Shown one piece after another: positions 1 to 64,000 of a DNA stretch of 64,000 nucleotides. The notes under the pieces were generated by a model that made no database searches, was not told where the DNA came from, and worked only from the letters and a program-made list of their open reading frames with translations. This DNA comes from Microtetraspora malaysiensis. GTDB lineage: Bacteria; Actinomycetota; Actinomycetes; Streptosporangiales; Streptosporangiaceae. The position numbers were made by a program, and so were the translations under genes. The stretch spans positions 124,001-188,000 of the forward strand of contig NZ_BBYJ01000006.1 of NCBI RefSeq assembly GCF_001528665.1. The letters are read 5' to 3'. Within the stretch, counting starts at the first letter, position 1. Each line of letters starts with the position of its first letter.

Positions 1-2
1 CG

Positions 3-1001
3 GCGTGCGCCGACCTGGCCGGGCTGATCGACATCGAGGGCGTGGGGCAGGCGCTCTCCGCGCTCAACGACGTGACCATCCAGGCCGCGCTCGACGCGGC
101 GGTCAACAAGGTGAGCGCCGAGCGGCGCGGGCCGATGCCGACCCGGATCGCCGTGATCGCGATGGGCCGGCTGGGCGGCCTGGAGAGCTCGTACGCGAGC
201 GACGCCGACGTGATGTTCGTGCACGCCCCGCTGCCGGGCGCGGCCGACCGGGACGCCACCGACGCCGCGCACGCCGTCGCCGAGGAGCTGCGCCGGCTGC
301 TCGCGCTCCAGGCCCCCGATCCGCCGCTGCCGGTGGACGCCGGGCTGCGGCCCGAGGGCAGGCAGGGGCCGCTGGTCCGCACGATCGCGTCCTATGCGGC
401 GTACTACGCCCGCTGGTCGTCCCACTGGGAGGCGCAGGCGTTGCTGCGCGCCCGGTTCTGCGCGGGGGACGCCGAGCTCGGAGCCGAGTTCATCGCCATG
501 ATCGACCCGGTGCGCCATCCCGCCGACGGCATCCCGGGCGACGCCGTACGGGAGATCCGCAAGCTCAAGGCACGCATGGAGGCCGAACGGCTGCCGCGCG
601 GCGCCGATCCCGCCCTGCACACAAAGCTGGGCCGGGGCGGGCTCTCGGACGTGGAGTGGGTGGCGCAGCTCATCCAGCTCCGCCACGCGGGAGCCGTACC
701 GGCGCTGCGCACGACCCGGACGCTCGGCGCGCTGCGCGCCGCGGTCGACGAGGGCCTGCTGGCGGCCGAGGACGAGGCCGTGCTCGACCAGGCGTGGCGG
801 TTCGCCTCGCGGATCAGGGACGCCGTGATGCTGGTCAGGGGCCGGGCCGGGGACACGATCCCCACGGCGGTCAAGGAGCGGTCGCTGATCGCGCGGGCGC
901 TCGGCTACCCGCCGGACGGCTCCGAGGACTTCATCGAGGACTACCGCCGGGTCACCCGCCGGGCCAGGACGGTCGTGGAGCGCCTCTTCTACGAGGACTG
1001 A
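3..1001 (+). CDS. glnE: Glutamine synthetase adenylyltransferase/deadenylase, C-terminal part
   Basis: GlnE adds AMP to, or removes it from, glutamine synthetase in response to nitrogen status. The open frame runs in from the left edge, so only the last ~332 residues are present and the true start lies outside. The nucleotidyltransferase motif GRLGGLESSYASDADVMF (G-x2-G-x2-E-x3-S-D-x-D) at nt 168-221 marks the C-terminal, AMP-adding catalytic domain; the helical tail follows and ends in FYED. The window's glnA keeps the matching target tyrosine. Family assignment is secure. Confidence 0.93.
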   Translation, partial: ACADLAGLIDIEGVGQALSALNDVTIQAALDAAVNKVSAERRGPMPTRIAVIAMGRLGGLESSYASDADVMFVHAPLPGAADRDATDAAHAVAEELRRLLALQAPDPPLPVDAGLRPEGRQGPLVRTIASYAAYYARWSSHWEAQALLRARFCAGDAELGAEFIAMIDPVRHPADGIPGDAVREIRKLKARMEAERLPRGADPALHTKLGRGGLSDVEWVAQLIQLRHAGAVPALRTTRTLGALRAAVDEGLLAAEDEAVLDQAWRFASRIRDAVMLVRGRAGDTIPTAVKERSLIARALGYPPDGSEDFIEDYRRVTRRARTVVERLFYED

Positions 1002-1143
1002 CACCGCCCCCTGTCGAGGTCGCGGCCGTTCCCCCGATTCCGTTGCCGCGGCCCGGCGTCCCGGTGTATCAACAGTGCGATCGACGTCCCCCGGTGAGCC
1101 CCGATCCGCTGGACGGGGCCGCGCGTAGATTCGCGGTGATCCT

Positions 1144-2304
1144 GTGATCTCGTACTACACCGATTTCGCCCTCGGCCTGGTGCTCGCCTTCCTGCTGCTG
1201 TCGTTGCTGGTCAGCGGCGTCAACGAGGGCATCGTCCGGCTGCTCGGCATCCGCAGCAAGTTCCTGTGGGCGTACCTGCGCGACACCCTCGACGGCGCGG
1301 AGGTCGCGCGGCGGGTCCCGGTGGCACTGCGGGTCCTGACGGGGGTGCTCGACCGGTTGAAGGGCGTGGGGCGCTGGCTGTGGGCCCGGTTGGCCGACCT
1401 GCTCCCGCCGTCCGGAGAGGGCCGGTCCCGGCTGCCCGCGACCGTGCTCGGCGTGTTCGCGAAGCTGCCGTTCGGGCGGGACCCGCGACCGGCGTTCAGC
1501 GCGCGGCCCGCGCCCGTGCAGAGCCCGCCGCTCGCCGGCCGGCCGGAGGGGGGCAAGTCGCTGGCCGACCTCCTGCACGAGCGGCTGCAGGAGATCGACC
1601 ACTCGGCGCGCGGCCGGACCAATATCGCGCAGATCCCCCCGGCCCGGTTCGCCGTCGCGCTGATGGAGATCGCCACCGACATGGGCGGCGTCGAGCGGCT
1701 GATGCGCGAGCTGGACACGCTCAGGAGCCCGCTCTACCGGCCGCTCAAGGCCGTCTGGGACCGTGCGTCCCACGACATCGAGGCGTTCCGCAACGGGGTC
1801 GCGGACTGGTTCGACGGCGAGATGCAGCGGCTCACCATGCTGTACCGGAGGTACGTCCGCTGGGTGATCGCCGTGCTCAGCCTGCTCGTCACGGCGCTCT
1901 TCGGCATGGACTCCCTGGAGTACGGCAAGTCGCTGCTGAACGACAGCGCCTACCGCAGCTCGGTCGCGGCGTTCGCCCAGTCGGGCGCGGAGGCGCTGGC
2001 TCCGCTGAAGGAACGGTGCGCGTCCGCGGAGGACACCTACTCCTGCGTGACCGACGTGCTCAGCACCCCGGCGTTCGCACAGATCTTCACGCACGCGCCG
2101 GTGACGGTCGAGATGGGCGCCGCGGCCGCCGGGCCGTCCTGGTCGTGGCAGGGCGGCGACTGGTGGAGCCGGGTGGCGTCCCCGTCCCACTGGCCCGGCT
2201 TCCTGATCACCCTGTTCGCGCTGCTGTTCGGCGCCCCGTTCTGGTGGGACGTCTTCCGCCGGATCACCGGCATCCGCTCACGCGTCTCGACGCCGGACAA
2301 GTAG
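1144..2304 (+). CDS. Conserved membrane protein of unknown function
   Basis: 386 aa from a GTG start. I do not recognise a named function. One transmembrane segment lies at the N-terminus (about 7-30), a long soluble part occupies the middle, and two hydrophobic segments lie near 235-255 and 345-365. The stretch VADWFDGEMQRLTMLYRRYVRW before the second segment and GAPFWWDVFRR after the last are typical of a widespread family of hypothetical membrane proteins with a 'WFDxxM-R' signature. It starts 142 bp after glnE and is probably its own unit. Confidence 0.6.
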   Translation: MISYYTDFALGLVLAFLLLSLLVSGVNEGIVRLLGIRSKFLWAYLRDTLDGAEVARRVPVALRVLTGVLDRLKGVGRWLWARLADLLPPSGEGRSRLPATVLGVFAKLPFGRDPRPAFSARPAPVQSPPLAGRPEGGKSLADLLHERLQEIDHSARGRTNIAQIPPARFAVALMEIATDMGGVERLMRELDTLRSPLYRPLKAVWDRASHDIEAFRNGVADWFDGEMQRLTMLYRRYVRWVIAVLSLLVTALFGMDSLEYGKSLLNDSAYRSSVAAFAQSGAEALAPLKERCASAEDTYSCVTDVLSTPAFAQIFTHAPVTVEMGAAAAGPSWSWQGGDWWSRVASPSHWPGFLITLFALLFGAPFWWDVFRRITGIRSRVSTPDK

Positions 2305-2324
2305 TCCCACCGCCGGCGGAGGGC

Positions 2325-3059
2325 CTACAGCGCGAGCAGCTCGGGCAGGTCGGCCACGCCGGGCAGCAGGTGGGTGTGCCGCTCCGCGCCCAGGCCGACG
2401 GCGTCCAGCTTCCCCGTCAGCACGCCGACGACGAGGCGGGCCCCCGCGTTCGTCCCGGCCTGGAGGTCGCGTACGGTGTCGCCCGCCACGGCGACCCGCG
2501 CGACATCCCAGACACCCGTCGCCTCCATCGCCCGGAAGATCATGTAGGGGGCGGGACGGCCGGTGGGCACGTCGTCCACGCAGACCGACGCGTCGATCAC
2601 CACGCCGTCCGCGACGTCCACCGCGCCATCCACTGCGCCATCCAGTGGGGCCGCGCCGGGCGCGACCCGCCAGCCGAGGGTGGCGAGCAGCGCGGTGGTG
2701 ACCTCGCGGTCGAATCCGGTCGTCAGCGCCACCTTGACACCGGCCGCGCGGATGCGGGCCAAAGCCTCCGGGACGCCGGGCAGGGGAGTGGGCGGCCGGT
2801 CGCGGTACGCCTTGTCCAGCCGGGCGCGGAAGTCGGCGAAGGCGGCGTCCACCGTCGCCTCGTCCGGGTCGTGCCCGGTGCTCTCGGCGAGCAGGCGCGT
2901 GATCGCCTCGCGCTTGCTCGCGCCCATCCAGCGCTGGATGTCGGCCTCGGTGGGGCGGCCCCCGGCGGCGGTGACGGCCTCGGCCAGCGCCTGGTACACG
3001 GCGCCGTGTTCTTCCACGGTCGTGCCGGCCATGTCCAGGACCACGAGTTCGATCGTCAA
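2325..3059 (-). CDS. PhnX-like phosphonatase (HAD superfamily)
   Basis: 244 aa HAD-fold hydrolase of the phosphonatase-like family (TIGR03351 type), expected to cleave the C-P bond of phosphonoacetaldehyde or a hydroxylated relative. It has the phosphonatase form of HAD motif I, DMAGTT (nucleophile D9), a cap-domain lysine in MGASKRE (K49, Schiff-base position), TTGFDRE with the arginine that replaces the usual HAD lysine, and AGDTVRDLQAGTNAGA. The start is TTG: its first bases overlap the GntR stop (TTGA) and AGGAGG lies 8 nt upstream, so it is translationally coupled to the regulator. This family typically sits beside an FAD amine oxidase and PhnCDE, as here. The exact substrate is inferred. 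Confidence 0.87.
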   Translation of the reverse strand: MTIELVVLDMAGTTVEEHGAVYQALAEAVTAAGGRPTEADIQRWMGASKREAITRLLAESTGHDPDEATVDAAFADFRARLDKAYRDRPPTPLPGVPEALARIRAAGVKVALTTGFDREVTTALLATLGWRVAPGAAPLDGAVDGAVDVADGVVIDASVCVDDVPTGRPAPYMIFRAMEATGVWDVARVAVAGDTVRDLQAGTNAGARLVVGVLTGKLDAVGLGAERHTHLLPGVADLPELLAL

Positions 3060-3847
3060 GACGGTTCCTCCTCAGCAGGTGCGGGTCGCATGTCGTCGTC
3101 ACGGCCCGGCCGCCAGGTGCGGCCGACCGAGGGGCGGGCCCGCTGGGCGTTCTCGATGGTGAAGGTGACGACGTCCGGCCGGTAACGGTCGTCGGAGTAC
3201 TCGTACGGCTCGCCCGCCGCGCTGCCGGCCCTCCGGCGCTCGCGCAGCAGCGGCGCGCCCGGCGGGACGTCGAGGAGCGAGGCGTCCGTCTCGTCGGCGG
3301 CGACCGCGTCGAAGACGTGCCGGGCGACGGAAAGATCGACCCCGCGCTCCGCGAGGTAGGCGTAGACCGACCCCGAGTCGGTGTCGAAGTCGAAGAGCAG
3401 ACGGCCCACCGGCTCGACGAAGGCGGTGCGCTCCACCATCGTCGGCCGGCCGTCCAGCAGCCGCAGCCGCAGCAGCTCGACGACCGGGTCGCCCTCGTCG
3501 ATGGCCAACGCGTCGGCCACCTCGGGCCGCGCGGGCCGCCGCGCGATCTCCACCGTGCGCTGGCCGGGCGTACGGCCGAGGCCGCGCGCCCACAGCGAGA
3601 ACGACAGGAACGTCTCGAACGGCTGCGACACCTGGCCCGTGCGCACGACCGGCGGGCGTCCGCGGCCGCCGCCGACGAGCCCCTCGGCGCGCAGCGCGCT
3701 CAACGCCTGCCGTACGGGACCGCGCGAGACCGACCACTGCTCGCACAGTTGGGACTCCGATGGCAGCGCCGCGCCGACGGAGAGCTCGCCGCCGACGATG
3801 CGGCGCCGTAGGTCGTCGGCGATGCGCTCGTGAATTGCCTGCTCCAC
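3056..3847 (-). CDS. GntR/HutC-family regulator (PhnF-like)
   Basis: 263 aa from GTG. An N-terminal winged helix-turn-helix (about 5-75, with PSESQLCEQWSVSRGPVRQA) is followed by a UTRA ligand-binding domain. It is divergent from the FAD oxidoreductase and co-transcribed with the phosphonatase-like gene, so it probably represses the phosphonate cluster and responds to a phosphonate or phosphate-related effector. A perfect 16-bp palindrome in the shared 154-bp spacer is its likely operator. The effector is not deducible from sequence. Confidence 0.85.
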   Translation of the reverse strand: MEQAIHERIADDLRRRIVGGELSVGAALPSESQLCEQWSVSRGPVRQALSALRAEGLVGGGRGRPPVVRTGQVSQPFETFLSFSLWARGLGRTPGQRTVEIARRPARPEVADALAIDEGDPVVELLRLRLLDGRPTMVERTAFVEPVGRLLFDFDTDSGSVYAYLAERGVDLSVARHVFDAVAADETDASLLDVPPGAPLLRERRRAGSAAGEPYEYSDDRYRPDVVTFTIENAQRARPSVGRTWRPGRDDDMRPAPAEEEPS

Positions 3848-3994
3848 GGCAGTTGACTATACATCTCGACGCCGCCGACGCAAGGGGATCCGATCTCTCG
3901 CTAACCCCTCTGACCTGCGAGGTTAATAGAAGGCGAACAAGGTGCGACAACTCGCTTGGGCGTGTTGACGAGCGTCGGAGAAGTCGGCCACCTT

Positions 3995-4010
3995 ACTTGT
4001 CATGACAAGT
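3995..4010. promoter_or_regulatory. Candidate GntR operator over a start codon
   Basis: Perfect 16-bp palindrome ACTTGTCATGACAAGT. The core GTCATGAC resembles HutC-type GntR sites (GT-N-TA-N-AC class). The ATG of the FAD oxidoreductase lies at its exact centre (4002-4004), and a TTGACG (-35-like) lies at 3965-3970. Binding would block transcription or translation start of the divergent gene and possibly repress the regulator gene. Binding itself is inferred. Confidence 0.6.
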
Positions 4011-5138
4011 GCACCGCTGCTTGCGAGGCCACGGGAACGCGCCGACATCGTCATCGTCGGCGCGGGGATCGTCGGCCTCGCCCACGCCGTGGACGCCGTA
4101 CGCCGTGGCCTGTCCGTCGTGGTCGTCGAACGGGACGAACACGCGGTCGGAGCCTCGGTGCGGAACTTCGGCCACGGATGTGTCACGGCCCAGGACGGCC
4201 CGGCGCTCGAATACGCCCTGGACGCCCGCGCCGCGTGGATCCGGCTGGCGAAGGAGGCCGGTTTCTGGGCGCGCGAGTCCGGCACCGTGGTGGTCGCCCG
4301 CGCCGACGACGAGCGCGCCGTGCTCGAGGAGTTCCGCGACCGGCGCGGCGACCAGGTGCGGCTGCTCGATCGCGCCGACGTCGAGGCCCGCGTTCCGGTC
4401 GGCCCGGACGCCGTCGGAGGGGCATGGCTGCCGCTGGACATCCGGGTCGATCCCCGCGAGGCCGTCCACGCCCTCGCGTCCTGGCTGGCGGCTCAGGGCG
4501 TGCGCTTCCTGTGGGGGACCGCGGCGCTGACGATCGAGCCGGGGCTGGTCCGCACCGCCCGGGGCGATGTGGCGGCCACCGCGGTCGTGCTGGCCGCCGG
4601 CCACGACCTGGACCGGCACTTCCCCGATCTCGCCGACGAGGCGAAGGTGGAGCGCTGCACCCTGCAGATGCTGCGGGTGCGCGCGCCGTGGGACCGCGCC
4701 GTCGATCCGGCCGTCTTCAGCGGCTTCTCGCTGCTGCGCTACCGGGGCTTCGGGGGCTGCCCGTCCCTGTCCGCCGTACGCGCGCGGCTGGAGGCCGAGC
4801 ACCCCGACCTGGTCGCCGCCGGGCTGAACCTGATGCTCACCCAGCGGCCGGACGGCGACCTCACCCTCGGTGACACGCACGTGTACGGCCGCACGCTCGA
4901 CCCGTTCAACGCCGAGGTCCTCGACGAGGCGGTGCTCGCCCAGGCGGCCCGGCTCCTCGGGACCGGACCGCTGCGGGTGGTCGAGCGGTGGCGCGGCGTC
5001 TACGCCGCCTCGCCCGACCGCGACTTCCTCGTCGAGGCCCCCCTTCCCGGCGTTCGGGCGGTCGCGGTCACCTCCGGCGTCGGCATGACGACCGCGCTCG
5101 GACTCGCCCCGCGCGTCCTCGACGACCTGCTCGCCTAA
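4002..5138 (+). CDS. FAD-dependent amine oxidoreductase of phosphonate clusters
   Basis: 378 aa DAO-type flavoprotein. The Rossmann FAD motif GAGIVG (20-25) opens the protein, VRNFGHGCVTAQDG is typical of the TIGR03364-type group, and the C-terminus ends VTSGVGMTTALGLAPRVLDD. Members of this group co-occur with PhnX-like hydrolases and phosphonate transporters and are thought to oxidise an aminophosphonate to the aldehyde the hydrolase then cleaves. The ATG at 4002 is the only possible start between an in-frame stop and the FAD motif, and it has no good ribosome site, so the mRNA may be leaderless. Family is firm; the precise amine is not known. Confidence 0.85.
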   Translation: MTSAPLLARPRERADIVIVGAGIVGLAHAVDAVRRGLSVVVVERDEHAVGASVRNFGHGCVTAQDGPALEYALDARAAWIRLAKEAGFWARESGTVVVARADDERAVLEEFRDRRGDQVRLLDRADVEARVPVGPDAVGGAWLPLDIRVDPREAVHALASWLAAQGVRFLWGTAALTIEPGLVRTARGDVAATAVVLAAGHDLDRHFPDLADEAKVERCTLQMLRVRAPWDRAVDPAVFSGFSLLRYRGFGGCPSLSAVRARLEAEHPDLVAAGLNLMLTQRPDGDLTLGDTHVYGRTLDPFNAEVLDEAVLAQAARLLGTGPLRVVERWRGVYAASPDRDFLVEAPLPGVRAVAVTSGVGMTTALGLAPRVLDDLLA

Positions 5139-5171
5139 ATCTCCCTCCAGACCCCCTTCCAGATCACCCGG

Positions 5172-5229
5172 CTCGGCCGGCTCCGGCCGAGGCCCTCTCA
5201 TCCGACCGGCCCGTCTGATCCGGGCCGGT
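5172..5229 (+). terminator. Two tandem GC-rich hairpins
   Basis: CTCGGCCGG-ct-CCGGCCGAG (5172-5191) is followed by ACCGGCCCG-tctgatc-CGGGCCGGT (5205-5229). They lie between the oxidoreductase and phnD. Neither has a T-tract. They may act as a leaky terminator or mRNA-stabilising structure that separates catabolic from transport expression; this is inferred. Confidence 0.4.
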
Positions 5230-5270
5230 CACCCCCACCGCGTACTCGTCGAAAGCTGAAGGAGAATCGG

Positions 5271-6200
5271 ATGCGCGCCAAGCGGTCCATCGCGTTCGTC
5301 ACGGCGGTCTCATCCCTCTGTCTCGCCCTCGCCGCCTGCGGCGGCACAGACACGGGCACGGCCACCGGAGCCGCCGGCTCCGCCTCGGCCACCTGCCCGG
5401 AGGGCAAGGTCCGGTTCGGCATCGAGCCGTACGAGGACCCGGCCAAGCTCAAGCCCGCGTACGAGGTCCTCGCCTCGGCGCTGGAGAAGAAGCTGAACTG
5501 CCCGGTCGAGCTGCAGGTCGTGGACGACTACTCGGCCGAGGTGCTCGCCATGCGCAACGGGAAGCTCGACATCGCGCAGTTCGGCCCGCTCGGCTACGTC
5601 TTCGCCAGCCAGAAGGCCGGGGCGCAGGCCCTGGTCTCCTTCGCCGACGCCTCCGGCCGGCTGACCACGTACACCGCCGGGATCTGGGTGCCCAAGGACT
5701 CGCCGATCACGTCCATCGCTGATCTGAAGGGCCGCACGCTCGCCCTCAGCAGCACCGGATCGACCTCCGGCGACGCGCTGCCGCGCTACGCCCTGAAGAC
5801 CGCCGGCGTCGCGGAGGCGGACGTGAAGATCGACTATGCCGGAGGGCACCCCGAGGCCCTGCTCGCGCTGACCAAGGGCAAGGTGGACGCGGCCGAGATC
5901 AACAGCCAGCAGCTCGCCGTCGCGCAGGCCGCCGGCACGTTCGACCCCTCCCGCTACCGGAAGGTCTGGACGTCCGACCCGATCCCGAACGACCCGATCA
6001 CCGTGGCGGGCACGCTCGACCCGGCCTTCCGCACCGTCCTGAAGGACGCGCTGCTCGGCCTCGACCCCGGCGACGTCGCCAAGGTCGGCGCCTTCCTGGA
6101 CGTGGACCCGCCCGGCCCGCTCGCCGAGGTCACCCAGGACACCTACCGGCCGTTGTTCGAGCTGGCCGCCGCGCTCGGCCTGAGCGAGAAGGACGTATGA
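5271..6200 (+). CDS. phnD: Phosphonate ABC transporter, substrate-binding lipoprotein
   Basis: 309 aa. A lipoprotein signal ends in LAAC (C23), followed by a PhnD-type periplasmic-binding fold with FGIEPYEDPAKLKPAYEVLA near the N-terminus and the conserved FGPLGYVFA and ALSSTGSTSGDALPR stretches. It captures a phosphonate, phosphite or similar P compound and delivers it to PhnE/PhnC. GAAGGAG lies just upstream of ATG. It overlaps phnC by ATGA. Neighbours favour an aminophosphonate as substrate. Confidence 0.88.
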   Translation: MRAKRSIAFVTAVSSLCLALAACGGTDTGTATGAAGSASATCPEGKVRFGIEPYEDPAKLKPAYEVLASALEKKLNCPVELQVVDDYSAEVLAMRNGKLDIAQFGPLGYVFASQKAGAQALVSFADASGRLTTYTAGIWVPKDSPITSIADLKGRTLALSSTGSTSGDALPRYALKTAGVAEADVKIDYAGGHPEALLALTKGKVDAAEINSQQLAVAQAAGTFDPSRYRKVWTSDPIPNDPITVAGTLDPAFRTVLKDALLGLDPGDVAKVGAFLDVDPPGPLAEVTQDTYRPLFELAAALGLSEKDV

Positions 6201-7018
6201 GCGTGTCGCCGGGACGTTCAGCGGGCGGCACCGCCGTCGCCGACAGGCCGTCCCCCGAGGCCGTGCCGTCGCTGTCCATCACCGGGCTGCGCAAGTCCTT
6301 CCCGGGCCGTACCGTGCTGGCCGGGCTCGACCTGCGGATCCCCGCGAGCGGGCTGGTCGTGCTGCTGGGGGCGAACGGCTCGGGCAAGTCCACCGCGCTG
6401 CGTTGCGTGGTCGGGCTGGAGCAGCCCGACGGCGGGTCGATCCGGCTCCACGGTGAGGAGATCGTCGGGCTGTCCGGGCGGGAACTCGCCCGGCGGCGCA
6501 GCAGAGCCGCGATGATCTTCCAGAAGATCCACCTGGTCCAGCGCCGGACCGTGCTCGACAACGTCTGTGCCGGGGCGCTCGGGCGGCTGCCGTTGCGGCA
6601 CTCGCTCGTTTCCGCGCTGTTCCCCCGCGAGCTGCGCGACGAGGCGATGGAGTGCCTGCACCGCGTCGGCCTCGCCGACCGGGCGGGTGACACGGTGGGC
6701 CGGCTCTCCGGCGGGCAGCAGCAACGCGTCGCGATCGCCCGCGCGCTGTGCCAGCGCGCCGACGTCGTGCTCGCGGACGAACCCGTAGCCGCCCTCGACC
6801 CGGCCGCCGCCACGCAGGTCCTGGAGCTGCTGTCCGACCTGGCCCGCGGCCAGGGCCTCGCCGTCGCGGCCGTGCTGCACCAGCCGGAGCTGGCGCGGCG
6901 CTACGCGGACCGGGTGGTGGGGCTCGCGCGCGGCCGGCTCGCGTTCGACACCGCGCCCGCGCACCTCTCGGACCGCGATCTCGATGACCTCTACGCCGCC
7001 GGGGAGGGGGCGTCATGA
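6197..7018 (+). CDS. phnC: Phosphonate ABC transporter, ATPase
   Basis: 273 aa cytoplasmic ATP-binding subunit of the PhnCDE importer. Walker A GANGSGKST (58-66), signature LSGGQQQRVAIARAL and Walker B VVLADEP are all intact. A ~25-residue N-terminal extension precedes the domain. It overlaps phnD and phnE by ATGA at both ends, so the three are translationally coupled. Confidence 0.9.
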   Translation: MSVSPGRSAGGTAVADRPSPEAVPSLSITGLRKSFPGRTVLAGLDLRIPASGLVVLLGANGSGKSTALRCVVGLEQPDGGSIRLHGEEIVGLSGRELARRRSRAAMIFQKIHLVQRRTVLDNVCAGALGRLPLRHSLVSALFPRELRDEAMECLHRVGLADRAGDTVGRLSGGQQQRVAIARALCQRADVVLADEPVAALDPAAATQVLELLSDLARGQGLAVAAVLHQPELARRYADRVVGLARGRLAFDTAPAHLSDRDLDDLYAAGEGAS

Positions 7019-7908
7019 CCTGGGACACACCCCGCGACCACCGCACGCCGGGCAGGGGGAGCGGCCTGGTCGCCGTCGCGGAGACGGCGGGCGACCCGGA
7101 CGGGCGGAGAGGAGCGGTGCCGGCCCCGCCGTCCCGCCGCCGCTCGCCCTCGGCGCTCGGAGCGGCCGTCGTCACCGTGCTCGTCGCGCTCCACGTCCTG
7201 GCCTGGCAGGGGACCGGCTTCTCCCCGGCCGAGCTCGTCCGGGGCTGGCACGGGATGGCCGACTTCGTCGGCGAGGCGATCCCTCCGGACCTGTCCTGGC
7301 CGGTGCTGGGGTCCGGGATCCGGGCGGCGCTCGTCACGCTCTACATCGGCTTGCTCGGCACCACGTTCTCGGTGCCGTTCGCGCTCGTCCTCGCCGTGCT
7401 CGGCGCCCGGACCACCACGCCGAACCGGTGGGTCTACCAGGCGGCCCGGTCGCTGCTGTCGTTCCTGCGGGCGGTGCCGGACGTCGTGTTCGCGCTGATC
7501 TTTGTGACCGCCGTCGGGCTGGGACCGTTCGCCGGCGTCCTCGCGCTGATCTTCCACAACACCGGCGTGATGGGCAAGCTGTGGTCGGAGGCGATGGAGG
7601 AGATCGACCTCGGCCCCCGCGACGCGCTGCGCACCAACGGCGCGGGCGGCGTCCAGGTCGTGGCGCACGCGATCCTGCCCGCGGTCGTGCCGCAGTTCAT
7701 CGGGCTGCTGCTCTACCGGTTCGACGTCAACGTGCGCTCGTCGCTGGTGCTCGGGCTCGTCGGCGCCGGAGGGATCGGCTTCCTGGTCAACCAGTCGATC
7801 AAGCTCTTCCGGTTCGACCAGATGGCCACGCACCTGCTGATCGTGCTCGTGCTCGTCATCGGCGTGGACCTGCTCTCCGCCGCCGTACGCCGCCGCATCG
7901 CGATGTGA
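7015..7908 (+). CDS. phnE: Phosphonate ABC transporter, permease
   Basis: 297 aa integral membrane subunit. A polar N-terminal stretch of ~45 residues precedes the first of about six hydrophobic segments. The EAA loop that contacts PhnC is readable as SEAMEEIDLGPRDALRTNGA. One permease appears to serve the system; no second PhnE follows. It is the last gene of the operon, 34 bp before a convergent gene. Confidence 0.88.
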   Translation: MTWDTPRDHRTPGRGSGLVAVAETAGDPDGRRGAVPAPPSRRRSPSALGAAVVTVLVALHVLAWQGTGFSPAELVRGWHGMADFVGEAIPPDLSWPVLGSGIRAALVTLYIGLLGTTFSVPFALVLAVLGARTTTPNRWVYQAARSLLSFLRAVPDVVFALIFVTAVGLGPFAGVLALIFHNTGVMGKLWSEAMEEIDLGPRDALRTNGAGGVQVVAHAILPAVVPQFIGLLLYRFDVNVRSSLVLGLVGAGGIGFLVNQSIKLFRFDQMATHLLIVLVLVIGVDLLSAAVRRRIAM

Positions 7909-7942
7909 GGGCCGCGCGGACCCCGGCTTCGCGTGGAGAGAG

Positions 7943-8797
7943 CTAGCGCGGGGACGGCCGGCGCGTGGTCGTGGCGACCAGGCGCCGCAGCTTGTCCTCC
8001 GACTCCGAACCGGGTTCGGCGGCGAACAGGTCCATCCCCTGCAGTTCCGGATCGCCGGGCAGGGCGACCAGCTCGGCGGACAGCCGCAGCTCGCCCACGA
8101 CGGGGTGGTCGAGCACATAGTCCCGGTACGTCGCGACGGCCACGTGGTGCTCATGCCACAGGCGGCGGAACTCCGGACTCTCCCTGCAGATCGCGTCCAC
8201 CTGCGCCATGATCTGCGGGCTCTTCGGGTGACGTACGGCCAGGACCCGGAGCTGGGCGACGTGCTCCCGGGCCAGCCGCGTCCAGCCCTCGCCGTGCATG
8301 CGCCGGATCTCCTCGTCCAGAAAGATCAGGTGGCCGATGGTCCTGCGCTCTTCGGGTAGCGCGGCGAAGTCGGCGAAGACCGCGGCGGCCGGCGCGTTCC
8401 AGCCGACCACGTTGGCGTGCCGCCCGAGGACGAGGGCCGGCGTCAGCACCAGGGAGTCCAGCAGCCGCCGCAGCCCCGGCCTGAGCGGGGCCGACGCGAC
8501 ATCATGACTCCCGCGCGCCGGGCGGGCCAGCGCGTGCAGGTATGCCCGCTCGTCTCCGGAGAGCCGCAGCGCCCCGGCGATGGCGTCCAGCACCTCGGCC
8601 GAGACGTTCTGACCGCGGCCCTGCTCCAGCCGCGTGTAGTGGGTCACGCTCACCCCGGCGAGCAGCGCCAGCTCCTCACGGCGCAGCCCGCGTACCCGCC
8701 GCGTTCCGTTGCCCCGATGCGGCAGGCCGACGTCGTCCGGCCGCAGCCGCGCCCGGCGGGACTTGAGGAACTCGTTCAACTCAACCGCGCGATCCAT
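7943..8797 (-). CDS. Helix-turn-helix regulator, MmyB-type
   Basis: 284 aa. An N-terminal Xre-like HTH (RREELALLAGVSVTHYTRLE, about residues 37-56) is followed by an MmyB-like ligand-binding domain with the typical LVLGRHANVVGWNAPAAAV. The start chosen is the ATG at 8797 that places the HTH at the usual position; the frame stays open far upstream, but only as antisense to the MFS gene. It is divergent from the MFS exporter and presumably controls it. Confidence 0.82.
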   Translation of the reverse strand: MDRAVELNEFLKSRRARLRPDDVGLPHRGNGTRRVRGLRREELALLAGVSVTHYTRLEQGRGQNVSAEVLDAIAGALRLSGDERAYLHALARPARGSHDVASAPLRPGLRRLLDSLVLTPALVLGRHANVVGWNAPAAAVFADFAALPEERRTIGHLIFLDEEIRRMHGEGWTRLAREHVAQLRVLAVRHPKSPQIMAQVDAICRESPEFRRLWHEHHVAVATYRDYVLDHPVVGELRLSAELVALPGDPELQGMDLFAAEPGSESEDKLRRLVATTTRRPSPR

Positions 8798-8819
8798 GTC
8801 CGCCCCAGCATAGGCAATC

Positions 8820-8833
8820 TTTGAGTAGTCAAA
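8820..8833. promoter_or_regulatory. Candidate operator between regulator and MFS gene
   Basis: Inverted repeat TTTGA-gtag-TCAAA in the 81-bp spacer between the MmyB-type regulator and the exporter. Position and symmetry fit autoregulation plus control of the exporter. The arms are short, so this is tentative. Confidence 0.4.
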
Positions 8834-8878
8834 ACGCGGGGCTGGCCGGCCTCCGGGGGCGCCACCAGGCTGTCCGGC

Positions 8879-10288
8879 ATGCGATACGCGTTCCCTCTTG
8901 TCCTTCTCGGCCTGGGCAGCCTGATCACCGCCCTGGACTTCACCGTCGTCTACGTCGCGCTGCCGTGGATCGCGCGTGACGTGGGCTTCTCTCCGAACGC
9001 GCTGCAATGGGTGGTCAGCGCGTACGCGGTGCCCTTCGGCGGCTTCCTGCTGCTCGGCGGCCGGTTGTCCGATCTGGTGGGCAGGCGGCGGATGTTCGTC
9101 TGCGGCATGCTGCTGTACGGCGTGGCCTCGCTGCTCGGCGGGCTGGCCACCTCCCCGGGGCTCCTGATCTGCGCACGGGCGCTGCAGGGGATCGGCGGCG
9201 CGGTGCTGATGCCCGCGACCCTCTCGCTGGTCGTCACCATGTTCGACGAGGGGCCCGCGCGCAACCGGGCGATGACCGTGTGGGCCGTGTGCGGCGCCGC
9301 CGGACTCAGCCTGGGCGCGCTGCTCGGCGGCGTGCTCACCAGTGCCTTCGGCTGGGAGGCGGTCTTCTTCGTGAACGTGCCGCTGACCGTGGTCGGCGCC
9401 GCCGCCGCGTTCACCGTGCTGACGCCGGACGGCGCGCGGAGGCCGGGCGGGCTCGACCTGCCCGGCGCGCTCACCGGCACCGTGGGGATCACGGTGCTCG
9501 TGCTCGCCATCGCGCACGGTGCCGACTGGGGCTGGGCCTCCCCGGGCGTCCTCGGGGCCCTCGCGGCGGGCGCCGCGTCGCTCGCCGGGTTCTTCGCGAT
9601 CGAGGCGCGCAGCCGCAACCCGCTGTTGCCGCTGCGGCTGCTGGCCAACCGGCACACGAGCGTCGGCGCCGGCGCCATCCTGCTGTACGGCCTGACCTTG
9701 CAGTGCGTGCCGTACTTCCTCACGCTGCACTTCCAGGACGTGCTCGGCTACGACGCCCTGCGGTCGGGCCTGGCCTTCCTCGGGCCGACCCTGGCGATCA
9801 CGGTGGGCAACCTGGCCGCCGAGCGGCTGATCCCGCGCCTCGGGACGTACCGCACGCTGGTGCTCAGCCTGGTCGTGGGTGCGGCCGGTACGGCGGTGCT
9901 GGCGGCGAGCCTGTCCGTCAGCGGGTCCCATCTCGGTCTGCTGGCCGGGGTCGTCGGCTTCGGCCTGGGCGCGGGCCTGTCGTTCGCCACCATGTTCATC
10001 GTGGCCTCGACCGGCGTGGCCCCGCACGAGCAGGGTGCGGTCTCGGGCCTCTCCTCCACCGTCCTGCAAGCGGGCGCCGGCGCGGGCCTGGCCGTCCTGG
10101 TGGCTGTGGCCGGCCACGACACTGCCGGCCTGACCGGTGAGGCGCTCCGCGCCGCCACGGTCGACAGCCTGCGCTCGGCTCTCTTCGTCGCCGCCGCGGT
10201 CGCCGCGACCGGCTCGGTGGCCGTGCTCGCGTTCATCCGTGAACACAGGAAACCGGCATTGACCGGCCTGACGGCCGCGGAGGAGTAG
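8879..10288 (+). CDS. MFS drug exporter, DHA2 (14-TM) family
   Basis: 469 aa, hydrophobic throughout, about 14 membrane segments. LDFTVVYVALPWIARDVG and GGRLSDLVGRRRMF (loop 2-3 motif A) identify the EmrB/QacA proton-driven drug-exporter group. The ATG at 8879 begins directly at the first membrane helix. It is divergently arranged with the regulator on the other strand, a common exporter/regulator pair. Substrate unknown. Confidence 0.88.
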   Translation: MRYAFPLVLLGLGSLITALDFTVVYVALPWIARDVGFSPNALQWVVSAYAVPFGGFLLLGGRLSDLVGRRRMFVCGMLLYGVASLLGGLATSPGLLICARALQGIGGAVLMPATLSLVVTMFDEGPARNRAMTVWAVCGAAGLSLGALLGGVLTSAFGWEAVFFVNVPLTVVGAAAAFTVLTPDGARRPGGLDLPGALTGTVGITVLVLAIAHGADWGWASPGVLGALAAGAASLAGFFAIEARSRNPLLPLRLLANRHTSVGAGAILLYGLTLQCVPYFLTLHFQDVLGYDALRSGLAFLGPTLAITVGNLAAERLIPRLGTYRTLVLSLVVGAAGTAVLAASLSVSGSHLGLLAGVVGFGLGAGLSFATMFIVASTGVAPHEQGAVSGLSSTVLQAGAGAGLAVLVAVAGHDTAGLTGEALRAATVDSLRSALFVAAAVAATGSVAVLAFIREHRKPALTGLTAAEE

Positions 10289-10343
10289 GGCTCTCCGCCG
10301 CGGCGGACCATCCCGGCAGCGTGATCGGTGTGGTGCGGCGGCG

Positions 10344-10856
10344 TCAGTCGCCGGTGACGCCGTCGGCCATCTCCCGGAGGATGTCGATGTGCCCGTTGTG
10401 GCGGGCGGTCTCCTCGATCAGATGCATGATGATCCAGCGCAGCTCCACATCCTTGCCGCTCCGGACCTTGCGCTTCGCGAGGGTGCCGAGATCGAGGGAC
10501 GCCACCAGCTTCCGGTAGCGGTCGCACTGGGCCTCGTAGTCGGCCAGCAGCGTTGCCAGGGGGATGTCGGGGCCGATCCGCATCTCGCGGTCGGGGTCCT
10601 CCTCCGTCCACGGTCCGTGGTCCTCCTCGCCGAGGAACACGACCTGCATCCAGGAGTACTCAACCCAGTGCAGATGGCTGACCAGGCCGGAGATCGTCAT
10701 GAGCGGCGACCCGGGGAGGGGGGCCTTGCCGGCGTCCTCGTCCGAGAGCCCCTCACATTTCGCGTGCACAGTGGCACGCGCGTAGTCGAGGAAGGTCGTC
10801 AGCATGGTGCGTTCGTCGAAGGACGAGGGAAAGTCGGTGCGTGTCATGGCCCGCAT
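10344..10856 (-). CDS. DinB-family protein (DUF664)
   Basis: 170 aa four-helix protein of the DinB / mycothiol-dependent group. Candidate metal ligands are H61/H63 in SHLHWVEYSW and H153/H156 in ETARHNGHIDIL. Related actinobacterial proteins use a low-molecular-weight thiol or are uncharacterised. A second in-frame ATG three codons in could be the real start. It stands alone between convergent and divergent neighbours. Confidence 0.8.
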   Translation of the reverse strand: MRAMTRTDFPSSFDERTMLTTFLDYARATVHAKCEGLSDEDAGKAPLPGSPLMTISGLVSHLHWVEYSWMQVVFLGEEDHGPWTEEDPDREMRIGPDIPLATLLADYEAQCDRYRKLVASLDLGTLAKRKVRSGKDVELRWIIMHLIEETARHNGHIDILREMADGVTGD

Positions 10857-11066
10857 CCTTCAGGTGCCGCGACCGGGGTGTCCAATCGTTTATTCGGCCG
10901 CCCGGCCACGCCCCCGGCCTGGAACGGCGTGGCCCGTACAGAGGGCGCGCGCAGCGGCCCTGGGCGGGGACGGCCGGGGCGGTCTCCCGCCCCGCATCCC
11001 CCGGCTGAGATTACGAATGGCGCCGTTGCGGGGCGCTTCGCGGAACGCGGAGGCCGGGCCCGGCGA

Positions 11067-11717
11067 TCACTTGGTGGCAGGGCGGGCGGACTGGTAGAGG
11101 CGGGTGGCGTACTCGGGTCCGTAGTAGCGCTCCAGCTCCTCCAGCGTCTCCTCCGTGGGCTGGAGGCTCTTCACGATGCGCGCGTGCGACGGCAGGGCGT
11201 CGGGGTTCCACGTCTCCGGCTTCCACAGCTCGGAGCGGAGGAACGCCTTGGCGCAGTGGAAGAAGATCTGCTCGATCTCGACGACGAGGGCGAAACTCGG
11301 CCGGTGCCCCTTGACGACCATCCGGTCGAAGAACGGCGCCTCGCGGACCAGGCGGGCCCTGCCGTTGATGCGGAGCGTCTCGTTCCGGCCCGGGACGAGG
11401 TAGATGAGGCCGACGTGCGGGTTGGACAGCACGTTGAGGAAGCCGTCCGCCCTGCGGTTGCCGGGCCGTTCGGGGATCGCGATCGTGGTGTCGTCCAGGA
11501 CGAGCGTGAACCCGGCGGGGTCGCCCTTCGGGGAGACGTCGCAGGCCCCGTCCGCGTCGGCTGTGGCGACCAGACAGAACGGAGAGACCGCCAGCCACTC
11601 CCGGTCGCGCTCGTGCAGCCGCACGCGCTCCTTGGTGATCGCCCTCGGCATCGGTGCCCCCAGCAACTCGCGGAGCTCGGCCTCCGAGGTGACCTCCACG
11701 AATTCGCTGCTCTCCAT
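11067..11717 (-). CDS. Pyridoxamine 5'-phosphate oxidase-like FMN protein
   Basis: 216 aa from the ATG at 11717, preceded by GGGAG at 5 nt; an 18-codon longer frame exists without a ribosome site. The fold is the split-barrel flavin family (MSMEG_1061-like), readable in ATADADGACDVSPKGDPAGF, IPERPGNRRADGF and LNVLSNPHVGLIYLVPG. It probably binds FMN or F420 and performs an unassigned redox reaction. True PdxH-type function is unlikely. Confidence 0.82.
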   Translation of the reverse strand: MESSEFVEVTSEAELRELLGAPMPRAITKERVRLHERDREWLAVSPFCLVATADADGACDVSPKGDPAGFTLVLDDTTIAIPERPGNRRADGFLNVLSNPHVGLIYLVPGRNETLRINGRARLVREAPFFDRMVVKGHRPSFALVVEIEQIFFHCAKAFLRSELWKPETWNPDALPSHARIVKSLQPTEETLEELERYYGPEYATRLYQSARPATK

Positions 11718-11876
11718 GATCGCTCCCGTCGTCAGGCGTTGATCAACGTCGTTGAGCATACTTCGCGGCATTCGCCTTCTTGGGGGGCGGGCATCGCCTG
11801 ACGCGCTGATCGCCGCCGTACGGCCAGGCCGGATCGCCCAGGTTTCGGGTGAGCAGAGCCTGATCTCGGGGCGGGG

Positions 11877-12362
11877 TCAGGACGACCTGCGCCACCGCCT
11901 GAACCAGGAGCCATCCCGCTTGGGGCGGGGTTGCGCCGGGGGAGCGGGCGGCGGCGTCCCGGCGGGCTGATGCGCGCGCCACTCACGCACGACCTTCTCC
12001 ACGTCGAAGGGCGTCAGGTTGAGCGGCGGCCCCGACATCGCCTTCCTCATCCCCTCAGCGATCTTCTCGTTGATGTCCGCGACGATCTTCCGGACCTCGG
12101 CCTCCGACCTCGCCCCCTGCGCCGCGGCGAGGGCCTCCTCGGCCTCCTTCCGCAGGGCGAGCGTGCCGGGCAGCGGCATGGACAGGTTCTCCTCGCGGAG
12201 CTTCTGCTTCACCCACCACATCTCGTCGTACGGCTTGCCCTGGTCGGGAAGGGGCTTGCCCGCGCCGGGCAGGTTGTCGAACAGGCCGCGCTCGGTGCCC
12301 TCGCGTATCTGCCGGTCGATCCAGCTCTCGAAGCTGACGCCGGGCGGTTTCCGCTCTGTCAT
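11877..12362 (-). CDS. DUF1992 (DnaJ-homolog C28-like) protein
   Basis: 161 aa from the ATG at 12362, chosen because GGGAGG sits 7 nt upstream; a longer in-frame start would lie before that site. The signature WIDRQIREGTERGLFDNLPG followed by GKPLPDQGKPYDEMWWVKQK is diagnostic of DUF1992. Function is unknown in bacteria. The tail is proline-rich. Confidence 0.85.
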   Translation of the reverse strand: MTERKPPGVSFESWIDRQIREGTERGLFDNLPGAGKPLPDQGKPYDEMWWVKQKLREENLSMPLPGTLALRKEAEEALAAAQGARSEAEVRKIVADINEKIAEGMRKAMSGPPLNLTPFDVEKVVREWRAHQPAGTPPPAPPAQPRPKRDGSWFRRWRRSS

Positions 12363-12611
12363 GGATACGCCTCCCGTCACAGGCGGTCATACGGAGCATA
12401 ACCACGAGAGGGAACGGGGCTCCGTTCGTCATACCTGTGGCGCGCGGGCGCCCCCACCGCCCATCGCCGACTTCACCACCGTCCGCCCGGCACTCGGGGG
12501 ACGTGGCGAGATCGGGCCGCGGCGGTAGTTCGCTGGGATCGATCCGCTGTTCTTCGTTCTGTCTTGATCTAGAGTCACACCCGTTGTCACCATCGCGAGC
12601 GGAGCCACCCG

Positions 12612-13094
12612 ATGTCAGCCCTGACCGTGCGTCGAGCATTTCCCGAGGACGCCGCCCTACTCGCTGAGATGAACCGCCACGTGCACGATCTGCACACGCG
12701 GCATCGGCCGGACATCTACAACGAGCAGCCGCCGCCGGAGGAGCTGGCGACGATCTACAGAGAGCAGCTCGGTCGCGAGTCCGTCTGGGGCTTCGTCGCC
12801 GAGCTCGCGGGGAGCGGATGCGTCGGATACGCGACCGCGGCGCTCCAGCAGCGTGCCCCCAGCGCGTTCCTGCGGCCCGAATCGTTCATCGTCCTGAACC
12901 AGCTCGCCGTGGCGCCGGAGGCGACACGGCGCGGAGCCGCGACCGCCCTGCTCGATGCCGTTCGAGAGGCGGGAAGAGCGGCCGGCTGCCGCCGCCTCGT
13001 CACCGAGGTCTGGGATTTCAACGATGATGCGCGCTCGTTTTACGAAGCCTCCGGCTTCCTGCCGACGAAGCGTTCCCTGGAGCAACTGCTGTGA
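12612..13094 (+). CDS. GNAT-family N-acetyltransferase
   Basis: 160 aa. The acetyl-CoA-binding segment is LNQLAVAPEATRRGAATALL (motif A), followed by VTEVWDFNDDARSFYEASGF (motif B). It fits the single-domain GNAT length. Substrate unknown. No operon partner. Confidence 0.85.
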   Translation: MSALTVRRAFPEDAALLAEMNRHVHDLHTRHRPDIYNEQPPPEELATIYREQLGRESVWGFVAELAGSGCVGYATAALQQRAPSAFLRPESFIVLNQLAVAPEATRRGAATALLDAVREAGRAAGCRRLVTEVWDFNDDARSFYEASGFLPTKRSLEQLL

Positions 13095-13192
13095 ACGTGG
13101 ACGGCGCCTGAGAGCCGGAGATAGGCGGCGGCAGGCACAGTACGACGCCCCCAACTTTCCAGACCGCAGAGGCCGAGGCGTTCTAGTTTTTC

Positions 13193-13345
13193 TCAGACGC
13201 GCTCGATCTCGATCGCCAGTACGCCGAGCGCCTCCTTTGAGTCGTGTACAAGCGGGTGAAGTGCGTGGGATCGGACAGCGTCAGGCCGACCAGCCACACC
13301 AGGTGGTCGACGTAGTCGTCGACGCTGCCTTCCGCACGCGGTGAT
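13193..13345 (-). pseudogene. Frameshifted C-terminal remnant of an unknown gene
   Basis: Reading on the minus strand, VDDYVDHLVWLVGLTLSDP ... THFTRL continues naturally only after a +1 shift near 13243 as HDSKEALGVLAIEIERV and then a stop. Neither frame alone looks like a protein, but the spliced reading does. I do not recognise the family. The rest of 13095-13654 holds only the terminator hairpin listed next. Confidence 0.3.
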
Positions 13346-13496
13346 GTCCAGCACCCATGACGGCCTCGCCCGGTGGACGGTGCAGCGCCTCCTGTAAGAC
13401 CCCGTCCTCGATCGCGCGCCGTCGGTCCGGTAGAGCGCACGCAGATTGGCCCGTGGCGGGACACCGGCGGTATGGGTTTCCCTGAGTCGGAAAAGA

Positions 13497-13536
13497 AAAA
13501 GAGCCACCCTAGGCCAGGCACCTAGAGGGCTCTTTT
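13497..13536 (-). terminator. Rho-independent terminator
   Basis: Stem AAAAGAGCC / GGCTCTTTT extended inward by CTAGG pairs. On the minus strand it is followed by TTTTTCTTTTCC. It lies 118 bp after the end of the small secreted protein gene and would end that transcript; it may also stop plus-strand readthrough from the acetyltransferase. Confidence 0.7.
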
Positions 13537-13654
13537 CCCTACGGGATTCTGCGGCCCATTCTTGCACTGTCCCCATATCTGGGCGTGCCCTGATCAGGCC
13601 GAAGGTCGATGCGCGGTGAGCCGCGGCTTAACATTGTTACCCGGCTCGGCGGCT

Positions 13655-13969
13655 TCAGCAGTATGCAACGCCCTGGTACGAAGCGGTGGGGATGGACACG
13701 CTTCTCGTCGTCTCGCCCGGCGCGAGATTGACACACTTGCCGTCAGGCCCGTAGTTCCACACGACCTTGACCTTGTACGTCCAAGCGCACCCGCTCTTTA
13801 CCTTGACCCAGGGTTCGCCCGTTATCTGCCTGCCCCCGTCTACCTTCTTCACACATGTCGCCCACGCCGTAGCGCCAGTGGTCTCCGCATTTGCGCTGCC
13901 TGCTCCAGCAATCAGCAGGAGTGCGGCACCAGAGGCCGCGGCCCACGCCTTGAAGCTCGCTCGCACCAT
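13655..13969 (-). CDS. Small secreted protein, tendamistat-like cysteine pattern
   Basis: 104 aa. A signal peptide ends GSANA (about 28), leaving a ~76-residue exported protein with four cysteines (39, 61, 79, 104). The run GCAWTYKVKVVWNYGPDGKC then NLAPGETT resembles the alpha-amylase inhibitor (tendamistat) fold, where two disulfides brace a beta barrel. The inhibitory WRY triad is not present, so amylase inhibition is not implied. GGAG lies 8 nt before the chosen ATG; a 33-codon longer frame has no ribosome site. A strong terminator follows. Confidence 0.6.
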   Translation of the reverse strand: MVRASFKAWAAASGAALLLIAGAGSANAETTGATAWATCVKKVDGGRQITGEPWVKVKSGCAWTYKVKVVWNYGPDGKCVNLAPGETTRSVSIPTASYQGVAYC

Positions 13970-14420
13970 TGAATCCGCTCCGATTCGAAGATCCTTTGCG
14001 ATTTTGGCAATAGTACATGACAGCACTGCGTACCGCCATAGATCGCGCAACATTCCGTCAATCTGCACGTCAGGGTCGTCTGGACGGCTTCGAACGCGTC
14101 CGCCGCGTCGGCGAGCGAGTCACGTGCGAAGCCAATCTGCTGGTAGCGCCCTCCGCCCCGCGCCGTGGTTATCGGCTCTCAGCTGCAAAGGACTTCGCGC
14201 CGCGAGCGAGTTCGCTTTCCCATTCGCAGAACTCCTGTTCGTTTCGCGGCAGTCAGGTTGACGTGGAGCTTTCCCGGTGTGAATCACTTGTGGTGAGACC
14301 CATTCTTCGAAGTCCGCGCTCTTTTTTGGGACTCCTGACATTCATCCGTGTATCTGTACGAGCGTGCCTGTTCCTATCAGGCGAATCCCTGATGTCCGAG
14401 TCGATCTCGGTGAGCAAAAA
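13970..14420. other. Non-coding stretch, nothing recognised
   Basis: About 450 bp between two minus-strand exported-protein genes. Composition is less GC-rich than the flanking core genes and short frames on both strands lack ribosome sites or family motifs. It must hold the promoter of the small secreted protein. I see no repeat, RNA gene or conserved site in it. Confidence 0.4.
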
Positions 14421-14984
14421 TCAATAATCAATATCGACCCCGTTCTTGCAATTTCCCCCAGTCGGGGAAAATGATATCTGGAGCCAATATCGTGGTGGCG
14501 AGAGGTTGCTCGCTGCATCGCTTGACCAATAATCAAAGGCCACTAAAAGATCGGCAACGAACCCGCCGAGATCTTTGGAGTAGCAGGTGTCGGACGGCCA
14601 ATACTCGGTTGTCCCCACTTTTCTCTTCAGTTCCCGAGTGCCATCCTTCGTCATGCGCCATCCTGACAGCTTCGCTTCGGAGGCATAGTAGGAGGCGACG
14701 TCGAAAGGCGTTCCATCGAATTTGATGAGACGCTCGACCTCACCGATTCCGTTGGCGTCAGTGCACGCCAGCGTGGGAATCACATCCGAAGCGTCGTGAG
14801 CGCCAGGCGGCATCTTATCCAAAATGGATTCATTTTGGGCGCGCTCAGCCATTGAACCGGTTGGATCGTTTATGCAGTCCAAGCCCGTAAGCCGGCCGAC
14901 CGCCGAGCAGCCAGATGTCATGACAGGCAACGCCAGTGCCGCCAACAGGATTACCGGCAGATAGGAGCGCGGCGGATGCGTCAT
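14421..14984 (-). CDS. Hypothetical lipoprotein
   Basis: 187 aa. A lipoprotein signal ends TSGC (C26), after a hydrophobic stretch LPVILLAALALPV. The exported part contains further cysteines (in GLDCIND, TLACTDAN, DTCYSK and GNCKNG), suggesting two disulfides. GAAGGG lies about 9 nt before the ATG. I do not recognise a family. Codon use is more relaxed (lower third-position GC) than in core genes nearby, consistent with an acquired stretch. Confidence 0.6.
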   Translation of the reverse strand: MTHPPRSYLPVILLAALALPVMTSGCSAVGRLTGLDCINDPTGSMAERAQNESILDKMPPGAHDASDVIPTLACTDANGIGEVERLIKFDGTPFDVASYYASEAKLSGWRMTKDGTRELKRKVGTTEYWPSDTCYSKDLGGFVADLLVAFDYWSSDAASNLSPPRYWLQISFSPTGGNCKNGVDIDY

Positions 14985-15153
14985 CCCACGAACCCTTCTA
15001 TTCGTGAAAAGTCGGGATCCTTCCACAATGGTTTGCCCTACGCCGCCCAGTCGGCGCAACCCTTCTCCAGAGCTACCCGCCTGCGCGGCCGGGCTTGATC
15101 TGATGGCTGGGGTCCCACGGTCGGCTCGGCCACAGTCCTGACGGGCAGGAGAG

Positions 15154-16927
15154 CTACTTCGCTGCAGGATCCTGCGGCTGATCGCGTTCGGCGCGGAATT
15201 CGTCCAGGAGGGTGAAGAAGAGCTCCATCCCCGAAGTGCCGGACTTCTCGGCCGCGTTTTCGATTTCCACAGCCCAGCCCAGGGCGCTGGGATACGACAT
15301 GCCCAGCCGCGGCCACAGCCACTCCGCGAAGGGCCCGCCATCGTTGTCGCTCAAGGGCAAGACCGCGCGGACGACCAAGCGGCCTTCGGGCCGGCTGCTG
15401 ATCGTGCAGCTTCCGCCGAGCTCGGCCGCCCGCTCGCGCATCGAGGTCCAGCCGATGCCCCGGGTGGTGGTCCGGTCCGTCCCGCAGCCGTTGTCGGCCA
15501 CGGTCAGCTCGAATGATCCGCCCACCTCGACAGCGACGCGACAGCGGGTGGCGCCGGAATGCCGGGCGACGTTCGTCATCGCCTCGGACGCGATCCGGAA
15601 GGCGGCGACCTCAACCGCGGCGGGCAGCGCCGGGAGCCCCTCGGGGCCGGTCACCTCGAACGTCACTGCACCGGACAGGGAGACAGCGCGCTGCCGGATC
15701 GCGTGCAACAGGCCCACCTCGTCGATCGCCGGTGGCCGCAGGTCGTCGACGAGCCGCCGTACCTCCGCAATGGAGGCCTTGACCTCGTCGCGGATCTCCG
15801 CGATCAGCGCGTTGCTCATTCCGGTGGATCATCGGCGTTCGCAGGGCGGTGTCCTGCTCGGCTCCGGATGCCTCCACCCAGACCCGACCGACCTGTAGGG
15901 CCGAGGCCACCGCGTCGGTCACCGCCTCGACCAGTCCGTCCGGGTCGGCCGCCTCCGTGCGGTCGGCCAGCAGGCGGATCGCCGCGCGCGGGTCGGAGCG
16001 CAATCCGTAGACCCAGCGTTCGATCCGCAGCCGCAAGAACGAGTACGCCGGATGCACGGCCACAGCGACCACGCCCACCGCCAGCAGCCCGCCCACGGTG
16101 TCGTTACCGATGAGCCAGTCGGTAGCGAACAGCAACAACGCATACACGGCCACCACGGCGACGACGAGCAGCAGGTAAGTCAGCGTGCGCGACAGCACGA
16201 GCCGGATGTCGAACAACCGGTGCCGCAGGATCGCGACGCCGACGGTGACCGGCAGGCCGACCGCGATGAGCCCCAACGCTGCCGGGAACAATGGCCCTTC
16301 ATCCAGCAGGAAGTAGTTCACCCAGCCCGCCAGCAGCGTCACCGGGACGGTGAGCGCTCCCCACACCAGCCACAGCAGCTGCAGCCGCTCATCTCCGTAC
16401 GCCCGGCGCAGCCGCCACCAGACGGCGAAGAAACTGCCGGTAATGAGCAGCGCCACGAACAGAAGCCCAACCACACCGAGCAGCCCGGAGACCGGCTCCG
16501 GCAGCCAGGGCACAGGCAGCGCGGCCCCGGCGTGGGCATCGGCGAACCCCTGCCGATCACCGGCCGCCCCGACGACGAATACCAGGACACCGAACAGCCC
16601 GACGCGTACCCACCAGCGCCAGAGCCGATTCGCCGTGCGCCCGTCAGGCAGCAGGTAGGCGATGATGACCAGGCACAGGAACAGCCCGACCCAGGCACCC
16701 ATGGTCAGCTGGTCGACGATGAGGCCCGTCCGGGAGGTGCTCAGCTCGTCGAAGGTCAGCAGGACGAAGAAGAGCACCCCGTGCGCGACCAGCAGCCAGC
16801 CCCCCGGGTGGCGCGGGCGGCGGCGCAGCACCAGCACGCCGATGCAAACGGGTACGGCGGCGGCGAGAGCGACCAATGCCTGCTGCACACCGCCATTCTG
16901 TGGGAGTGATCGACCCGGTGTCAGCAT
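15154..16927 (-). pseudogene. NarL-type sensor histidine kinase with lost H-box
   Basis: The first frame (16927 down to about 15820) encodes about ten membrane helices and a linker reaching TPMIHRNEQ. The second (15819 to 15154, another frame) resumes at IAEIRDEVKASIAEVRRLVDDLRPP, continues through the HATPase (AFRIASEAMTNVARHSGATR, VADNGCG, GIGWTSMRERAAELGG) and then runs into an unrelated tail. The region normally between them, with the GAF-like end and the phosphoacceptor DLHDxLGP box, is missing and the frame changes. Autophosphorylation is therefore impossible. No response regulator gene is adjacent. Start could instead be the GTG at 16888. Confidence 0.75.
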
Positions 16928-17046
16928 GCCCGGGAACAGTTCCCGAACCCTTCAGGACATCTGAATCGTGCGGCGGGACCGGCGGGCGGCCGAGGCTCGG
17001 TACGCCGGTGAGGGCCACCGGCAGCACACACAGGAAGGAGCCGGTC

Positions 17047-17679
17047 ATGCGGCTCTCTGCGTTCGAGAAGTTCCTGCCTTGGACCGGCGGCCTGGCCGGC
17101 ATCCTTTGGGCCGGGCAAATGTTCATTGCGAAGACGCCCGACGACCCGGCCGACACCAAGGCCGTCACCGTCATCGGCGACGCGGCCGTCCAGAACTCCA
17201 TCGCAGGTTTCGCTCTGCTCGCCGGCGCGCTCATGCTGGTTTTCTTCGCCGCCGCAGCGCGCACATCCCTGCGCTCGGGTGAGGCCGGCGAGCCGACCTA
17301 CTCGTCGGTCGCGCACGGCGGGTTCCTCGTGGCGGCCGCGGGCGTCGGCGGGCTCGGGATCGTGCAGATCGCACTGACCAACGCGGCCGAGGTCCATGAC
17401 GCCGCCGCTACCGCCACGATCGGCCAGCTCGCCCTGGTCGGCTGGCTGCCCGCCCTGGTCGGCCTGGTGGCCGCGTTCTGGGGCCTCGGCCTCGGCGGCC
17501 TGCGCACCGCGACCCTGCCGAAATGGTTCGCGATCACCACTGTCGTGCTGGGCGTGGTCGGTGCCCTCGGCCCGGCGGCGATGGTCGTCTACCTGCTGCT
17601 GCCGTTGTGGCTGATCGCCGCGTCGCTTGTCACCGCCCGCCGTTCCCGGGCCCGCGAGGCTCAGCTCGCCGGTGCCTGA
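17047..17679 (+). CDS. Hypothetical multi-pass membrane protein
   Basis: 210 aa from ATG 17047 with AAGGAG 6 nt upstream. About five or six hydrophobic segments, no recognised motif, and a basic C-terminus (TARRSRAREAQ). It is divergent from the broken histidine kinase and shares its ~120-bp promoter region. Function unknown. Confidence 0.6.
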   Translation: MRLSAFEKFLPWTGGLAGILWAGQMFIAKTPDDPADTKAVTVIGDAAVQNSIAGFALLAGALMLVFFAAAARTSLRSGEAGEPTYSSVAHGGFLVAAAGVGGLGIVQIALTNAAEVHDAAATATIGQLALVGWLPALVGLVAAFWGLGLGGLRTATLPKWFAITTVVLGVVGALGPAAMVVYLLLPLWLIAASLVTARRSRAREAQLAGA

Positions 17680-17712
17680 CCCGGCCGTACACGGCCAAGC
17701 TGTCGCCTTGAT

Positions 17713-17743
17713 CGTTCCGGGCGGGGGCCACCCGCCCGGAACG
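17713..17743 (+). terminator. GC-rich hairpin terminator
   Basis: Perfect 13-bp stem CGTTCCGGGCGGG / CCCGCCCGGAACG with a 5-nt loop, 33 bp after the membrane-protein stop. No T-tract. The remainder of the gap to 17955 shows nothing else. Confidence 0.6.
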
Positions 17744-17955
17744 ACTGATCGGCGTACTCACCCACTCGCGCCACCGACGTTGTTCGGGGCGCCGTTGAGG
17801 GATTGGTCTGGAGGAGTTGCCGCCCTCACGGGCTGATTGCAAAGCGGTTCGCATGCCGCGATCAAGGAACATACAGGCGGGCGGCCTTTCACTGGGCACA
17901 CAAGCCCCGGAAGGCAAGGGTGATGCCGGGAAGTAATCGCACTCAGGAGATCACC

Positions 17956-18741
17956 ATGAAGCGCACCGCACTCGGCCTGGCCACCACCGCGATCGCCGGC
18001 CTCGCCGTCCTCCCCGCCGTCGTCGCCACGCCTGCATCCGCCGCCGTCTACGGTCCCGACACCTGCGTTCAGGGCTACGTCTGGCGCGAGGCACGCCCTT
18101 CCGACCACGTCTGCGTCACCCCCGCCGTCCGTACTCAGGCCGCCCAGGACAACAGCGTCAAAGCCTCCCGCTGGACCAACGGCGCGTACGGACCGCACAC
18201 CTGCATCCAGGGATACGTGTGGCGCGAGGCCTTCACCGGGGACGATGTCTGCGTCACTCCCGCGGCCCGTAGCCAGGCACAAGCCGACAACGCCGCCGCG
18301 GCCAGCCGTCTGGCCTCGTCGTCCAGCTTGCCTTCGCCGATAGCTGTCAACCGCAACGTCACCTTCAGCGGAGGGGTCCCGGTGGGAGGCTGGACATCGC
18401 TGACCCTGTATGACAACGGGACCTACCAGTGGTCCGGACACATGCACGACTCGGGTGCCACCAGCTACAACGTCTCCGGTGTCTGCGTCGTCCGCCTGTC
18501 GTCGGGCTCGGCCTTCGTATTCGAAACCTCCGGGCGACTCCACGGGACGTTCGAGTCCGGGTCCCGCGACCACAACTGGAGCAAGTCGGGCACCATCCCA
18601 TCCCTCCCCACGGCTTGGCGCGCGTCCTCCAGCTACACCGCGAGCTGCAAGAACAACGTCACGCTCAACCTCGCCGGAACGGTGGATGCGGCCCTGGAGG
18701 CCGTCGGCTACGCCTCCGCGGTCATCGCGATCGTCGCTTGA
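17956..18741 (+). CDS. Secreted protein with two YGPxTC-GYVWREA repeats
   Basis: 261 aa from ATG 17956 with AGGAG upstream. A signal peptide ends in PASA. Then come two ~35-residue repeats: YGPDTCVQGYVWREA ... VCVTPAVRTQAAQDN and YGPHTCIQGYVWREA ... VCVTPAARSQAQADN, each with two cysteines. This repeat is attached to many actinobacterial exported proteins and is probably a surface- or glycan-binding unit. The ~170-residue C-terminal domain is a predicted beta-rich region with CVVRLSSGSAFVFETSGRLH; I do not recognise it. Export is sure, role is not. Confidence 0.65.
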   Translation: MKRTALGLATTAIAGLAVLPAVVATPASAAVYGPDTCVQGYVWREARPSDHVCVTPAVRTQAAQDNSVKASRWTNGAYGPHTCIQGYVWREAFTGDDVCVTPAARSQAQADNAAAASRLASSSSLPSPIAVNRNVTFSGGVPVGGWTSLTLYDNGTYQWSGHMHDSGATSYNVSGVCVVRLSSGSAFVFETSGRLHGTFESGSRDHNWSKSGTIPSLPTAWRASSSYTASCKNNVTLNLAGTVDAALEAVGYASAVIAIVA

Positions 18742-19092
18742 GAGAACCCGCGACGCCAGCCGATGACGGAGGTGTCCGGTTCGTACGCACCACTCTCCCC
18801 CCGCCCCCGATAGCTGCCAGGAATCGCGACTGTCGGTCGGGTTCTTCTAGCGGTACTTCTCTGACCTACGGCCGATCTCCAAAACTGGCTTTGAGCTGGG
18901 ATTTCAGGTTCCAGCAGTTGCCAGCAGTTTCGGAGATCTTTCGTGTTCCGGCGGAACAGACACGGAACAGGGCTTCGCCTCTACATCGCCGGCGCTGGAA
19001 CTCTCGGCCCATGTCCAGGCCGACTACAGCGGTGAGACGCACTTGACCGATGACAACGCGCACAGGTCGGCCCATGGAAACTTGAGCGTGCA
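18742..19092. other. Non-coding stretch, nothing recognised
   Basis: About 350 bp between the repeat-containing secreted protein and the integrase fragment. It holds a short direct repeat, CCAGCAGTT-gCCAGCAGTTT, at about 18912-18930. No credible frame or family motif is visible, so the missing N-terminal part of the integrase is not preserved here. Confidence 0.35.
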
Positions 19093-19335
19093 ATGCGGAA
19101 AGCCCCCAGCAAGGTGCAGGACCTTCCCGCGGGCTTTCGATTCCACGGCTTGCGGCACTACCTCGCGTCGCTCCTGATCGCCTCGGGCGCGGACGTCAAG
19201 GTCGTCCAGGCCCGCCTACGGCATGCGAGCGCCAAGACGACCCTCGACACCTACAGCCATTTGTGGCCCGACTCCGACGAGTCGACGCGGGCTGCCATCG
19301 ATGCTGCGCTCGTTGCTGGAACGGAGCTGTGTTGA
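19093..19335 (+). pseudogene. Tyrosine integrase, C-terminal fragment
   Basis: 80 aa covering only the end of a phage/ICE-type tyrosine recombinase: FRFHGLRHYLASLLIASGAD (H-x-x-R box), VVQARLRHASAKTT, and TLDTYSHLWPD with the catalytic tyrosine. The arm-binding and core-binding domains and the first catalytic arginine are absent, so it is inactive. With the tRNA half 0.9 kb downstream it marks a decayed integrated element. Confidence 0.8.
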
Positions 19336-19408
19336 CGGTTGGCGGCGGCGACGTGTAGGACGGCTCTTGTCCTCACGTCCGTACGCCCGAGGTGCCGGGA
19401 GCCGAATC

Positions 19409-19804
19409 ATGGGTGATCGTTTCAACGTGATCGTGAGCGCAGGATCGCTGAAGGTGACGGATGAGCACGCGGTACATTTCCCTCATCGGTGGACGCCCGA
19501 GGGCGTGAGCGTCAGGGCGGACTTCACCGGAGGACATCTCCTTCACCTCGCGGCCGCGGGATGCGTCCTCAACGACCTTTACCGGGAGGCCGCCGCACTG
19601 GGAATCGAACTCCTGGGCGTGCGTGTTTCCGCAGCCGGCGGCTTCGATACCGAGAGCTGGCGGTCAACCGGGATCACCTACACCGTCGATGTCAGTTCCA
19701 CCGCTCCAGCCGAGAGCATCGCCCACCTGATCGACATCGTGGACTCCGTCGCCGAGATCCCCCGCGCTATCCGACGGGGTGCCACCGTGCAGAGGATCAG
19801 CTAA
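19409..19804 (+). CDS. OsmC-family protein
   Basis: 131 aa from ATG 19409 with GGGAG 8 nt upstream. The OsmC/Ohr core is visible: FTGGHLLHLAAAGCVLNDLY carries the redox cysteine in the A-x-x-C-x-x-N setting, followed by the beta-rich half and a C-terminal helix pair. Members reduce organic peroxides or act in sulfur redox; the second Ohr cysteine is not obvious, so this is an OsmC-like protein of unknown substrate. Confidence 0.75.
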   Translation: MGDRFNVIVSAGSLKVTDEHAVHFPHRWTPEGVSVRADFTGGHLLHLAAAGCVLNDLYREAAALGIELLGVRVSAAGGFDTESWRSTGITYTVDVSSTAPAESIAHLIDIVDSVAEIPRAIRRGATVQRIS

Positions 19805-20186
19805 CAGACCATCCAGGAACACAACCGACGAGGACTTCCGCACCGCTTCGGCGGCATGAGGACGCGATCGGCGGCAGATCCGTGACTGCGGCTCGGTGCC
19901 CGGGTTCGTTCGCGGCGAGTTCGTCGAAGTGGTGCACGGCTTTCGCGGCGACAGTGATGACCTGTTCGATCGTCTCGTGGGACCTGAAGCCGACAGATGC
20001 CGCGGCAGATCATGTGCGTTCCCGGTCGGCGGGCCCAACCTCGTCAGGAAGCGGCCGATCGCGTGCGCCCCGGCCGATCGGAACGATCACGACCCGCTCC
20101 GCGTAATGGGCTCGTGAAGATCGAACAACCTCAGAAACAATCAAGGTCCGGGTCTGGATCTCTGTCCTGACCTGGGCCTTCGGGCT
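19805..20186. other. Non-coding stretch, nothing recognised
   Basis: About 380 bp between the OsmC-like gene and the tRNA half. Short overlapping frames on both strands have no family signature or ribosome site. It probably consists of eroded element sequence. Confidence 0.35.
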
Positions 20187-20230
20187 TGGAGCGGCTGACG
20201 GGAATCGAACCCGCGCTGTCAGCTTGGGAA
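20187..20230 (-). other. 3' half of tRNA-Gly(CCC), candidate attachment site
   Basis: On the minus strand the 44 bp begin with a complete anticodon loop TTCCCAA (anticodon CCC), then the 3' anticodon stem GCTGA, a 4-nt variable loop, a full T-arm GCGGG-TTCGATT-CCCGT, acceptor strand CAGCCGC, T and CCA. The 5' half is absent: upstream bases do not pair with the anticodon or acceptor stem. Tyrosine integrases commonly recombine in exactly this anticodon-to-CCA segment, leaving such a copy at one end of the element. Gly identity follows from the CCC anticodon. Confidence 0.7.
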
Positions 20231-20392
20231 TAGGCTACTGATCTTGCCGTGCTGGCTCGGTCAAACCTCCAACTCCCAGCCGTAAGAAGATCCGGCCATG
20301 GTCCCGTGAACGGGTCGAAGCTGTGAACGGAACTGAGGCAGAACCATGCGGGAACCGCGCGATGAACATGCAGGTCACCGCGCGGCAACCGG

Positions 20393-21817
20393 TCAGCAGT
20401 CGTAGTAGAGCTCGAACTCGTGCGGGTGCGGACGGAGGCGGATCGGGTCGATCTCGCTCTCCCGCTTGTAGGCGATCCAGGTCTGGATCAGGTCGGACGT
20501 GAAGACGCCGCCTTCGAGCAGGTAGTCGTGGTCGGCCTCGAGGGCGTCGAGCACCTCCGGCAGCGAGCCCGGCACCTGCGGGACCTGGCGGGCCTCCTCC
20601 GGAGGAAGCTCGTAGAGGTCCTTGTCGATCGGCTCCGGCGGCTCGATCTTGTTGCGGATGCCGTCGATCCCCGCCATCAACTGCGCCGCGAAGGCGAAGT
20701 ACGGGTTGCAGGACGGGTCCGGCACGCGGAACTCCAGGCGCTTGGCCTTGGGGTTCGAGCCGGTGATCGGGATGCGCACGCACGCCGACCGGTTGCGCTG
20801 CGAGTACACCAGGTTGACCGGGGCCTCGTAGCCCGGGACCAGGCGGTGGTAGGAGTTCACCGTCGGGTTGGTGAACGCGAGCAGCGACGGGGCGTGCTTG
20901 AGGAGGCCGCCGATGTAGTAGCGGGCGATGTCGGACAGGCCCGCGTAGCCGACCTCGTCGTAGAAGAGCGGCTCGCCGTCCTTCCACAGCGACTGGTGGC
21001 AGTGCATGCCGGAGCCGTTGTCGCCAAAGAGCGGTTTGGGCATGAACGTGACGGTGTGCCCGTGCTGGAGCGCCGTGCTCTTGATGATGTACTTGTACAG
21101 CATCAGGTTGTCGGCGGTCTTGAGCAGCGTGCCGAACTTGAAGTCGATCTCGGCCTGGCCGGCGGTGCCCACCTCGTGGTGCTGCATCTCGGTCTCGATG
21201 CCGGCCTCGATGAGGTTGCGGACCATCTGCGAGCGCAGGTCGGTGAAGTGGTCCATCGGCGGGACGGGGAAGTAGCCGCCCTTGTAGCGGGGCTTGTAGC
21301 CCAGGTTCCCGCCCTCGGCGGCCTTGCCGGTGTTCCAGGCGCCCTCGACCGAGTCGATGAAGTAGTAACCGGCGTTCGCCTTGGTCTCGAAGCGGACGTC
21401 GTCGAAGATGTAGAACTCCGCCTCGGGGCCGAAGTAGGCCGTGTCGGCGATGCCCGTGCCCTTGAGGTACTCCTCGGCCTTGCGGGCGACGTTGCGCGGG
21501 TCGCGGCTGTAGGCCTCACCCGTCAGCGGGTCGTGCACGAAGAAGTTGATGTTCAGCGTCTTGTGGACGCGGAACGGGTCGAGCACCGCGGTGGACGGGT
21601 CGGGCAGCAGCAGCATGTCCGACTCGTGAATGGCCTGGAAACCGCGGATCGACGAGCCGTCGAACATGAGGCCGTCGGTGAATACATTGGGGCCGAAGTT
21701 CTCGACGGGGAAAGTGAAGTGGTGCGTCGTCCCCGGCAGGTCCGTGAACCTGACGTCGACGAACTGCACGCCCTCGTCCCGGATGAACTTCAGGACGTCA
21801 TCGGCAGAGTTGAACAC
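20393..21817 (-). CDS. glnA: Glutamine synthetase, type I
   Basis: 474 aa; makes glutamine from glutamate and ammonia. The start is the GTG at 21817 because GGGAGG lies 7 nt upstream; this gives the normal GSI length. Signatures include [15 protein letters not shown], the metal/ATP region [19 protein letters not shown] and [20 protein letters not shown]. The adenylylation tyrosine is present (Y402 in DLYELPPEE), so the enzyme is a target for GlnE, whose gene opens this window. A GlnR-type operator lies upstream. This is the housekeeping GSI-beta enzyme. Confidence 0.96.
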
Positions 21818-21868
21818 TCTTGAACCTCCCAGGGGCATGGGCCAGCATCCCGAAAATAAGTCCCGGCC

Positions 21869-21906
21869 GTTTCCACTCCATGTCTCGCTTGTTTCGCCCG
21901 TGTTAA
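21869..21906 (-). promoter_or_regulatory. GlnR-type double operator of glnA
   Basis: On the minus strand: TTAAC-n6-GAAAC-n6-GACAT-n6-GAAAC. This is the gTnAC-n6-GaAAC tandem layout of actinobacterial GlnR sites, one box near-consensus and the second degenerate only in its GACAT half. It lies 52-89 bp before the glnA start, where GlnR activates transcription under nitrogen limitation in relatives. Confidence 0.72.
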
Positions 21907-22255
21907 TGGGAACGTGCTCGGGCGGTAACCGCGAACCGGCGGCCGATCATGCGTTTGCGCAGGTCAGGGCAGTATTTGCGTCTCGGTCGTCAATGCGTGG
22001 CCGGATCCGCCCGTGGCGCCACCAGGTCGTGACAGAGCGCGCCGCCATGCGATGGGGCGTGCCGTTCCCGACCGCTCGTACGCGCCGGATCGTTTTCCAT
22101 CATGGGGGCGGCGGGGCCCGGGGCGGCATTTCCTGTGCAGAAATTGCCCGTTCACCGAATATCTTTGCGATCGGCCCGGCATATCACGGCGTGATGATGC
22201 GCCTGCGGAAATTCGGCTCATCGAGACTTCTGGGAGCGGAGGTGTCGCGGTGGTT
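21907..22255. other. Intergenic stretch upstream of glnA
   Basis: About 350 bp between the glnA promoter and the end of a convergent-side small membrane gene. It contains one short inverted repeat, ATTTC-ctgtgca-GAAAT near 22130-22146. No credible gene or RNA is visible. Confidence 0.35.
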
Positions 22256-22621
22256 TCAGGGGCGGGACGACGGCACGGTGTCCGGCGCGGGCGAGGCGTC
22301 CCGGGTGCCCGTGTCGGCCGGCGGATCGGTGACCGGGGGATCGGTCGCCTCCCTCGCCGGGCGCATGATCGCGGGTGAGGGCGGGCGCGGCGTCGGGGCC
22401 GGATCGGTGTCCCCGGCCAGCAGGTCCGGCCGGAGGCTGAGGATCGCGCCCGCGAGAGCGACCACGCCCAGAATGGCCAGCATCATCACCGGTGTACGGC
22501 GTCGCCCCGAGCGGGGGAGGCGCGCTGCCGCCGCCTCCATCCGCCTGATCTCGTCCTCGCCGAACTGCGCGACCAGCGCCTCGAAGCGCGCGTCGATGTC
22601 GTCAGGGTCCGCCGAGCGCAA
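22256..22621 (-). CDS. Small single-pass membrane protein
   Basis: 121 aa from TTG with GGAG 6 nt upstream. A charged N-terminal cytoplasmic part (DIDARFEALVAQFGEDEIRR) precedes one membrane helix (VMMLAILGVVALAGAILSL) and a proline/threonine-rich tail (PTPRPPSPA). Homologs sit in this position beside glnA and the RDD gene in related actinomycetes. No function known. Confidence 0.65.
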   Translation of the reverse strand: MRSADPDDIDARFEALVAQFGEDEIRRMEAAAARLPRSGRRRTPVMMLAILGVVALAGAILSLRPDLLAGDTDPAPTPRPPSPAIMRPAREATDPPVTDPPADTGTRDASPAPDTVPSSRP

Positions 22622-22725
22622 AGTTCACTCCAATAGCTGAAATTTCGGGTGATGGTGGGATTAATCATGGTCGTCTTGACCTCCAAGCGGAAGACCGGTG
22701 ACAGGCGCGGATACGCTGTGGAGTC

Positions 22726-23187
22726 ATGAGCAAGCAGCAGCCCCGGTGGACCCAGACCTGGATGGGGGGAGTCCGGTCGGCCGGCGTCGACCTCGGCTAT
22801 CCGGGCGAGCGCCTCGGCTTTCCGGCCGAAGGCAGCGGTTCCGTCACCGGGTGGGGGCGCCGCGTCGGCGCCGTCTTCGTCGACTGGCTGCTCTGCACCT
22901 GGGCCATCGCCGGGGGCATCTTCCGCGTGCAGAACCCGGACGTCGGCTGGGTCGGCCTCGCCGTGTTCGCGGTGGAGAACGTCCTCCTCGTCGGCACCCT
23001 CGGCATGACGCTCGGCATGCGGCTGTTCGGCCTGCGCGTCGCCACGCTCGACGGCGGCCGGCCCCCCTTCCTGGCCGTCCTGATCCGGACCTTCCTGCTC
23101 TGCCTCGCCGTACCCGCGCTGATCTGGGACCGGGACCGCCGCGGCCTGCATGATCGGGCTTCCAACACGGTCGTCGTCCGCCTCTGA
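22726..23187 (+). CDS. RDD-family membrane protein
   Basis: 153 aa. The RDD domain begins GWGRRVGAVFVDWLLCTW with the conserved Arg and Asp residues, followed by further hydrophobic segments and MTLGMRLFGLRVATLDGG. A ~40-residue soluble N-terminus precedes it. RDD proteins include Na+/H+ exchangers, but most are unassigned. The gene neighbours glnA in many actinobacteria. Confidence 0.85.
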   Translation: MSKQQPRWTQTWMGGVRSAGVDLGYPGERLGFPAEGSGSVTGWGRRVGAVFVDWLLCTWAIAGGIFRVQNPDVGWVGLAVFAVENVLLVGTLGMTLGMRLFGLRVATLDGGRPPFLAVLIRTFLLCLAVPALIWDRDRRGLHDRASNTVVVRL

Positions 23188-23216
23188 GCGGGTCTTCCGA
23201 CGCGAGATTAAAAAGA

Positions 23217-23246
23217 TGAACCGGGTTTGCTTCTGAACCCGGTTCA
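23217..23246. promoter_or_regulatory. Inverted repeat before TetR gene
   Basis: Perfect 11-bp arms TGAACCGGGTT and AACCCGGTTCA with an 8-nt spacer, ending 14 bp before the TetR start codon. Each arm is itself nearly symmetrical (AACC-G-GGTT), as in two-dimer TetR operators. It could also terminate the upstream RDD transcript, but there is no T-tract. Confidence 0.6.
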
Positions 23247-23260
23247 TTTATTGTGCCGGT

Positions 23261-24043
23261 ATGGCCGGTCTCAGAGAAGACAAGAAGCGGCGCACGCGGC
23301 AGGCGATCGGCGACGTGGCGATGCGGTTGTTCGCCGAGCGCGGGTTCGAGGCGGTCACGGTCAACGAGATCGCCGAGGCGGCGGGCGTCGCGAAGGTGAC
23401 GCTGTTCAAATACTTCCCGTCCAAGGAGTCCCTCGTCCTGCACGCGGTCGAGGAGGACCTCGCCGGAGTGGTGATCGCCCGCCCGCCCGGCCGATCTCCG
23501 CTGCGCGCCCTGCGCGAGTACCTGCTGGCCTTCGCCGCCGCGCCGATCGGCGAGGCGGACGAACTGATCGCCCGGATGAAGGTGATCGTGGACAGCCCCG
23601 CGCTCACCGCCGCCGTCAACCGCCTCCAGTACGGCAGCCGGCGCGCCCTGGCCCGCGCCCTGCTGCCCGGCGGGCGACCGCTCATGCCGTGCGAGACCGG
23701 CGAAGGATCGTCCGCGCCGCGCGAGGCCGGCGACGAGACCCCTCCGCGGAGCGACGCGGCCGGTGACGGGACCTCCCCCCGGAGCGATGCGGCCCCGGGG
23801 GCCGCGGGACATCACCCGCAGCCGGCAAGAGCCCCCGGCGCCGACCCCGCCGCACTGGCGGCCGAACTGGCGGCCGCGCAGATCAGCGCCGCCGTCCTGA
23901 CACTCCAGGAGACCTTCTTCCAGCGCGTCGCGGCCGGGATGCCGCCCGCCGAGGCCGGACGGCTGCTGCGCGGCGACGTCGATCTCGCCTTCGACCTGCT
24001 GGAGAACGGGCTGGCCTGGCTCGGAGAGAAGGGAACGACATGA
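23261..24043 (+). CDS. TetR-family regulator
   Basis: 260 aa. The HTH is readable in GFEAVTVNEIAEAAGVAKVT and LFKYFPSKESL. The C-terminal effector domain carries an inserted low-complexity stretch (about residues 145-195) with the repeated PRSDAA. It overlaps the next gene by ATGA, so regulator and enzyme are co-translated. A perfect inverted repeat just upstream suggests autoregulation. Confidence 0.87.
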   Translation: MAGLREDKKRRTRQAIGDVAMRLFAERGFEAVTVNEIAEAAGVAKVTLFKYFPSKESLVLHAVEEDLAGVVIARPPGRSPLRALREYLLAFAAAPIGEADELIARMKVIVDSPALTAAVNRLQYGSRRALARALLPGGRPLMPCETGEGSSAPREAGDETPPRSDAAGDGTSPRSDAAPGAAGHHPQPARAPGADPAALAAELAAAQISAAVLTLQETFFQRVAAGMPPAEAGRLLRGDVDLAFDLLENGLAWLGEKGTT

Positions 24044-24984
24044 GAGCCGTGGGCATCAACTACGACACCGGCTTCCTGCCCGGAGCCGCCTCCCGGCGGC
24101 ACTTCGACCCCGAGGTCGTCCGGCGCGAGATGCGGGTCATCGCGGACGAGCTGCACTGCACCGCCGTACGCGTGTCCGGAGGGGACCCGGAGCGGCTCAG
24201 CGTGGCCGCCGAGCACGCCGCCGACGCGGGCCTGGAGGTCTGGTTCGCGCCGTTCCCCTGCGAGCTGACCACCGACGAGATGCGGCCCTTCTTCGCCGAC
24301 TGCGCCGCCCGCGCCGAGCGGCTGCGTACGGCGGGCGCCGAGGTCGTCTACGTCATGGGGTGCGAGATCAGCGGTTTCGCGCCCGGTTTCCTGCCGGGGG
24401 AGACGCTCTACGACCGGCTGACCGCCCTCGGGTCCTTCACCGCGGAGGACTGGATGTCGATGGGGCCGACCCTCGCCCGGCTGAACGCCTTCCTGGCCGA
24501 GGCCGCGGAGGGCGTCCGCGCCCGGTTCGGCGGGCGGGTGACCTACGCGTCGGCGCCCTGGGAGTTCATCGACTGGACGCCGTTCGACATCGTCGGCGTC
24601 GACGCCTACCGCGCCGCCTACAACGCGGCGAACTTCCATGAGGAGATCCGCGGACATCTCCGGCACGGCAAGCCGGTCGCGGTCACCGAGTTCGGCACCT
24701 GCCCCTACAAGGGGGCCGGTGACCGAGGCGGCATGGCATGGGCGATCGAGCAGGTGGACGACCTGGAGCCGGACGAGTCCGAGCAGGTGCGGTACTTCAC
24801 CGAGCTGCTCGACGTCTTCGCGGCGGAAGGCGTGGACAGCGCGTTCTGGTTCACCTTCGCCGGCTACGAGCGGCGCGGGGACGCCGACCTCGGTTCGTAC
24901 GGTGTGGTCAGCATGATCGACGAGGTGCGGTGGCGGCCGCGGGAGGTCTTCCACGCCATGGCGGCTAGATATTCAGACAGGTGA
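24040..24984 (+). CDS. Glycoside hydrolase-like TIM-barrel protein
   Basis: 314 aa, cytosolic (no signal peptide). Starts MRAVGINYDTGFLPG. VYVMGCEISGF places a Glu at the end of strand 4 and KPVAVTEFGTCPYKG a second Glu at strand 7, the acid/base and nucleophile layout of clan GH-A barrels. FWFTFAGYE fits strand 8. I recall homologs being labelled only hypothetical or, without evidence, 'abortive infection'. The substrate is unknown; the TetR partner suggests it acts on an inducible small molecule. Its 3' end overlaps a convergent methyltransferase gene by 20 bp. Confidence 0.6.
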   Translation: MRAVGINYDTGFLPGAASRRHFDPEVVRREMRVIADELHCTAVRVSGGDPERLSVAAEHAADAGLEVWFAPFPCELTTDEMRPFFADCAARAERLRTAGAEVVYVMGCEISGFAPGFLPGETLYDRLTALGSFTAEDWMSMGPTLARLNAFLAEAAEGVRARFGGRVTYASAPWEFIDWTPFDIVGVDAYRAAYNAANFHEEIRGHLRHGKPVAVTEFGTCPYKGAGDRGGMAWAIEQVDDLEPDESEQVRYFTELLDVFAAEGVDSAFWFTFAGYERRGDADLGSYGVVSMIDEVRWRPREVFHAMAARYSDR

Positions 24985-25753
24985 AGATCGCGGTGCCGGG
25001 GAAGTGGCGGCCGCGCAGCGGGCTCCAGCCGCCCCACACGCCCTCGTGGCCGTCCGGCCACTCCGGCTCGACCAGCCCGGCCAGAACGAACCCGGCGCCG
25101 GCGATGAGGCCCACCCAGTCGCCCAGCGTCCGGTGGTGCTCGACATAGGACGGCACCCCGCCGTCGTCCAGCTCCACGTACGGCGAGCGGTCGAAGTAGG
25201 ACCGGTCCGCCGTCAGCCCGCGCGGGCCGGGATCGTCGGGGAACGCCCACCGGATCGGGTGGCTGACCGAGAACACGAACCGGCCGCCGGGACGCAGCAC
25301 CCGGCGCACCTCGGCGAGCACGGCGCCCGGGTCCGCGACGAACGGCAGCGCCCCGAACGCCGAGCAGACCAGGTCGAAGGAATCGGCCAGGAACGGCAGG
25401 ACCTCCGCGTCCGCCTGCGCGACCGGCAGTGAGAGGCCGGTCGCGTCGTCGATGCGGCGGGAGTGCTGGAGCTGCCGGTGCGACAGGTCCACGGCCGCGA
25501 CGGTCGCGCCCTGCCTGAGCAGCCACCGGCCGCACTGCCCGGCGCCGCAGCCCACCTCAAGGATGCGGCGGCCGGACACGTCACCGAGCAGCCGGGCGTC
25601 CGCCTCGTCCAGGCCCTCCGGGCACCAGATGAACCCGTCGTCGCGCAGGAAGCCGCCGTGCTCGGCCTGGTACTCGTCCGCCGCGCCGTCCCACCAGCCG
25701 CGGTTGGCCCGGGAGGTCTCCGCTCGGGTGACCGGGCGCTTCGCGACGCTCAC
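24965..25753 (-). CDS. SAM-dependent methyltransferase, class I
   Basis: 262 aa from GTG 25753. SAM motif I is ILEVGCGAGQCGRWLL, motif II AAVDLSHRQLQHSR, then DAEVLPFLADSFDLVCS and VLRPGGRFVFSVSHP. This type is conserved near lipA and DUF4191 in related actinomycetes. Target molecule unknown. Confidence 0.83.
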   Translation of the reverse strand: MSVAKRPVTRAETSRANRGWWDGAADEYQAEHGGFLRDDGFIWCPEGLDEADARLLGDVSGRRILEVGCGAGQCGRWLLRQGATVAAVDLSHRQLQHSRRIDDATGLSLPVAQADAEVLPFLADSFDLVCSAFGALPFVADPGAVLAEVRRVLRPGGRFVFSVSHPIRWAFPDDPGPRGLTADRSYFDRSPYVELDDGGVPSYVEHHRTLGDWVGLIAGAGFVLAGLVEPEWPDGHEGVWGGWSPLRGRHFPGTAIFTCLNI

Positions 25754-25770
25754 GTCCTGATCCCCGGGGT

Positions 25771-26445
25771 TCAGCGGGGCCCCTTGGGGCCGCGCGGCAT
25801 CCGGACGTTCTTCGGCATGGGTCCCTTGGGCATCGGCATCGCCGGGGTCAGCGCGCGCATCCGGTTGTTCACCTCGGAGACGACCGGCTTCTTCAGGTTG
25901 CGCGGGAGCTTCATCAGGTGGCGCTGCAGCTTCGCCAGCGGCACCTGGCCCTCGCCGTCGCCGCACTGGATGTCGTACACCGGGACGTCGATCGCGACCC
26001 GCTGCACCCGCTTCTTCTCCGCGACCAGCATCCGCTGCACGCGGTTGCTCGGCCCCTCGGAGACAAGAATCACACCGGGGTGGCCGACCACGCGGAACAC
26101 GAGGTCCTGCTCGCGGTTGACCGCCACCGGCTTCTCCTCGACGTACCAGTTGCCGCGCATGCCCTGGAGGATTGCGTACGTCGCGCCGGGCTGGCCGTGG
26201 AGCATGCTGAACTGCGCGCGCTGCGCCAGCCGGCTGAACACGATCAGGCCCACCAGGATGGCGGCCAGCACACCGAAGACGTACCAGGTCCAGCCGAAGA
26301 GGACACCGAGGACGACGAAGACGGCGAGGGTGCCCAGCGCCGATCCGTAGACGATCGGCATGCCCTTGGGGTTGGCCTGTTTAACGAACTGGGCGACCAT
26401 CCGGATCTGCTTGAGCCGTCCCGGAGTCGCAGGGTCTTTCGCCAT
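25771..26445 (-). CDS. DUF4191 membrane protein
   Basis: 224 aa. Two adjacent membrane helices (about 29-50 and 53-72) split a basic N-terminus from a cytoplasmic domain with VVGHPGVILVSEGPSNRVQRML. The tail is basic and rich in Pro, Lys and Met (MPMPKGPMPKNVRMPRGPKG). Conserved beside lipA across actinobacteria; role unknown. Confidence 0.88.
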   Translation of the reverse strand: MAKDPATPGRLKQIRMVAQFVKQANPKGMPIVYGSALGTLAVFVVLGVLFGWTWYVFGVLAAILVGLIVFSRLAQRAQFSMLHGQPGATYAILQGMRGNWYVEEKPVAVNREQDLVFRVVGHPGVILVSEGPSNRVQRMLVAEKKRVQRVAIDVPVYDIQCGDGEGQVPLAKLQRHLMKLPRNLKKPVVSEVNNRMRALTPAMPMPKGPMPKNVRMPRGPKGPR

Positions 26446-26487
26446 GCTCTGCAGGATACAAATCCCAGGGTGAATTAATGAAAACGA

Positions 26488-26528
26488 GACCCGCCCGTAC
26501 GGCTCGCGGCGGAGCCGTAGGGCGGGTC
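26488..26528 (-). terminator. Rho-independent terminator after lipA
   Basis: Stem GACCCGCCC-(g)-TACGGCTC pairs with GAGCCGTA-GGGCGGGTC, giving 17 bp. On the minus strand it is followed by TCGTTTTCATTAA. It lies 12 bp after the lipA stop. Confidence 0.8.
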
Positions 26529-26540
26529 GGGACGGTGTTT

Positions 26541-27470
26541 CTAGAGCGCCTGCCGTGCCGCGATCGCCTGCTGGTAGAGGCGACCGGCCCGGTAGGAGGA
26601 GCGGACGAGCGGCCCGGACATGACGCCGGCGAAGCCGATCTCTTCGGCTTCCTGCTGCAGCTCGATGAACTCCTCGGGCTTCACCCAGCGCTCCACGGGG
26701 TGGTGGCGGGGGCTCGGGCGGAGGTACTGGGTGATCGTCACCAGGTCGCAGCCCGCCTCGTGGAGGTCGCGCAGCGCCTGGGTGATCTCCTCGCGCTCCT
26801 CGCCCATGCCGAGGATGAGGTTGGACTTGGTGACCATCCCGGCCTCGCGGGCCGCGGTGATCACTCCGAGGGAGCGCTCGTAGCGGAACGCGGGGCGGAT
26901 CCGCTTGAAGATCCGCGGGACGGTCTCGATGTTGTGCGCGAACACCTCGGGCTTGGCGGAGAAGACCTCCTCGAGCTGCTCCTGGATCCCGTTGAAGTCG
27001 GGCACCAGCAGCTCGACACCGCAGCCGGGGAGCTGCGCGTGGATCTGGCGGGCGGTCTCGGCGTACAGCCAGGCGCCGCCGTCGGGCAGGTCGTCACGGG
27101 CGACACCGGTGACGGTGGCGTAGCGCAGGCCCATCTGCTTGACCGACTCGGCCACGCGGCGCGGCTCGTCCTTGTCGTACTCGGCGGGCTTGCCGGTGTC
27201 GATCTGGCAGAAATCGCAGCGTCGGGTGCACTGGTCGCCACCAATGAGGAAGGTGGCCTCCCGGTCCTCCCAGCACTCGTAGATGTTGGGACAGCCGGCC
27301 TCCTCACAGACCGTGTGCAGTCCCTCGCGCCGCACCAGCGATTTAAGCTCGGTGTACTCCGGCCCGGTCTTCAACCGGGTCCTGATCCACGGCGGCTTCT
27401 TCTCGATCGGGGTCTGGCTGTTGCGCACCTCCAGGCGGAGGAGCTTACGGCCATCAGGGGCAACGGACAC
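26541..27470 (-). CDS. lipA: Lipoyl synthase
   Basis: 309 aa radical-SAM enzyme that inserts two sulfurs into protein-bound octanoate. The auxiliary cluster cysteines are C55, C60 and C66 ([12 protein letters not shown]), the radical-SAM cysteines C81, C85, C88 (CTRRCDFC), and the C-terminal RSSY motif is present. The GTG start at 27470 matches the usual N-terminus [15 protein letters not shown]. It follows lipB by 35 bp. Confidence 0.95.
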
Positions 27471-27505
27471 GTCGTCCAGCTTATTACCAGACGTCGGATG
27501 TGCCG

Positions 27506-28159
27506 TCAGGCGAGGTCCTCCTCGTACATGTCGTACGGCTCGGTGCCGAGCGCCTCGGCGAGGCGCTTCTCGGCGAGCGGCATGACCTCGTCCACCGTGA
27601 TGCGGCGGCCGGTCTCGGCGGACAGGGAGGTCACCCCCGTGTCGCCCTCGACGATGCGGTTGTACCAACTCAGGTCGTTGACGCAGTTGAGCGAGAATCC
27701 GTGCATGCTGACGCCGCCCGCCACCCTGATGCCGATCGCGGCGACCCGGCGGTCGGGCAGGCCGCTCGCGGCGTCTCCGGGGACCCACACCCCGCCGTGG
27801 CCCGCGATCCGCCGCGCGACCACCCCGAAGTCCGCGCAGATCTGGATCAGCACGTCCTCAAGCAGCCGGACGTACCCGGCGACGTCGGCGATCCGCAGGA
27901 TGGGGTAGCACACGAGCTGCCCGGGACCGTGCCAGGCGAGTTTCCCCCCGCGGTCCACGTCGATGACGGGAGTGCCGTCGGAGAGCCGCTCGTGCGGCTG
28001 GGTGCGACTGCCCGCCGTGTAGACCGGGGCGTGCTCCAACATCAGGCACAGGTCGGAGATCTCGTTCGCCGCCCGCCGCCGGTGCGCCCGGCGCTGGAGG
28101 CCCCACACCTGCTCGTACGGAACGTCGACGCCCAGCCGGACGACCGCGAGCCCGGTCAT
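27506..28159 (-). CDS. lipB: LipB-like octanoyltransferase lacking its catalytic dyad
   Basis: 217 aa. LipB normally moves octanoate from acyl carrier protein to lipoyl domains. Overall fold and landmarks are kept ([55 protein letters not shown]). However the catalytic lysine in the family's RKVAAIG is arginine here (R138 in RRVAAIG), and the family's IVPCGI segment with the thioester-forming cysteine is shortened to IVEGDTG, with no cysteine. As read, the enzyme cannot use the known mechanism. Gene order with lipA is normal. Confidence 0.85.
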
Positions 28160-28211
28160 GCGGCGCTCACGGCTTCCCGCCCGGTCAACCTCGGGATCAT
28201 GCTCGGCTCGT

Positions 28212-28961
28212 TCACCCGTCCAGGGTAGAGGTGAGCAGCCGCGGCTCGATACGGAACTCCTTGACACCGCCTGCACCGTCCTTTTCGATCCGGTACGCGT
28301 AGCCGCCGGGGTCGACCGTCACGGCCTGGATGAACTCGGTGCCCACATAGTGCAGCCCGACGCCCTCGTCGGCGGCGTACCCGTCGGGCAGCTCGCCCGA
28401 CGCCACCGACGCGTGCAGCAGCTCTCTGCGCTGCGAGTCGGAGTTGTAGTGGACGCCGCACGAGTACGGCAGGAAGCCCAGCCCCTCGGCCCACGGCTGG
28501 AGTTTCGGCCCGAACGAATCGGTGTTGCCACCCACGTGCCAGCACAGCGCTCCCGCGCTCTGGCCGGACAGCACGATCCCGGAGCGCCATGCCTCGGCGA
28601 ACGCCTCGTCCAGGCCGTGCAGGCGCCACAGCGCGGCCAGGTTGGCCACGCTGCCGCCGCTCACGTAGATCGCGTCCTGTTCCAGGATCCACTCGCCCGG
28701 CTCGGCGACGTTCGGCATGGGGAACACTGTCAGGTGGCTGACCTCGACGTCCCACTCGCGGAACGCCCCGTACATCTTCAGCAGCCAGTCGGCGTCGTCC
28801 CCGGTCGCGGTGGCCAGAAGCCCCAGCCTGGGCCGGTCCTGGCCGGTCAGGTCCAGGACGTAGCGCAGCAGCCCGGTCGGCTCGATGAAGCCGTACCGCT
28901 CGGTCTGCCGGAAAGATCCGCCACCGATGGCGACGATGTGCGACTGCCCCATGCGGCTCAT
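28212..28961 (-). CDS. Peptidase E-like (S51) protein
   Basis: 249 aa from ATG 28961 with GGGAG 7 nt upstream. Class-I glutamine-amidotransferase-like fold with the nucleophile elbow SGQSAGALCW (S135), as in S51 aspartyl dipeptidases. The oxyanion stretch YVSGGSVANL precedes it. Probably cytosolic. It lies between lipB and the epimerase gene. Confidence 0.8.
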   Translation of the reverse strand: MSRMGQSHIVAIGGGSFRQTERYGFIEPTGLLRYVLDLTGQDRPRLGLLATATGDDADWLLKMYGAFREWDVEVSHLTVFPMPNVAEPGEWILEQDAIYVSGGSVANLAALWRLHGLDEAFAEAWRSGIVLSGQSAGALCWHVGGNTDSFGPKLQPWAEGLGFLPYSCGVHYNSDSQRRELLHASVASGELPDGYAADEGVGLHYVGTEFIQAVTVDPGGYAYRIEKDGAGGVKEFRIEPRLLTSTLDG

Positions 28962-28993
28962 CGGACACTCCCAAAAACGGAAACAGGAAGCCA

Positions 28994-29887
28994 CTAGAGT
29001 ACGGCGGCCAGCGCTTCTTTGAGTGTGGGATGCGAGAACCGGTGGCCGGCCTCCTGCAGGCGGCGGGGGACGGCACGCTGCCCCTTCAGCAGTCCCTCGT
29101 CCGCGAACTCGCCCAGCGCCAGGCGCAGCGCGAACGCGGGCGTGCCGAGGGGCATGACCGGCCGGCGCAGCGCCCGCGCGATCGCCTTCGTGTACTCGGC
29201 GTTGGTCACGGGCTCGGGGGCGGTGAGGTTGACCGGGCCGGAGACCTCCGGACTGGCCAGCAGGAACCGCACCGCGTCCAGCCAGTCGGGCAGCGAGATC
29301 CACGGGACGTACTGCCGGCCGCCGCCCAGGACGGCGCCCGCGCCCACCTTGAAGAGCGGCAGGACCTTGGCCAGCGCCCCGCCGCGGCGGCTCAGCACCA
29401 CGCCTGTGCGGAGCCGTACGAGCCGGATGCCCTCCTGCTCGGCCGGGGCCGCCGCATCCTCCCACTCCCGCACCAGATCGGCGAGGAACCCGCCTCCCGG
29501 AGGCGCGGACTCGTCCACCTCGCGTGACCCGGTGTCGCCGTAGTAGCCGACCGCCGAGCCGGACAGCAGCACCCGCGGCCTGTTCTTGAGCAGGCCGAGC
29601 GCCTCGACGAGCGTGTGCGTGCCGATCACGCGGCTGTCGACCAGCTCCTGCTTGTACGGATCCGTCCACCTGCGGTCGGCGATGCCCGCTCCGGCGAGGT
29701 GAATGACCGCCTCCGCGCCCTCAAGGATGGTGGGGTCGAGCAGGTGGCGCTCCGGGTCCCAGAACGCCTCGTCCGCCGCCGTGGGCTCGCGCCGTACGAG
29801 CCGCAGGACCGGGGCGCCGTCCGCGCGCAGGGCCTGGACGAGGGCCGAGCCGAGGAAGCCCGACGAGCCGGTCACAACGATGGTCAT
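28994..29887 (-). CDS. TIGR01777-family epimerase (SDR39U1-like)
   Basis: 297 aa from the ATG at 29887 (a GTG three codons upstream is possible). NAD(P)-binding motif GSSGFLGSAL, then HLAGAGIADRRW and SGSAVGYYGDTG. The C-terminal DUF1731 segment is PAFALRLALGEFADEGLLKG. Atypical SDR of unknown substrate, often near lipB and sucB in actinobacteria. Confidence 0.87.
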   Translation of the reverse strand: MTIVVTGSSGFLGSALVQALRADGAPVLRLVRREPTAADEAFWDPERHLLDPTILEGAEAVIHLAGAGIADRRWTDPYKQELVDSRVIGTHTLVEALGLLKNRPRVLLSGSAVGYYGDTGSREVDESAPPGGGFLADLVREWEDAAAPAEQEGIRLVRLRTGVVLSRRGGALAKVLPLFKVGAGAVLGGGRQYVPWISLPDWLDAVRFLLASPEVSGPVNLTAPEPVTNAEYTKAIARALRRPVMPLGTPAFALRLALGEFADEGLLKGQRAVPRRLQEAGHRFSHPTLKEALAAVL

Positions 29888-29921
29888 GACCCCCACGGTA
29901 GGCGGCGGCCCCGGAAACGGC

Positions 29922-29955
29922 GGAGGCCGCCCCGCGCGTACGCGGGACGGCCTCC
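29922..29955 (-). terminator. Hairpin terminator after sucB
   Basis: GGAGGCCG-c-CCCGCG-cgta-CGCGGG-a-CGGCCTCC, 14 paired bases, 13 bp after the sucB stop on the minus strand. Confidence 0.7.
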
Positions 29956-29968
29956 TGCGTGGGTCGCG

Positions 29969-31384
29969 TCAGGCGAGCCCGAGCTGGTTCTCGAAGCGGC
30001 CCTCCTCCAGACGGCGCTTGACCGTCGTGAGGAAGCGGGCGGCGTCGGCGCCGTCGACCAGGCGGTGGTCGTAGGTCAGCGCGAGGTAGACCATCGAGCG
30101 GACCGCGATGACCTCGCCCTCGGGCGTGTCGAGCACGACCGGACGCTTGACGACCGCGCCGGTGCCCAGCATGCCGACCTGCGGCTGGTTGAGGATCGGC
30201 GTGTCGAACAGGGCGCCGCGGCTGCCGGTGTTGGTCAGCGTGAACGTGGCCCCGGTGATCTCGTCCGGCGTGACCTTGTTGGCGCGGGTCCGCTCAGCGA
30301 GGTCGGCCGTCTTACGGGCGAGGCCGGCCAGGTTGAGGTCACCGGCGTTCTTGATCGTCGCCGCGATCAGGCCGCGCTCGGTGTCGACCGCGATGCCCAG
30401 GTGCTCGACGTCGAAGTACGTGACCTCCATGGTCTCGTTGTTGATCGTCGCGTTGAGCTTGGGGTGCTGCTTGAGGGCCTCGATCGCCGCCATCTCGAAG
30501 AACGGCATGAACGACAGCTTGACGCCCTCGCGGCGGAAGAACTCGTCCTTGGCCCGCGCGCGCAGCCGCGCGATCTTGGTGACGTCGACCTCGACCACCG
30601 TGGTGAGCTGGGCCGCGGTCTGCAGCGACTCGACCAGGCGCTTGGACATCGTCTGCCGCAGGCGGGACATCTTCTCGGTGGTGCCACGCAGCGTGGTGTC
30701 CACCTGGACCTGCTCCGGCGCGGCGGCCGGGGCGGCCGGAGCCACCGCGGCGGGAGCCGCCGGAGCGGCCGGAGCGGCGACCTGGGCCGCGGCCTGCTCG
30801 CGCTGGACGCGGGCGGCCTCGATGACGTCCTGCTTGCGGATGCGGCCACCGACGCCGGTGCCGGCCAGCGCGTCGAGGTCCACACCGTGCTCGGTGGCGA
30901 GCTTGCGGACCAGCGGCGTGACGTACGGGGTCTCGCCGGCCGGGGCGACCTCGGCCGCGGGGACCACCGGAGCGGGCGGAGCCACCGGAGCGGGCGGAGC
31001 CACCGGAGCGGGCGCCGGAGCCGGGGCCGGGGCGGGCTGCGGGATCGAGGAGATCGGCGGGGCCGGCGCGGGGGCCGGAACAGGCTCGGGAGCCGGGGCC
31101 GGGGCGGGTGCCTCGACGGCGGGCGCGGCCGGAGCCGCGGCGCCGGCGCTCTCGTCGATGACGGCGAGCTCGGCGCCGACCTCGACCGTCTCGTCCTCGG
31201 CGACGAGGATCTTGGTCAGGTAACCCGCGGACGGCGACGGGATCTCGGTGTCGACCTTGTCGGTCGACACCTCGAGCAGCGGCTCGTCGGCTTCGACGCG
31301 CTCGCCTTCCTTCTTCAGCCAACGGGTGACGGTGCCCTCGGTAACGCTCTCTCCGAGCTGGGGCATGGATACGGAGACCGGCAT
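29969..31384 (-). CDS. sucB: Dihydrolipoamide acyltransferase (E2)
   Basis: 471 aa. One lipoyl domain with the lipoylated lysine K43 (STDKVDTE), an Ala/Pro hinge, a subunit-binding domain (about 154-190, [16 protein letters not shown]), a second hinge, and the catalytic domain ending with [16 protein letters not shown] (His-x3-Asp-Gly). In actinobacteria this E2 serves the 2-oxoglutarate and/or pyruvate dehydrogenase complex. Its lipoate must come from the LipB/LipA route nearby or from scavenging. 33 bp after lpdA. Confidence 0.93.
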
Positions 31385-31417
31385 GGTTCTCTTCTCTCGC
31401 GTTTTTCTGTGAGGGCC

Positions 31418-32797
31418 TTAGTTGTGCACGTGAAGCGGCTTGCCGGCCAGGGCCAGCATCGCCTCGCCGAGGGCCTCGGACTGGGTCGGGTGCGGGTGGA
31501 TCAGCTGAGCGACGTCACCGGGCGTGGCCTCCCAGTTGTAGATCAGCTGGGCCTCGGCGACGAGCTCGCCGACGCGGCTGCCCACCATGTGCACGCCCAG
31601 GACCCGGCCGTCGCGCTCGGCGACGACCTTGACCTCGCCCTGGGTCTGCAGGATCTTGCTCTTGCCGTTTCCGGCGAGGTTGTAGCTCAGCTCCACCACG
31701 TCGTGGCCGCGCTCGCGCGCCACGGCGGTGCTGATGCCCACCGATGCCACCTCGGGCTCGGAGTAGGTGATGCGCGGCACACCGTCGTAGTCGATCGGGA
31801 CCGGGTTCAGCCCGGCGATGTGCTCCGCGACGAGGATGCCCTCGGCGAAGCCGACGTGCGCGAGCTGGAGGGTCGGGATCAGGTCGCCCACCGCGTACAC
31901 GCCGGGAACGCCGGTCCGGTAGTACTCGTCGACCTTGACGTAGCCGCGGTCGACGGTGACGCCCGCGTCCTCGAAGCCGAGCCCGGCGGAGACCGGGCCG
32001 CGGCCCACGGCGACGAGCATCAGCTCGGCGTCGAGGGTCTTGCCGTTCTCCAGGGTGACGACGACACCGGTGTCGGTGGTCTTGACGCTCTCGAACCGGA
32101 CGCCCAGCTCGTACTTGATGCCGCGGCGGCGGAAGGCGCGCTCCAGGAGCTTGGAGTTGGACTCGTCCTCGAGGGGCAGCAGGTGGGGGAGCCCCTCGAC
32201 GATGGTGACCTCGGCGCCGAACGACCGCCACACGCTGGCGAACTCCACGCCGATCACGCCGCCGCCCAGGATGACCACCGAGCTGGGGACGCGGTCGAGG
32301 ACCAGGGCGTGGTCGCTGGAGATGACCTTGTCGCCGTCGATCTCCAGGCCGGGCAGCGACTTGGGCACCGATCCGGTGGCCAGGACGACGTTGCGGCCCT
32401 CGATGACCTGGTCGCCCACGACGACGCGGCCCGGACCGGCCAGCCGTCCCTCGCCCTCGACAATGGTGATCTTCTTGCTCTTGATGAGGCCCGCGAGACC
32501 CTTGTAGAGCCCGCTGATCACCTTGTCCTTGTACGCGTGCACCGCCGGGACGTCGATGCCGTCGAGCCGTGCGCGGACGCCGAAGGCCTCGCTCTCGCGA
32601 GTCTGGTCCGCCAGCTCGGCCGCGTGCAGAAGGGCCTTGGTGGGGATGCAGCCGCGGTGCAGGCAGGTGCCGCCGACCTTGTCCTTCTCGATCAGGACGA
32701 CGTTCATGCCGAGCTCGGCCGCCCGCAGGGCGCAGGCGTATCCGCCGCTGCCGCCGCCTAGGACGACGATGTCATAGGGGCCGCTGCCGTCTGCCAC
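31418..32797 (-). CDS. lpdA: Dihydrolipoyl dehydrogenase (E3)
   Basis: 459 aa from the GTG at 32797 (GAGGAG 7 nt upstream). FAD motif GGGSGGY, redox disulfide C45/C50 in GGTCLHRGCIPTK, NAD motif GGGVIGVEFASV, and the C-terminal His-Glu base in HPHPTQSEALGEA. Reoxidises the lipoyl groups of E2; co-directional with sucB. Confidence 0.94.
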   Translation of the reverse strand: MADGSGPYDIVVLGGGSGGYACALRAAELGMNVVLIEKDKVGGTCLHRGCIPTKALLHAAELADQTRESEAFGVRARLDGIDVPAVHAYKDKVISGLYKGLAGLIKSKKITIVEGEGRLAGPGRVVVGDQVIEGRNVVLATGSVPKSLPGLEIDGDKVISSDHALVLDRVPSSVVILGGGVIGVEFASVWRSFGAEVTIVEGLPHLLPLEDESNSKLLERAFRRRGIKYELGVRFESVKTTDTGVVVTLENGKTLDAELMLVAVGRGPVSAGLGFEDAGVTVDRGYVKVDEYYRTGVPGVYAVGDLIPTLQLAHVGFAEGILVAEHIAGLNPVPIDYDGVPRITYSEPEVASVGISTAVARERGHDVVELSYNLAGNGKSKILQTQGEVKVVAERDGRVLGVHMVGSRVGELVAEAQLIYNWEATPGDVAQLIHPHPTQSEALGEAMLALAGKPLHVHN

Positions 32798-32887
32798 AGA
32801 AATGCTCCTCGTTGGATTGCCACAGTTGATTGCCACGCCGCCGGACGGACCGACAGCATCTTTTCACTTGTCCGCGTGGTTCGTGGG

Positions 32888-34417
32888 TCAGTCGGCGGCG
32901 CGCAGCGCGTAGCGCTCGGCCAGGGCGACCAGCGTGCGGGTGGTCGCGCCGGTTCCGCCCTTCGGCGTGTAACCGTACGGCTCCATCTTGTTGAAGGCGG
33001 GGCCGGCCATGTCGATGTGCGCCCAGCGGACGCCGTCCGGGACGAACTCGCGCAGGAAGATGCCCGCCGCGAGCATCCCGCCCCACCGGTCGGGGTTGAG
33101 GTTGGCGATGTCGGCGACAGGTGAGTCGAGACCCTTGCGCAGCTCGGCGGGGAGCGGCATGCCCCACGCGCCCTCGCCCTGGGCGACGGAGACCTCGACG
33201 ACCTCGTCGCGGAGCGCGTCGTCGTTCGCCATCACGCCGCTGGTGCGCCATCCGAGCGAGACGATCTGCGCGCCGGTGAGGGTGGCGACGTCGACGATCA
33301 GGTCGGGGTTGTCCTGCGCGGCGCGGGCGATGCCGTCGACCAGTACGAGCCGGCCCTCGGCGTCGGTGTTGAGCACCTCGACGGTCTTGCCGCTGAAGGT
33401 GTGCAGCACGTCGGAGGGGCGCATCGCGGTGCCGGACGGCATGTTCTCGGCGAGGCACAGGTAGCCGACGGCGTTGATCGGGACGCCGAGCCTGGCGATG
33501 GTGATCAGCGCGCCCAGGACGGCGCCCGCGCCGCCCATGTCGGACTTCATCCAGTCCATCGAGTTGGCGGGCTTGAGCGACAGGCCGCCGGAGTCGAAGG
33601 TGATGCCCTTGCCCACGAAGGCGATGGTGCGCGCGGCATCCGGGTGGGTGTGGGCGAGACGGACCAGCCGGGGCGGGTTGACCGAGCCCTGGCCGACGCC
33701 GGTGATGCCGCCGAATCCGCCCTCCTTGAGCGCGGTCTCGTCGAGCACCTCGACGGTCAGGCCCGCCTTGGTGGCGACGTCTTCGGCGATGTCGGCGAAC
33801 TTGGCCGGCCACAGGTCCGACGGCGGCATGTTGACGAGGTCGCGCACCAGGGCGACCGCGTCGGCGACGGTGGACGCCCGCTCGGCGGCGGCGTCCGCGC
33901 CCTCGGCGCCGGACAGCACGGAGATCTCGGCTACCGGATCCTTGCGCTCGCCCGTGCGATAGCGGGTGAAATCGTAGGCGCCGAGCAGCGCGCCGAGCGT
34001 GACGGCTTCCACCTGCTCGGCGGTCGAGGCGGGGAGGGTGAAGGCGGCGGAGGCCGTGCCGGCGAGGGCGCGGGCGGCGGCGCCGGCCGCGCGGCGGAGC
34101 GACTCCAGGTCATATCCGCCTTCGGGGCGGTCGCCGAGGCCGACGGCGAGGATGAGCGGCGCGGGAACGGCGCCGAGACTGGGGATCTTGGCGATCTCCT
34201 CGGATTTTCCGGTGAACCCGACCGCGCCGAGCGCCGTGGCGAGGGACGCTCCCAGGGTCGAGTCGAGGTCGTCGGCGCCTGGGGCGACCTGTGGGCCGCC
34301 GGGCGAGGCATGGAAGCCGACTACGAGAGCACCGGTCTCGATGGAGACCGTGTCAGATGCGAGAACGCGCACTGTGGTCACGTGAGCCGATGCTAGCTCT
34401 GCTTTGAGCGTACGCAT
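32888..34417 (-). CDS. pepA: Leucyl aminopeptidase (M17)
   Basis: 509 aa cytosolic two-metal aminopeptidase. The M17 signature NTDAEGRLVLVDG and the metal-binding FVGKGITFDSGGLSLKP and KSDMGGAGAVL are intact. The ATG at 34417 has no clear ribosome site. It is divergent from the YtrA-type regulator with a 92-bp shared spacer. Confidence 0.93.
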   Translation of the reverse strand: MRTLKAELASAHVTTVRVLASDTVSIETGALVVGFHASPGGPQVAPGADDLDSTLGASLATALGAVGFTGKSEEIAKIPSLGAVPAPLILAVGLGDRPEGGYDLESLRRAAGAAARALAGTASAAFTLPASTAEQVEAVTLGALLGAYDFTRYRTGERKDPVAEISVLSGAEGADAAAERASTVADAVALVRDLVNMPPSDLWPAKFADIAEDVATKAGLTVEVLDETALKEGGFGGITGVGQGSVNPPRLVRLAHTHPDAARTIAFVGKGITFDSGGLSLKPANSMDWMKSDMGGAGAVLGALITIARLGVPINAVGYLCLAENMPSGTAMRPSDVLHTFSGKTVEVLNTDAEGRLVLVDGIARAAQDNPDLIVDVATLTGAQIVSLGWRTSGVMANDDALRDEVVEVSVAQGEGAWGMPLPAELRKGLDSPVADIANLNPDRWGGMLAAGIFLREFVPDGVRWAHIDMAGPAFNKMEPYGYTPKGGTGATTRTLVALAERYALRAAD

Positions 34418-34450
34418 AAACGAGGGTTCGTCCTACCAATGATGGGAGCG

Positions 34451-34509
34451 AATGGTGCTGATGGCGACGGCACCATTCGGTGGAATTTGGTGCTAATGTC
34501 GCTAGCACC
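34451..34509. promoter_or_regulatory. Twin operators of the YtrA-type regulator
   Basis: Two related inverted repeats: AATGGTGC-n11-GCACCATT (34451-34477) and GGTGCTA-n7-TAGCACC (34489-34509). The second ends at the base before the regulator's ATG and contains a -10-like TAATGT (34494-34499), so the transcript is probably leaderless and directly blocked by binding. The shared GGTGC half-site argues for one protein. The divergent pepA promoter is close enough to be affected. Confidence 0.7.
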
Positions 34510-34857
34510 ATGTTGTTGAAGCTTGATCTTAACGATCCGCGGCCGCTCCACGAGCAGGTCGCCGACGCCATCCGGCGCGCGGTCGTCCAGGGCGACGTCG
34601 CGCCGGGTGACCGGTTGCCCCCGGCGCGCGATCTCGCCGACGCCCTGGGCGTCAACGCCAACACGGTCCTGCGGTCGCTGCGCGACCTGAGGGACGAGGG
34701 GCTGCTGGAGTTCCGTCGCGGCCGGGGCGTCTCGGTCCTGCGCCGGCCCGACCCCCGCGAGGCGCTCAGGTCCCTGGCGCGCGACCTGCTCGACGAGGCC
34801 GGCCGGTACGGCTACGGCCCCCACGACGTCATCGAACTGATCAAGGAAATGTCATGA
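34510..34857 (+). CDS. GntR regulator, YtrA subfamily
   Basis: 115 aa: winged HTH (RPLHEQVADAIRRAVVQGDV, ARDLADALGVNANTVLRSLR) with only a short dimerisation tail (DPREALRSLARDLLDEAGRY), the YtrA layout. The ATG at 34510 abuts an operator; an upstream in-frame start would lie inside the promoter. Overlaps the next gene by ATGA. Likely represses its own operon of two membrane proteins. Confidence 0.87.
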   Translation: MLLKLDLNDPRPLHEQVADAIRRAVVQGDVAPGDRLPPARDLADALGVNANTVLRSLRDLRDEGLLEFRRGRGVSVLRRPDPREALRSLARDLLDEAGRYGYGPHDVIELIKEMS

Positions 34858-35849
34858 ACGACTCGTCCGCACGCGACGCGGCCTTCCGCCGGCGGTTCCT
34901 CCTGGCGACCGGCGCGTGGGCCGTTCTCGTCGCCGCCGTGCTGGTCGCCGTGCCGCTCATGTTCGAGAGCCGCCTGCCCGACCCGCTGGCCACACACTGG
35001 GGGCCGTCCGGAGAGCCCAACGGTTCGATGCCGTTCGCCGTGTTCGCCCTCGCCGCACTGCTGTGGGTTCTCGTCGCGGGCGTGGTCCTGGGTGCGGCGG
35101 CCGCCGGACGCGTCGCGATGAGGCGGGCGGCGCGCCGGTGGACCACCGCCCCGCTCGGCTGGACCGGCGCACTCCTGATCGGCCTGCAGGCCACCACCGT
35201 CGCCGCCAACCTGGACCGGCGGCGCTGGGAGGACGCGGCGTCGCTCGGCTGGCAGGCCGTCGTCGTGATCGTCGCGGCGTTCGCGGTCGGCGGGCTCGGC
35301 TGGCTGGCGGGCCGTCCCGGTCCCGACGAGCGGCCGGTCGCGGCCGGATCCGCTCCGGAGGCCCTCGTGCTCAACCAGGGGGAGCGGCCCGTGTGGGTCT
35401 CCGCCGCGGCCTCTCCCGTGGGCGCGGGCGTGGCCCTCGTGGCCCTCGCCGCCGCCGCGTCGCTCGGCGTCTGCGCGTTCCTCGGCCTCCCGCCCGAGCT
35501 GTGGATCGGGGCGGCGGTGTTCGCGATCGCCGGGCTGGCCGGTCTCTGGCTCACCTCGATCAGGGTGAAGGTGAGCCCCGAAGCCTTCACCGTGTCGTAC
35601 GGCCCGCTGCGGTGGCCGTCGAGGTCGGTGCCGATCGGCAGCCTCGACCGGGCCTGGACGGAGGAGCGCCACCCGGCCGACGTGGGCGGCTGGGGATACC
35701 GGGGGCTGCCCGGCCGGAACACGATCATGATCCGCGGTGGGGAGTGCCTCGTCGTCCGCTACACCTCCGGCGGGGAGCTCGGGATCAGCGTCGACGACGC
35801 CACCCGGGGCGCCGCACTGATCAACGCTCTCGTCTCCGAGAAGCACTGA
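34854..35849 (+). CDS. DUF1648 membrane protein
   Basis: 331 aa, about six hydrophobic segments. PLMFESRLPDPLATHWGPSG near the N-terminus is the DUF1648 signature shared with SdpI-type immunity proteins. The C-terminal third (VKVSPEAFTVSYGPLRWPSR) is a soluble PH-like part. Translationally coupled to the GntR regulator. Role unknown, possibly envelope stress or bacteriocin immunity. Confidence 0.8.
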   Translation: MNDSSARDAAFRRRFLLATGAWAVLVAAVLVAVPLMFESRLPDPLATHWGPSGEPNGSMPFAVFALAALLWVLVAGVVLGAAAAGRVAMRRAARRWTTAPLGWTGALLIGLQATTVAANLDRRRWEDAASLGWQAVVVIVAAFAVGGLGWLAGRPGPDERPVAAGSAPEALVLNQGERPVWVSAAASPVGAGVALVALAAAASLGVCAFLGLPPELWIGAAVFAIAGLAGLWLTSIRVKVSPEAFTVSYGPLRWPSRSVPIGSLDRAWTEERHPADVGGWGYRGLPGRNTIMIRGGECLVVRYTSGGELGISVDDATRGAALINALVSEKH

Positions 35850-35861
35850 GGAGTCCGTCCG

Positions 35862-36812
35862 ATGCGCCGTGTCAACGATCTCGCCGTGTTCCTCGCCGTT
35901 GCCTTCGGAGGCGCGTGGCTGGTGGCGCTGCCGCTGTGGCTGGGCGGATCCGGCCTCGCCACGCCGGCCCTGATGCCCGTCGCGACCGCGATGATGTTCA
36001 CCCCCTCCCTCGGTGTGCTCGCCGTGTGGCTGATCTGCCGTCGCGGGACGCCGTTCCGCGAGTGGGCCGGCCGTACCGGCCTGGGATTGGGACCGGCCCG
36101 CGGCCGGACCTTCAAGGTCCTCGCCGCGACCTGGGTGGGGACGCCGCTGGTCGTGCTGGCCGCGCTGGCCGTGAGCGCCCTGGTCGGCGCGGTCCGCCTC
36201 GACCTCGGCGGGCTCAGCCTCTTCCGGGCCGGGCTGGAGGCGGCCGGCGGGGCGCCGCTCCCGCCCGAGACGCTGGCCGTGGCCCAGCTCGTCTCGGCGG
36301 TCGTCGTCGCGCCGCTGCTGAACGCGATCCCGTCGCTCGGCGAGGAGTGGGGGTGGCGCGGGTACCTCCTGCCGCGGCTCCTCGGCGGAGCCGCCCTCGA
36401 CGCCGCGCCGCGGCCGACCCGGATCGTGTGGCGCGCCATGCTCGTCTCCGGCGTGATCTGGGGGCTCTGGCACGCGCCGCTGACACTGCTCGGGTACAAC
36501 TACCCGGATCTCGGGCCCTGGGCCGCGCTGATGTTCGTGGGCGCCTGCGTCCTGCTCGGCGCGATCTTCGGCTGGGTGCGTCTGCGCACCGGCAGCGTGT
36601 GGCCCGCGGTGGTGGGACACGGCGCCTTCAACGCCTCGGCCGGACTGATCCTGCTCGTCGGCGACGCGGCCTACCCGCCCAACCTCGCGCTCGCGGGCGC
36701 CACCGGTGTCGTCGGCTGGGCCGTTCTCGCCGTCGTCGTGGCCGTCCTGCGCTCGCCGTACCGGTCGCGCGGGCAGGCCGCCGGGGACGCCGGGTCGCCG
36801 GTCTCCGGCTGA
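35862..36812 (+). CDS. CPBP-family intramembrane protease
   Basis: 316 aa, about eight membrane helices. The protease motifs are GEEWGWRGYLLPRL (EEx3R), WGLWHAPLTL and GHGAFNASAG. CAAX/CPBP enzymes process membrane proteins or give bacteriocin immunity. GAGGAG lies 8 nt before ATG; 12 bp after the DUF1648 gene, so the same operon. Confidence 0.88.
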   Translation: MRRVNDLAVFLAVAFGGAWLVALPLWLGGSGLATPALMPVATAMMFTPSLGVLAVWLICRRGTPFREWAGRTGLGLGPARGRTFKVLAATWVGTPLVVLAALAVSALVGAVRLDLGGLSLFRAGLEAAGGAPLPPETLAVAQLVSAVVVAPLLNAIPSLGEEWGWRGYLLPRLLGGAALDAAPRPTRIVWRAMLVSGVIWGLWHAPLTLLGYNYPDLGPWAALMFVGACVLLGAIFGWVRLRTGSVWPAVVGHGAFNASAGLILLVGDAAYPPNLALAGATGVVGWAVLAVVVAVLRSPYRSRGQAAGDAGSPVSG

Positions 36813-36860
36813 CCCGGCGCGTACGGGGGCAGGGCGGCCCGGGGGCGGCTGCCGTGGGCC

Positions 36861-37820
36861 TCAAAGGAGGAAAGCGCAGACCAGCAGCGTCGTGGTGGTC
36901 GCGCACTCGACCAGTGCGCCGAGCACGTCCCCGGTGATCCCGCCGAGCCTGCGCACCGCCCGCCGCCGCAGCAGCGCCGCGGCGCCGAGACCGGCCAGCA
37001 CGCTCAGAGGGAACGTCATCGGACCCCACCAGACCGACGACCGCAACGGTGTCTCGTCCACCGGTGACACGGCATAGGGGGCGATGTCGTAGGAGTAACT
37101 CTCGTACGAGTACGGGGCCTCGGCCGGTTGGTCATCCGGTGGATGCACCGCACTGACGCCTGGACTCGGCGGGACGGTGAGGTGAGGCTGGAGCGCCGAC
37201 CCGAGCGCGGGCAGCAGGACGGCCGCGCAGATGAGCACGGCGGCCGTCACGGCGAGGGCGGGACCACGCCGCACGGTGCCCGCGACGAAGGCGCCCAAGC
37301 CTCCGGGACGGGCCGCCGGGACCCCGTCCCGGCACGACCAGGTGATCGCGAGCCGCCCCGCCGCGCAGGCCGCGATCAGCGCGGGCGGTCCGAGGCCTTC
37401 CAGCCGGGTCAGCGCGGCCACCTGGGCGAGCAGCGTGAACACGAGCGTGACCACGCCGAACGGCCCGATGTCGGAACGCTTCATGATGTCCAGTGCCTGA
37501 CCGGCGGGCTTTCCGCTGCCCAGGCCGTCTGCCAGGTCCGCGAGGCCGTCGAGATGCAGGCACCGGGTGAGCCAGGCGAGCGTTCCGACCGCCAGCACCG
37601 AGGCGAGCAGCGCGGAGCCGCTCAGCCAGATCGCCGCGCCCGACACCGCGGCGGCGGTCGCCCCGAGGAGCACCCCGGCGAACGGCGCGAGGACCATCCC
37701 GCGCCCGGCGATCCGGCGGTTCACCTCGAAGGCGCGGACGGGGAAGACGGTCAGCGTTCCCAGCGTGAACAGCCACGCCTCCGCGGCCCCGGCGGTCTCT
37801 CGCTCTGGCGTTCCCGGCAC
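36861..37820 (-). CDS. cobS: Cobalamin synthase (adenosylcobinamide-GDP ribazoletransferase)
   Basis: 319 aa membrane enzyme joining alpha-ribazole to adenosylcobinamide-GDP. The active-site motif RCLHLDGLADLADGLGSG (86-103) and MKRSDIGPFG are intact. It is longer than the usual ~250 residues because of an extra loop of about 55 residues (about 211-265) rich in Pro, Tyr and Ser between two membrane helices. Start GTG. It follows cobU by 118 bp on the same strand. Confidence 0.9.
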   Translation of the reverse strand: MPGTPERETAGAAEAWLFTLGTLTVFPVRAFEVNRRIAGRGMVLAPFAGVLLGATAAAVSGAAIWLSGSALLASVLAVGTLAWLTRCLHLDGLADLADGLGSGKPAGQALDIMKRSDIGPFGVVTLVFTLLAQVAALTRLEGLGPPALIAACAAGRLAITWSCRDGVPAARPGGLGAFVAGTVRRGPALAVTAAVLICAAVLLPALGSALQPHLTVPPSPGVSAVHPPDDQPAEAPYSYESYSYDIAPYAVSPVDETPLRSSVWWGPMTFPLSVLAGLGAAALLRRRAVRRLGGITGDVLGALVECATTTTLLVCAFLL

Positions 37821-37938
37821 AGACCGTGATCGTAGCCGCGGGCCGGAGCCCGGTACATCCCGCCCCGGCCCGCGCGGGAACCCGGGCCGTTCGGCCGCCT
37901 GGCCCGCGGGACCGCAGGCGGGCGGGCCGGGGCGGGGC

Positions 37939-39114
37939 TCAGACGGGGAGGGAGAGCACGCGACCGGCCACGACCAGGGCGACGTCCTCGGACTCGCGGG
38001 CGAGGCGCTGGTTCAGGCGGCCGAGCGTGTCCCGGAAGAGGCGGCCGCTCGCGGTGGCCGGGATCACGCCGAGCCCCACTTCGTCGCTCACGGCCACCAC
38101 CCGGGCCGCCGTCGTCGCTCGCCACGCCTCGGCCAGCTCGTCGCATCGCAGGGCCACCCGGTCGAGCGGTGACGGCCCCGCCACGGCCCGGCCGGTGTCG
38201 GGCGCGGAGAGGTCCGTCTTCTGCTCGGTCTCCTCCGGTACGGCGCTCCGCATGTGCGTGTCGTCCTGCCCGTACCCGGGCCAGGCGCCGCATTCGTCGA
38301 AGACGGCGGCGATCCAGGTGCCGAGACCGTCGATGAGCAGGGTCCCCGAGGACGTACGGAGCAGCTCGGCGAGGTCGGTCGTCTCCACCGTGCCCCAGTG
38401 CGCCGCCCGGCGGTCGCGATGCGCCTGCACACGGGCGAGCCAGGAGGGATCGTCGCCGCCGGATGGGCCGGTCGCGACATAAGTGACATGAGGCTCCGCC
38501 GCGAGGCGCAGCTCGGCCTCCTCGGACTTGCCGGAGCGGGTGCCGCCGAGCAGCAGCGTGCGCCGCGGCGCCATACGCGTGGGGAGCGGCCGGTCCCGCG
38601 TGTCCACCACGGTGCCGTCGGGCACGGCCTCCACTCCCCAGAACGCGAGCCTGCGGGCCAGCTCTCCCTCCGAGGGGACCCGATGGTCGAGACCGACGGC
38701 GACGACGCGGGTCCGGGGCGTCACCAGACCGCGCCGCCGCAGGCCGCCGAGACGCTCGGGACGGTCGAGCGGGTCGATGAGCACGACGTCGTACGGCCTC
38801 GGCGGCGGCTCCTCCTCGTGGGATTCCGGCGGCGGAGAGGCGGTCGCGGTCAGGCCGGACCCGGCGTGGAGCAGCCGCCCCCCATCGGGACCGGTCACCG
38901 CGAGGCCGTCCAGGGTGCGCGCCACCAGGTGGCCCTCCGGCCACGAAAGCGGGTCTCCGGCGGCGGGGGCGCCGCCGGGCGCGAGCCGCGTCCGGCCGTC
39001 GACGACGATCGACAGCGGGCGGCGCAGGGTGGCCGCCCGCCCGCAGGAGGCGCATCCGCAGCCGGGGGAGGGCCACCCCTCGGGTCCGGCTGTGCCCTCC
39101 AGAACGATCCGCAT
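37939..39114 (-). CDS. cobU: CobU with N-terminal MBL-like domain
   Basis: 391 aa from ATG 39114 (GGGAGG just upstream). The C-terminal half is adenosylcobinamide kinase/guanylyltransferase: P-loop LGGTRSGKS (189-197), then YVATG, HRDRRAAHW, and VAVSDEVGLGVIP. The N-terminal ~180 residues start GTAGPEGWPSPGCGCASC like metallo-beta-lactamase-fold proteins but lack the HxHxDH zinc motif, so it is a non-catalytic remnant domain known from actinobacterial CobU proteins. A ~45-residue insert (MRSAVPEETEQKTD ...) interrupts the kinase part. Confidence 0.88.
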   Translation of the reverse strand: MRIVLEGTAGPEGWPSPGCGCASCGRAATLRRPLSIVVDGRTRLAPGGAPAAGDPLSWPEGHLVARTLDGLAVTGPDGGRLLHAGSGLTATASPPPESHEEEPPPRPYDVVLIDPLDRPERLGGLRRRGLVTPRTRVVAVGLDHRVPSEGELARRLAFWGVEAVPDGTVVDTRDRPLPTRMAPRRTLLLGGTRSGKSEEAELRLAAEPHVTYVATGPSGGDDPSWLARVQAHRDRRAAHWGTVETTDLAELLRTSSGTLLIDGLGTWIAAVFDECGAWPGYGQDDTHMRSAVPEETEQKTDLSAPDTGRAVAGPSPLDRVALRCDELAEAWRATTAARVVAVSDEVGLGVIPATASGRLFRDTLGRLNQRLARESEDVALVVAGRVLSLPV

Positions 39115-39367
39115 TCCGCCCCTCCCGCCGCGCGATCCCGTCCACCGGTTCCGCACGCGGCCCGGTTCTCGGGACGTCATCTTTCCGTGGCGCGTGTTCC
39201 CGTCCGATGCCGGGCCTTCCGGGCCCGGCATTCGATCGGAGGCTCGGGGCGTACTGGAAAGACCGGCGCTCCGGGCGGTTGTATGGTCGGCGGGACCTGC
39301 TCGGAGTCGCGGACCGCCGGATCGCGGCCGGGCGGGCGTCGGCCGCACCGGAAGGGGAGCGTGAGTC

Positions 39368-39574
39368 ATGACGTGGCGATGGCGGTACGAGGACGCGAAC
39401 GGCGGAGAGGTGACCAGCCGGGAGCTGCCGAGGGAGATCTTCACCAGCCAGGCCGACGCCGAGTCCTGGCTCGGGGAGAACTGGCGCGAGCTGCTGGAGT
39501 CCGGTGTCGAGCAGGTGTCCCTGCTCGACGAGGACCGGGTCGAGTACAGCGGGATGTCGCTGCGCGCGGAGTGA
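39368..39574 (+). CDS. Small conserved actinobacterial protein
   Basis: 68 aa, acidic: WRWRYEDANGGEVTS, FTSQADAESWLGENWREL, VEQVSLLDED. Similar small proteins occur beside cobalamin genes in actinomycetes; no function known. GGGGAG about 8 nt upstream of ATG. It is divergent from cobU; the 253-bp spacer contains a 10-bp hairpin at 39207-39231 but no cobalamin riboswitch that I can see. Confidence 0.7.
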   Translation: MTWRWRYEDANGGEVTSRELPREIFTSQADAESWLGENWRELLESGVEQVSLLDEDRVEYSGMSLRAE

Positions 39575-39785
39575 CGCGCCGTCCACATCGGCGTGCCGCC
39601 CACAGCGACGTGCGGGCGGCCGGGCCGGGCGGATCGACGGGGCCCGGGTGGAACGCCGACCGCGCCGCCCGCCCGTCGCGGGGGTGCTCGGTCGGCGGCC
39701 GCGTCCGCTCGCCGCTGAGGTGATCAGTCAGGGCGGCCCTCGGTGAGGCCCACCGGTGGGCCGACCCGGCTGGCATAACGGATAG

Positions 39786-39831
39786 CGAGATGATGTCTCT
39801 ATTGACGGAACTATCTGTGCCGGTTTAGCGT
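39786..39831 (+). promoter_or_regulatory. Operator copy a with promoter of the dioxygenase
   Basis: CGAGATGATGTCTCT (39786-39800) is one of seven copies of the island-wide motif CGAGAYRNYRTCTYG. One base later comes TTGACG (39802-39807), an 18-bp spacer and TAGCGT (39826-39831), a plausible sigma-70-type promoter. The rest of 39575-40147 contains only the short frame listed next. Confidence 0.6.
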
Positions 39832-39862
39832 GGCGGAAAGTCGACCACCGCAGGAGAGCGCC

Positions 39863-39991
39863 ATGATCCACGTAGCCGTACCCGGCTTCGCGGCGACCCT
39901 GTCCGGCTGGGAGGACCCGATGAGAGTGAGCCCGCCGCGGAAGGGCATGCGCCCCGGCACCGCCGCGGGAGCTCCGCAGACTCCTTTCTGA
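39863..39991 (+). CDS. Possible 42-codon leader peptide
   Basis: ATG with GGAG 6 nt upstream, about 25 bp after the predicted transcription start and 156 bp before the dioxygenase gene. Begins MIHVAVPGFAATLSGWED and ends QTPF. No homology recognised. A similar short frame occurs in the leader of the FAH operon. It may be chance. Confidence 0.28.
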   Translation: MIHVAVPGFAATLSGWEDPMRVSPPRKGMRPGTAAGAPQTPF

Positions 39992-40147
39992 CCCCTCCAT
40001 CGGAGGTGAGCGGCGCCGCATCGGGCGGTCCCGCGGCGTCGTCCGCCGTCCTCGCCTGTCCGGACCTTCGCATCCCGGCCGTGACGGCCCTTCCGAGCTG
40101 TCATCGCCTTCTGAGACGCGACCCCCAAGTACTCGGAGTGCATCATC

Positions 40148-41224
40148 ATGACCACAGAAGTCTCCCTGTCCCCGATCTCCGGTCCCTCCGCATGGCGCGG
40201 CGACGAGCTGGCCGGCTCCACCGAATGGATCTACGTTCTCGGCGACGCCGAGCGCGCGGAGCTGGAGGAGGTCGGCCGCAGGTTCGTCGCCGACGACCCC
40301 GACCTGCGCACCGTGGTCGCCGACGACTACCCGCTGGACGCCGCCCGCGGCCTGATCGACGAGTGCGCCCGGCAGATGGACGCCGGGCGCGGCTTCGTAC
40401 TGGTGCGCGGCCTGCGCACGGAGGAGTACGGCGACGCCCTCGCCGGCGCGATCTTCTTCGTGATGGGCCTGCACCTCGGCACGCCGATGGAGCAGAACCA
40501 GCTCGGCGACGTGCTCGACCACGTCATCGCCACGTCGAACAAGACGCTGGACGACCCCGGCGCGCTGCCGTCGCGGGTGCGCGACCGGCTGCCGTTCCAC
40601 TCCGACAGCTCCGACGTCGTGGCGCTGATGTGCCTGCGCGCGTCGAAGGAGGGCGGCGCCAGCAGCCTGGTGAGCGGCACCGCGATCTACAACGAGATCC
40701 TGCGCCGGCGGCCCGAGCTCGCCCCGCTGCTGTTCGAGCCCTGGCACTGGGACTGGCGCGGCCAGGACCCGGACGCGCCCGCCGACACCTACGTGTCGCC
40801 GATCTGCAGCTACGTGGACGGCATCTTCAGCACGTACGCGGGCAGCTCGATGATCTTCTCGGCGCAGAAGTACGACGGCGTGCCCCCGCTGACCGAGGCC
40901 CAGGTCGAGCTGCTGCACCTCTACGACGAGATCAGCCAGGAGCAGGGGCTCGCGCTGGACATGAACTTCCAGCCGGGCGACGTGCAGTGGCTGCTGAACT
41001 ACGCCGCCCTGCACTCGCGCACCGGGTACGTGGACTGGCCGGAGCCCGAGCGCCGCCGCCATCTGCTCCGCCTGTGGCTCAAGCGCGACGTGGGCCGCCC
41101 GCTCGTGGACGGCTTCGGCAAGAACGTCGTCAAGGAGCGCGGCGCCGAGGAGCAGAAGCCGGTCGAGGGCGGCGCCTTCCGCATCGCCGCGGCGGTCGTC
41201 CCGAACCAGGACTGGGGCAACTGA
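40148..41224 (+). CDS. TauD/clavaminate-synthase-like Fe(II)/2OG dioxygenase
   Basis: 358 aa. Iron ligands H151 and D153 in LPFHSDSSDV and distal H289 in NYAALHSRTGYVDW; R308 in HLLRLWL is placed to bind 2-oxoglutarate. Expected to hydroxylate or oxidatively cleave a small organic substrate. It carries an island operator in its promoter and is followed by a strong bidirectional terminator, so it is a single-gene unit of the regulon. Substrate unknown. Confidence 0.82.
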   Translation: MTTEVSLSPISGPSAWRGDELAGSTEWIYVLGDAERAELEEVGRRFVADDPDLRTVVADDYPLDAARGLIDECARQMDAGRGFVLVRGLRTEEYGDALAGAIFFVMGLHLGTPMEQNQLGDVLDHVIATSNKTLDDPGALPSRVRDRLPFHSDSSDVVALMCLRASKEGGASSLVSGTAIYNEILRRRPELAPLLFEPWHWDWRGQDPDAPADTYVSPICSYVDGIFSTYAGSSMIFSAQKYDGVPPLTEAQVELLHLYDEISQEQGLALDMNFQPGDVQWLLNYAALHSRTGYVDWPEPERRRHLLRLWLKRDVGRPLVDGFGKNVVKERGAEEQKPVEGGAFRIAAAVVPNQDWGN

Positions 41225-41256
41225 CCTCGAACGGCACGGCCTGACGCCGGAACACG

Positions 41257-41291
41257 ACGATGCCCTGGGGATCCGGTCCCCAGGGCATCGT
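41257..41291. terminator. Bidirectional hairpin terminator
   Basis: Perfect 14-bp stem ACGATGCCCTGGGG / CCCCAGGGCATCGT with a 7-nt loop between convergent genes. Three near-identical CGTTCG-(C/-)GGTACC units follow at about 41293-41325. Confidence 0.75.
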
Positions 41292-41330
41292 CCGTTCGCG
41301 GGTACCCGTTCGCCGGTACCCGTTCGTCTG

Positions 41331-41750
41331 TTACGGCGCCGGGTCGGCGAGCTGGCGCCGCACCTCGCCGCTGTCCCAGTAGTCCGTACGGTGCGTGATC
41401 AGGCTGTGCGCGCCGACCCGGAAGCGGAACACGCCGCGCACCTCGACCGGCTTTCCCCCCGCGGAGAGCAGCCGGAACGACATGCGGTAGGCGAGCGCGG
41501 CGCGGCCGTCCTCCACGATCAGGTCCTCGATCGCGTAGTGAAGGTCGGCGAAGTCGGCCAGGAAGCCGGTGAGGTTGGCCCGGTAGCCGTCCCGCCCGGT
41601 GACGCTCCGGCCGAGCGGGGAGGTGTGCTCGTTGACGAAGTCCGGACTCACGCAGGCCGCGATCGCGTCGGCGTCGTGCGCGTTGAGCGCGTCGACGTAC
41701 CGCGCGACCGCGGCCCGGGTGAGCTCGGCGCTCAGGAGGGGTTCGCCCAC
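41331..41750 (-). CDS. SnoaL/NTF2-like protein
   Basis: 139 aa from GTG, cone-shaped NTF2 fold: RYVDALNAHDADAIAACVSP at the N-terminus and EVRGVFRFRVGAHSLITHRT at the end. Members are small isomerases, hydrolases or hydratases acting on cyclic intermediates. It overlaps the VOC gene by 19 bp, so the two are coupled and could act on the same intermediate. Confidence 0.72.
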   Translation of the reverse strand: MGEPLLSAELTRAAVARYVDALNAHDADAIAACVSPDFVNEHTSPLGRSVTGRDGYRANLTGFLADFADLHYAIEDLIVEDGRAALAYRMSFRLLSAGGKPVEVRGVFRFRVGAHSLITHRTDYWDSGEVRRQLADPAP

Positions 41751-42184
41751 AGCTTGCGCACCGTGTCGAACACCTGCTGGTTGTGCGAGATCTCGATGAC
41801 GTTGCCGTCCGGGTCCTTCAGGGCGCAGATGTAGCCGACCGGGTCGGGCATGTCCCGGGGCTCCCAGTGCAGGCAGCCCAGCTCGCGCGCCCGCTCGGCG
41901 ATGGCGTCCACGTCACCGCGCTCGGGCACCTCGATGCCGATGTGCGCGAACGGCGTGAGCAGGCCGAGCTGCCCGCCCTTGTCCTTGTTGAACGAGACCA
42001 GCACCAGCACCATCGGCGTCTCGACCTGCTTGTCGTTGGACAGCCAGGCGCTCTCGCCGGCGTCGTCCCGGAAGCGCTCCACGACGACCAGCGGCGTCAG
42101 CGAGGTGTAGAAGTCGATGGCCTTGTCGAGGTCGCCGGTCGGCAGCGCGACGTGCGTCCAGCGTGCCTGGGTCAGACCGCTCAT
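41732..42184 (-). CDS. VOC-family (glyoxalase/dioxygenase-fold) protein
   Basis: 150 aa from ATG 42184 with GGAGGAG 5 nt upstream. Metal ligands can be seen in RWTHVALPTGDLDKAIDFY, FAHIGIEV and PDGNVIEISHN. Single VOC module that would dimerise. Could be an isomerase, lyase or extradiol-type enzyme. It lies 52 bp after the importer genes on the same strand. Confidence 0.82.
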   Translation of the reverse strand: MSGLTQARWTHVALPTGDLDKAIDFYTSLTPLVVVERFRDDAGESAWLSNDKQVETPMVLVLVSFNKDKGGQLGLLTPFAHIGIEVPERGDVDAIAERARELGCLHWEPRDMPDPVGYICALKDPDGNVIEISHNQQVFDTVRKLWANPS

Positions 42185-42236
42185 GGTTCTCCTCCGATTT
42201 CGAGTGATCAATCAAGGGATGGACGTGTGGATCAGG

Positions 42237-43151
42237 TCAGGTCGAGCCCCGTACGAAGGGCTGCCCGAGAGACTTCGGTTCGCGGTTCCTGGTCGTGAAG
42301 ACCAGCATCGCGACCAGCGCCAGCAGGTACGGCGCGACCACCAGGAGCTGCGAGTTCATGGTCAGGCCCAGCGCCGGCAGCGCCAGGCGCATGGCGTCGG
42401 CGAGCCCGAACAGCACGCAGCCGAGCAGGGTGCGGCCCAGCCGCCACGCGCCGAAGATCACCGCCGCGATGACGATGTACCCGCGCCCGGCCGTCATGTT
42501 CTGGTTGAACGAGCCGACCTCGCCCACCGCCAGGTAGGCGCCGCCGAGCCCGGCCAGCGCCCCGCACCACAGCAGCGCCTGGCGGCGGCGCAGGTTGACG
42601 CGGATGCCGGTGACGTCGGCCGCCTGCGGCTGCTCGCCGACGGCCCGCAGTTCGAGGCCCCACCTGCTGCGCTCCACCAGCCACCAGGTCAGCGGGACGA
42701 CGAGGAGCAGCAGATAGACCGGCCAGCGTTCGACGAACAGCGGGTGGCCGATCAGGGGGATGTCCCGCAGCCAGGGGACGCTCACCTGCGACACCTGGTG
42801 GGAGTCGAAGGAGCTGATCGTGATCAGGTAGCTGGTCAGGCCGAGCACGAGGGCGTTGAGCACCAGGCCGACCACGAACGTGTTGACCTCCAGGCGGTGG
42901 GCCAGGTTGCCGTGCACGAGCCCGATCAGCAGGCCGATCAGCACGCCCGCCACCAGGCCGGCGGTGGCGCTGCCGGTCGCCGAGGCGGTGGCCACCGAGC
43001 CGAAGGCCGCGCCGAGCATCATCGCCTCAAGGGAGATGTTCATCGTCCCGGCCCGCTCGGCCAGGTACTCGCCGCACGCGGCGAACGCCAGCGGCACGGT
43101 GAGCCTGATCCCGCTGGACAGGATCGTCGAGATGTTGTCGGCTGCGCTCAC
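42237..43151 (-). CDS. ABC permease, BmpA-importer family (NupQ-like)
   Basis: 304 aa, about eight to ten membrane helices; AERAGTMNISLEAMMLGAAF and NRTHV-lacking but typical LEVNTFVVGLVLNALVLGL identify the permease of nucleoside-type importers. Starts GTG overlapping the previous stop (GTGA). Partner of the adjacent permease. Confidence 0.86.
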   Translation of the reverse strand: MSAADNISTILSSGIRLTVPLAFAACGEYLAERAGTMNISLEAMMLGAAFGSVATASATGSATAGLVAGVLIGLLIGLVHGNLAHRLEVNTFVVGLVLNALVLGLTSYLITISSFDSHQVSQVSVPWLRDIPLIGHPLFVERWPVYLLLLVVPLTWWLVERSRWGLELRAVGEQPQAADVTGIRVNLRRRQALLWCGALAGLGGAYLAVGEVGSFNQNMTAGRGYIVIAAVIFGAWRLGRTLLGCVLFGLADAMRLALPALGLTMNSQLLVVAPYLLALVAMLVFTTRNREPKSLGQPFVRGST

Positions 43152-44326
43152 GCGATGGCCTCCTCTGCGACGGGCGCGGCTTCCTGGCGGGCTCCCGCCG
43201 TGCGGCCTCCGGAACGGCGCCGCCTGGCCAGGGCGACGACCACGGGCGGCGCGACGAAGGCGAGCACCAGCAGCGCCTTGACCACGTCGACCAGGAACGA
43301 CGGCACCCCGGTCGCGGCCAGGAAGCCGCCTCCGGAGCGCAGTACGCCGAACAGCAGCGCGACCGGCATGGCGGCCAGCGGCCGGTTGCGCGCGACCAGG
43401 GCGACCAGCAGGCCGTCCCAGCCGATGTTCATGGCCATGCCCGGCTGGAGCCGGTTGACGCCGACCGGGCTGGCCAGCAGCACCGCCCCGGCCAGGCCGG
43501 CCAGCGCGCCGGAGATCGCCAGGGCCGCGCCGCCCAACGCGTTGACGCGTACGCCCGCGTGCTTGGCGGCGAGGGGGTTGCGGCCGAGCATCGTCAGCCG
43601 GAAGCCCCAGGGAGTGCGCGTGATGGCCACCGCGATGACCACGGCGGCGGCCACCGCGAGGATCAGGCCGCCGTTGATCTGCAGGCCGGGATACTCGCCG
43701 AACGAGCCCAGCAGGCCGGACGGCGGCAGCGGGTTCGACTGCGGGGAGACCGGCGCGTTGCCGACCCGGGACTCCTGCAGCAGCCACGGCATGTTCACCG
43801 CGTACGCGACGACCTGCTGGGCGACGAACGTCATCAGCATGGTGCTGACGACGACGTTGACCCCGCGCAGCCGGTGCATCAGCGAGCTGAGACCGGCCCA
43901 CGCGCCCGCCGCCAGCGCGGCGGCCAGCAGCATGATCACGATCAGCACGGGTCCGTTGATCGCGAGGCGCAGGCCGACCCAGGCGGCGGCGAGCGCGCCG
44001 ATGAGCACCTGGCCCTCCTGGCCGATGTTGAACGACCCGGAGCGGGCGCTGACACACGCGCCGACCGCGACGAGCAGCAGCGGCGCCGCGTAGAGCAGCG
44101 TCGAACTCCACGCCGTCCAGTCGGCCATGCTGCCCTGGAAGAGGGCCTGGACGGACGCCGACGGCGAGCCGCCGGTGAGCGTGATGAGGGCCGAGGAGAG
44201 GGCCAGCGCCACCACCACGCCGACCGCGGTGGCCACCGGGGTCGGCCAGCCGTACGGGCGCGGGGTCAGCAGGCCGAGCAGGCGGCGGCCGGTCCCCGGC
44301 GGGGCGCCGGTAGAGGGGGCGGTCAC
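43148..44326 (-). CDS. ABC permease, BmpA-importer family (NupP-like)
   Basis: 392 aa, about nine membrane helices. SARSGSFNIGQEGQVLIGAL and RGVNVVVSTMLMTFVA are the conserved segments of this family. GTG start overlaps the ATPase stop (GTGA) with GGAGGGG upstream. Confidence 0.87.
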   Translation of the reverse strand: MTAPSTGAPPGTGRRLLGLLTPRPYGWPTPVATAVGVVVALALSSALITLTGGSPSASVQALFQGSMADWTAWSSTLLYAAPLLLVAVGACVSARSGSFNIGQEGQVLIGALAAAWVGLRLAINGPVLIVIMLLAAALAAGAWAGLSSLMHRLRGVNVVVSTMLMTFVAQQVVAYAVNMPWLLQESRVGNAPVSPQSNPLPPSGLLGSFGEYPGLQINGGLILAVAAAVVIAVAITRTPWGFRLTMLGRNPLAAKHAGVRVNALGGAALAISGALAGLAGAVLLASPVGVNRLQPGMAMNIGWDGLLVALVARNRPLAAMPVALLFGVLRSGGGFLAATGVPSFLVDVVKALLVLAFVAPPVVVALARRRRSGGRTAGARQEAAPVAEEAIA

Positions 44327-45966
44327 GCGGCCACCCCTCCCACCAGCATGCCGAGCCGTTCGGCGGTGGCCTCGGCGGCGGGCAGGACGCCGGTGATCCG
44401 GCCCGAGCAGATGACCGCGATGCGGGACGCCAGAGCCATGACCTCCTCCAGTTCGGTGGATATCAGCAACACCGCCACGCCTCCTGACGCCGCGTCCCGG
44501 AGCCGCCGGTACATGTCCTCGATCGCGCCGACGTCGAGCCCGTGGGTGGGCTGCGCGGCGACGAGCACGCCGGGCCCGGCCGACAGCTCGCGGGCGAGGA
44601 CGACGCGCTGCTGGTTGCCGCCGGAGAGACTCCGTACCGGGGCGTCCAGGGACGGGGCGACGATGTTGAACTCGGCCGCCAGGCGGCGGGCGACGGCGTG
44701 CATCTTCCGGCGGCTGACGAAGCCGCGCCCGCTGACGTCGCCGATGGACTTCATCACCAGGTTCTCGGCGACGCTCATGTCCAGGACGACGCCGGAGCTG
44801 TGCCGGTCCTCGGGGATGATGCCGAGCCCGGCCCGGTGCAGCGCCCCCGGGCGCTCCAGCTCCACCGGCCGCCCGGCCAGCTCGACCGCGCCGGAGGAGG
44901 GGAGGATCAGGCCGGAGAGCAGGTCGCCGAGCGTGGACTGGCCGTTGCCCTCGACGCCGTACAGGCCGACGATCTCGCCGGGGGCGACGTCCAGGCTCAG
45001 GTCGGACAGGACGGTCACGCCGTCGATCACGACCGTCAGGTCGCGCAGCCGCAGGGCAGGCGCGGTCCCGGTCGTCGCGGGGGCCGCGTCCGAGGACGCG
45101 GCCGCGGATTCGGCCGGGGTCTCCGGCGGGGGTTCGGCCGGGGGTTCCCCGGACGGCACGGGGCCGTCCACCGGCAGCATGCCGAGCGCCGCCCCCTCCG
45201 CGCGCAGCGAGACGTCCCGCCCGACCATCTGGCGGGCCAGCTCCGGCGGCGTGGTCTCGGAGGTGGCGCTGTGGAAGACCACCTTCCCCTTGCGCAGCAC
45301 CGTCACCTGGTCGGTGGCCGCGGTGATCTCCGCCAGCTTGTGGCTGATCAGGATCACCGCGCGGTTCTCGGCGCGTACGACGTGGCGCAGGACGGTGAAC
45401 AGCTCCGCCGACTCGGCCTGGGTCAGCACCGAGGTCGGCTCGTCGAGGATGAGAACGGACGGGTCCCGGCGCAGGCACTTGATCAGCTCGACCCGCTGCC
45501 GCTCCCCGGCGGAGAGCCGCTCGACGCGGGCCGTCGGGTCGATCGGCAGGCCGTACCTGCGGGACACCTCCTCCACCTGGCGGCACGCCGCCGCGCGGTC
45601 GATCCGCCCGGTGTCGCCGAGGATGACGTTCTCCCAGACGGTCAGCGCGTCGATCAGGCTGAAGTGCTGGTGCACCATGCCGATGCCCAGCGCCACGGCG
45701 TCCTGCGGGTCGTGCACGTCCACGGGCGTGTCGCCGCGCATGATCGTCCCGGAGTCGCGCTGGACCAGCCCGAGAAGGATCTTCATCAGCGTCGACTTGC
45801 CCGCGCCGTTCTCTCCGAGCAGCCCGTGGATCTCGCCGCGGTTGACGTCGAGATCCACGTTGTCGGCGGCGACGACCGGGCCGTAGCGCTTGCTGATGCC
45901 CCGCAGCCGCAGAGCGGGTGTCGATGGCGGGGTCAGCTCCCTCGCCCGCTCGTCAACTGTCGTCAT
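44323..45966 (-). CDS. ABC ATPase, tandem-domain (NupO-like)
   Basis: 547 aa with two nucleotide-binding domains. First: Walker A GENGAGKST, signature LSAGERQRVELIKCL. Second has the degenerate P-loop GVEGNGQST and signature LSGGNQQRVVLAREL, usual for ribose/nucleoside importers. A ~50-residue acidic Pro/Ala linker (PSGEPPAEPPPETPAES) joins them. It powers the BMP importer; starts 2 bp upstream of the lipoprotein stop region, tightly coupled. Confidence 0.9.
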   Translation of the reverse strand: MTTVDERARELTPPSTPALRLRGISKRYGPVVAADNVDLDVNRGEIHGLLGENGAGKSTLMKILLGLVQRDSGTIMRGDTPVDVHDPQDAVALGIGMVHQHFSLIDALTVWENVILGDTGRIDRAAACRQVEEVSRRYGLPIDPTARVERLSAGERQRVELIKCLRRDPSVLILDEPTSVLTQAESAELFTVLRHVVRAENRAVILISHKLAEITAATDQVTVLRKGKVVFHSATSETTPPELARQMVGRDVSLRAEGAALGMLPVDGPVPSGEPPAEPPPETPAESAAASSDAAPATTGTAPALRLRDLTVVIDGVTVLSDLSLDVAPGEIVGLYGVEGNGQSTLGDLLSGLILPSSGAVELAGRPVELERPGALHRAGLGIIPEDRHSSGVVLDMSVAENLVMKSIGDVSGRGFVSRRKMHAVARRLAAEFNIVAPSLDAPVRSLSGGNQQRVVLARELSAGPGVLVAAQPTHGLDVGAIEDMYRRLRDAASGGVAVLLISTELEEVMALASRIAVICSGRITGVLPAAEATAERLGMLVGGVAA

Positions 45967-45967
45967 G

Positions 45968-47065
45968 TCAGGATCCGAGCCTCTTGACCTCGGCCGCCGG
46001 GTCGAACTTCTTGGCGCCGACGTCCGCCATGAACGCGTCGAGCTTCTTCTTGACCTCCGGCTTGTCGTCGCACAGCCGCACCGTCGGGTACGGGTCGACG
46101 CCGAGCTGCCAGACCTTCTTGACGCCCATCTGCAGCTTGCCCTCGGCGAAGCTCTCCAGGGCGGAGGCGAAGTAGTCGCCGGGGCTGAACATCACCGAGA
46201 CGTCGAACTTCGGCTTGGTGGAGGCGCACTGGTCGGTGCCCGGCGTGAGGGTGTACACGCCGGCCGAGTTGGCCAGCTCGGTGGCGGCGTTCGTGGCGCC
46301 GCCGAGGTAGGGGTACACCACCTTGACGCCCTGGCTGATCTGCGCCTGCATCGCCTCCTTGGCCTTCGCCGAGTCGTTGAGGTCGCCGGTGAAGGTGGTC
46401 ACCACGGTCGCGTCGGGCAGCACCAGGCGGATGCCCGCCCGGTACGCCCTGACGGCGGACTGGGTGAAGTCCACCTCGGGGCCGGTGATGAACCCGGCCT
46501 TCTTGTCGCCGCGCTCCTCAAGCAGCAGCCCGGCGGCGTACCCGGCGGCCAGCAGGCTCTGGTTCGCGTCGTCCACCGAGAGCATGATCTTGGGGGTCTG
46601 CGGGATGTTGTCGGAGGACGGCACGTACCACGCCGTGTTGCCGCAGACCGGCTCCTCGGACGCGGGGATCGCGTCCCGCAGCTCCGAGGCGCCCAGCGCG
46701 ATCAGGTCCACCTTCTGCTGGCAGAGCGCACGCGCGGCGTTGAGCGCGTCGCTGGTGTTGACGCTGCCCCGCTTGATCAGCGTCCAGCCCTGGGACGTGG
46801 CGAACTTCTCCGCCGTGTCCACGAAGCTCTGGTAGTAGCCGCCGTCGTTGATGTCGCCGGGGCTGAGCACCCCGATGACGACCTTGCCGTCGCCGTTGAC
46901 GTCCGGCTGGCCGGCCTGGCCGCCGGCGTCGGCGGTGCTGTCGCCGGCCGCGGCCGGAGCCTTGACCGCGGTCGCGTCGTTGCTCGCGCAACCGGTCAGG
47001 GCGATCGCGCCGAAGCAGGCGATCATCGCACCGGCGGCCGTGCCCGCGCGGTAGTTTCCGGCCAT
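45968..47065 (-). CDS. BMP-family substrate-binding lipoprotein
   Basis: 365 aa. Lipobox ALTGC (C26); BMP/PnrA-like binding fold with VIGVLSPGDINDGGYYQSFV, LIALGASELRDAI, DKKAGFITGPEVDF and VVYPYLGGATNAATE. Relatives bind purine nucleosides, so the imported compound may be nucleoside-like or another N-heterocycle. First gene of the importer operon. Two 13-bp direct repeats precede it. No island operator was found in its promoter. Confidence 0.87.
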   Translation of the reverse strand: MAGNYRAGTAAGAMIACFGAIALTGCASNDATAVKAPAAAGDSTADAGGQAGQPDVNGDGKVVIGVLSPGDINDGGYYQSFVDTAEKFATSQGWTLIKRGSVNTSDALNAARALCQQKVDLIALGASELRDAIPASEEPVCGNTAWYVPSSDNIPQTPKIMLSVDDANQSLLAAGYAAGLLLEERGDKKAGFITGPEVDFTQSAVRAYRAGIRLVLPDATVVTTFTGDLNDSAKAKEAMQAQISQGVKVVYPYLGGATNAATELANSAGVYTLTPGTDQCASTKPKFDVSVMFSPGDYFASALESFAEGKLQMGVKKVWQLGVDPYPTVRLCDDKPEVKKKLDAFMADVGAKKFDPAAEVKRLGS

Positions 47066-47074
47066 AACGATCCT

Positions 47075-47103
47075 CTCGATCTTCTGGGGGCTCGATCTTC
47101 TGG
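47075..47103. repeat. Tandem 13-bp direct repeat before BMP gene
   Basis: CTCGATCTTCTGG occurs at 47075-47087 and 47091-47103, a 16-bp period, in the leader of the BMP lipoprotein gene (start 47065). It could be a recognition site or a replication slip. Confidence 0.5.
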
Positions 47104-47195
47104 AGTTCGCGGTGGATTGTCGGATGGTGTGGGTCCCGGGCGGTGACCAGCGGGGGAGTTCTGAGGGGCGCTGGGATTCGCGGGCCGGGACGGGG

Positions 47196-48611
47196 TCAGG
47201 AGGGTCTTCGGGCGTACGAGCCGGCCGGGACGACCGGCCAGCGGTGCGGGACGTCGAGGCCGGCCCGGCGCAGCAGCCCGGCCGACCGTTCGGCGGCCTC
47301 CCGGCGCAGCGCGTCCGCGTCGAGGGTGGTCAGCCGGCGGTCGCGTACGACGACCTTGCCGTCCACCAGCACGTCGCGGACCGTGTGGGCGGGCGCGCCC
47401 CACACCAGGTGCGTGGCCAGGTCGCCCCGGGGCGTCCAGGACAGGTCCCGGGTGTCCATGACCACCAGGTCGGCGGCCTTGCCCACCTCGACGGAGCCGA
47501 CGAGCTCGCCGAGGCCGGCCGCCCGCGCGCCGTCGATCGTCGCCAGGGCGAAGACCTGGTCGGCGCGCAGGACCGGCGTCTCGTCCCGGTCACGTTCGAG
47601 CGCGGCGAGCAGCCGCGCCGCGCCCAGCACGTCGGGCGCGTCGCCCGCGTTGTGCGAGTCGCAGCCGAGGGCGAGCCTGCCGCCCCGGCGGACCAGCTCG
47701 GCGTGCCGCCCGGCCCGGCCGTACCCCTGCCCGAGCCGCAGGTACGCCCCGGGACACGAGGCCACCGCCGTGCCCGACTCGATGACGGCGTCGACCTCCG
47801 CGTCGTCCAGCCAGACGGCGTGGGCGAGCAGCAGCCGGGGGCCGAGCACGCCGAGCCGCCGGAAGTGCAGCACGGGCGCGGTGCCCGCCCGCTCCGCGTA
47901 CGCGCGGGTGTCGGCGGCGCTGGGGGAGACGTGCCAGGTCAGGCCCACGTCGAGCCGCTCGGCCAGCTCGGCGGCGCCGGTGAACAGCTCGTCACTGGCG
48001 AGGTCGTGCCCGACGAGGGTGACCCAGCCGGTGACGGTGCCGCCCGGGGGCAGCGCGCGTACGGTCTCCTCCTGGAGGGCCAGGGTCTCGGCCGCGGGCA
48101 GGGCGTGGGCGGCGCCCGGCACGTCCCAGCCCCACCGGCCGACCCGGGCGCGGATCCCGGCCGAGGCGAGGCCGGCCGCCACCCGCAGCGGGTGGGCGAC
48201 GGTGCCCGGCTCAAGGAGCGTGGTGACGCCGCGCAGCAGCGACTCGGCCGCCGTGAGCGCCGCCGACAGCTCGTCGTCGTCGCCGGTGACCTGGTCGTGC
48301 AGCGGAACGATCCAGTCGAAGATCGCCTCCTGGGAGGAGATGTCGTCCGGGATCATGCTCCGCACGAGGGGGTCGGCGGTGGTGTGCTGGTGCGCGTTGA
48401 CCAGGCCGGGGATCACCACGCACTCGCGGGCGTCCAGCTCGGGGCTGGCGGGGAAGCGGGCCCGCAGCTCGCCGGGAGTGCCGATCGCGGCGATCCGCCC
48501 GTCCGCGACGGCGATCGCGGCGCCGGTGACCACCTCGCGTCCGGGCGCCATCGTGACCACGTCGCCGCCCACGACCAGCAGGTCCGCGGGCGCGTCGGCC
48601 GGCGTCGTCAT
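47196..48611 (-). CDS. Amidohydrolase, TRZ/ATZ-guanine deaminase type
   Basis: 471 aa. Metal ligands H74/H76 (VNAHQHT), a third His in LTWHVSPSAA, base His in LAHAVWLDD and Asp in ALGCDSHNAG. This cytosolic family deaminates or dechlorinates purine, triazine and related rings. It overlaps the oxidoreductase gene by ATGA and runs with it. With the nucleoside-like importer beside it, an N-heterocyclic substrate is a reasonable inference. Confidence 0.85.
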   Translation of the reverse strand: MTTPADAPADLLVVGGDVVTMAPGREVVTGAAIAVADGRIAAIGTPGELRARFPASPELDARECVVIPGLVNAHQHTTADPLVRSMIPDDISSQEAIFDWIVPLHDQVTGDDDELSAALTAAESLLRGVTTLLEPGTVAHPLRVAAGLASAGIRARVGRWGWDVPGAAHALPAAETLALQEETVRALPPGGTVTGWVTLVGHDLASDELFTGAAELAERLDVGLTWHVSPSAADTRAYAERAGTAPVLHFRRLGVLGPRLLLAHAVWLDDAEVDAVIESGTAVASCPGAYLRLGQGYGRAGRHAELVRRGGRLALGCDSHNAGDAPDVLGAARLLAALERDRDETPVLRADQVFALATIDGARAAGLGELVGSVEVGKAADLVVMDTRDLSWTPRGDLATHLVWGAPAHTVRDVLVDGKVVVRDRRLTTLDADALRREAAERSAGLLRRAGLDVPHRWPVVPAGSYARRPS

Positions 48612-49636
48612 GGCCGCACCAGGACCCGGCCGACCAGCGCCCGGGAGTTGTCGAGGCCGAAGGTGGCGTGCAGGTCTTCCAGCCCGCACTCGGCGGCCGT
48701 GACGGTGCGCAGGCCGCCGGAGAAGTACGTCTGGAGCATCAGGCCGAAGTCGTCCGCGGTGTAGGCGCCGGAGCCGAGCAGCCGCAGGCCGCGGTGGTAG
48801 ACGCTCGCCAGCGAGAACGACACCTCGTCCCCGGTGGTGTTGCCGAACATCACTATCCGCCCGCCGATCCGCAGGCAATCGAGCGAGCGCTGCCAGGTGG
48901 CGGCGCCCACGTGGTCGAGGACCACGTCCGCGCCGCGCCCGTCGGTGAAGTCGCGTACCGGCGCGGCGATCGGGGCGTCGCCGCGCAGCAGCAGGTCGGC
49001 GCCGAGACCGGCGGCCACGGCGAGCTTCTCGTCGGTGCTGGCCACCGCGACGACGCGGGCTCCGGCCCGCTTGGCGAGCTGGATGGCGGCGATGCTGACC
49101 GAGCTGGCCGCCGCCTGGACGACCACGCAGTCGCCCGCGCCGACCTCGCCCACGCGGTACGTCGCCTGCCAGGCGGTGCTCCACGGGGTGGGCAGCGCGG
49201 CGGCCTCGTCGAGGGGGACGCGGTCGGGCACCGGGTAGGCCAGGTCGGCCGGGACGGCGACGAACTCGGCGTACCCTCCCGGCACGTTGCCGCCGATGAC
49301 CCGCAGCGCGGCGCAGTGTCCCCGCTCACCGGCGGCGCAGGACGGGCAGCAGCCGCAGCCGACGGTGGGGTCGATCACCACCCGGTCGCCGACGGACCGG
49401 GACGTGACGGCCGCGCCGGTCGCCACCACCCGCCCGGCGATGTCCATGCCGGCGATGTGCGGCAGGCTGAAGCCCGGGAGCATCCCCGGACCACGCCGCT
49501 GCAGCAGGTCCAGGCGGTTGAGCGCGCAGGCGGCCACCTCGACCACCACGTCGCGCGGGCCGGGCTCGGGGTCCGGGACCCGCTGGACGGCCACCGCCTC
49601 GGGGCCTCCGAAGGCCGTCTGGACCAGTGCTCGCAC
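48608..49636 (-). CDS. Zinc-binding medium-chain dehydrogenase
   Basis: 342 aa from GTG 49636 (GGAGGG 5 nt upstream). MDR fold with structural-zinc cysteines clustered at 94-108 (GCGCCPSCAAGERGHC) and a NAD(P) domain (VVVQAAASSVSIAAIQLAKR). Probably a quinone/alcohol oxidoreductase. Its promoter carries an island operator 25 bp before the start. Confidence 0.83.
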   Translation of the reverse strand: MRALVQTAFGGPEAVAVQRVPDPEPGPRDVVVEVAACALNRLDLLQRRGPGMLPGFSLPHIAGMDIAGRVVATGAAVTSRSVGDRVVIDPTVGCGCCPSCAAGERGHCAALRVIGGNVPGGYAEFVAVPADLAYPVPDRVPLDEAAALPTPWSTAWQATYRVGEVGAGDCVVVQAAASSVSIAAIQLAKRAGARVVAVASTDEKLAVAAGLGADLLLRGDAPIAAPVRDFTDGRGADVVLDHVGAATWQRSLDCLRIGGRIVMFGNTTGDEVSFSLASVYHRGLRLLGSGAYTADDFGLMLQTYFSGGLRTVTAAECGLEDLHATFGLDNSRALVGRVLVRP

Positions 49637-49660
49637 GCTACCCTCCGACGGTTCGCGAAT

Positions 49661-49675
49661 GTGGATGCCATCTCG
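49661..49675 (-). promoter_or_regulatory. Operator copy e
   Basis: On the minus strand CGAGATGGCATCCAC, 13 bases matching copy d apart from its last positions. It lies 25-39 bp before the dehydrogenase start. A TTGACA occurs upstream at about 49728-49733 on the minus strand. Weakest of the seven copies. A nearby GCATTG/CAATGC pair flanks it. Confidence 0.5.
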
Positions 49676-49866
49676 CATTGTGATTCGGTGGCTCGCAATG
49701 CGACGTACTCTGCTACCGCGCCGGTAGCGTGTCAATGCCTCCGCGGGATCTCGCGGCGCGCGTCATGCGCTTGTTATCCGGCGCTTCCGGGCGCGGATAC
49801 ACGCATGTCGGAGCGGGTCCGCGCGGATTACACAGTGACACCGCCCCGGACCCGCGCCCGCCGCCG

Positions 49867-51348
49867 TCAGCGGTCGAGCAGGCGGATCGCGACCGCCTTC
49901 TCCTGCGTGTACTCCCGCATCGCGCCGTGGCCGCCGCCCCGGCTGAAGCCGCTGTCCTTCTGCATGTTGAACGGGAAGCCGATGACCCCGGCGTCGGCGA
50001 ACTGGTTCACCGACACCTGGCCCGAGCGAACCTCGCCCGCCAGCCGCAGCGCGCGCGACACGTCGTTCGTCCAGACGCACGCCAGCAGGCCGAAGTCGGT
50101 GTCGTTCATCATCTCGACGGCCTGCGCGGTGCCCGAGAACGCCTGGACGGCGAGCACGGGGCCGAAGACCTCCTCCCGGTACAGCCGGGAGCCCGGATCG
50201 ACGTCGTCGAACACGGTGGGCTCGACGAACCAGCCGTCCGGCCGCCCCCCGGCCCGCTCTCTGGCCCACTCTCTGGCAGGGCCGCCGCCGGTCACCAGGC
50301 GGGCGCCCTGCCGCGGGGCCTCCTCCAGGAATCCGAGCACGCGGCGGTACTGCGCCGCGCTGATCAGCGGGCCCATGTCCAGGTCCGCGTCCCAGGGGCC
50401 GAGCCGTACGGCCCGCATGGCGGCGGCGATCCGCTCGACGACCTCGTCCTTGACCGACGCCTCGACCAGCAGCCGGGACCCGGCGTAGCAGTTCTGCCCG
50501 GCGTTCTCGGTGATGGAGCCGACGATCGCGGGGATCGCCACGTCCATGTCCGCGTCCGCGAAGAGCACGTTGGGCGACTTGCCGCCCAGCTCCAGCTTGA
50601 CCGGCACCAGGTTCTCCGCGGCGGCGCGCATGATGGCGCGGCCGGTGGTGGTCGAGCCGACGAAGCTGATGTGGTTCACCCCGGGGTGCGAGGTGAGCGC
50701 GGCGCCGGCCTCGGCCCCCTCGCCGGTCAGGACGTTCAGCACGCCCGGGGGGAACCCGGCGCGCCGGGCCAGCTCGGCCAGGGCGAGCGGCGCGAGCGGC
50801 GCCACCTCGGACGGCTTGAGCACCACGGTGTTGCCCGCCGCCAGCGCCGGCGCCACGTTGGCCGCGGTGAGCACGGAGGGAACGTTCCACGGGATCACCA
50901 CGGCGCACACGCCGTAGGGCTCCTGCACGGTGTAGCCGAGGTAGCCGGGGGAGCGGGTGGGCAGGGTGACCCCGGTGAGCTTGTCGGCCGCACCGGCGAA
51001 GTAGTCGACGATGCTCTGCGCGATGTAGCCGTTCATCCGGCCGCCGGACAGCGGCTTGCCGACGTCGCGGGCCTCGTGGGCGGCCAGTTCCTCGACGTGC
51101 CGCCCGATGAGCTCGGCCCAGCGGCGCAGCAGCGCGCCGCGCTCGGACGGCGAGGTGGCGGCCCAGCCGGGGAACGCCCGGCGGGCGGCGGCCACGGCGT
51201 CGTCGACGTCCGCGCGTCCGGCGCGGGCCACCGCCTGGATCGTCTGTCCGGTCGCGGGATCCGTGACGGGAAGCTCGCCCTTGTCGCGGGCGGGCGCCCA
51301 CTCGCCGTCGATCAGCTGCTGGGCGGGAGGGATCAGGAGTTCGGCCAT
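49867..51348 (-). CDS. NAD(P)-dependent aldehyde dehydrogenase
   Basis: 493 aa with N155 (PWNVP), general base E253 (LELGGKSPN) and nucleophile C287 (ENAGQNCYAGSRLL). Oxidises an aldehyde to the acid, probably the product of the adjacent divergent alcohol dehydrogenase. An operator lies in the 76-bp divergent spacer. Confidence 0.92.
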   Translation of the reverse strand: MAELLIPPAQQLIDGEWAPARDKGELPVTDPATGQTIQAVARAGRADVDDAVAAARRAFPGWAATSPSERGALLRRWAELIGRHVEELAAHEARDVGKPLSGGRMNGYIAQSIVDYFAGAADKLTGVTLPTRSPGYLGYTVQEPYGVCAVVIPWNVPSVLTAANVAPALAAGNTVVLKPSEVAPLAPLALAELARRAGFPPGVLNVLTGEGAEAGAALTSHPGVNHISFVGSTTTGRAIMRAAAENLVPVKLELGGKSPNVLFADADMDVAIPAIVGSITENAGQNCYAGSRLLVEASVKDEVVERIAAAMRAVRLGPWDADLDMGPLISAAQYRRVLGFLEEAPRQGARLVTGGGPAREWARERAGGRPDGWFVEPTVFDDVDPGSRLYREEVFGPVLAVQAFSGTAQAVEMMNDTDFGLLACVWTNDVSRALRLAGEVRSGQVSVNQFADAGVIGFPFNMQKDSGFSRGGGHGAMREYTQEKAVAIRLLDR

Positions 51349-51382
51349 GCACGGAATCCTTGACCCCCAATATTCTGCATGT

Positions 51383-51397
51383 CAAGATGCCATCTCG
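51383..51397. promoter_or_regulatory. Operator copy d, divergent promoter
   Basis: CAAGATGCCATCTCG (reverse CGAGATGGCATCTTG) between the aldehyde and alcohol dehydrogenase genes. It is identical to copy f at 14 of 15 bases. A minus-strand TTGACA overlaps its end. Confidence 0.65.
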
Positions 51398-51424
51398 TTT
51401 TATGAAAAGCTCTGAGGAGGCTCC

Positions 51425-52507
51425 GTGCGCATCACCGCAGCGGTTCTGGAGACGGCGGGAGGCCCCTTCGCCCTCCGTGACGTGGATCTCGGCGAGCCCC
51501 GCCCCGACGAGGTGCTCGTCCGGCTCGGCGGCACCGGCATCTGCGGCACCGACCTGGAGTTCGCCACCTTCTTCCCCACCCCGGCCGTGCTCGGTCACGA
51601 GGGTGCGGGCGTGGTCGAACGGGTGGGCGCGCAGGTCACCTCCGTGGCCCCGGGAGACCGCGTGGCGATGAGCTTCACCTCCTGCGGGCGCTGCCCGACC
51701 TGCCGGACCGGCTCGCCCGCGTACTGCCACGCCTTCGACGCGGTCAACTTCAGCGGCCGGCGCCCCGACGGCTCCTCCGCGCTGTCCCTCGACGGTGCCG
51801 AGATCAACGGGCACTTCCTCGGCCAGTCGTCCTTCGCGACGCACGCCGTGGTGCCGGAGCGCGCGGTCGTCCCCGTCGGCGACGCGGTCGACCTGACCGT
51901 CGCCGGCCCGTTCGGCTGCGGCTTCCAGACGGGAGCGGGCGGCGTGTTCAACGTGCTGCGCCCCGAGGCCGGCTCGTCCATCGCGGTCTTCGGCGCGGGC
52001 GCGGTCGGCGTCGCCGCGATCATCGCGGCCGCCGTGAGCGGCTGCGGCGTCGTCGCGGCGGTCGACGTGAACGCGGCCAAGCTGGAGGCGGCCCGCTCCT
52101 ACGGCGCCACGCACGTCGTGAACTCGGCCGCGACGGGCGCCGCCGCAGCGCTCCGCGAGATCGCGCCGCACGGCTTCGACCACGTCATCGACACCACGGG
52201 TCGGCAGGACGTCCTGCGTACGGCGGTCGAGGCGCTCGGGCCGCTCGGCCGATGCGGCGTGATCGGCGTCGGACCGAGCCCCGAGATGAGCTTCGACTGG
52301 CGCAGCGTGCTCAACGGCCGGACCATCACCGGGATCATCGCCGGGAGCAGCGTCCCGCAGGTCTTCCTGCCGAAGCTGCTCGACCTGCACGCCGCGGGCC
52401 GCTTCCCGGTGGACCGGATGATGACGGCGTTCCCGTTCGAGAAGATCAACGAGGCCGTCGCCGCCGTGCGGGCGGGCGAGGTCGCCAAGGCCGTCCTGAC
52501 GTTCTGA
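51425..52507 (+). CDS. Zinc-dependent alcohol dehydrogenase
   Basis: 360 aa from GTG with GAGGAGG upstream. Catalytic zinc ligands C40 and H58-E59, structural cysteines C87, C90, C93, C101, and NAD motif GAGAVGVAAI. Overall closest to aryl/benzyl alcohol dehydrogenases (XylB-like). Pairs functionally with the divergent aldehyde dehydrogenase: alcohol to aldehyde to acid. Confidence 0.88.
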   Translation: MRITAAVLETAGGPFALRDVDLGEPRPDEVLVRLGGTGICGTDLEFATFFPTPAVLGHEGAGVVERVGAQVTSVAPGDRVAMSFTSCGRCPTCRTGSPAYCHAFDAVNFSGRRPDGSSALSLDGAEINGHFLGQSSFATHAVVPERAVVPVGDAVDLTVAGPFGCGFQTGAGGVFNVLRPEAGSSIAVFGAGAVGVAAIIAAAVSGCGVVAAVDVNAAKLEAARSYGATHVVNSAATGAAAALREIAPHGFDHVIDTTGRQDVLRTAVEALGPLGRCGVIGVGPSPEMSFDWRSVLNGRTITGIIAGSSVPQVFLPKLLDLHAAGRFPVDRMMTAFPFEKINEAVAAVRAGEVAKAVLTF

Positions 52508-52554
52508 CGTCCCGGCCGCCCCTCCCGGGGCCGGCCGGCGCGAATCCTTCCCGA

Positions 52555-52620
52555 GTCTCGTTTTTCGTGACCTGTCGCGAAAAACGAGACATTGTCTCGC
52601 GTTGTGAGCGCCGTTAGACT
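52555..52620 (+). promoter_or_regulatory. Operator copy b inside a hairpin, P450 promoter
   Basis: GTCTCGTTTTTCG (52555-52567) pairs perfectly with CGAAAAACGAGAC (52578-52590) around a 10-nt loop, and the right arm runs into the perfect palindrome CGAGACATTGTCTCG (52585-52599). A -35-like TTGTCT (52592-52597) sits in the palindrome with TAGACT (52615-52620) after 17 bp. The hairpin could end the upstream dehydrogenase transcript while the palindrome controls the P450. Confidence 0.65.
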
Positions 52621-52694
52621 CTCGGGACCACAGACACCCAGTGGCGCGGCTGGGAAACACCGCGCGTCGTCCATGTATGTGGGGCCTGTGCATC

Positions 52695-54908
52695 ATGACC
52701 CGACAGGTTGACTTCGACCACCACTCCGCCCTCTGTACGGAGAACCCGGTCGCCTACTACGAGTCCTTCCGCGAAGCGTGCCCGGTCGGCCGTACGGCGG
52801 CCCACGGCGGCTACGTCTACACGACCCGCTACGCCGACGTGGTTCGCGTGGCCCGCGACGACGGGACCTTCTCCTCCTCACGCGCCGCCGCCGGCCCGGA
52901 CCGCGTCGCGATCGTGATCCCGAGCGGACCCGGCCTGGAGCAGTACCCGATCGAGCTGGATCCGCCGGAGTCCACGCGGTACCGCGACCTCATCAACCCG
53001 CTGCTCACCCCCGACGCGGTCGAGCGGCTCCGGCCGATGATCGCCCGGCACGCGACCCGGATCGTGGACGAGTTCGTCGAGCTGGGCTCGGCCGACTTCG
53101 TCCGCGACCTGACCAACCCGCTGCCCGCCGCGGTCACCCTCGACTGGCTCGGCTTCCCCGAGGAGGACTGGGCCCCGCTGGCCGGTCCCATCCACGACAT
53201 CTTCGCCGCGCCCGCCGACAGCGAGCGGGCCCGTCGCGGCGCCGAGGGCCTCGCCCACATGGAGCGCCGCATCCGCGAGCTGGTACGGCTCCGCCGCGAG
53301 AAGCCGGCCGGCGACGCGGTGAGCCACCTCGTCGCGCAGCGCCGCCCGGACGGGGAGCCGTTCGGCGAGGACGAGCTCGTCTCCGTGATCGGCCTGCTCG
53401 TCGCCGGCGGCGTGGACACCACCACGTCGCTGACCGGTTCCGTCCTCGTGCACCTCAGCCGGAACCCCGACCAGCGCCGCCGGCTCATCGAGTCGCCCGA
53501 CCTGCTGGAGACGGCCACCGAGGAGTTCCTCCGCGCGTTCGCCCCCTCCCAGTCGATGGCGCGTACGGCCCTGACCGACGCCGAGATCGGCGGCTGCCCG
53601 GTGCGTTCCGGCGAGCGGGTGCTGATCCCGTGGGTGGCGGCCAACCACGACCCGGCCGTCTTCCCCGAGCCGGAGGAGATCCGGCTGGACCGGGACGCCA
53701 CCCGCCACCTCAGCTTCGGCATCGGCACGCACCGCTGCGCCGGCGCCCACCTGGCCCGCGCCATGTTCCGGGAGATGGTCACCCAGGTCCTCACCCGGCT
53801 GCCCGACTTCACGGTCCTGGAAGAGGGCCTGGTCGCCTACCCCACCCGGGGCAACCAGTCCGGCTGGGACGCCATCCCCGCCGTCTTCACGCCCGGCGCC
53901 CGCCTGGGTACGCCGTCCTCCGGGGTCGCGTCGGCGGCCTTCCAGCAGGCGACGCCGTTCGATGTCGTCGTCACGGCGGCGGACACCGTCGCCGACGGGG
54001 TGCTGTCGCTGACGCTGGCCGCGCCGGACGGGGCGGAGCTACCCGCGTGGGCGCCCGGCGCGCACCTGGAGTTCCGCCTCCCCTCGGGCCGCATCCGGCA
54101 GTACTCCCTCTGCGGCGACCCGGACGACCGCGCCACCTATCGCGTGGCCGTCCTCCGGGAGGACACCGGGCGCGGCGGCTCGGCCGAGCTGCACGACCTC
54201 GCCGCGGCGGGTGTGACCCTCACGGTGAAGGGGCCGCGCAACCACTTCCCGCTCGTGCCCGCCGAGGACTACCTGTTCCTCGCCGGGGGCATCGGCGTCA
54301 CCCCGATCCTCGCCATGGTCCGGGCCGCCGCCCGCGACGGGGCCGCCCTGCGCGCCGTCTACGGCGGCCGGTCCCGCTCGTCCATGGCGTTCCGGGACGA
54401 GCTGGTGGAGCACGCGGGGGAGCGCGTCACGCTGCTGCCGCAGGACGAGCGCGGGCTGCCCGACCTCGGCGCGATCCTCTCCTCGGCCGGGCCGGGCACC
54501 GCGATCTACTGCTGCGGCCCCGCCGGGATGATCGAGGCGGTCGAGCGCGCCTGCGCCGGCCGCGGCCTCGCCGACCGGCTGCACATCGAGCGGTTCGCGG
54601 CCGGCGACGACCTGGAGGCGGCGTTCGATCCGGCCGCCAACACCGCGTTCGACGTCCATCTCGCGCGTACCGGCCGCACGGTGCGGGTCAGGGAGGACCA
54701 GCGCCTCATCGAGGCGGTGCGCGAGGCCGTCCCCGGCCTCTCCTACGACTGCGAGAAGGGGTACTGCGGGGCCTGCGAGACGCGGGTCCTCGCCGGCACC
54801 CCGGAGCACCGGGACTCGCTGCTCACGCCCGAGGAGCGGGAGTCCGGCCGGACCATGATGATCTGCGTCGGCCGGGCAGCTTCGCCGAAGCTCGTCCTGG
54901 ACCTGTGA
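52695..54908 (+). CDS. Self-sufficient P450-reductase fusion (CYP116B-like)
   Basis: 737 aa. Residues 1-400 are a P450: I-helix AGGVDTTTS (237-245), E277-x-x-R280, heme-ligand C348 in FGIGTHRCAG. Residues 415-737 are a phthalate-dioxygenase-reductase-type tail: RQYSL (468-472) for FMN, GGIGVTPILAM and CCGPAGM for NAD(P), and a 2Fe-2S cluster with C686, C691, C694, C724. Such class VII P450s need no separate partner and hydroxylate or dealkylate aromatics and heterocycles. ATG 52695 gives the normal N-terminus; an in-frame GTG/ATG up to 18 codons earlier is possible. Confidence 0.9.
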   Translation: MTRQVDFDHHSALCTENPVAYYESFREACPVGRTAAHGGYVYTTRYADVVRVARDDGTFSSSRAAAGPDRVAIVIPSGPGLEQYPIELDPPESTRYRDLINPLLTPDAVERLRPMIARHATRIVDEFVELGSADFVRDLTNPLPAAVTLDWLGFPEEDWAPLAGPIHDIFAAPADSERARRGAEGLAHMERRIRELVRLRREKPAGDAVSHLVAQRRPDGEPFGEDELVSVIGLLVAGGVDTTTSLTGSVLVHLSRNPDQRRRLIESPDLLETATEEFLRAFAPSQSMARTALTDAEIGGCPVRSGERVLIPWVAANHDPAVFPEPEEIRLDRDATRHLSFGIGTHRCAGAHLARAMFREMVTQVLTRLPDFTVLEEGLVAYPTRGNQSGWDAIPAVFTPGARLGTPSSGVASAAFQQATPFDVVVTAADTVADGVLSLTLAAPDGAELPAWAPGAHLEFRLPSGRIRQYSLCGDPDDRATYRVAVLREDTGRGGSAELHDLAAAGVTLTVKGPRNHFPLVPAEDYLFLAGGIGVTPILAMVRAAARDGAALRAVYGGRSRSSMAFRDELVEHAGERVTLLPQDERGLPDLGAILSSAGPGTAIYCCGPAGMIEAVERACAGRGLADRLHIERFAAGDDLEAAFDPAANTAFDVHLARTGRTVRVREDQRLIEAVREAVPGLSYDCEKGYCGACETRVLAGTPEHRDSLLTPEERESGRTMMICVGRAASPKLVLDL

Positions 54909-55049
54909 CGGCCGGAGATCATGTTCCGGGCCGGCGGCCCGCCGCCGGGCTTCTCCCCGTCGAAGTACGGGGAGAAGCTCGTGGTCGGGGCCTGTGCGGA
55001 GTGCCTTGACCAGCCGCGACTCGCAGGCACTCGCCGAGACCGCCTTCGC

Positions 55050-55475
55050 TCAGACCGTGAGATCGAGGTTCTCCGCGTAGAACTCCACCGCTGGCTCGTA
55101 TCCCCCGACCTGCCTGGTCTCGGCAATGATCTTCAGCAGGTCTTGTACGGCCTCACGGTGCCTGCCAAGGTTGTGCAGCGCCATCGCGCGGAACGTACGT
55201 AGGCCCGGATCGCCAGGGAACTCCGCAAGCCCCTTGTCAAAAGCCGCCAACGCGTCCTCATAACGGCCGCACACGCGCAGGGTGCTGCCGTAGCCGGTCC
55301 ACGTGCCGAGCCGATCGCTCGCGCCCACCGCCAGCGCCTTCTCGTAGTACGGCAGCGCCTCGTGCTCGTTGCCCAGCGCGTCATTGGTGTAGGCGATCTG
55401 CCGCAGCACCTCGGGATCGCTCTGGTCCTGAGTCCGCAGATCGGCCAATTTCTCCCGGAGTTCCGCATCAGTCAT
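55050..55475 (-). CDS. Tetratricopeptide-repeat protein
   Basis: 141 aa of TPR units (LGNEHEALPYYEKALAVG, CGRYEDALAAFDKGLAEFPG, LGRHREAVQDLLKIIAE). Cytosolic protein-binding scaffold. It stands alone and has no operator of the surrounding island, so it may not belong to the pathway. An alternative ATG lies six codons upstream. Confidence 0.75.
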   Translation of the reverse strand: MTDAELREKLADLRTQDQSDPEVLRQIAYTNDALGNEHEALPYYEKALAVGASDRLGTWTGYGSTLRVCGRYEDALAAFDKGLAEFPGDPGLRTFRAMALHNLGRHREAVQDLLKIIAETRQVGGYEPAVEFYAENLDLTV

Positions 55476-55626
55476 GGAGATCAGTATGCCCACGCCCTCA
55501 ATGGGCGCCGCGCCTTGCCCGAGGGGTGTCCGACGGTCCTTCCGCTGCCGGACCCAGAGCCCCGGACCGCCGGCGACGGTGTCGCGGACGCCGGCGGTGA
55601 CACCGTTCAGGTAGCCGAGACGACGC

Positions 55627-56424
55627 TCACGCCGTGCCGTCCGGGTGGTGGTTCTCCCGCCCGAGTTCCGCGGTGATCTCGTCGGTGACGCGCTTGAGCG
55701 CCTCGGCGGCGGGGGAGCCGCTGCCCGGCGGCACCGAGTCCGTGGTCGCCACGACGGCCATCGTCGCGACCGGGATCCGGTCCCGGAAGACCGGGGCGGC
55801 GATGGTGCGCACGCCGTTCACCGATGGTGTGTTGGCCGAGATCCTCTCCTCGCGGATCCGCTCCAGCTCCTGCCGCAGCTCCGGGGACGCCGCCAGCTCC
55901 TCGGCCAGCCCCGGCACCTCGCCCTCCGGCAGGAACGCGCAGAAGACCCGGCCCTGGGCCGACTCGGTCCGTGACAGCCGGGTCCCGGTGCGCACGCTGA
56001 CCCGGATGACGCGGTCGGTGTTGTCGTCCACCCGCACCACGACCGCGCTGTCGCCGTCCCAGACGCTCAGCACCACGGTCTCGTCGATCTCGCGCACCAG
56101 CCGCTGCATGTACGGCCCGGCGATGCCGATGACCGGCATCCCGGCCCGCGCGGCGGCCGACAGCGTCAGGATCTGCGGGCCGAGGGAGTAGAGCGCCTCG
56201 CGGTCGTCGTAGCGCAGCAGGTTGCTCTCGCGCAGCGCCTTCGTGTACCGATGCGCGGTCGCCTTGCTGGTGCCCAGGCTGGCGGTCAGCTCGTTGAGGC
56301 TGAGCTGCGGACGGCTGACCGTGAACGCGCTGAGGATCATGGCCGCGCGCTGGACGGTCTGGATCGCCGGGGCCGCCCGCTCGGCCCCTGCGCCGGGAAC
56401 GGCAGGCGTGGTCTCGTCACCCAT
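55627..56424 (-). CDS. IclR-family regulator 1
   Basis: 265 aa from ATG 56424 (AAGGA 7 nt upstream). Winged HTH with recognition helix GTSKATAHRYTKALRESNLL, then the IclR effector domain. It is a paralog of the regulator at 59642, sharing nearly the same recognition helix. An operator copy lies 56 bp before its start, so it probably regulates itself and the island. Confidence 0.9.
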   Translation of the reverse strand: MGDETTPAVPGAGAERAAPAIQTVQRAAMILSAFTVSRPQLSLNELTASLGTSKATAHRYTKALRESNLLRYDDREALYSLGPQILTLSAAARAGMPVIGIAGPYMQRLVREIDETVVLSVWDGDSAVVVRVDDNTDRVIRVSVRTGTRLSRTESAQGRVFCAFLPEGEVPGLAEELAASPELRQELERIREERISANTPSVNGVRTIAAPVFRDRIPVATMAVVATTDSVPPGSGSPAAEALKRVTDEITAELGRENHHPDGTA

Positions 56425-56479
56425 ATGGCTTCCTTTGTGTCGGGGTGGTGGCCCGGGGGCACGCTCGTGTTCCATGTTC

Positions 56480-56494
56480 CGAGACATCGTCTTG
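56480..56494. promoter_or_regulatory. Operator copy g before IclR gene
   Basis: CGAGACATCGTCTTG, matching copy b at 13 of 15 positions, 56-70 bp upstream of the IclR regulator 1 start. GGAACA units repeat around it. Fits autoregulation. Confidence 0.6.
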
Positions 56495-56550
56495 GCATCG
56501 GAGATGTGTTCCACGGGATGGAGCGGAGCTGTCCGGCGACGACGATCTTC

Positions 56551-57924
56551 TCAGGAGTGAGGCGCTTCGATGACTGATTCGCCGTAAACGGCATGCCGCA
56601 CGACGATCTCGCTATAAATCCGGGCGAATCGCAGCAAAGTGTCCAACTCGATGGCATCTCTCCGCGGGTCCGCCGGATCGGCGCGTACGGCGGGGCCGAC
56701 CCGCACAGTGGGTACGCCGTGGCCGCGCAGCACCACGCCGTCGGTCGAGCCCTTCCAGCCCGAGATGGGCGGGGGCGCGGCCCCGTGCTCGCGGGTCCAC
56801 GCGGCGGCGGCGTGCCGTACGACGGGCGCGTCCGGCGGCGTCGCGCCCGAGGGATGGGCCGTCCGGGCCGCCACGGACAGCGCGCAACCCTCCAGTGGGC
56901 CGCCGCGCAGGCCGGTCTCCAGTGCGGCCCGGATGTCGGCGGCGATTTGCGCGACGTCGTCCCCAGGCACGGTGACCAGATAGAGGTGCAGCTCGACGAC
57001 GCCGGGCAGCAGATCCGGCTTGGCCGCCAGGCCGCCGCGCACCGCGCCGATCCCGGCCTCCGCCGCGATCTGACCGCCGACTCCGGCGCGGGCGGCGACG
57101 TGCCGTTCCCGCCACCGCTCCAGGACGCCGATCACCTCGCCGAGGTGCGCGATCAGCCCGCCGGCCGGCGGCGCGGCGTCCCTGGCGAGCACCGGACGGT
57201 ACCCGGTGCCCAGCCGCACCCGGACGAAGGCCGCCCCCGGCTCCTCGTACAAGATCCCGGGCGGGCCGCACTTGGCCACGACGGCGGCGTCCGGACGCGG
57301 GCCGGAGCGGAGGTACTCCTCGACGCCGACCGGCGCGGCCGACTCTGGGGTGGCCGCGAACGGGGAGGCGTGCGTGCCACCGCCGGCCAGCAGCAGCGTG
57401 AGCCGGTGGGGGACGCCCGCGTTCCGCAGCGCCGTCACGGCGGCCGCGTACCCGGCCAGCGCGGCGGCGGCGGGGGCCCGTGCCACGCCGAGGCCGAACC
57501 CGGCGAGCGTGCCCGACTCGCGGTCCACGGTCAGCGGGGCCGGGGCGGTGCCGACCCCCGTGGTCCATCGGTCCCGCTCCGGATCGCCGGGCAGGGACGT
57601 GTCCAGGTGGGAGTAGAGGAGCAGTTCCCCGCCGCCTGGCGCGCCGCGGAGAGCGCGGGCCCCGGGGACGTCCCGGGGCCGGTCGGCATCTTCCTGGGCC
57701 GATGTGGCCACGAGGTTGGCGCCCGCGGCCCCGATCGCGTCGCGACGCCACGAGATCTGGGGCCACCGCGTCCGCGCCCACTCCGCGAGCCGATCGGCGG
57801 CGGCGCGTTCGGCTCCGCGCGGGCTCGGGCCGGCGGCGAGCAGCCGCACCGCCTCGACGATCCGCTCGCCGTCGATCGCGCCGTGCGCGGCGCTCCGCAG
57901 GCCTTCCAGGGGGTCGGTCGTCAC
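56551..57924 (-). CDS. M20-like protein with missing metal ligands
   Basis: 457 aa from the GTG at 57924 (GGAG upstream; the frame is open for 18 more codons without a ribosome site). The M20 fold is visible: YSHLDTSLPG with the first His and Asp, a lid-domain region, and GWKGSTDGVVLRGHGVPTV. But the bridging Asp (normally GRGxxDMKG) reads GFGLGVARAP, the Glu-Glu pair reads AGGGTHASP, and the Glu of the usual GEP reads AKCGP. Two-metal peptidase or deacylase chemistry is therefore doubtful. Divergent from the ferredoxin across an operator. Confidence 0.7.
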   Translation of the reverse strand: MTTDPLEGLRSAAHGAIDGERIVEAVRLLAAGPSPRGAERAAADRLAEWARTRWPQISWRRDAIGAAGANLVATSAQEDADRPRDVPGARALRGAPGGGELLLYSHLDTSLPGDPERDRWTTGVGTAPAPLTVDRESGTLAGFGLGVARAPAAAALAGYAAAVTALRNAGVPHRLTLLLAGGGTHASPFAATPESAAPVGVEEYLRSGPRPDAAVVAKCGPPGILYEEPGAAFVRVRLGTGYRPVLARDAAPPAGGLIAHLGEVIGVLERWRERHVAARAGVGGQIAAEAGIGAVRGGLAAKPDLLPGVVELHLYLVTVPGDDVAQIAADIRAALETGLRGGPLEGCALSVAARTAHPSGATPPDAPVVRHAAAAWTREHGAAPPPISGWKGSTDGVVLRGHGVPTVRVGPAVRADPADPRRDAIELDTLLRFARIYSEIVVRHAVYGESVIEAPHS

Positions 57925-57996
57925 GGGCTCTCCAGAGTTCCGCTCGGGCTCCGCGATGGGGCGGGCGGCCCGCATCACACTGATGGTAACTCAATC

Positions 57997-58045
57997 CAAG
58001 ATGGCATCTCGTATCTTGACAACGTTCTCGGCCGGAACCTACTGT
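57997..58045 (+). promoter_or_regulatory. Operator copy f with ferredoxin promoter
   Basis: CAAGATGGCATCTCG (57997-58011), then 4 bp, TTGACA (58016-58021), an 18-bp spacer and TACTGT (58040-58045). The same 4-bp gap, -35 and spacer occur at copy c. It can also serve the divergent M20-like gene (start 57924). Confidence 0.7.
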
Positions 58046-58195
58046 TCCCTCACGTCGGTGGAGAGGCCGATTCCGCAGGCCAACCGGATTCCCACGGCTC
58101 CCGCCGCTCCCGGCCCGCCCTTCTGGTGGCGGGCCTCCGGCCAACGGCTCGCGCGTCCCCCCGTTCCCGCGCGGGCGCCCATCCCAGGAGGACTG

Positions 58196-58507
58196 ATGGC
58201 CTACGTCGTGACCGACGCGTGCGTGGACGTACAGGACCAATCGTGCGTCGAGGAGTGCCCGGTCGACTGCATCTACGAGGGAGACCGGATGATGTACATC
58301 CATCCGGACGAGTGCGTGGACTGCGGCCGATGCGAACCGGTCTGCCCGGTGACGTCGATCTACCACCACGAGGACCTACCGCCGAACCTGGCCGGATTCG
58401 CCCAGATCAACACCGAGTTCTTCGCCGGCCTCGGCTCCCCCGGGGGCGCGCGCAAGGTCGGCCGGACCGGGGCCGACCATCCCGCCGTCTCCGGGGACGC
58501 GTCGTGA
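58196..58507 (+). CDS. fdxA: 7Fe ferredoxin
   Basis: 103 aa. Cysteine pattern ACVDVQDQSCVEECPVDC and ECVDCGRCEPVCPV matches actinobacterial FdxA with one [3Fe-4S] and one [4Fe-4S] cluster. AGGAGG precedes the ATG. Its stop overlaps the reductase start (GTGA), so the pair forms an electron-transfer module. Confidence 0.92.
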   Translation: MAYVVTDACVDVQDQSCVEECPVDCIYEGDRMMYIHPDECVDCGRCEPVCPVTSIYHHEDLPPNLAGFAQINTEFFAGLGSPGGARKVGRTGADHPAVSGDAS

Positions 58508-59538
58508 CCGCCGCCTCCGACGCGTACGGCTTCGGCGATCCGGCGGAGAACGGCGGGCCGCGCCCGCTTCACGAGGTGGACCTGGTCATCGTCGGCGCCG
58601 GCCCCGCCGGGCTGTACGGCGCCTACTACGCCGGGTTCCGCGGCATGTCCGTCGCCGTGATCGACTCCCTGCCGGAGCCCGGCGGCCAGGTGGCCGCGCT
58701 GTACCCGGAGAAGGACATCTTCGACATCGCCGGCTATCCGGTCGTGAAGGGACAGGATCTGGTCGACGCCCTGGTCACCCAGGCGAGCCAGGCCGAGCCG
58801 CTCTACCTGCTGGGGGAGAGCGCCCTGGAACTGCGGCACGACGCCGACGCGGTCGAGGTCGTCACCGACGCGGGCACCCGGGTACGGGCCAAGGCGCTGC
58901 TCCTCACCGGCGGCATCGGCACCTTCACGCCCAGGGAGCTGCCCGTGGGCGGCGAGTACCTCGGGCGCGGCCTGCGCTACTTCGTCCGGAAGCTCGACGA
59001 GCTGGCCGGGCAGGACGTGGTGGTGGTCGGCGGCGGCGACTCGGCCGTCGACTGGGCGCTCGCCCTGGAGCCGATCGCCCGCTCGCTCACGCTGGTCCAC
59101 CGCCGGGACGCCTTCCGCGCCCACGAGCACAGCGTCGCCCGGCTGCGCGCGTCCTCCGTACGGGTGCTCACGCCGTTCGAGGTGGCCGACATCACCGGCG
59201 ACGGCGCGATCGGCGAGGTGGCCGTCGAGCGGGTCCGCGGCGACGAGCGGATCACCCTGCCCGCGCAGACCGTCGTGGCCGCGCTCGGCTTCATCGCCGA
59301 CCTCGGCCCGGTTCAGAAGTGGGGCCTCGACCTGCGCAAGCGGCACGTCCTGGTCGACCGGTCCATGCGGACCAACCTGGAACGGGTCTTCGCCGCCGGC
59401 GACATCAGCGACTACGACGGGAAGGTCCGGCTGATCTCCGTCGGGTTCGGAGAGGCCGCCGCGGCGGTCAACAACCTGGCGCCGCTCGTCAACCCGGCGT
59501 TCAGCACGGTTCCGGGGCATTCGTCGGACGCTGTGTGA
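58504..59538 (+). CDS. Ferredoxin-NADP reductase, thioredoxin-reductase-like
   Basis: 344 aa from GTG. FAD motif GAGPAGLYGAYY, LPEPGGQVAALYPEKDIFDI (type-2 FNR signature without the TrxR CxxC), NADP motif GGGDSAVDWAL and FAAGDISDYDGKVRLISVGF. Reduces the adjacent ferredoxin. The P450 here carries its own reductase, so this pair probably feeds another oxygenase or a redox enzyme. Confidence 0.9.
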   Translation: MTAASDAYGFGDPAENGGPRPLHEVDLVIVGAGPAGLYGAYYAGFRGMSVAVIDSLPEPGGQVAALYPEKDIFDIAGYPVVKGQDLVDALVTQASQAEPLYLLGESALELRHDADAVEVVTDAGTRVRAKALLLTGGIGTFTPRELPVGGEYLGRGLRYFVRKLDELAGQDVVVVGGGDSAVDWALALEPIARSLTLVHRRDAFRAHEHSVARLRASSVRVLTPFEVADITGDGAIGEVAVERVRGDERITLPAQTVVAALGFIADLGPVQKWGLDLRKRHVLVDRSMRTNLERVFAAGDISDYDGKVRLISVGFGEAAAAVNNLAPLVNPAFSTVPGHSSDAV

Positions 59539-59641
59539 ATGTCGCGTTGATTCCGAGGTTGAACGTCAAGTGGCATGCGTTCCGGCGCGTCCCTGGATAG
59601 AGTCCCATCCGACGTAAGGGGTACTCGACGGAGGAGACGGA

Positions 59642-60445
59642 ATGCCGGGGCCACGGCGGCGCGACGACGCGAACCAGTCCAGCGCGTCCCCCGAAGCGCG
59701 CGACGAGGCCCCCGCGATCCAGACCGTACGCCGCGCGGCGCTGATCCTGAGCGCGTTCACCGTCGAACACCCCCGGCTCAGCCTGAGCGAGATCACCGCC
59801 CGCCTCGGCACCAGTAAGCCCACCGCGCACCGCTACACGCGGGCGCTGCGGGCGGCCAACCTGCTCCGGTACGACGCCCAGCAGGCGACCTACACGCTGG
59901 GGCCCGAGATCCTCGCCCTGGAGGCGGCCGCCCGCGCCGGGCTGCCCATCGCCGCCGCGGCCGGGCCGTACCTCGACCTCCTGGTCCGCGAGACCAACCA
60001 GACCGCCGTGCTCAGCGTCTGGAACGGCGAGAGCCCGGTCGTCGTGCGCTGCGTCGACAACACCGACGGCGACATCCGGCTCAGCGTGCGCACCGGCTCC
60101 ACGCTCGACCTGCTCCGCTCGGCGCAGGGCCGCGTCTTCTGCGCGTACCTGCCGGTGGGGGAGGTCCCCGGGCTGGCGCGCAAACTCCGCGCCGCCCCCG
60201 ACCTGCGCGACCTGATCGACGAGGTGCGGCTGACCGGCGTCGCGGTCAACTCGCCCGCCGATCACGGCGTACGCGTGATCGCCGCGCCGATCTTCGAGGG
60301 CGACCAGATCGTCGCGTCGATGGCGGTGGTGAGCACAGTGGCCGCCCTGGCCGGAGAGACCGAGCATCGGGTGACAGAGGCGCTGCGCGCCCTCTCCCGC
60401 CGCCTGTCCGCCGAACTGGGCGGCGCCACCTCCTCACCCGCCTGA
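59642..60445 (+). CDS. IclR-family regulator 2
   Basis: 267 aa, GGAGGAG upstream of ATG. HTH recognition helix GTSKPTAHRYTRALRAANLL differs from that of regulator 1 at only a few positions; the effector domains are also related (RSAQGRVFCAYLP versus ESAQGRVFCAFLP). The two very likely recognise the same operator but may sense different ligands. No clear operator copy was found just upstream of this gene. Confidence 0.9.
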   Translation: MPGPRRRDDANQSSASPEARDEAPAIQTVRRAALILSAFTVEHPRLSLSEITARLGTSKPTAHRYTRALRAANLLRYDAQQATYTLGPEILALEAAARAGLPIAAAAGPYLDLLVRETNQTAVLSVWNGESPVVVRCVDNTDGDIRLSVRTGSTLDLLRSAQGRVFCAYLPVGEVPGLARKLRAAPDLRDLIDEVRLTGVAVNSPADHGVRVIAAPIFEGDQIVASMAVVSTVAALAGETEHRVTEALRALSRRLSAELGGATSSPA

Positions 60446-60680
60446 CCCGCGGGCCCGCACGGCCGTGGGCGGAGAACGTCCTCCTCGCCGTTGATGAGTG
60501 CCGCTGCGCTGCGGCGGGTGGCTGCTCCGGCGCGCCGTGATAGCGGGCCTCCGGTGATGCCGCTCCCGCGGCCATCGCGGGCGCGGTGGTACATGGCACG
60601 GTCCTACGCGCGCCTCCACAACCACCCGCACTCCGCTCCGCTCCCCGCCGCACCGGCTTCCCGTGGGGTGTGACGTAATA

Positions 60681-60729
60681 CGAGATATTGTTTCGCATAT
60701 TGACATGGATGGAACCTTCCTCCTACGTT
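60681..60729 (+). promoter_or_regulatory. Operator copy c with promoter of the FAH operon
   Basis: CGAGATATTGTTTCG (60681-60695), 4 bp, TTGACA (60700-60705), an 18-bp spacer and TACGTT (60724-60729). The rest of 60446-60912 shows no other gene except the short leader frame. Confidence 0.7.
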
Positions 60730-60826
60730 CGTGCGTATCCCTCCAACCCCCCTCCCGGTCGCCCACGCCCATACCGCCGACCCCTCGGCGGTGGGCGTGG
60801 GCGACGACGGGAACCAAGGAGCCTGC

Positions 60827-60916
60827 ATGCGAACCCGACGCGTGGGCACCCTCGCGGCCCTGACCACCGTCCCCCTCACCCCGGCGCACAGCCGGTCTGC
60901 GGTGGCGGCCCGATGA
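60827..60916 (+). CDS. Possible 29-codon leader peptide
   Basis: ATG with AAGGAG 5 nt upstream; reads MRTRRVGTLAALTTVPLTPA and then a short tail. Its stop overlaps the start of the FAH-family gene (ATGA), so translation would be coupled. It lies about 90 nt into the predicted transcript. Not recognised in any family. Confidence 0.4.
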   Translation: MRTRRVGTLAALTTVPLTPAHSRSAVAAR

Positions 60917-61758
60917 CCGCGCTCAACCTGGTGGCCACCCCCGGCGGGCTGGCCCGCGTCGAGGGCCGGGAGGCCGTCCTCCTCGACCTGCCGTACGGCG
61001 ACGTCGCCGAGCTGCTCGCCCTGGGCGAGGGCTTCGCGCCCGCCCGGCGGGCGCGCGAGCTGCGCCGGCTTCCGCTGGTCGGCCTCGAAGGAGAGCTCCT
61101 GGCGCCGCTGGCCCGCACGCGGGCGATCTGGGGCGTCGGGCTGAACTACCGCTCCAAGGCGGAGCTGACCGGACGGCCGGTGCCGAAGGAGCCGATCCTC
61201 TTCCTGCGCGCCCCGTCCGCCGTGCCGGCGCCGGGGGCGGAGGTCGAGCTGCCGCAGGACCGGTCCAGCCAGGTCGACTACGAGGCCGAGGTCGCCTTCG
61301 TCGTCGGCCGCCGCATGTCCCGCGTACGGCCTGAGCAGGTGTGGGAGCACCTCGCCGCCGTCACCGCCGCGAACGACATGACCGCCCGCGACGTCATGGC
61401 GGCCACCGGCACGCCGTCCCTGGCCAAGAGCTTCCCCGGCTTCGGCGCGCTCGGCGCCTCGGTGCTCGACCTGTCCGGGGTGCCCGACCCCGGGGACATC
61501 GCGGTCCGCGCGACCGTCAACGGCGTCGTCCACCAGGACTCCAGCACGGCCGAGCTGATCTTCCCGGTGCCCGACCTGGTCTCGCGGATCTCGCACTTCG
61601 CCGTGCTGGAGCCCGGAGACGTGGTGCTGACCGGCACTCCGGCGGGCACGGGGCAGGACCGCCAGGTCTTCCTCGGTCCGGGCGACGAGGTGGAGATCAC
61701 CGTGCCGGGGGTGCTGCCCCTGCGCACCCGATACCGGGCGCTTCCCGGCCACTCCTGA
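60913..61758 (+). CDS. Fumarylacetoacetate hydrolase-family enzyme
   Basis: 281 aa. WGVGLNYRSKAEL, metal-binding E-x-E in VDYEAEVAFVVGRRM, AANDMTARDVM and DVVLTGTPAGTGQ are the FAH-family motifs. Enzymes of this family hydrolyse acylpyruvates or isomerise/decarboxylate ring-cleavage products. It opens the lower-pathway operon with the amidohydrolase and aldolase. Confidence 0.88.
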   Translation: MTALNLVATPGGLARVEGREAVLLDLPYGDVAELLALGEGFAPARRARELRRLPLVGLEGELLAPLARTRAIWGVGLNYRSKAELTGRPVPKEPILFLRAPSAVPAPGAEVELPQDRSSQVDYEAEVAFVVGRRMSRVRPEQVWEHLAAVTAANDMTARDVMAATGTPSLAKSFPGFGALGASVLDLSGVPDPGDIAVRATVNGVVHQDSSTAELIFPVPDLVSRISHFAVLEPGDVVLTGTPAGTGQDRQVFLGPGDEVEITVPGVLPLRTRYRALPGHS

Positions 61759-61879
61759 CCGCACCCCTCTTCCCGACACCCCGTCGGGGTCACTCGCTTT
61801 GTCCGCATCCGCCGCGCGGCACCGTGCCGCGGCGGCTCCCCCGTCCACAGGCCGGGGTCTCCACGCTCAAGGAGATTCG

Positions 61880-63067
61880 ATGACCGAGACAGATGTTTCC
61901 TACGATCTCGTCCTGACGAACGGCACCGTCTTCGACACCGAGGCGGGGACGTCCGCGGTGGCCGACGTGGCGATCTCGGGCGACCGGGTCGCGCGGATCG
62001 CGCCGTCCCTCGACCAGGGCGCCAAGGACCGGGCGCGGGAGGTCGTGGACTGCTCCGGCCGCTGGGTGCTCCCCGGCCTGGTGGAGGGCCACACGCACAT
62101 CTTCGAGCACGTGTCGAAGGTGGGGGCGCCGCCGGACGAGGCCCACCTGCGCAGGGGAGTGGTCGCCGCCGCCGACGCGGGCACGGTCGGCGCGTCCACG
62201 TTCGCCGCCTTCGACGCGTACGTGGTCGGCCGGGCCGAGATGCGGCTGGTGAACTTCCTCAACGTGTCGGTGCTCGGCCTGATCGACTTCCGCTTCGGAG
62301 AGCTGCTGAACCCCGCGACGCTGGTCCCGGAGGACGCGCTGGCCGTGGCCAGGGAGAACCCGGGTGTGGTGCGCGGCTTCAAGATCCGGCTGTCGGAGGA
62401 TGTCGTCGGCCCGGCCTGGCGGTCCCTGCTGAAGACGTCGCTCGAACTCGCCGACGAGGCGGGCCTGCCCCTCATGGTCCACATCGGCGAGACCGAGGAG
62501 CCGCTGCCCGACGTGCTGCCGATGCTCCGCCCCGGCGACATCGTCGCCCACTGCTACACCGGCAAGCCGCACGGCATCCTCGACGACGGCAAGGTCATCC
62601 CCGCCGTACAGGAGGCCAGGGCGCGCGGCGTGCTGTTCGACAGCGCGCACGGCAAGAGCAACCTCAGCTTCGAGGTCGCCCGGCAGGCCATCGCCGAAGG
62701 CTTCCTCCCGGACCTGCTCACCTCCGACACCAGCGGACGCAACTGGCGCGGACCGGTGTTCGACCTGATCACCAGCGCGGCCAAGCTGCTCGCGCTCGGC
62801 ATGCCGATGGACGAGATCGCGCCGCGCATGACGATCGCCCCCGCCCGCGTCCTCGGCCTCGACACCGAGGGGTACGGAACCCTCGTCGAAGGGGGCCCCG
62901 CCCACGTCACGGTGCTCGCCGAGACCGACGAGACGGTGCTGCCCGACGCTGCGGGCAACTCGATCGTCGCGCCCCGGCTCGAACCCGCCCTCATCCTGCA
63001 CAAGGGCCGCAAGGTCGAGTCGACCCCGTGGCGGGGCCTGGCGGCGGAGCCGGCCGGCTCCCGGTGA
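61880..63067 (+). CDS. Amidohydrolase/deacetylase family metallohydrolase
   Basis: 395 aa, AAGGAG before ATG. H71/H73 in VEGHTHIFEH, a Lys in RGFKIRLSED for carbamylation, His in PLMVHIGETEE and AHCYTGKPHG, Asp in LTSDTSGRNW. Fits the dihydroorotase-like EF0837 group of deacetylases/amidases. Would hydrolyse an amide or ester intermediate. Its stop overlaps the aldolase start (GTGA). Confidence 0.85.
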   Translation: MTETDVSYDLVLTNGTVFDTEAGTSAVADVAISGDRVARIAPSLDQGAKDRAREVVDCSGRWVLPGLVEGHTHIFEHVSKVGAPPDEAHLRRGVVAAADAGTVGASTFAAFDAYVVGRAEMRLVNFLNVSVLGLIDFRFGELLNPATLVPEDALAVARENPGVVRGFKIRLSEDVVGPAWRSLLKTSLELADEAGLPLMVHIGETEEPLPDVLPMLRPGDIVAHCYTGKPHGILDDGKVIPAVQEARARGVLFDSAHGKSNLSFEVARQAIAEGFLPDLLTSDTSGRNWRGPVFDLITSAAKLLALGMPMDEIAPRMTIAPARVLGLDTEGYGTLVEGGPAHVTVLAETDETVLPDAAGNSIVAPRLEPALILHKGRKVESTPWRGLAAEPAGSR

Positions 63068-63882
63068 CCTGGACCACCCCGGTGACGGACGCCCGGCGGC
63101 GGCTGCGGGCCGCGCTCGCCGCCGGGCGCCGGGTCACCGGTACGTTCGTCAAGCTGCCGACGATCGACTGCGTGGACCTGGCCCGCCAGGCCGGGCTCGA
63201 CTTCGTCGTGGTGGACGGCGAGCACTCCGCCCTCACCGACGAGACCGTCCTCGCGCTGGTACGGCACGCCGCCGTCACGGGGCTGCCCGCCCTGGTCCGG
63301 GTGCCCTCGGTGGACCCGGCGTGGATCAACCGCGTGCTGGAGAGCGGCGCGGCCGGAGTGCAGCTCTCGATGCTGACCCGCGCCGCCGAGACGTCCGCCC
63401 TGGTCGCGGCCACGCGGTACGCGCCGCACGGCGAGCGCAGCGTCAGCCTGGCGCACCCGGCGGCGGGCTTCGGCGCGGCAGACCTGGCCGCGTACCTGGC
63501 CGCCGAGGAACTCGACCCGCCGCTGCTCGTCGGGCAGATCGAGACCGCGACGACCCGCGACCCGCTCACGGACCTCGTCCGCGGCCTCGACGTCGCCTTC
63601 GTCGGCACCACCGACCTCGCGGTCGGCCTCGGCCTCGCCGGGGCCGCCGACCAGACGGCGCTCGCGGCGCGGGTCGCCGAGATCTCCGCGGCCGCCCGCG
63701 CGACCGGGACGGCCTTCGGCGGCTGGGTGGCCCGCCCGGAAGCCGCGCTGATCACCGCGGCCGGGCTCGGCTCGGCCGCGTACGTCATCGCCGGGTCCGA
63801 CCTGCAGTTCCTCGGATCCGCGCTGCGCGCCACCGCGGCCGTGGCGCGCGACCTGCCCAGTCCGGAATCGGGAGCCCGGTGA
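63064..63882 (+). CDS. HpcH/HpaI-family aldolase
   Basis: 272 aa from GTG coupled to the previous stop. FVVVDGEHSALTDETV, LVRVPSVDPAWINRVLESGA and VGQIETATTR (metal-binding Glu) define class-II pyruvate aldolases of the HpaI type. Expected to split a 4-hydroxy-2-oxo acid into pyruvate and an aldehyde, the last step of a ring- or chain-cleavage route. Confidence 0.88.
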   Translation: MTWTTPVTDARRRLRAALAAGRRVTGTFVKLPTIDCVDLARQAGLDFVVVDGEHSALTDETVLALVRHAAVTGLPALVRVPSVDPAWINRVLESGAAGVQLSMLTRAAETSALVAATRYAPHGERSVSLAHPAAGFGAADLAAYLAAEELDPPLLVGQIETATTRDPLTDLVRGLDVAFVGTTDLAVGLGLAGAADQTALAARVAEISAAARATGTAFGGWVARPEAALITAAGLGSAAYVIAGSDLQFLGSALRATAAVARDLPSPESGAR

Positions 63883-63905
63883 AGGACGCCGAGAAAGGAA
63901 CGACC

Positions 63906-64000
63906 ATGTTCAACCAGCACCTGTACGGCGTCGCGGTGAACTGGGACGACATCCCCGCGACCGAGATCCGCCCCGGAGTGCGGCGCAAGGTGTACTCCAC
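63906..64000 (+). CDS. Cupin-like protein, N-terminus only
   Basis: First 31 codons (MFNQHLYGVAVNWDDIPATE ...) with AAGGA 7 nt upstream; the window ends inside it. The W-x-x-I-P...RPGVRRKVY opening resembles small single-domain cupins found with catabolic operons. Identity is tentative because the metal-binding region is beyond the edge. Confidence 0.45.
   Translation, partial: MFNQHLYGVAVNWDDIPATEIRPGVRRKVYS

Follow-up and report, generated by a model that had tools for sequence, protein, structure and literature searches.

A LipB homologue without its catalytic dyad, maintained beside an intact second LipB in part of the Streptosporangiaceae

The lipB1 gene of the window (the whole 64,000-nucleotide stretch of Microtetraspora malaysiensis DNA analysed here) occupies positions 27506-28159 (minus strand) and encodes a LipB homologue from which both members of the Cys-Lys dyad have gone; the fold has been kept and the gene is under selection, the combination that marks a pseudoenzyme. 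The persistence of such a gene is best understood, at a probability of about 0.6, if LipB1 is a maintained pseudoenzyme, probably acting as a non-catalytic binding partner in lipoylation, and if octanoyl transfer falls to LipB2, a second LipB encoded elsewhere in the genome.

LipB1 and the lipoylation genes of the genome

The coding part of lipB1 (27509-28159, minus strand) specifies 217 aa and is followed by its stop codon at 27506-27508; the protein is 95% identical to LipB1 of Microtetraspora fusca. Five NCBIfam LipB models match it: NF010925 (258 bits; cut-off 155) and TIGR00214 (105 bits; cut-off 83.55) are passed, and three narrower models stay under their own cut-offs. The AF2 model has a mean pLDDT of 94, with five residues between 50 and 70 and none below 50; block means are 85 at the former catalytic loop and 87 for the last seven residues. 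It lies close to both 1W66 and 2QHS (Z 30.6-30.8), superposing on the former with Z 30.6 and rmsd 1.6 over 200 residues.

By profile and fold, then, this is a LipB octanoyltransferase; the nucleophilic Cys and the dyad Lys are missing. The dyad lysine of the M. tuberculosis chain 1W66 (Mt Lys142, Ec Lys135) falls opposite Arg138, whose codon is at 27746-27748 (minus strand), and the nucleophilic cysteine falls opposite a gap. The shortened loop, Val170-Gly175 (VEGDTG), is encoded at 27635-27652 (minus strand); the Arg168-Val176 interval has seven residues, against 10 in 72/72 Cys-bearing relatives in the same alignment. Both changes had been reported in the first-pass annotation, which estimated the shortening at about three residues, and both are confirmed. 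In LipB the acyl group is held on the cysteine, and the chemistry is reported to go via an acyl-enzyme (Zhao et al. 2005). Judged from the encoded residues, LipB1 without its Cys is incapable of the known LipB mechanism.

Much of the acyl pocket is still in place. Five of its six residues are kept in the window protein (L41, T48, R70, H77 and H153), and the sixth, Mt Thr81, is Ala75; the RGG loop of the pocket (residues 70-72, 27944-27952, minus strand) and the HGPGQ motif (residues 77-81, 27917-27931, minus strand) are intact. Nor does the protein carry the catalytic lysine of an LplA lipoate ligase (Ec Lys133), which the available part of PMC9307952 equates with Mt LipB Lys142: Arg138 occupies that place too.

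A search of the whole 8.8-Mb genome with PF21948, the LplA/LipB catalytic domain, points to three places: LipB1, LipB2 and one match below cut-off, in a protein that by eye looks like a biotin ligase. LplA and LipM were not found by this catalytic-domain search. The first-pass annotation had supposed that lipoylation might rely on another enzyme of LplA or LipM type, and had suggested looking for a second LipB; another enzyme there is, of the latter kind. LipB2 (P0002, contig C38:1574-2215) shares 32% identity with LipB1 and retains RK as well as PCG; it satisfies the same two NCBIfam models and is modelled by AF2 at pLDDT 93.4. It would be the protein that carries out octanoyl transfer.

LipB2 is encoded on a 131-kb contig, where the nearby genes look, by eye, like deoC and two genes for aldehyde dehydrogenases. 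When its neighbours were read in six other genomes, two (G138 and G038) shared all of these and a third (G012) the two dehydrogenases; given this context, a plasmid location is not supported. The best match in a plasmid collection (77%) is on an 11.9-Mb Nonomuraea record, which at that size is probably a chromosome. A Streptomyces plasmid (NZ_CP139046.1:368250-368882) carries a lipB 45% identical to LipB2. A source for LipB2 was not found among 395 other sampled genomes of the phylum, where four give matches with E of 1e-42 or lower, at 45-50% identity. About 640 nt past the lipB2 stop is a tandem array of GCGACA, some 17.7 copies long (L004:826-931, on C38).

The neighbouring lipA, for lipoyl synthase, runs from a likely GTG start over 26541-27470 (minus strand) and is intact, as the earlier reading had it, with both Fe-S cysteine motifs; it is the only lipA, the lipoyl-synthase N-terminal family having one match in the genome. 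Within 26541-27503 there is no in-frame ATG near the beginning of lipA, the candidate starts being a CTG overlapping the lipB1 stop, a CTG at +26 and the GTG at +35 nt. A 2-oxoacid dehydrogenase E2 with a lipoyl domain (29969-31384, minus strand) is a likely substrate of the pathway. The genome encodes eight domains of biotin/lipoyl type, including the one in this E2, and GcvH is also present.

Dyad states across the family

The sample comprised 200 genomes of the same GTDB family, that of the window included. A LipB1 of this type, at E 1e-90 or better, occurs in 87, taken here as the LipB1 clade. Lys and Cys are both present in 15 of its members, Cys only in 44 and neither in 28, and no copy has Lys only. 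Cys is thus kept in 59 and Lys missing in 72, the lysine site reading R37 Q17 K15 M7 A5 G4 L2. Of the 28 Cys-less copies, 24 have Arg at that place and the other four M, A or L. Outside the clade both residues are present in 81/81 LipB proteins read (13/13 aligned, 30/30 named and 38/38 parsed; 40 outgroup loci were fetched, L250 and L259 being dropped). Sequencing error had been put forward as what might undo the reading of dyad loss. It can be dismissed, as can chance or an assembly fault, because Cys has been lost likewise in another 27 genomes and intermediates of graded degree exist.

Among named loci, Cys is missing in all the listed Microbispora, Sphaerimonospora and Planotetraspora and in four Microtetraspora; NBRC 13810, also named Microtetraspora (L045), has Met with PCG and is only 69% identical. 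Read by the PCG column, 51 clade loci (50 named, with flanks of up to 4 kb, plus the window) divide into 21 without and 30 with Cys, and a count by loop pattern on the same loci is off by one (20/31) through a chance VCS in L052. A lipA was found in all 51, and damage to LipA can be set aside for these loci, both cysteine motifs being present in 51/51. A comparison of 18 clade with 28 outgroup LipA sequences gave four clade-specific sites.

A LipB2-type protein accompanies LipB1 in 87/87 clade genomes; in 86 it is P0002 itself or at least 73% identical to it, and in G025 it is 55% identical and may perhaps have another origin. K and C are present in 40/40 parsed LipB2-type proteins, 39 of them from the clade (40 of 41 loci were parsed; L225 was dropped, and its gene was read, with K and C, from L182). 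The other 113 genomes include six with a LipB2 match at 1e-40. In G090 and G114 that match is the LipB1 place itself. G134 and G151 combine a LipB1 that keeps K and C with another LipB-like protein, whose identity to LipB2 is 50-53%. G017 and G197 have the LipB2 type and lack LipB1; they are unfit as proof that a LipB2-type protein suffices, as G197 carries a further PF21948 protein and the G017 genome is 89% complete. This genome outside the clade (L225 and G197:C1:8515335-8515943) pairs the LipB2 type with another member of the LplA/LipB family; LipB1 is missing from it and its lipA is unlinked.

Clade members share one more feature, an acidic motif of the form E-[ED]-[DE]-[LVI] that ends the protein or lies close to its C-terminus and in the window is E213-E-D-L216 (27512-27523, minus strand). 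It is mostly preceded by an aromatic or hydrophobic residue and D or E, and Glu213 is invariant. The motif is found in 87/87 clade members and in 0/68 outgroup proteins; the latter count leaves aside 13 aligned outgroup rows, which end at the match end and are uninformative for the tail. It is also present in LipB1 proteins that keep the full dyad, so any role it has arose before catalysis was lost.

A LipB1 tree that left out the dyad and loop columns shows four separate clades in which Cys was lost, of 24, 2, 1 and 1 members (support for the 24-member clade, 89%). The Lys-less proteins form 15 maximal clades, and Fitch parsimony counts eight changes. All four Cys losses fall in Lys-less lineages, which is suggestive, and with only four events falls short of proof, of Lys having been lost before Cys. 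Since no member lacks a second LipB or the acidic motif, not even G025 and G061, which branch deepest, both features probably predate the dyad losses.

Constraint on the Cys-less copies

No stop codon interrupts any Cys-less lipB1. In three genera with such copies the median dN/dS is 0.18, 0.21 and 0.26 by NG86 and 0.04, 0.03 and 0.09 by YN00 (the latter excluding pairs whose dS was undefined or at least 3), against 0.145 and 0.038 for the Lys-Cys LipB1 of genus g6. By NG86, LipB2 in the same genomes gives 0.07-0.17 and LipA, from named loci of the corresponding genera, 0.075-0.13; in genus g23 LipB1 evolves faster than its LipB2 (0.26 versus 0.07). Because the within-genus pairs diverged, by parsimony, after the loss, the constraint acted once Cys had gone. 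When the same base changes were assigned to random sites, 35/35 within-genus Cys-less pairs had fewer amino-acid changes than each of 300 shuffles (observed/expected 0.19-0.59), with the provisos that pairs sharing branches are non-independent and that stops made by the shuffling (0.4-1.2 on average) counted as changes. The controls are weaker in places: one g65 LipB2 pair was reached by 23/300 shuffles and one g6 Lys-Cys LipB1 pair by 97/300. By these sequence measures the Cys-less copies are maintained, not decaying. The first-pass suggestion of a pseudoenzyme with a new role is supported as to the pseudoenzyme by this purifying selection; what the role might be is considered below.

A second perspective supposes that the protein is jobless, a relic or a gene retained just because its frame or promoter serves downstream lipA. 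This is unlikely. It agrees with the presence of lipA in every locus read, with the likely GTG start of the window lipA only 35 nt past the lipB1 stop, with tail codons that resemble a ribosome-binding site, and with a somewhat relaxed LipB1 in g23. The permutation, however, reveals selection on amino acids, beyond a mere open frame, and LipB1 is retained in every one of the 86 genomes whose LipB2 is close (P0002, or at least 73% identical). The acidic motif, moreover, is not merely a ribosome-binding site of lipA, because its codons vary synonymously across the clade and because, in many loci with a recognisable lipA start, the closest ATG or GTG is about 50 to several hundred nt away.

Over the 28 Cys-less copies 90 residues are invariant, among them RGG, HGPGQ, Thr48 and His153; T48, R70, G71, G72, H77 and H153 are each the same in 28/28. 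Six positions of Mt LipB contact the acyl group according to the available part of PMC9307952 (Leu47, Thr54, Arg76, Thr81, His83 and His157); in the Cys-less copies four of these are invariant, the Leu47 place differs in two copies, and the Thr81 place is Ala in 8/28, the window among them. In the 24-member Cys-less clade mean identity is 84% over the body and 42% over the loop, against 75% and 74% in the Cys-bearing members. The loop measures 6-11 residues in Cys-less copies, with ten in 10/28, against 10 in 72/72 Cys-bearing relatives.

It might be argued from the intact fold and largely intact pocket that LipB1 is still an octanoyltransferase, working by direct transfer without an acyl-enzyme or by way of another nucleophile such as Cys159, in the HGFxLNC strand. 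That residue is invariant in 100 aligned LipB1 proteins (28/28 with a Cys-less loop, 59/59 Cys-bearing and 13/13 outgroup) and is a valine in the LipB2 of the same genome. Such chemistry is nevertheless very unlikely: Cys159 is equally conserved in copies with a normal dyad and so looks structural, the dead loop drifts in both length and sequence, and with a full second LipB in the genome no new chemistry is needed.

A proposed binding role and its relation to known systems

The preferred reading, a maintained pseudoenzyme that binds, may be set out as follows. In the stem of the clade a second LipB would already have been present, and LipB1 would have gained its acidic C-terminal motif. LipB2, with Lys and Cys, could take over octanoyl transfer; LipB1, relieved of it, would then have lost Lys in many lineages and Cys in four, the fold, most of the acyl pocket and the tail staying under purifying selection. 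The old pocket would hold an octanoyl carrier or a lipoyl domain, and the tail would dock on LipA, LipB2 or an E2, making the protein a non-catalytic adaptor or regulator of lipoylation.

Experiments on the E. coli enzyme, as given in the available part of PMC9307952, offer a parallel. The K135A mutant keeps activity (Vmax 0.20 versus 1.08, Km 42 versus 12 uM); K135A/C169A is called catalytically inactive by the authors, binds octanoyl-ACP at 36 uM and has lost contact with the 3'-phosphate of CoA. Since the dyad-less mutant binds, a natural LipB that lacks the dyad and keeps most of the pocket is likely to bind as well.

Some observations count against this account of maintenance for binding. 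A full dyad in 15/87 LipB1 proteins means that loss is not compulsory; G134 and G151, outside the clade, combine a second LipB-like protein with an intact LipB1; the pocket is incompletely kept, and the ten-residue loop persists in some Cys-less copies; the 3'-phosphate contact is lost in the E. coli double mutant, and although Arg may stand in for Lys there in 24/28 Cys-less copies, the other four have M, A or L; the second LipB of G025 is divergent, and LipB1 of g23 evolves faster than its LipB2; and loss of the lysine by itself need not kill, as E. coli K135A attests. The dyad-bearing pairs could instead reflect a division of labour, in which the two proteins serve different acceptors; in the lineages without a dyad LipB2 would have taken all of them, and LipB1 would hold or titrate octanoyl-ACP as a sensor of fatty-acid state. 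The retention of K and C in those 15 proteins, the likelihood of several acceptors (E2 and GcvH) and the binding of octanoyl-ACP by the E. coli double mutant fit this scheme; no regulatory link has been seen, and the scheme seems quite unlikely. A bolder form of the preferred reading, which we hold as tentative and rather less likely than not to be right, makes LipB1 a tail-bearing pseudo-octanoyltransferase subunit that presents octanoylated domains or the acyl carrier to LipA or LipB2, the conversion of an enzyme into an adaptor being caught at every stage in one family.

The retention of a catalytically dead paralogue alongside an active copy has known precedents. The present case has a practical consequence: the gene next to lipA passes a curated LipB model though its product cannot use the known mechanism, so that a profile match does not imply catalytic residues, and the enzyme worth studying is likely LipB2. 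Within the clade there is also a natural series, from an intact dyad through the loss of Lys and then of both residues to an eroded loop, in which the remaining protein is nearly constant; whether and how a LipB acts beyond catalysis thereby becomes directly testable. No report of a LipB pseudoenzyme or of a paralogous LipB in this family was found in the literature searched, from which subscription papers were largely absent, so that this is weak evidence of novelty; the available part of PMC10332631, a GTDB survey of lipoate assembly, does not mention a dead or second LipB pattern.

Compared with the LipB octanoyltransferases of M. tuberculosis (1W66) and E. coli, LipB1 shares the fold, the family profiles and the RGG and HGPGQ motifs; it differs in lacking both dyad residues, in its shorter loop, in the added acidic motif and in having a second LipB in the genome. 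The same two positions are lost in the E. coli K135A/C169A mutant, which is called inactive and binds octanoyl-ACP (PMC9307952, available part), whereas LipB1 is natural, is maintained across a clade and has a loop that is remodelled, not point-mutated. The LplA-LplB bipartite ligase and the LipM/LipL relay, as described in the available part of PMC10332631, likewise place more than one such protein in a single lipoylation pathway; in the present case, unlike those, the supposed partner would be a dead LipB.
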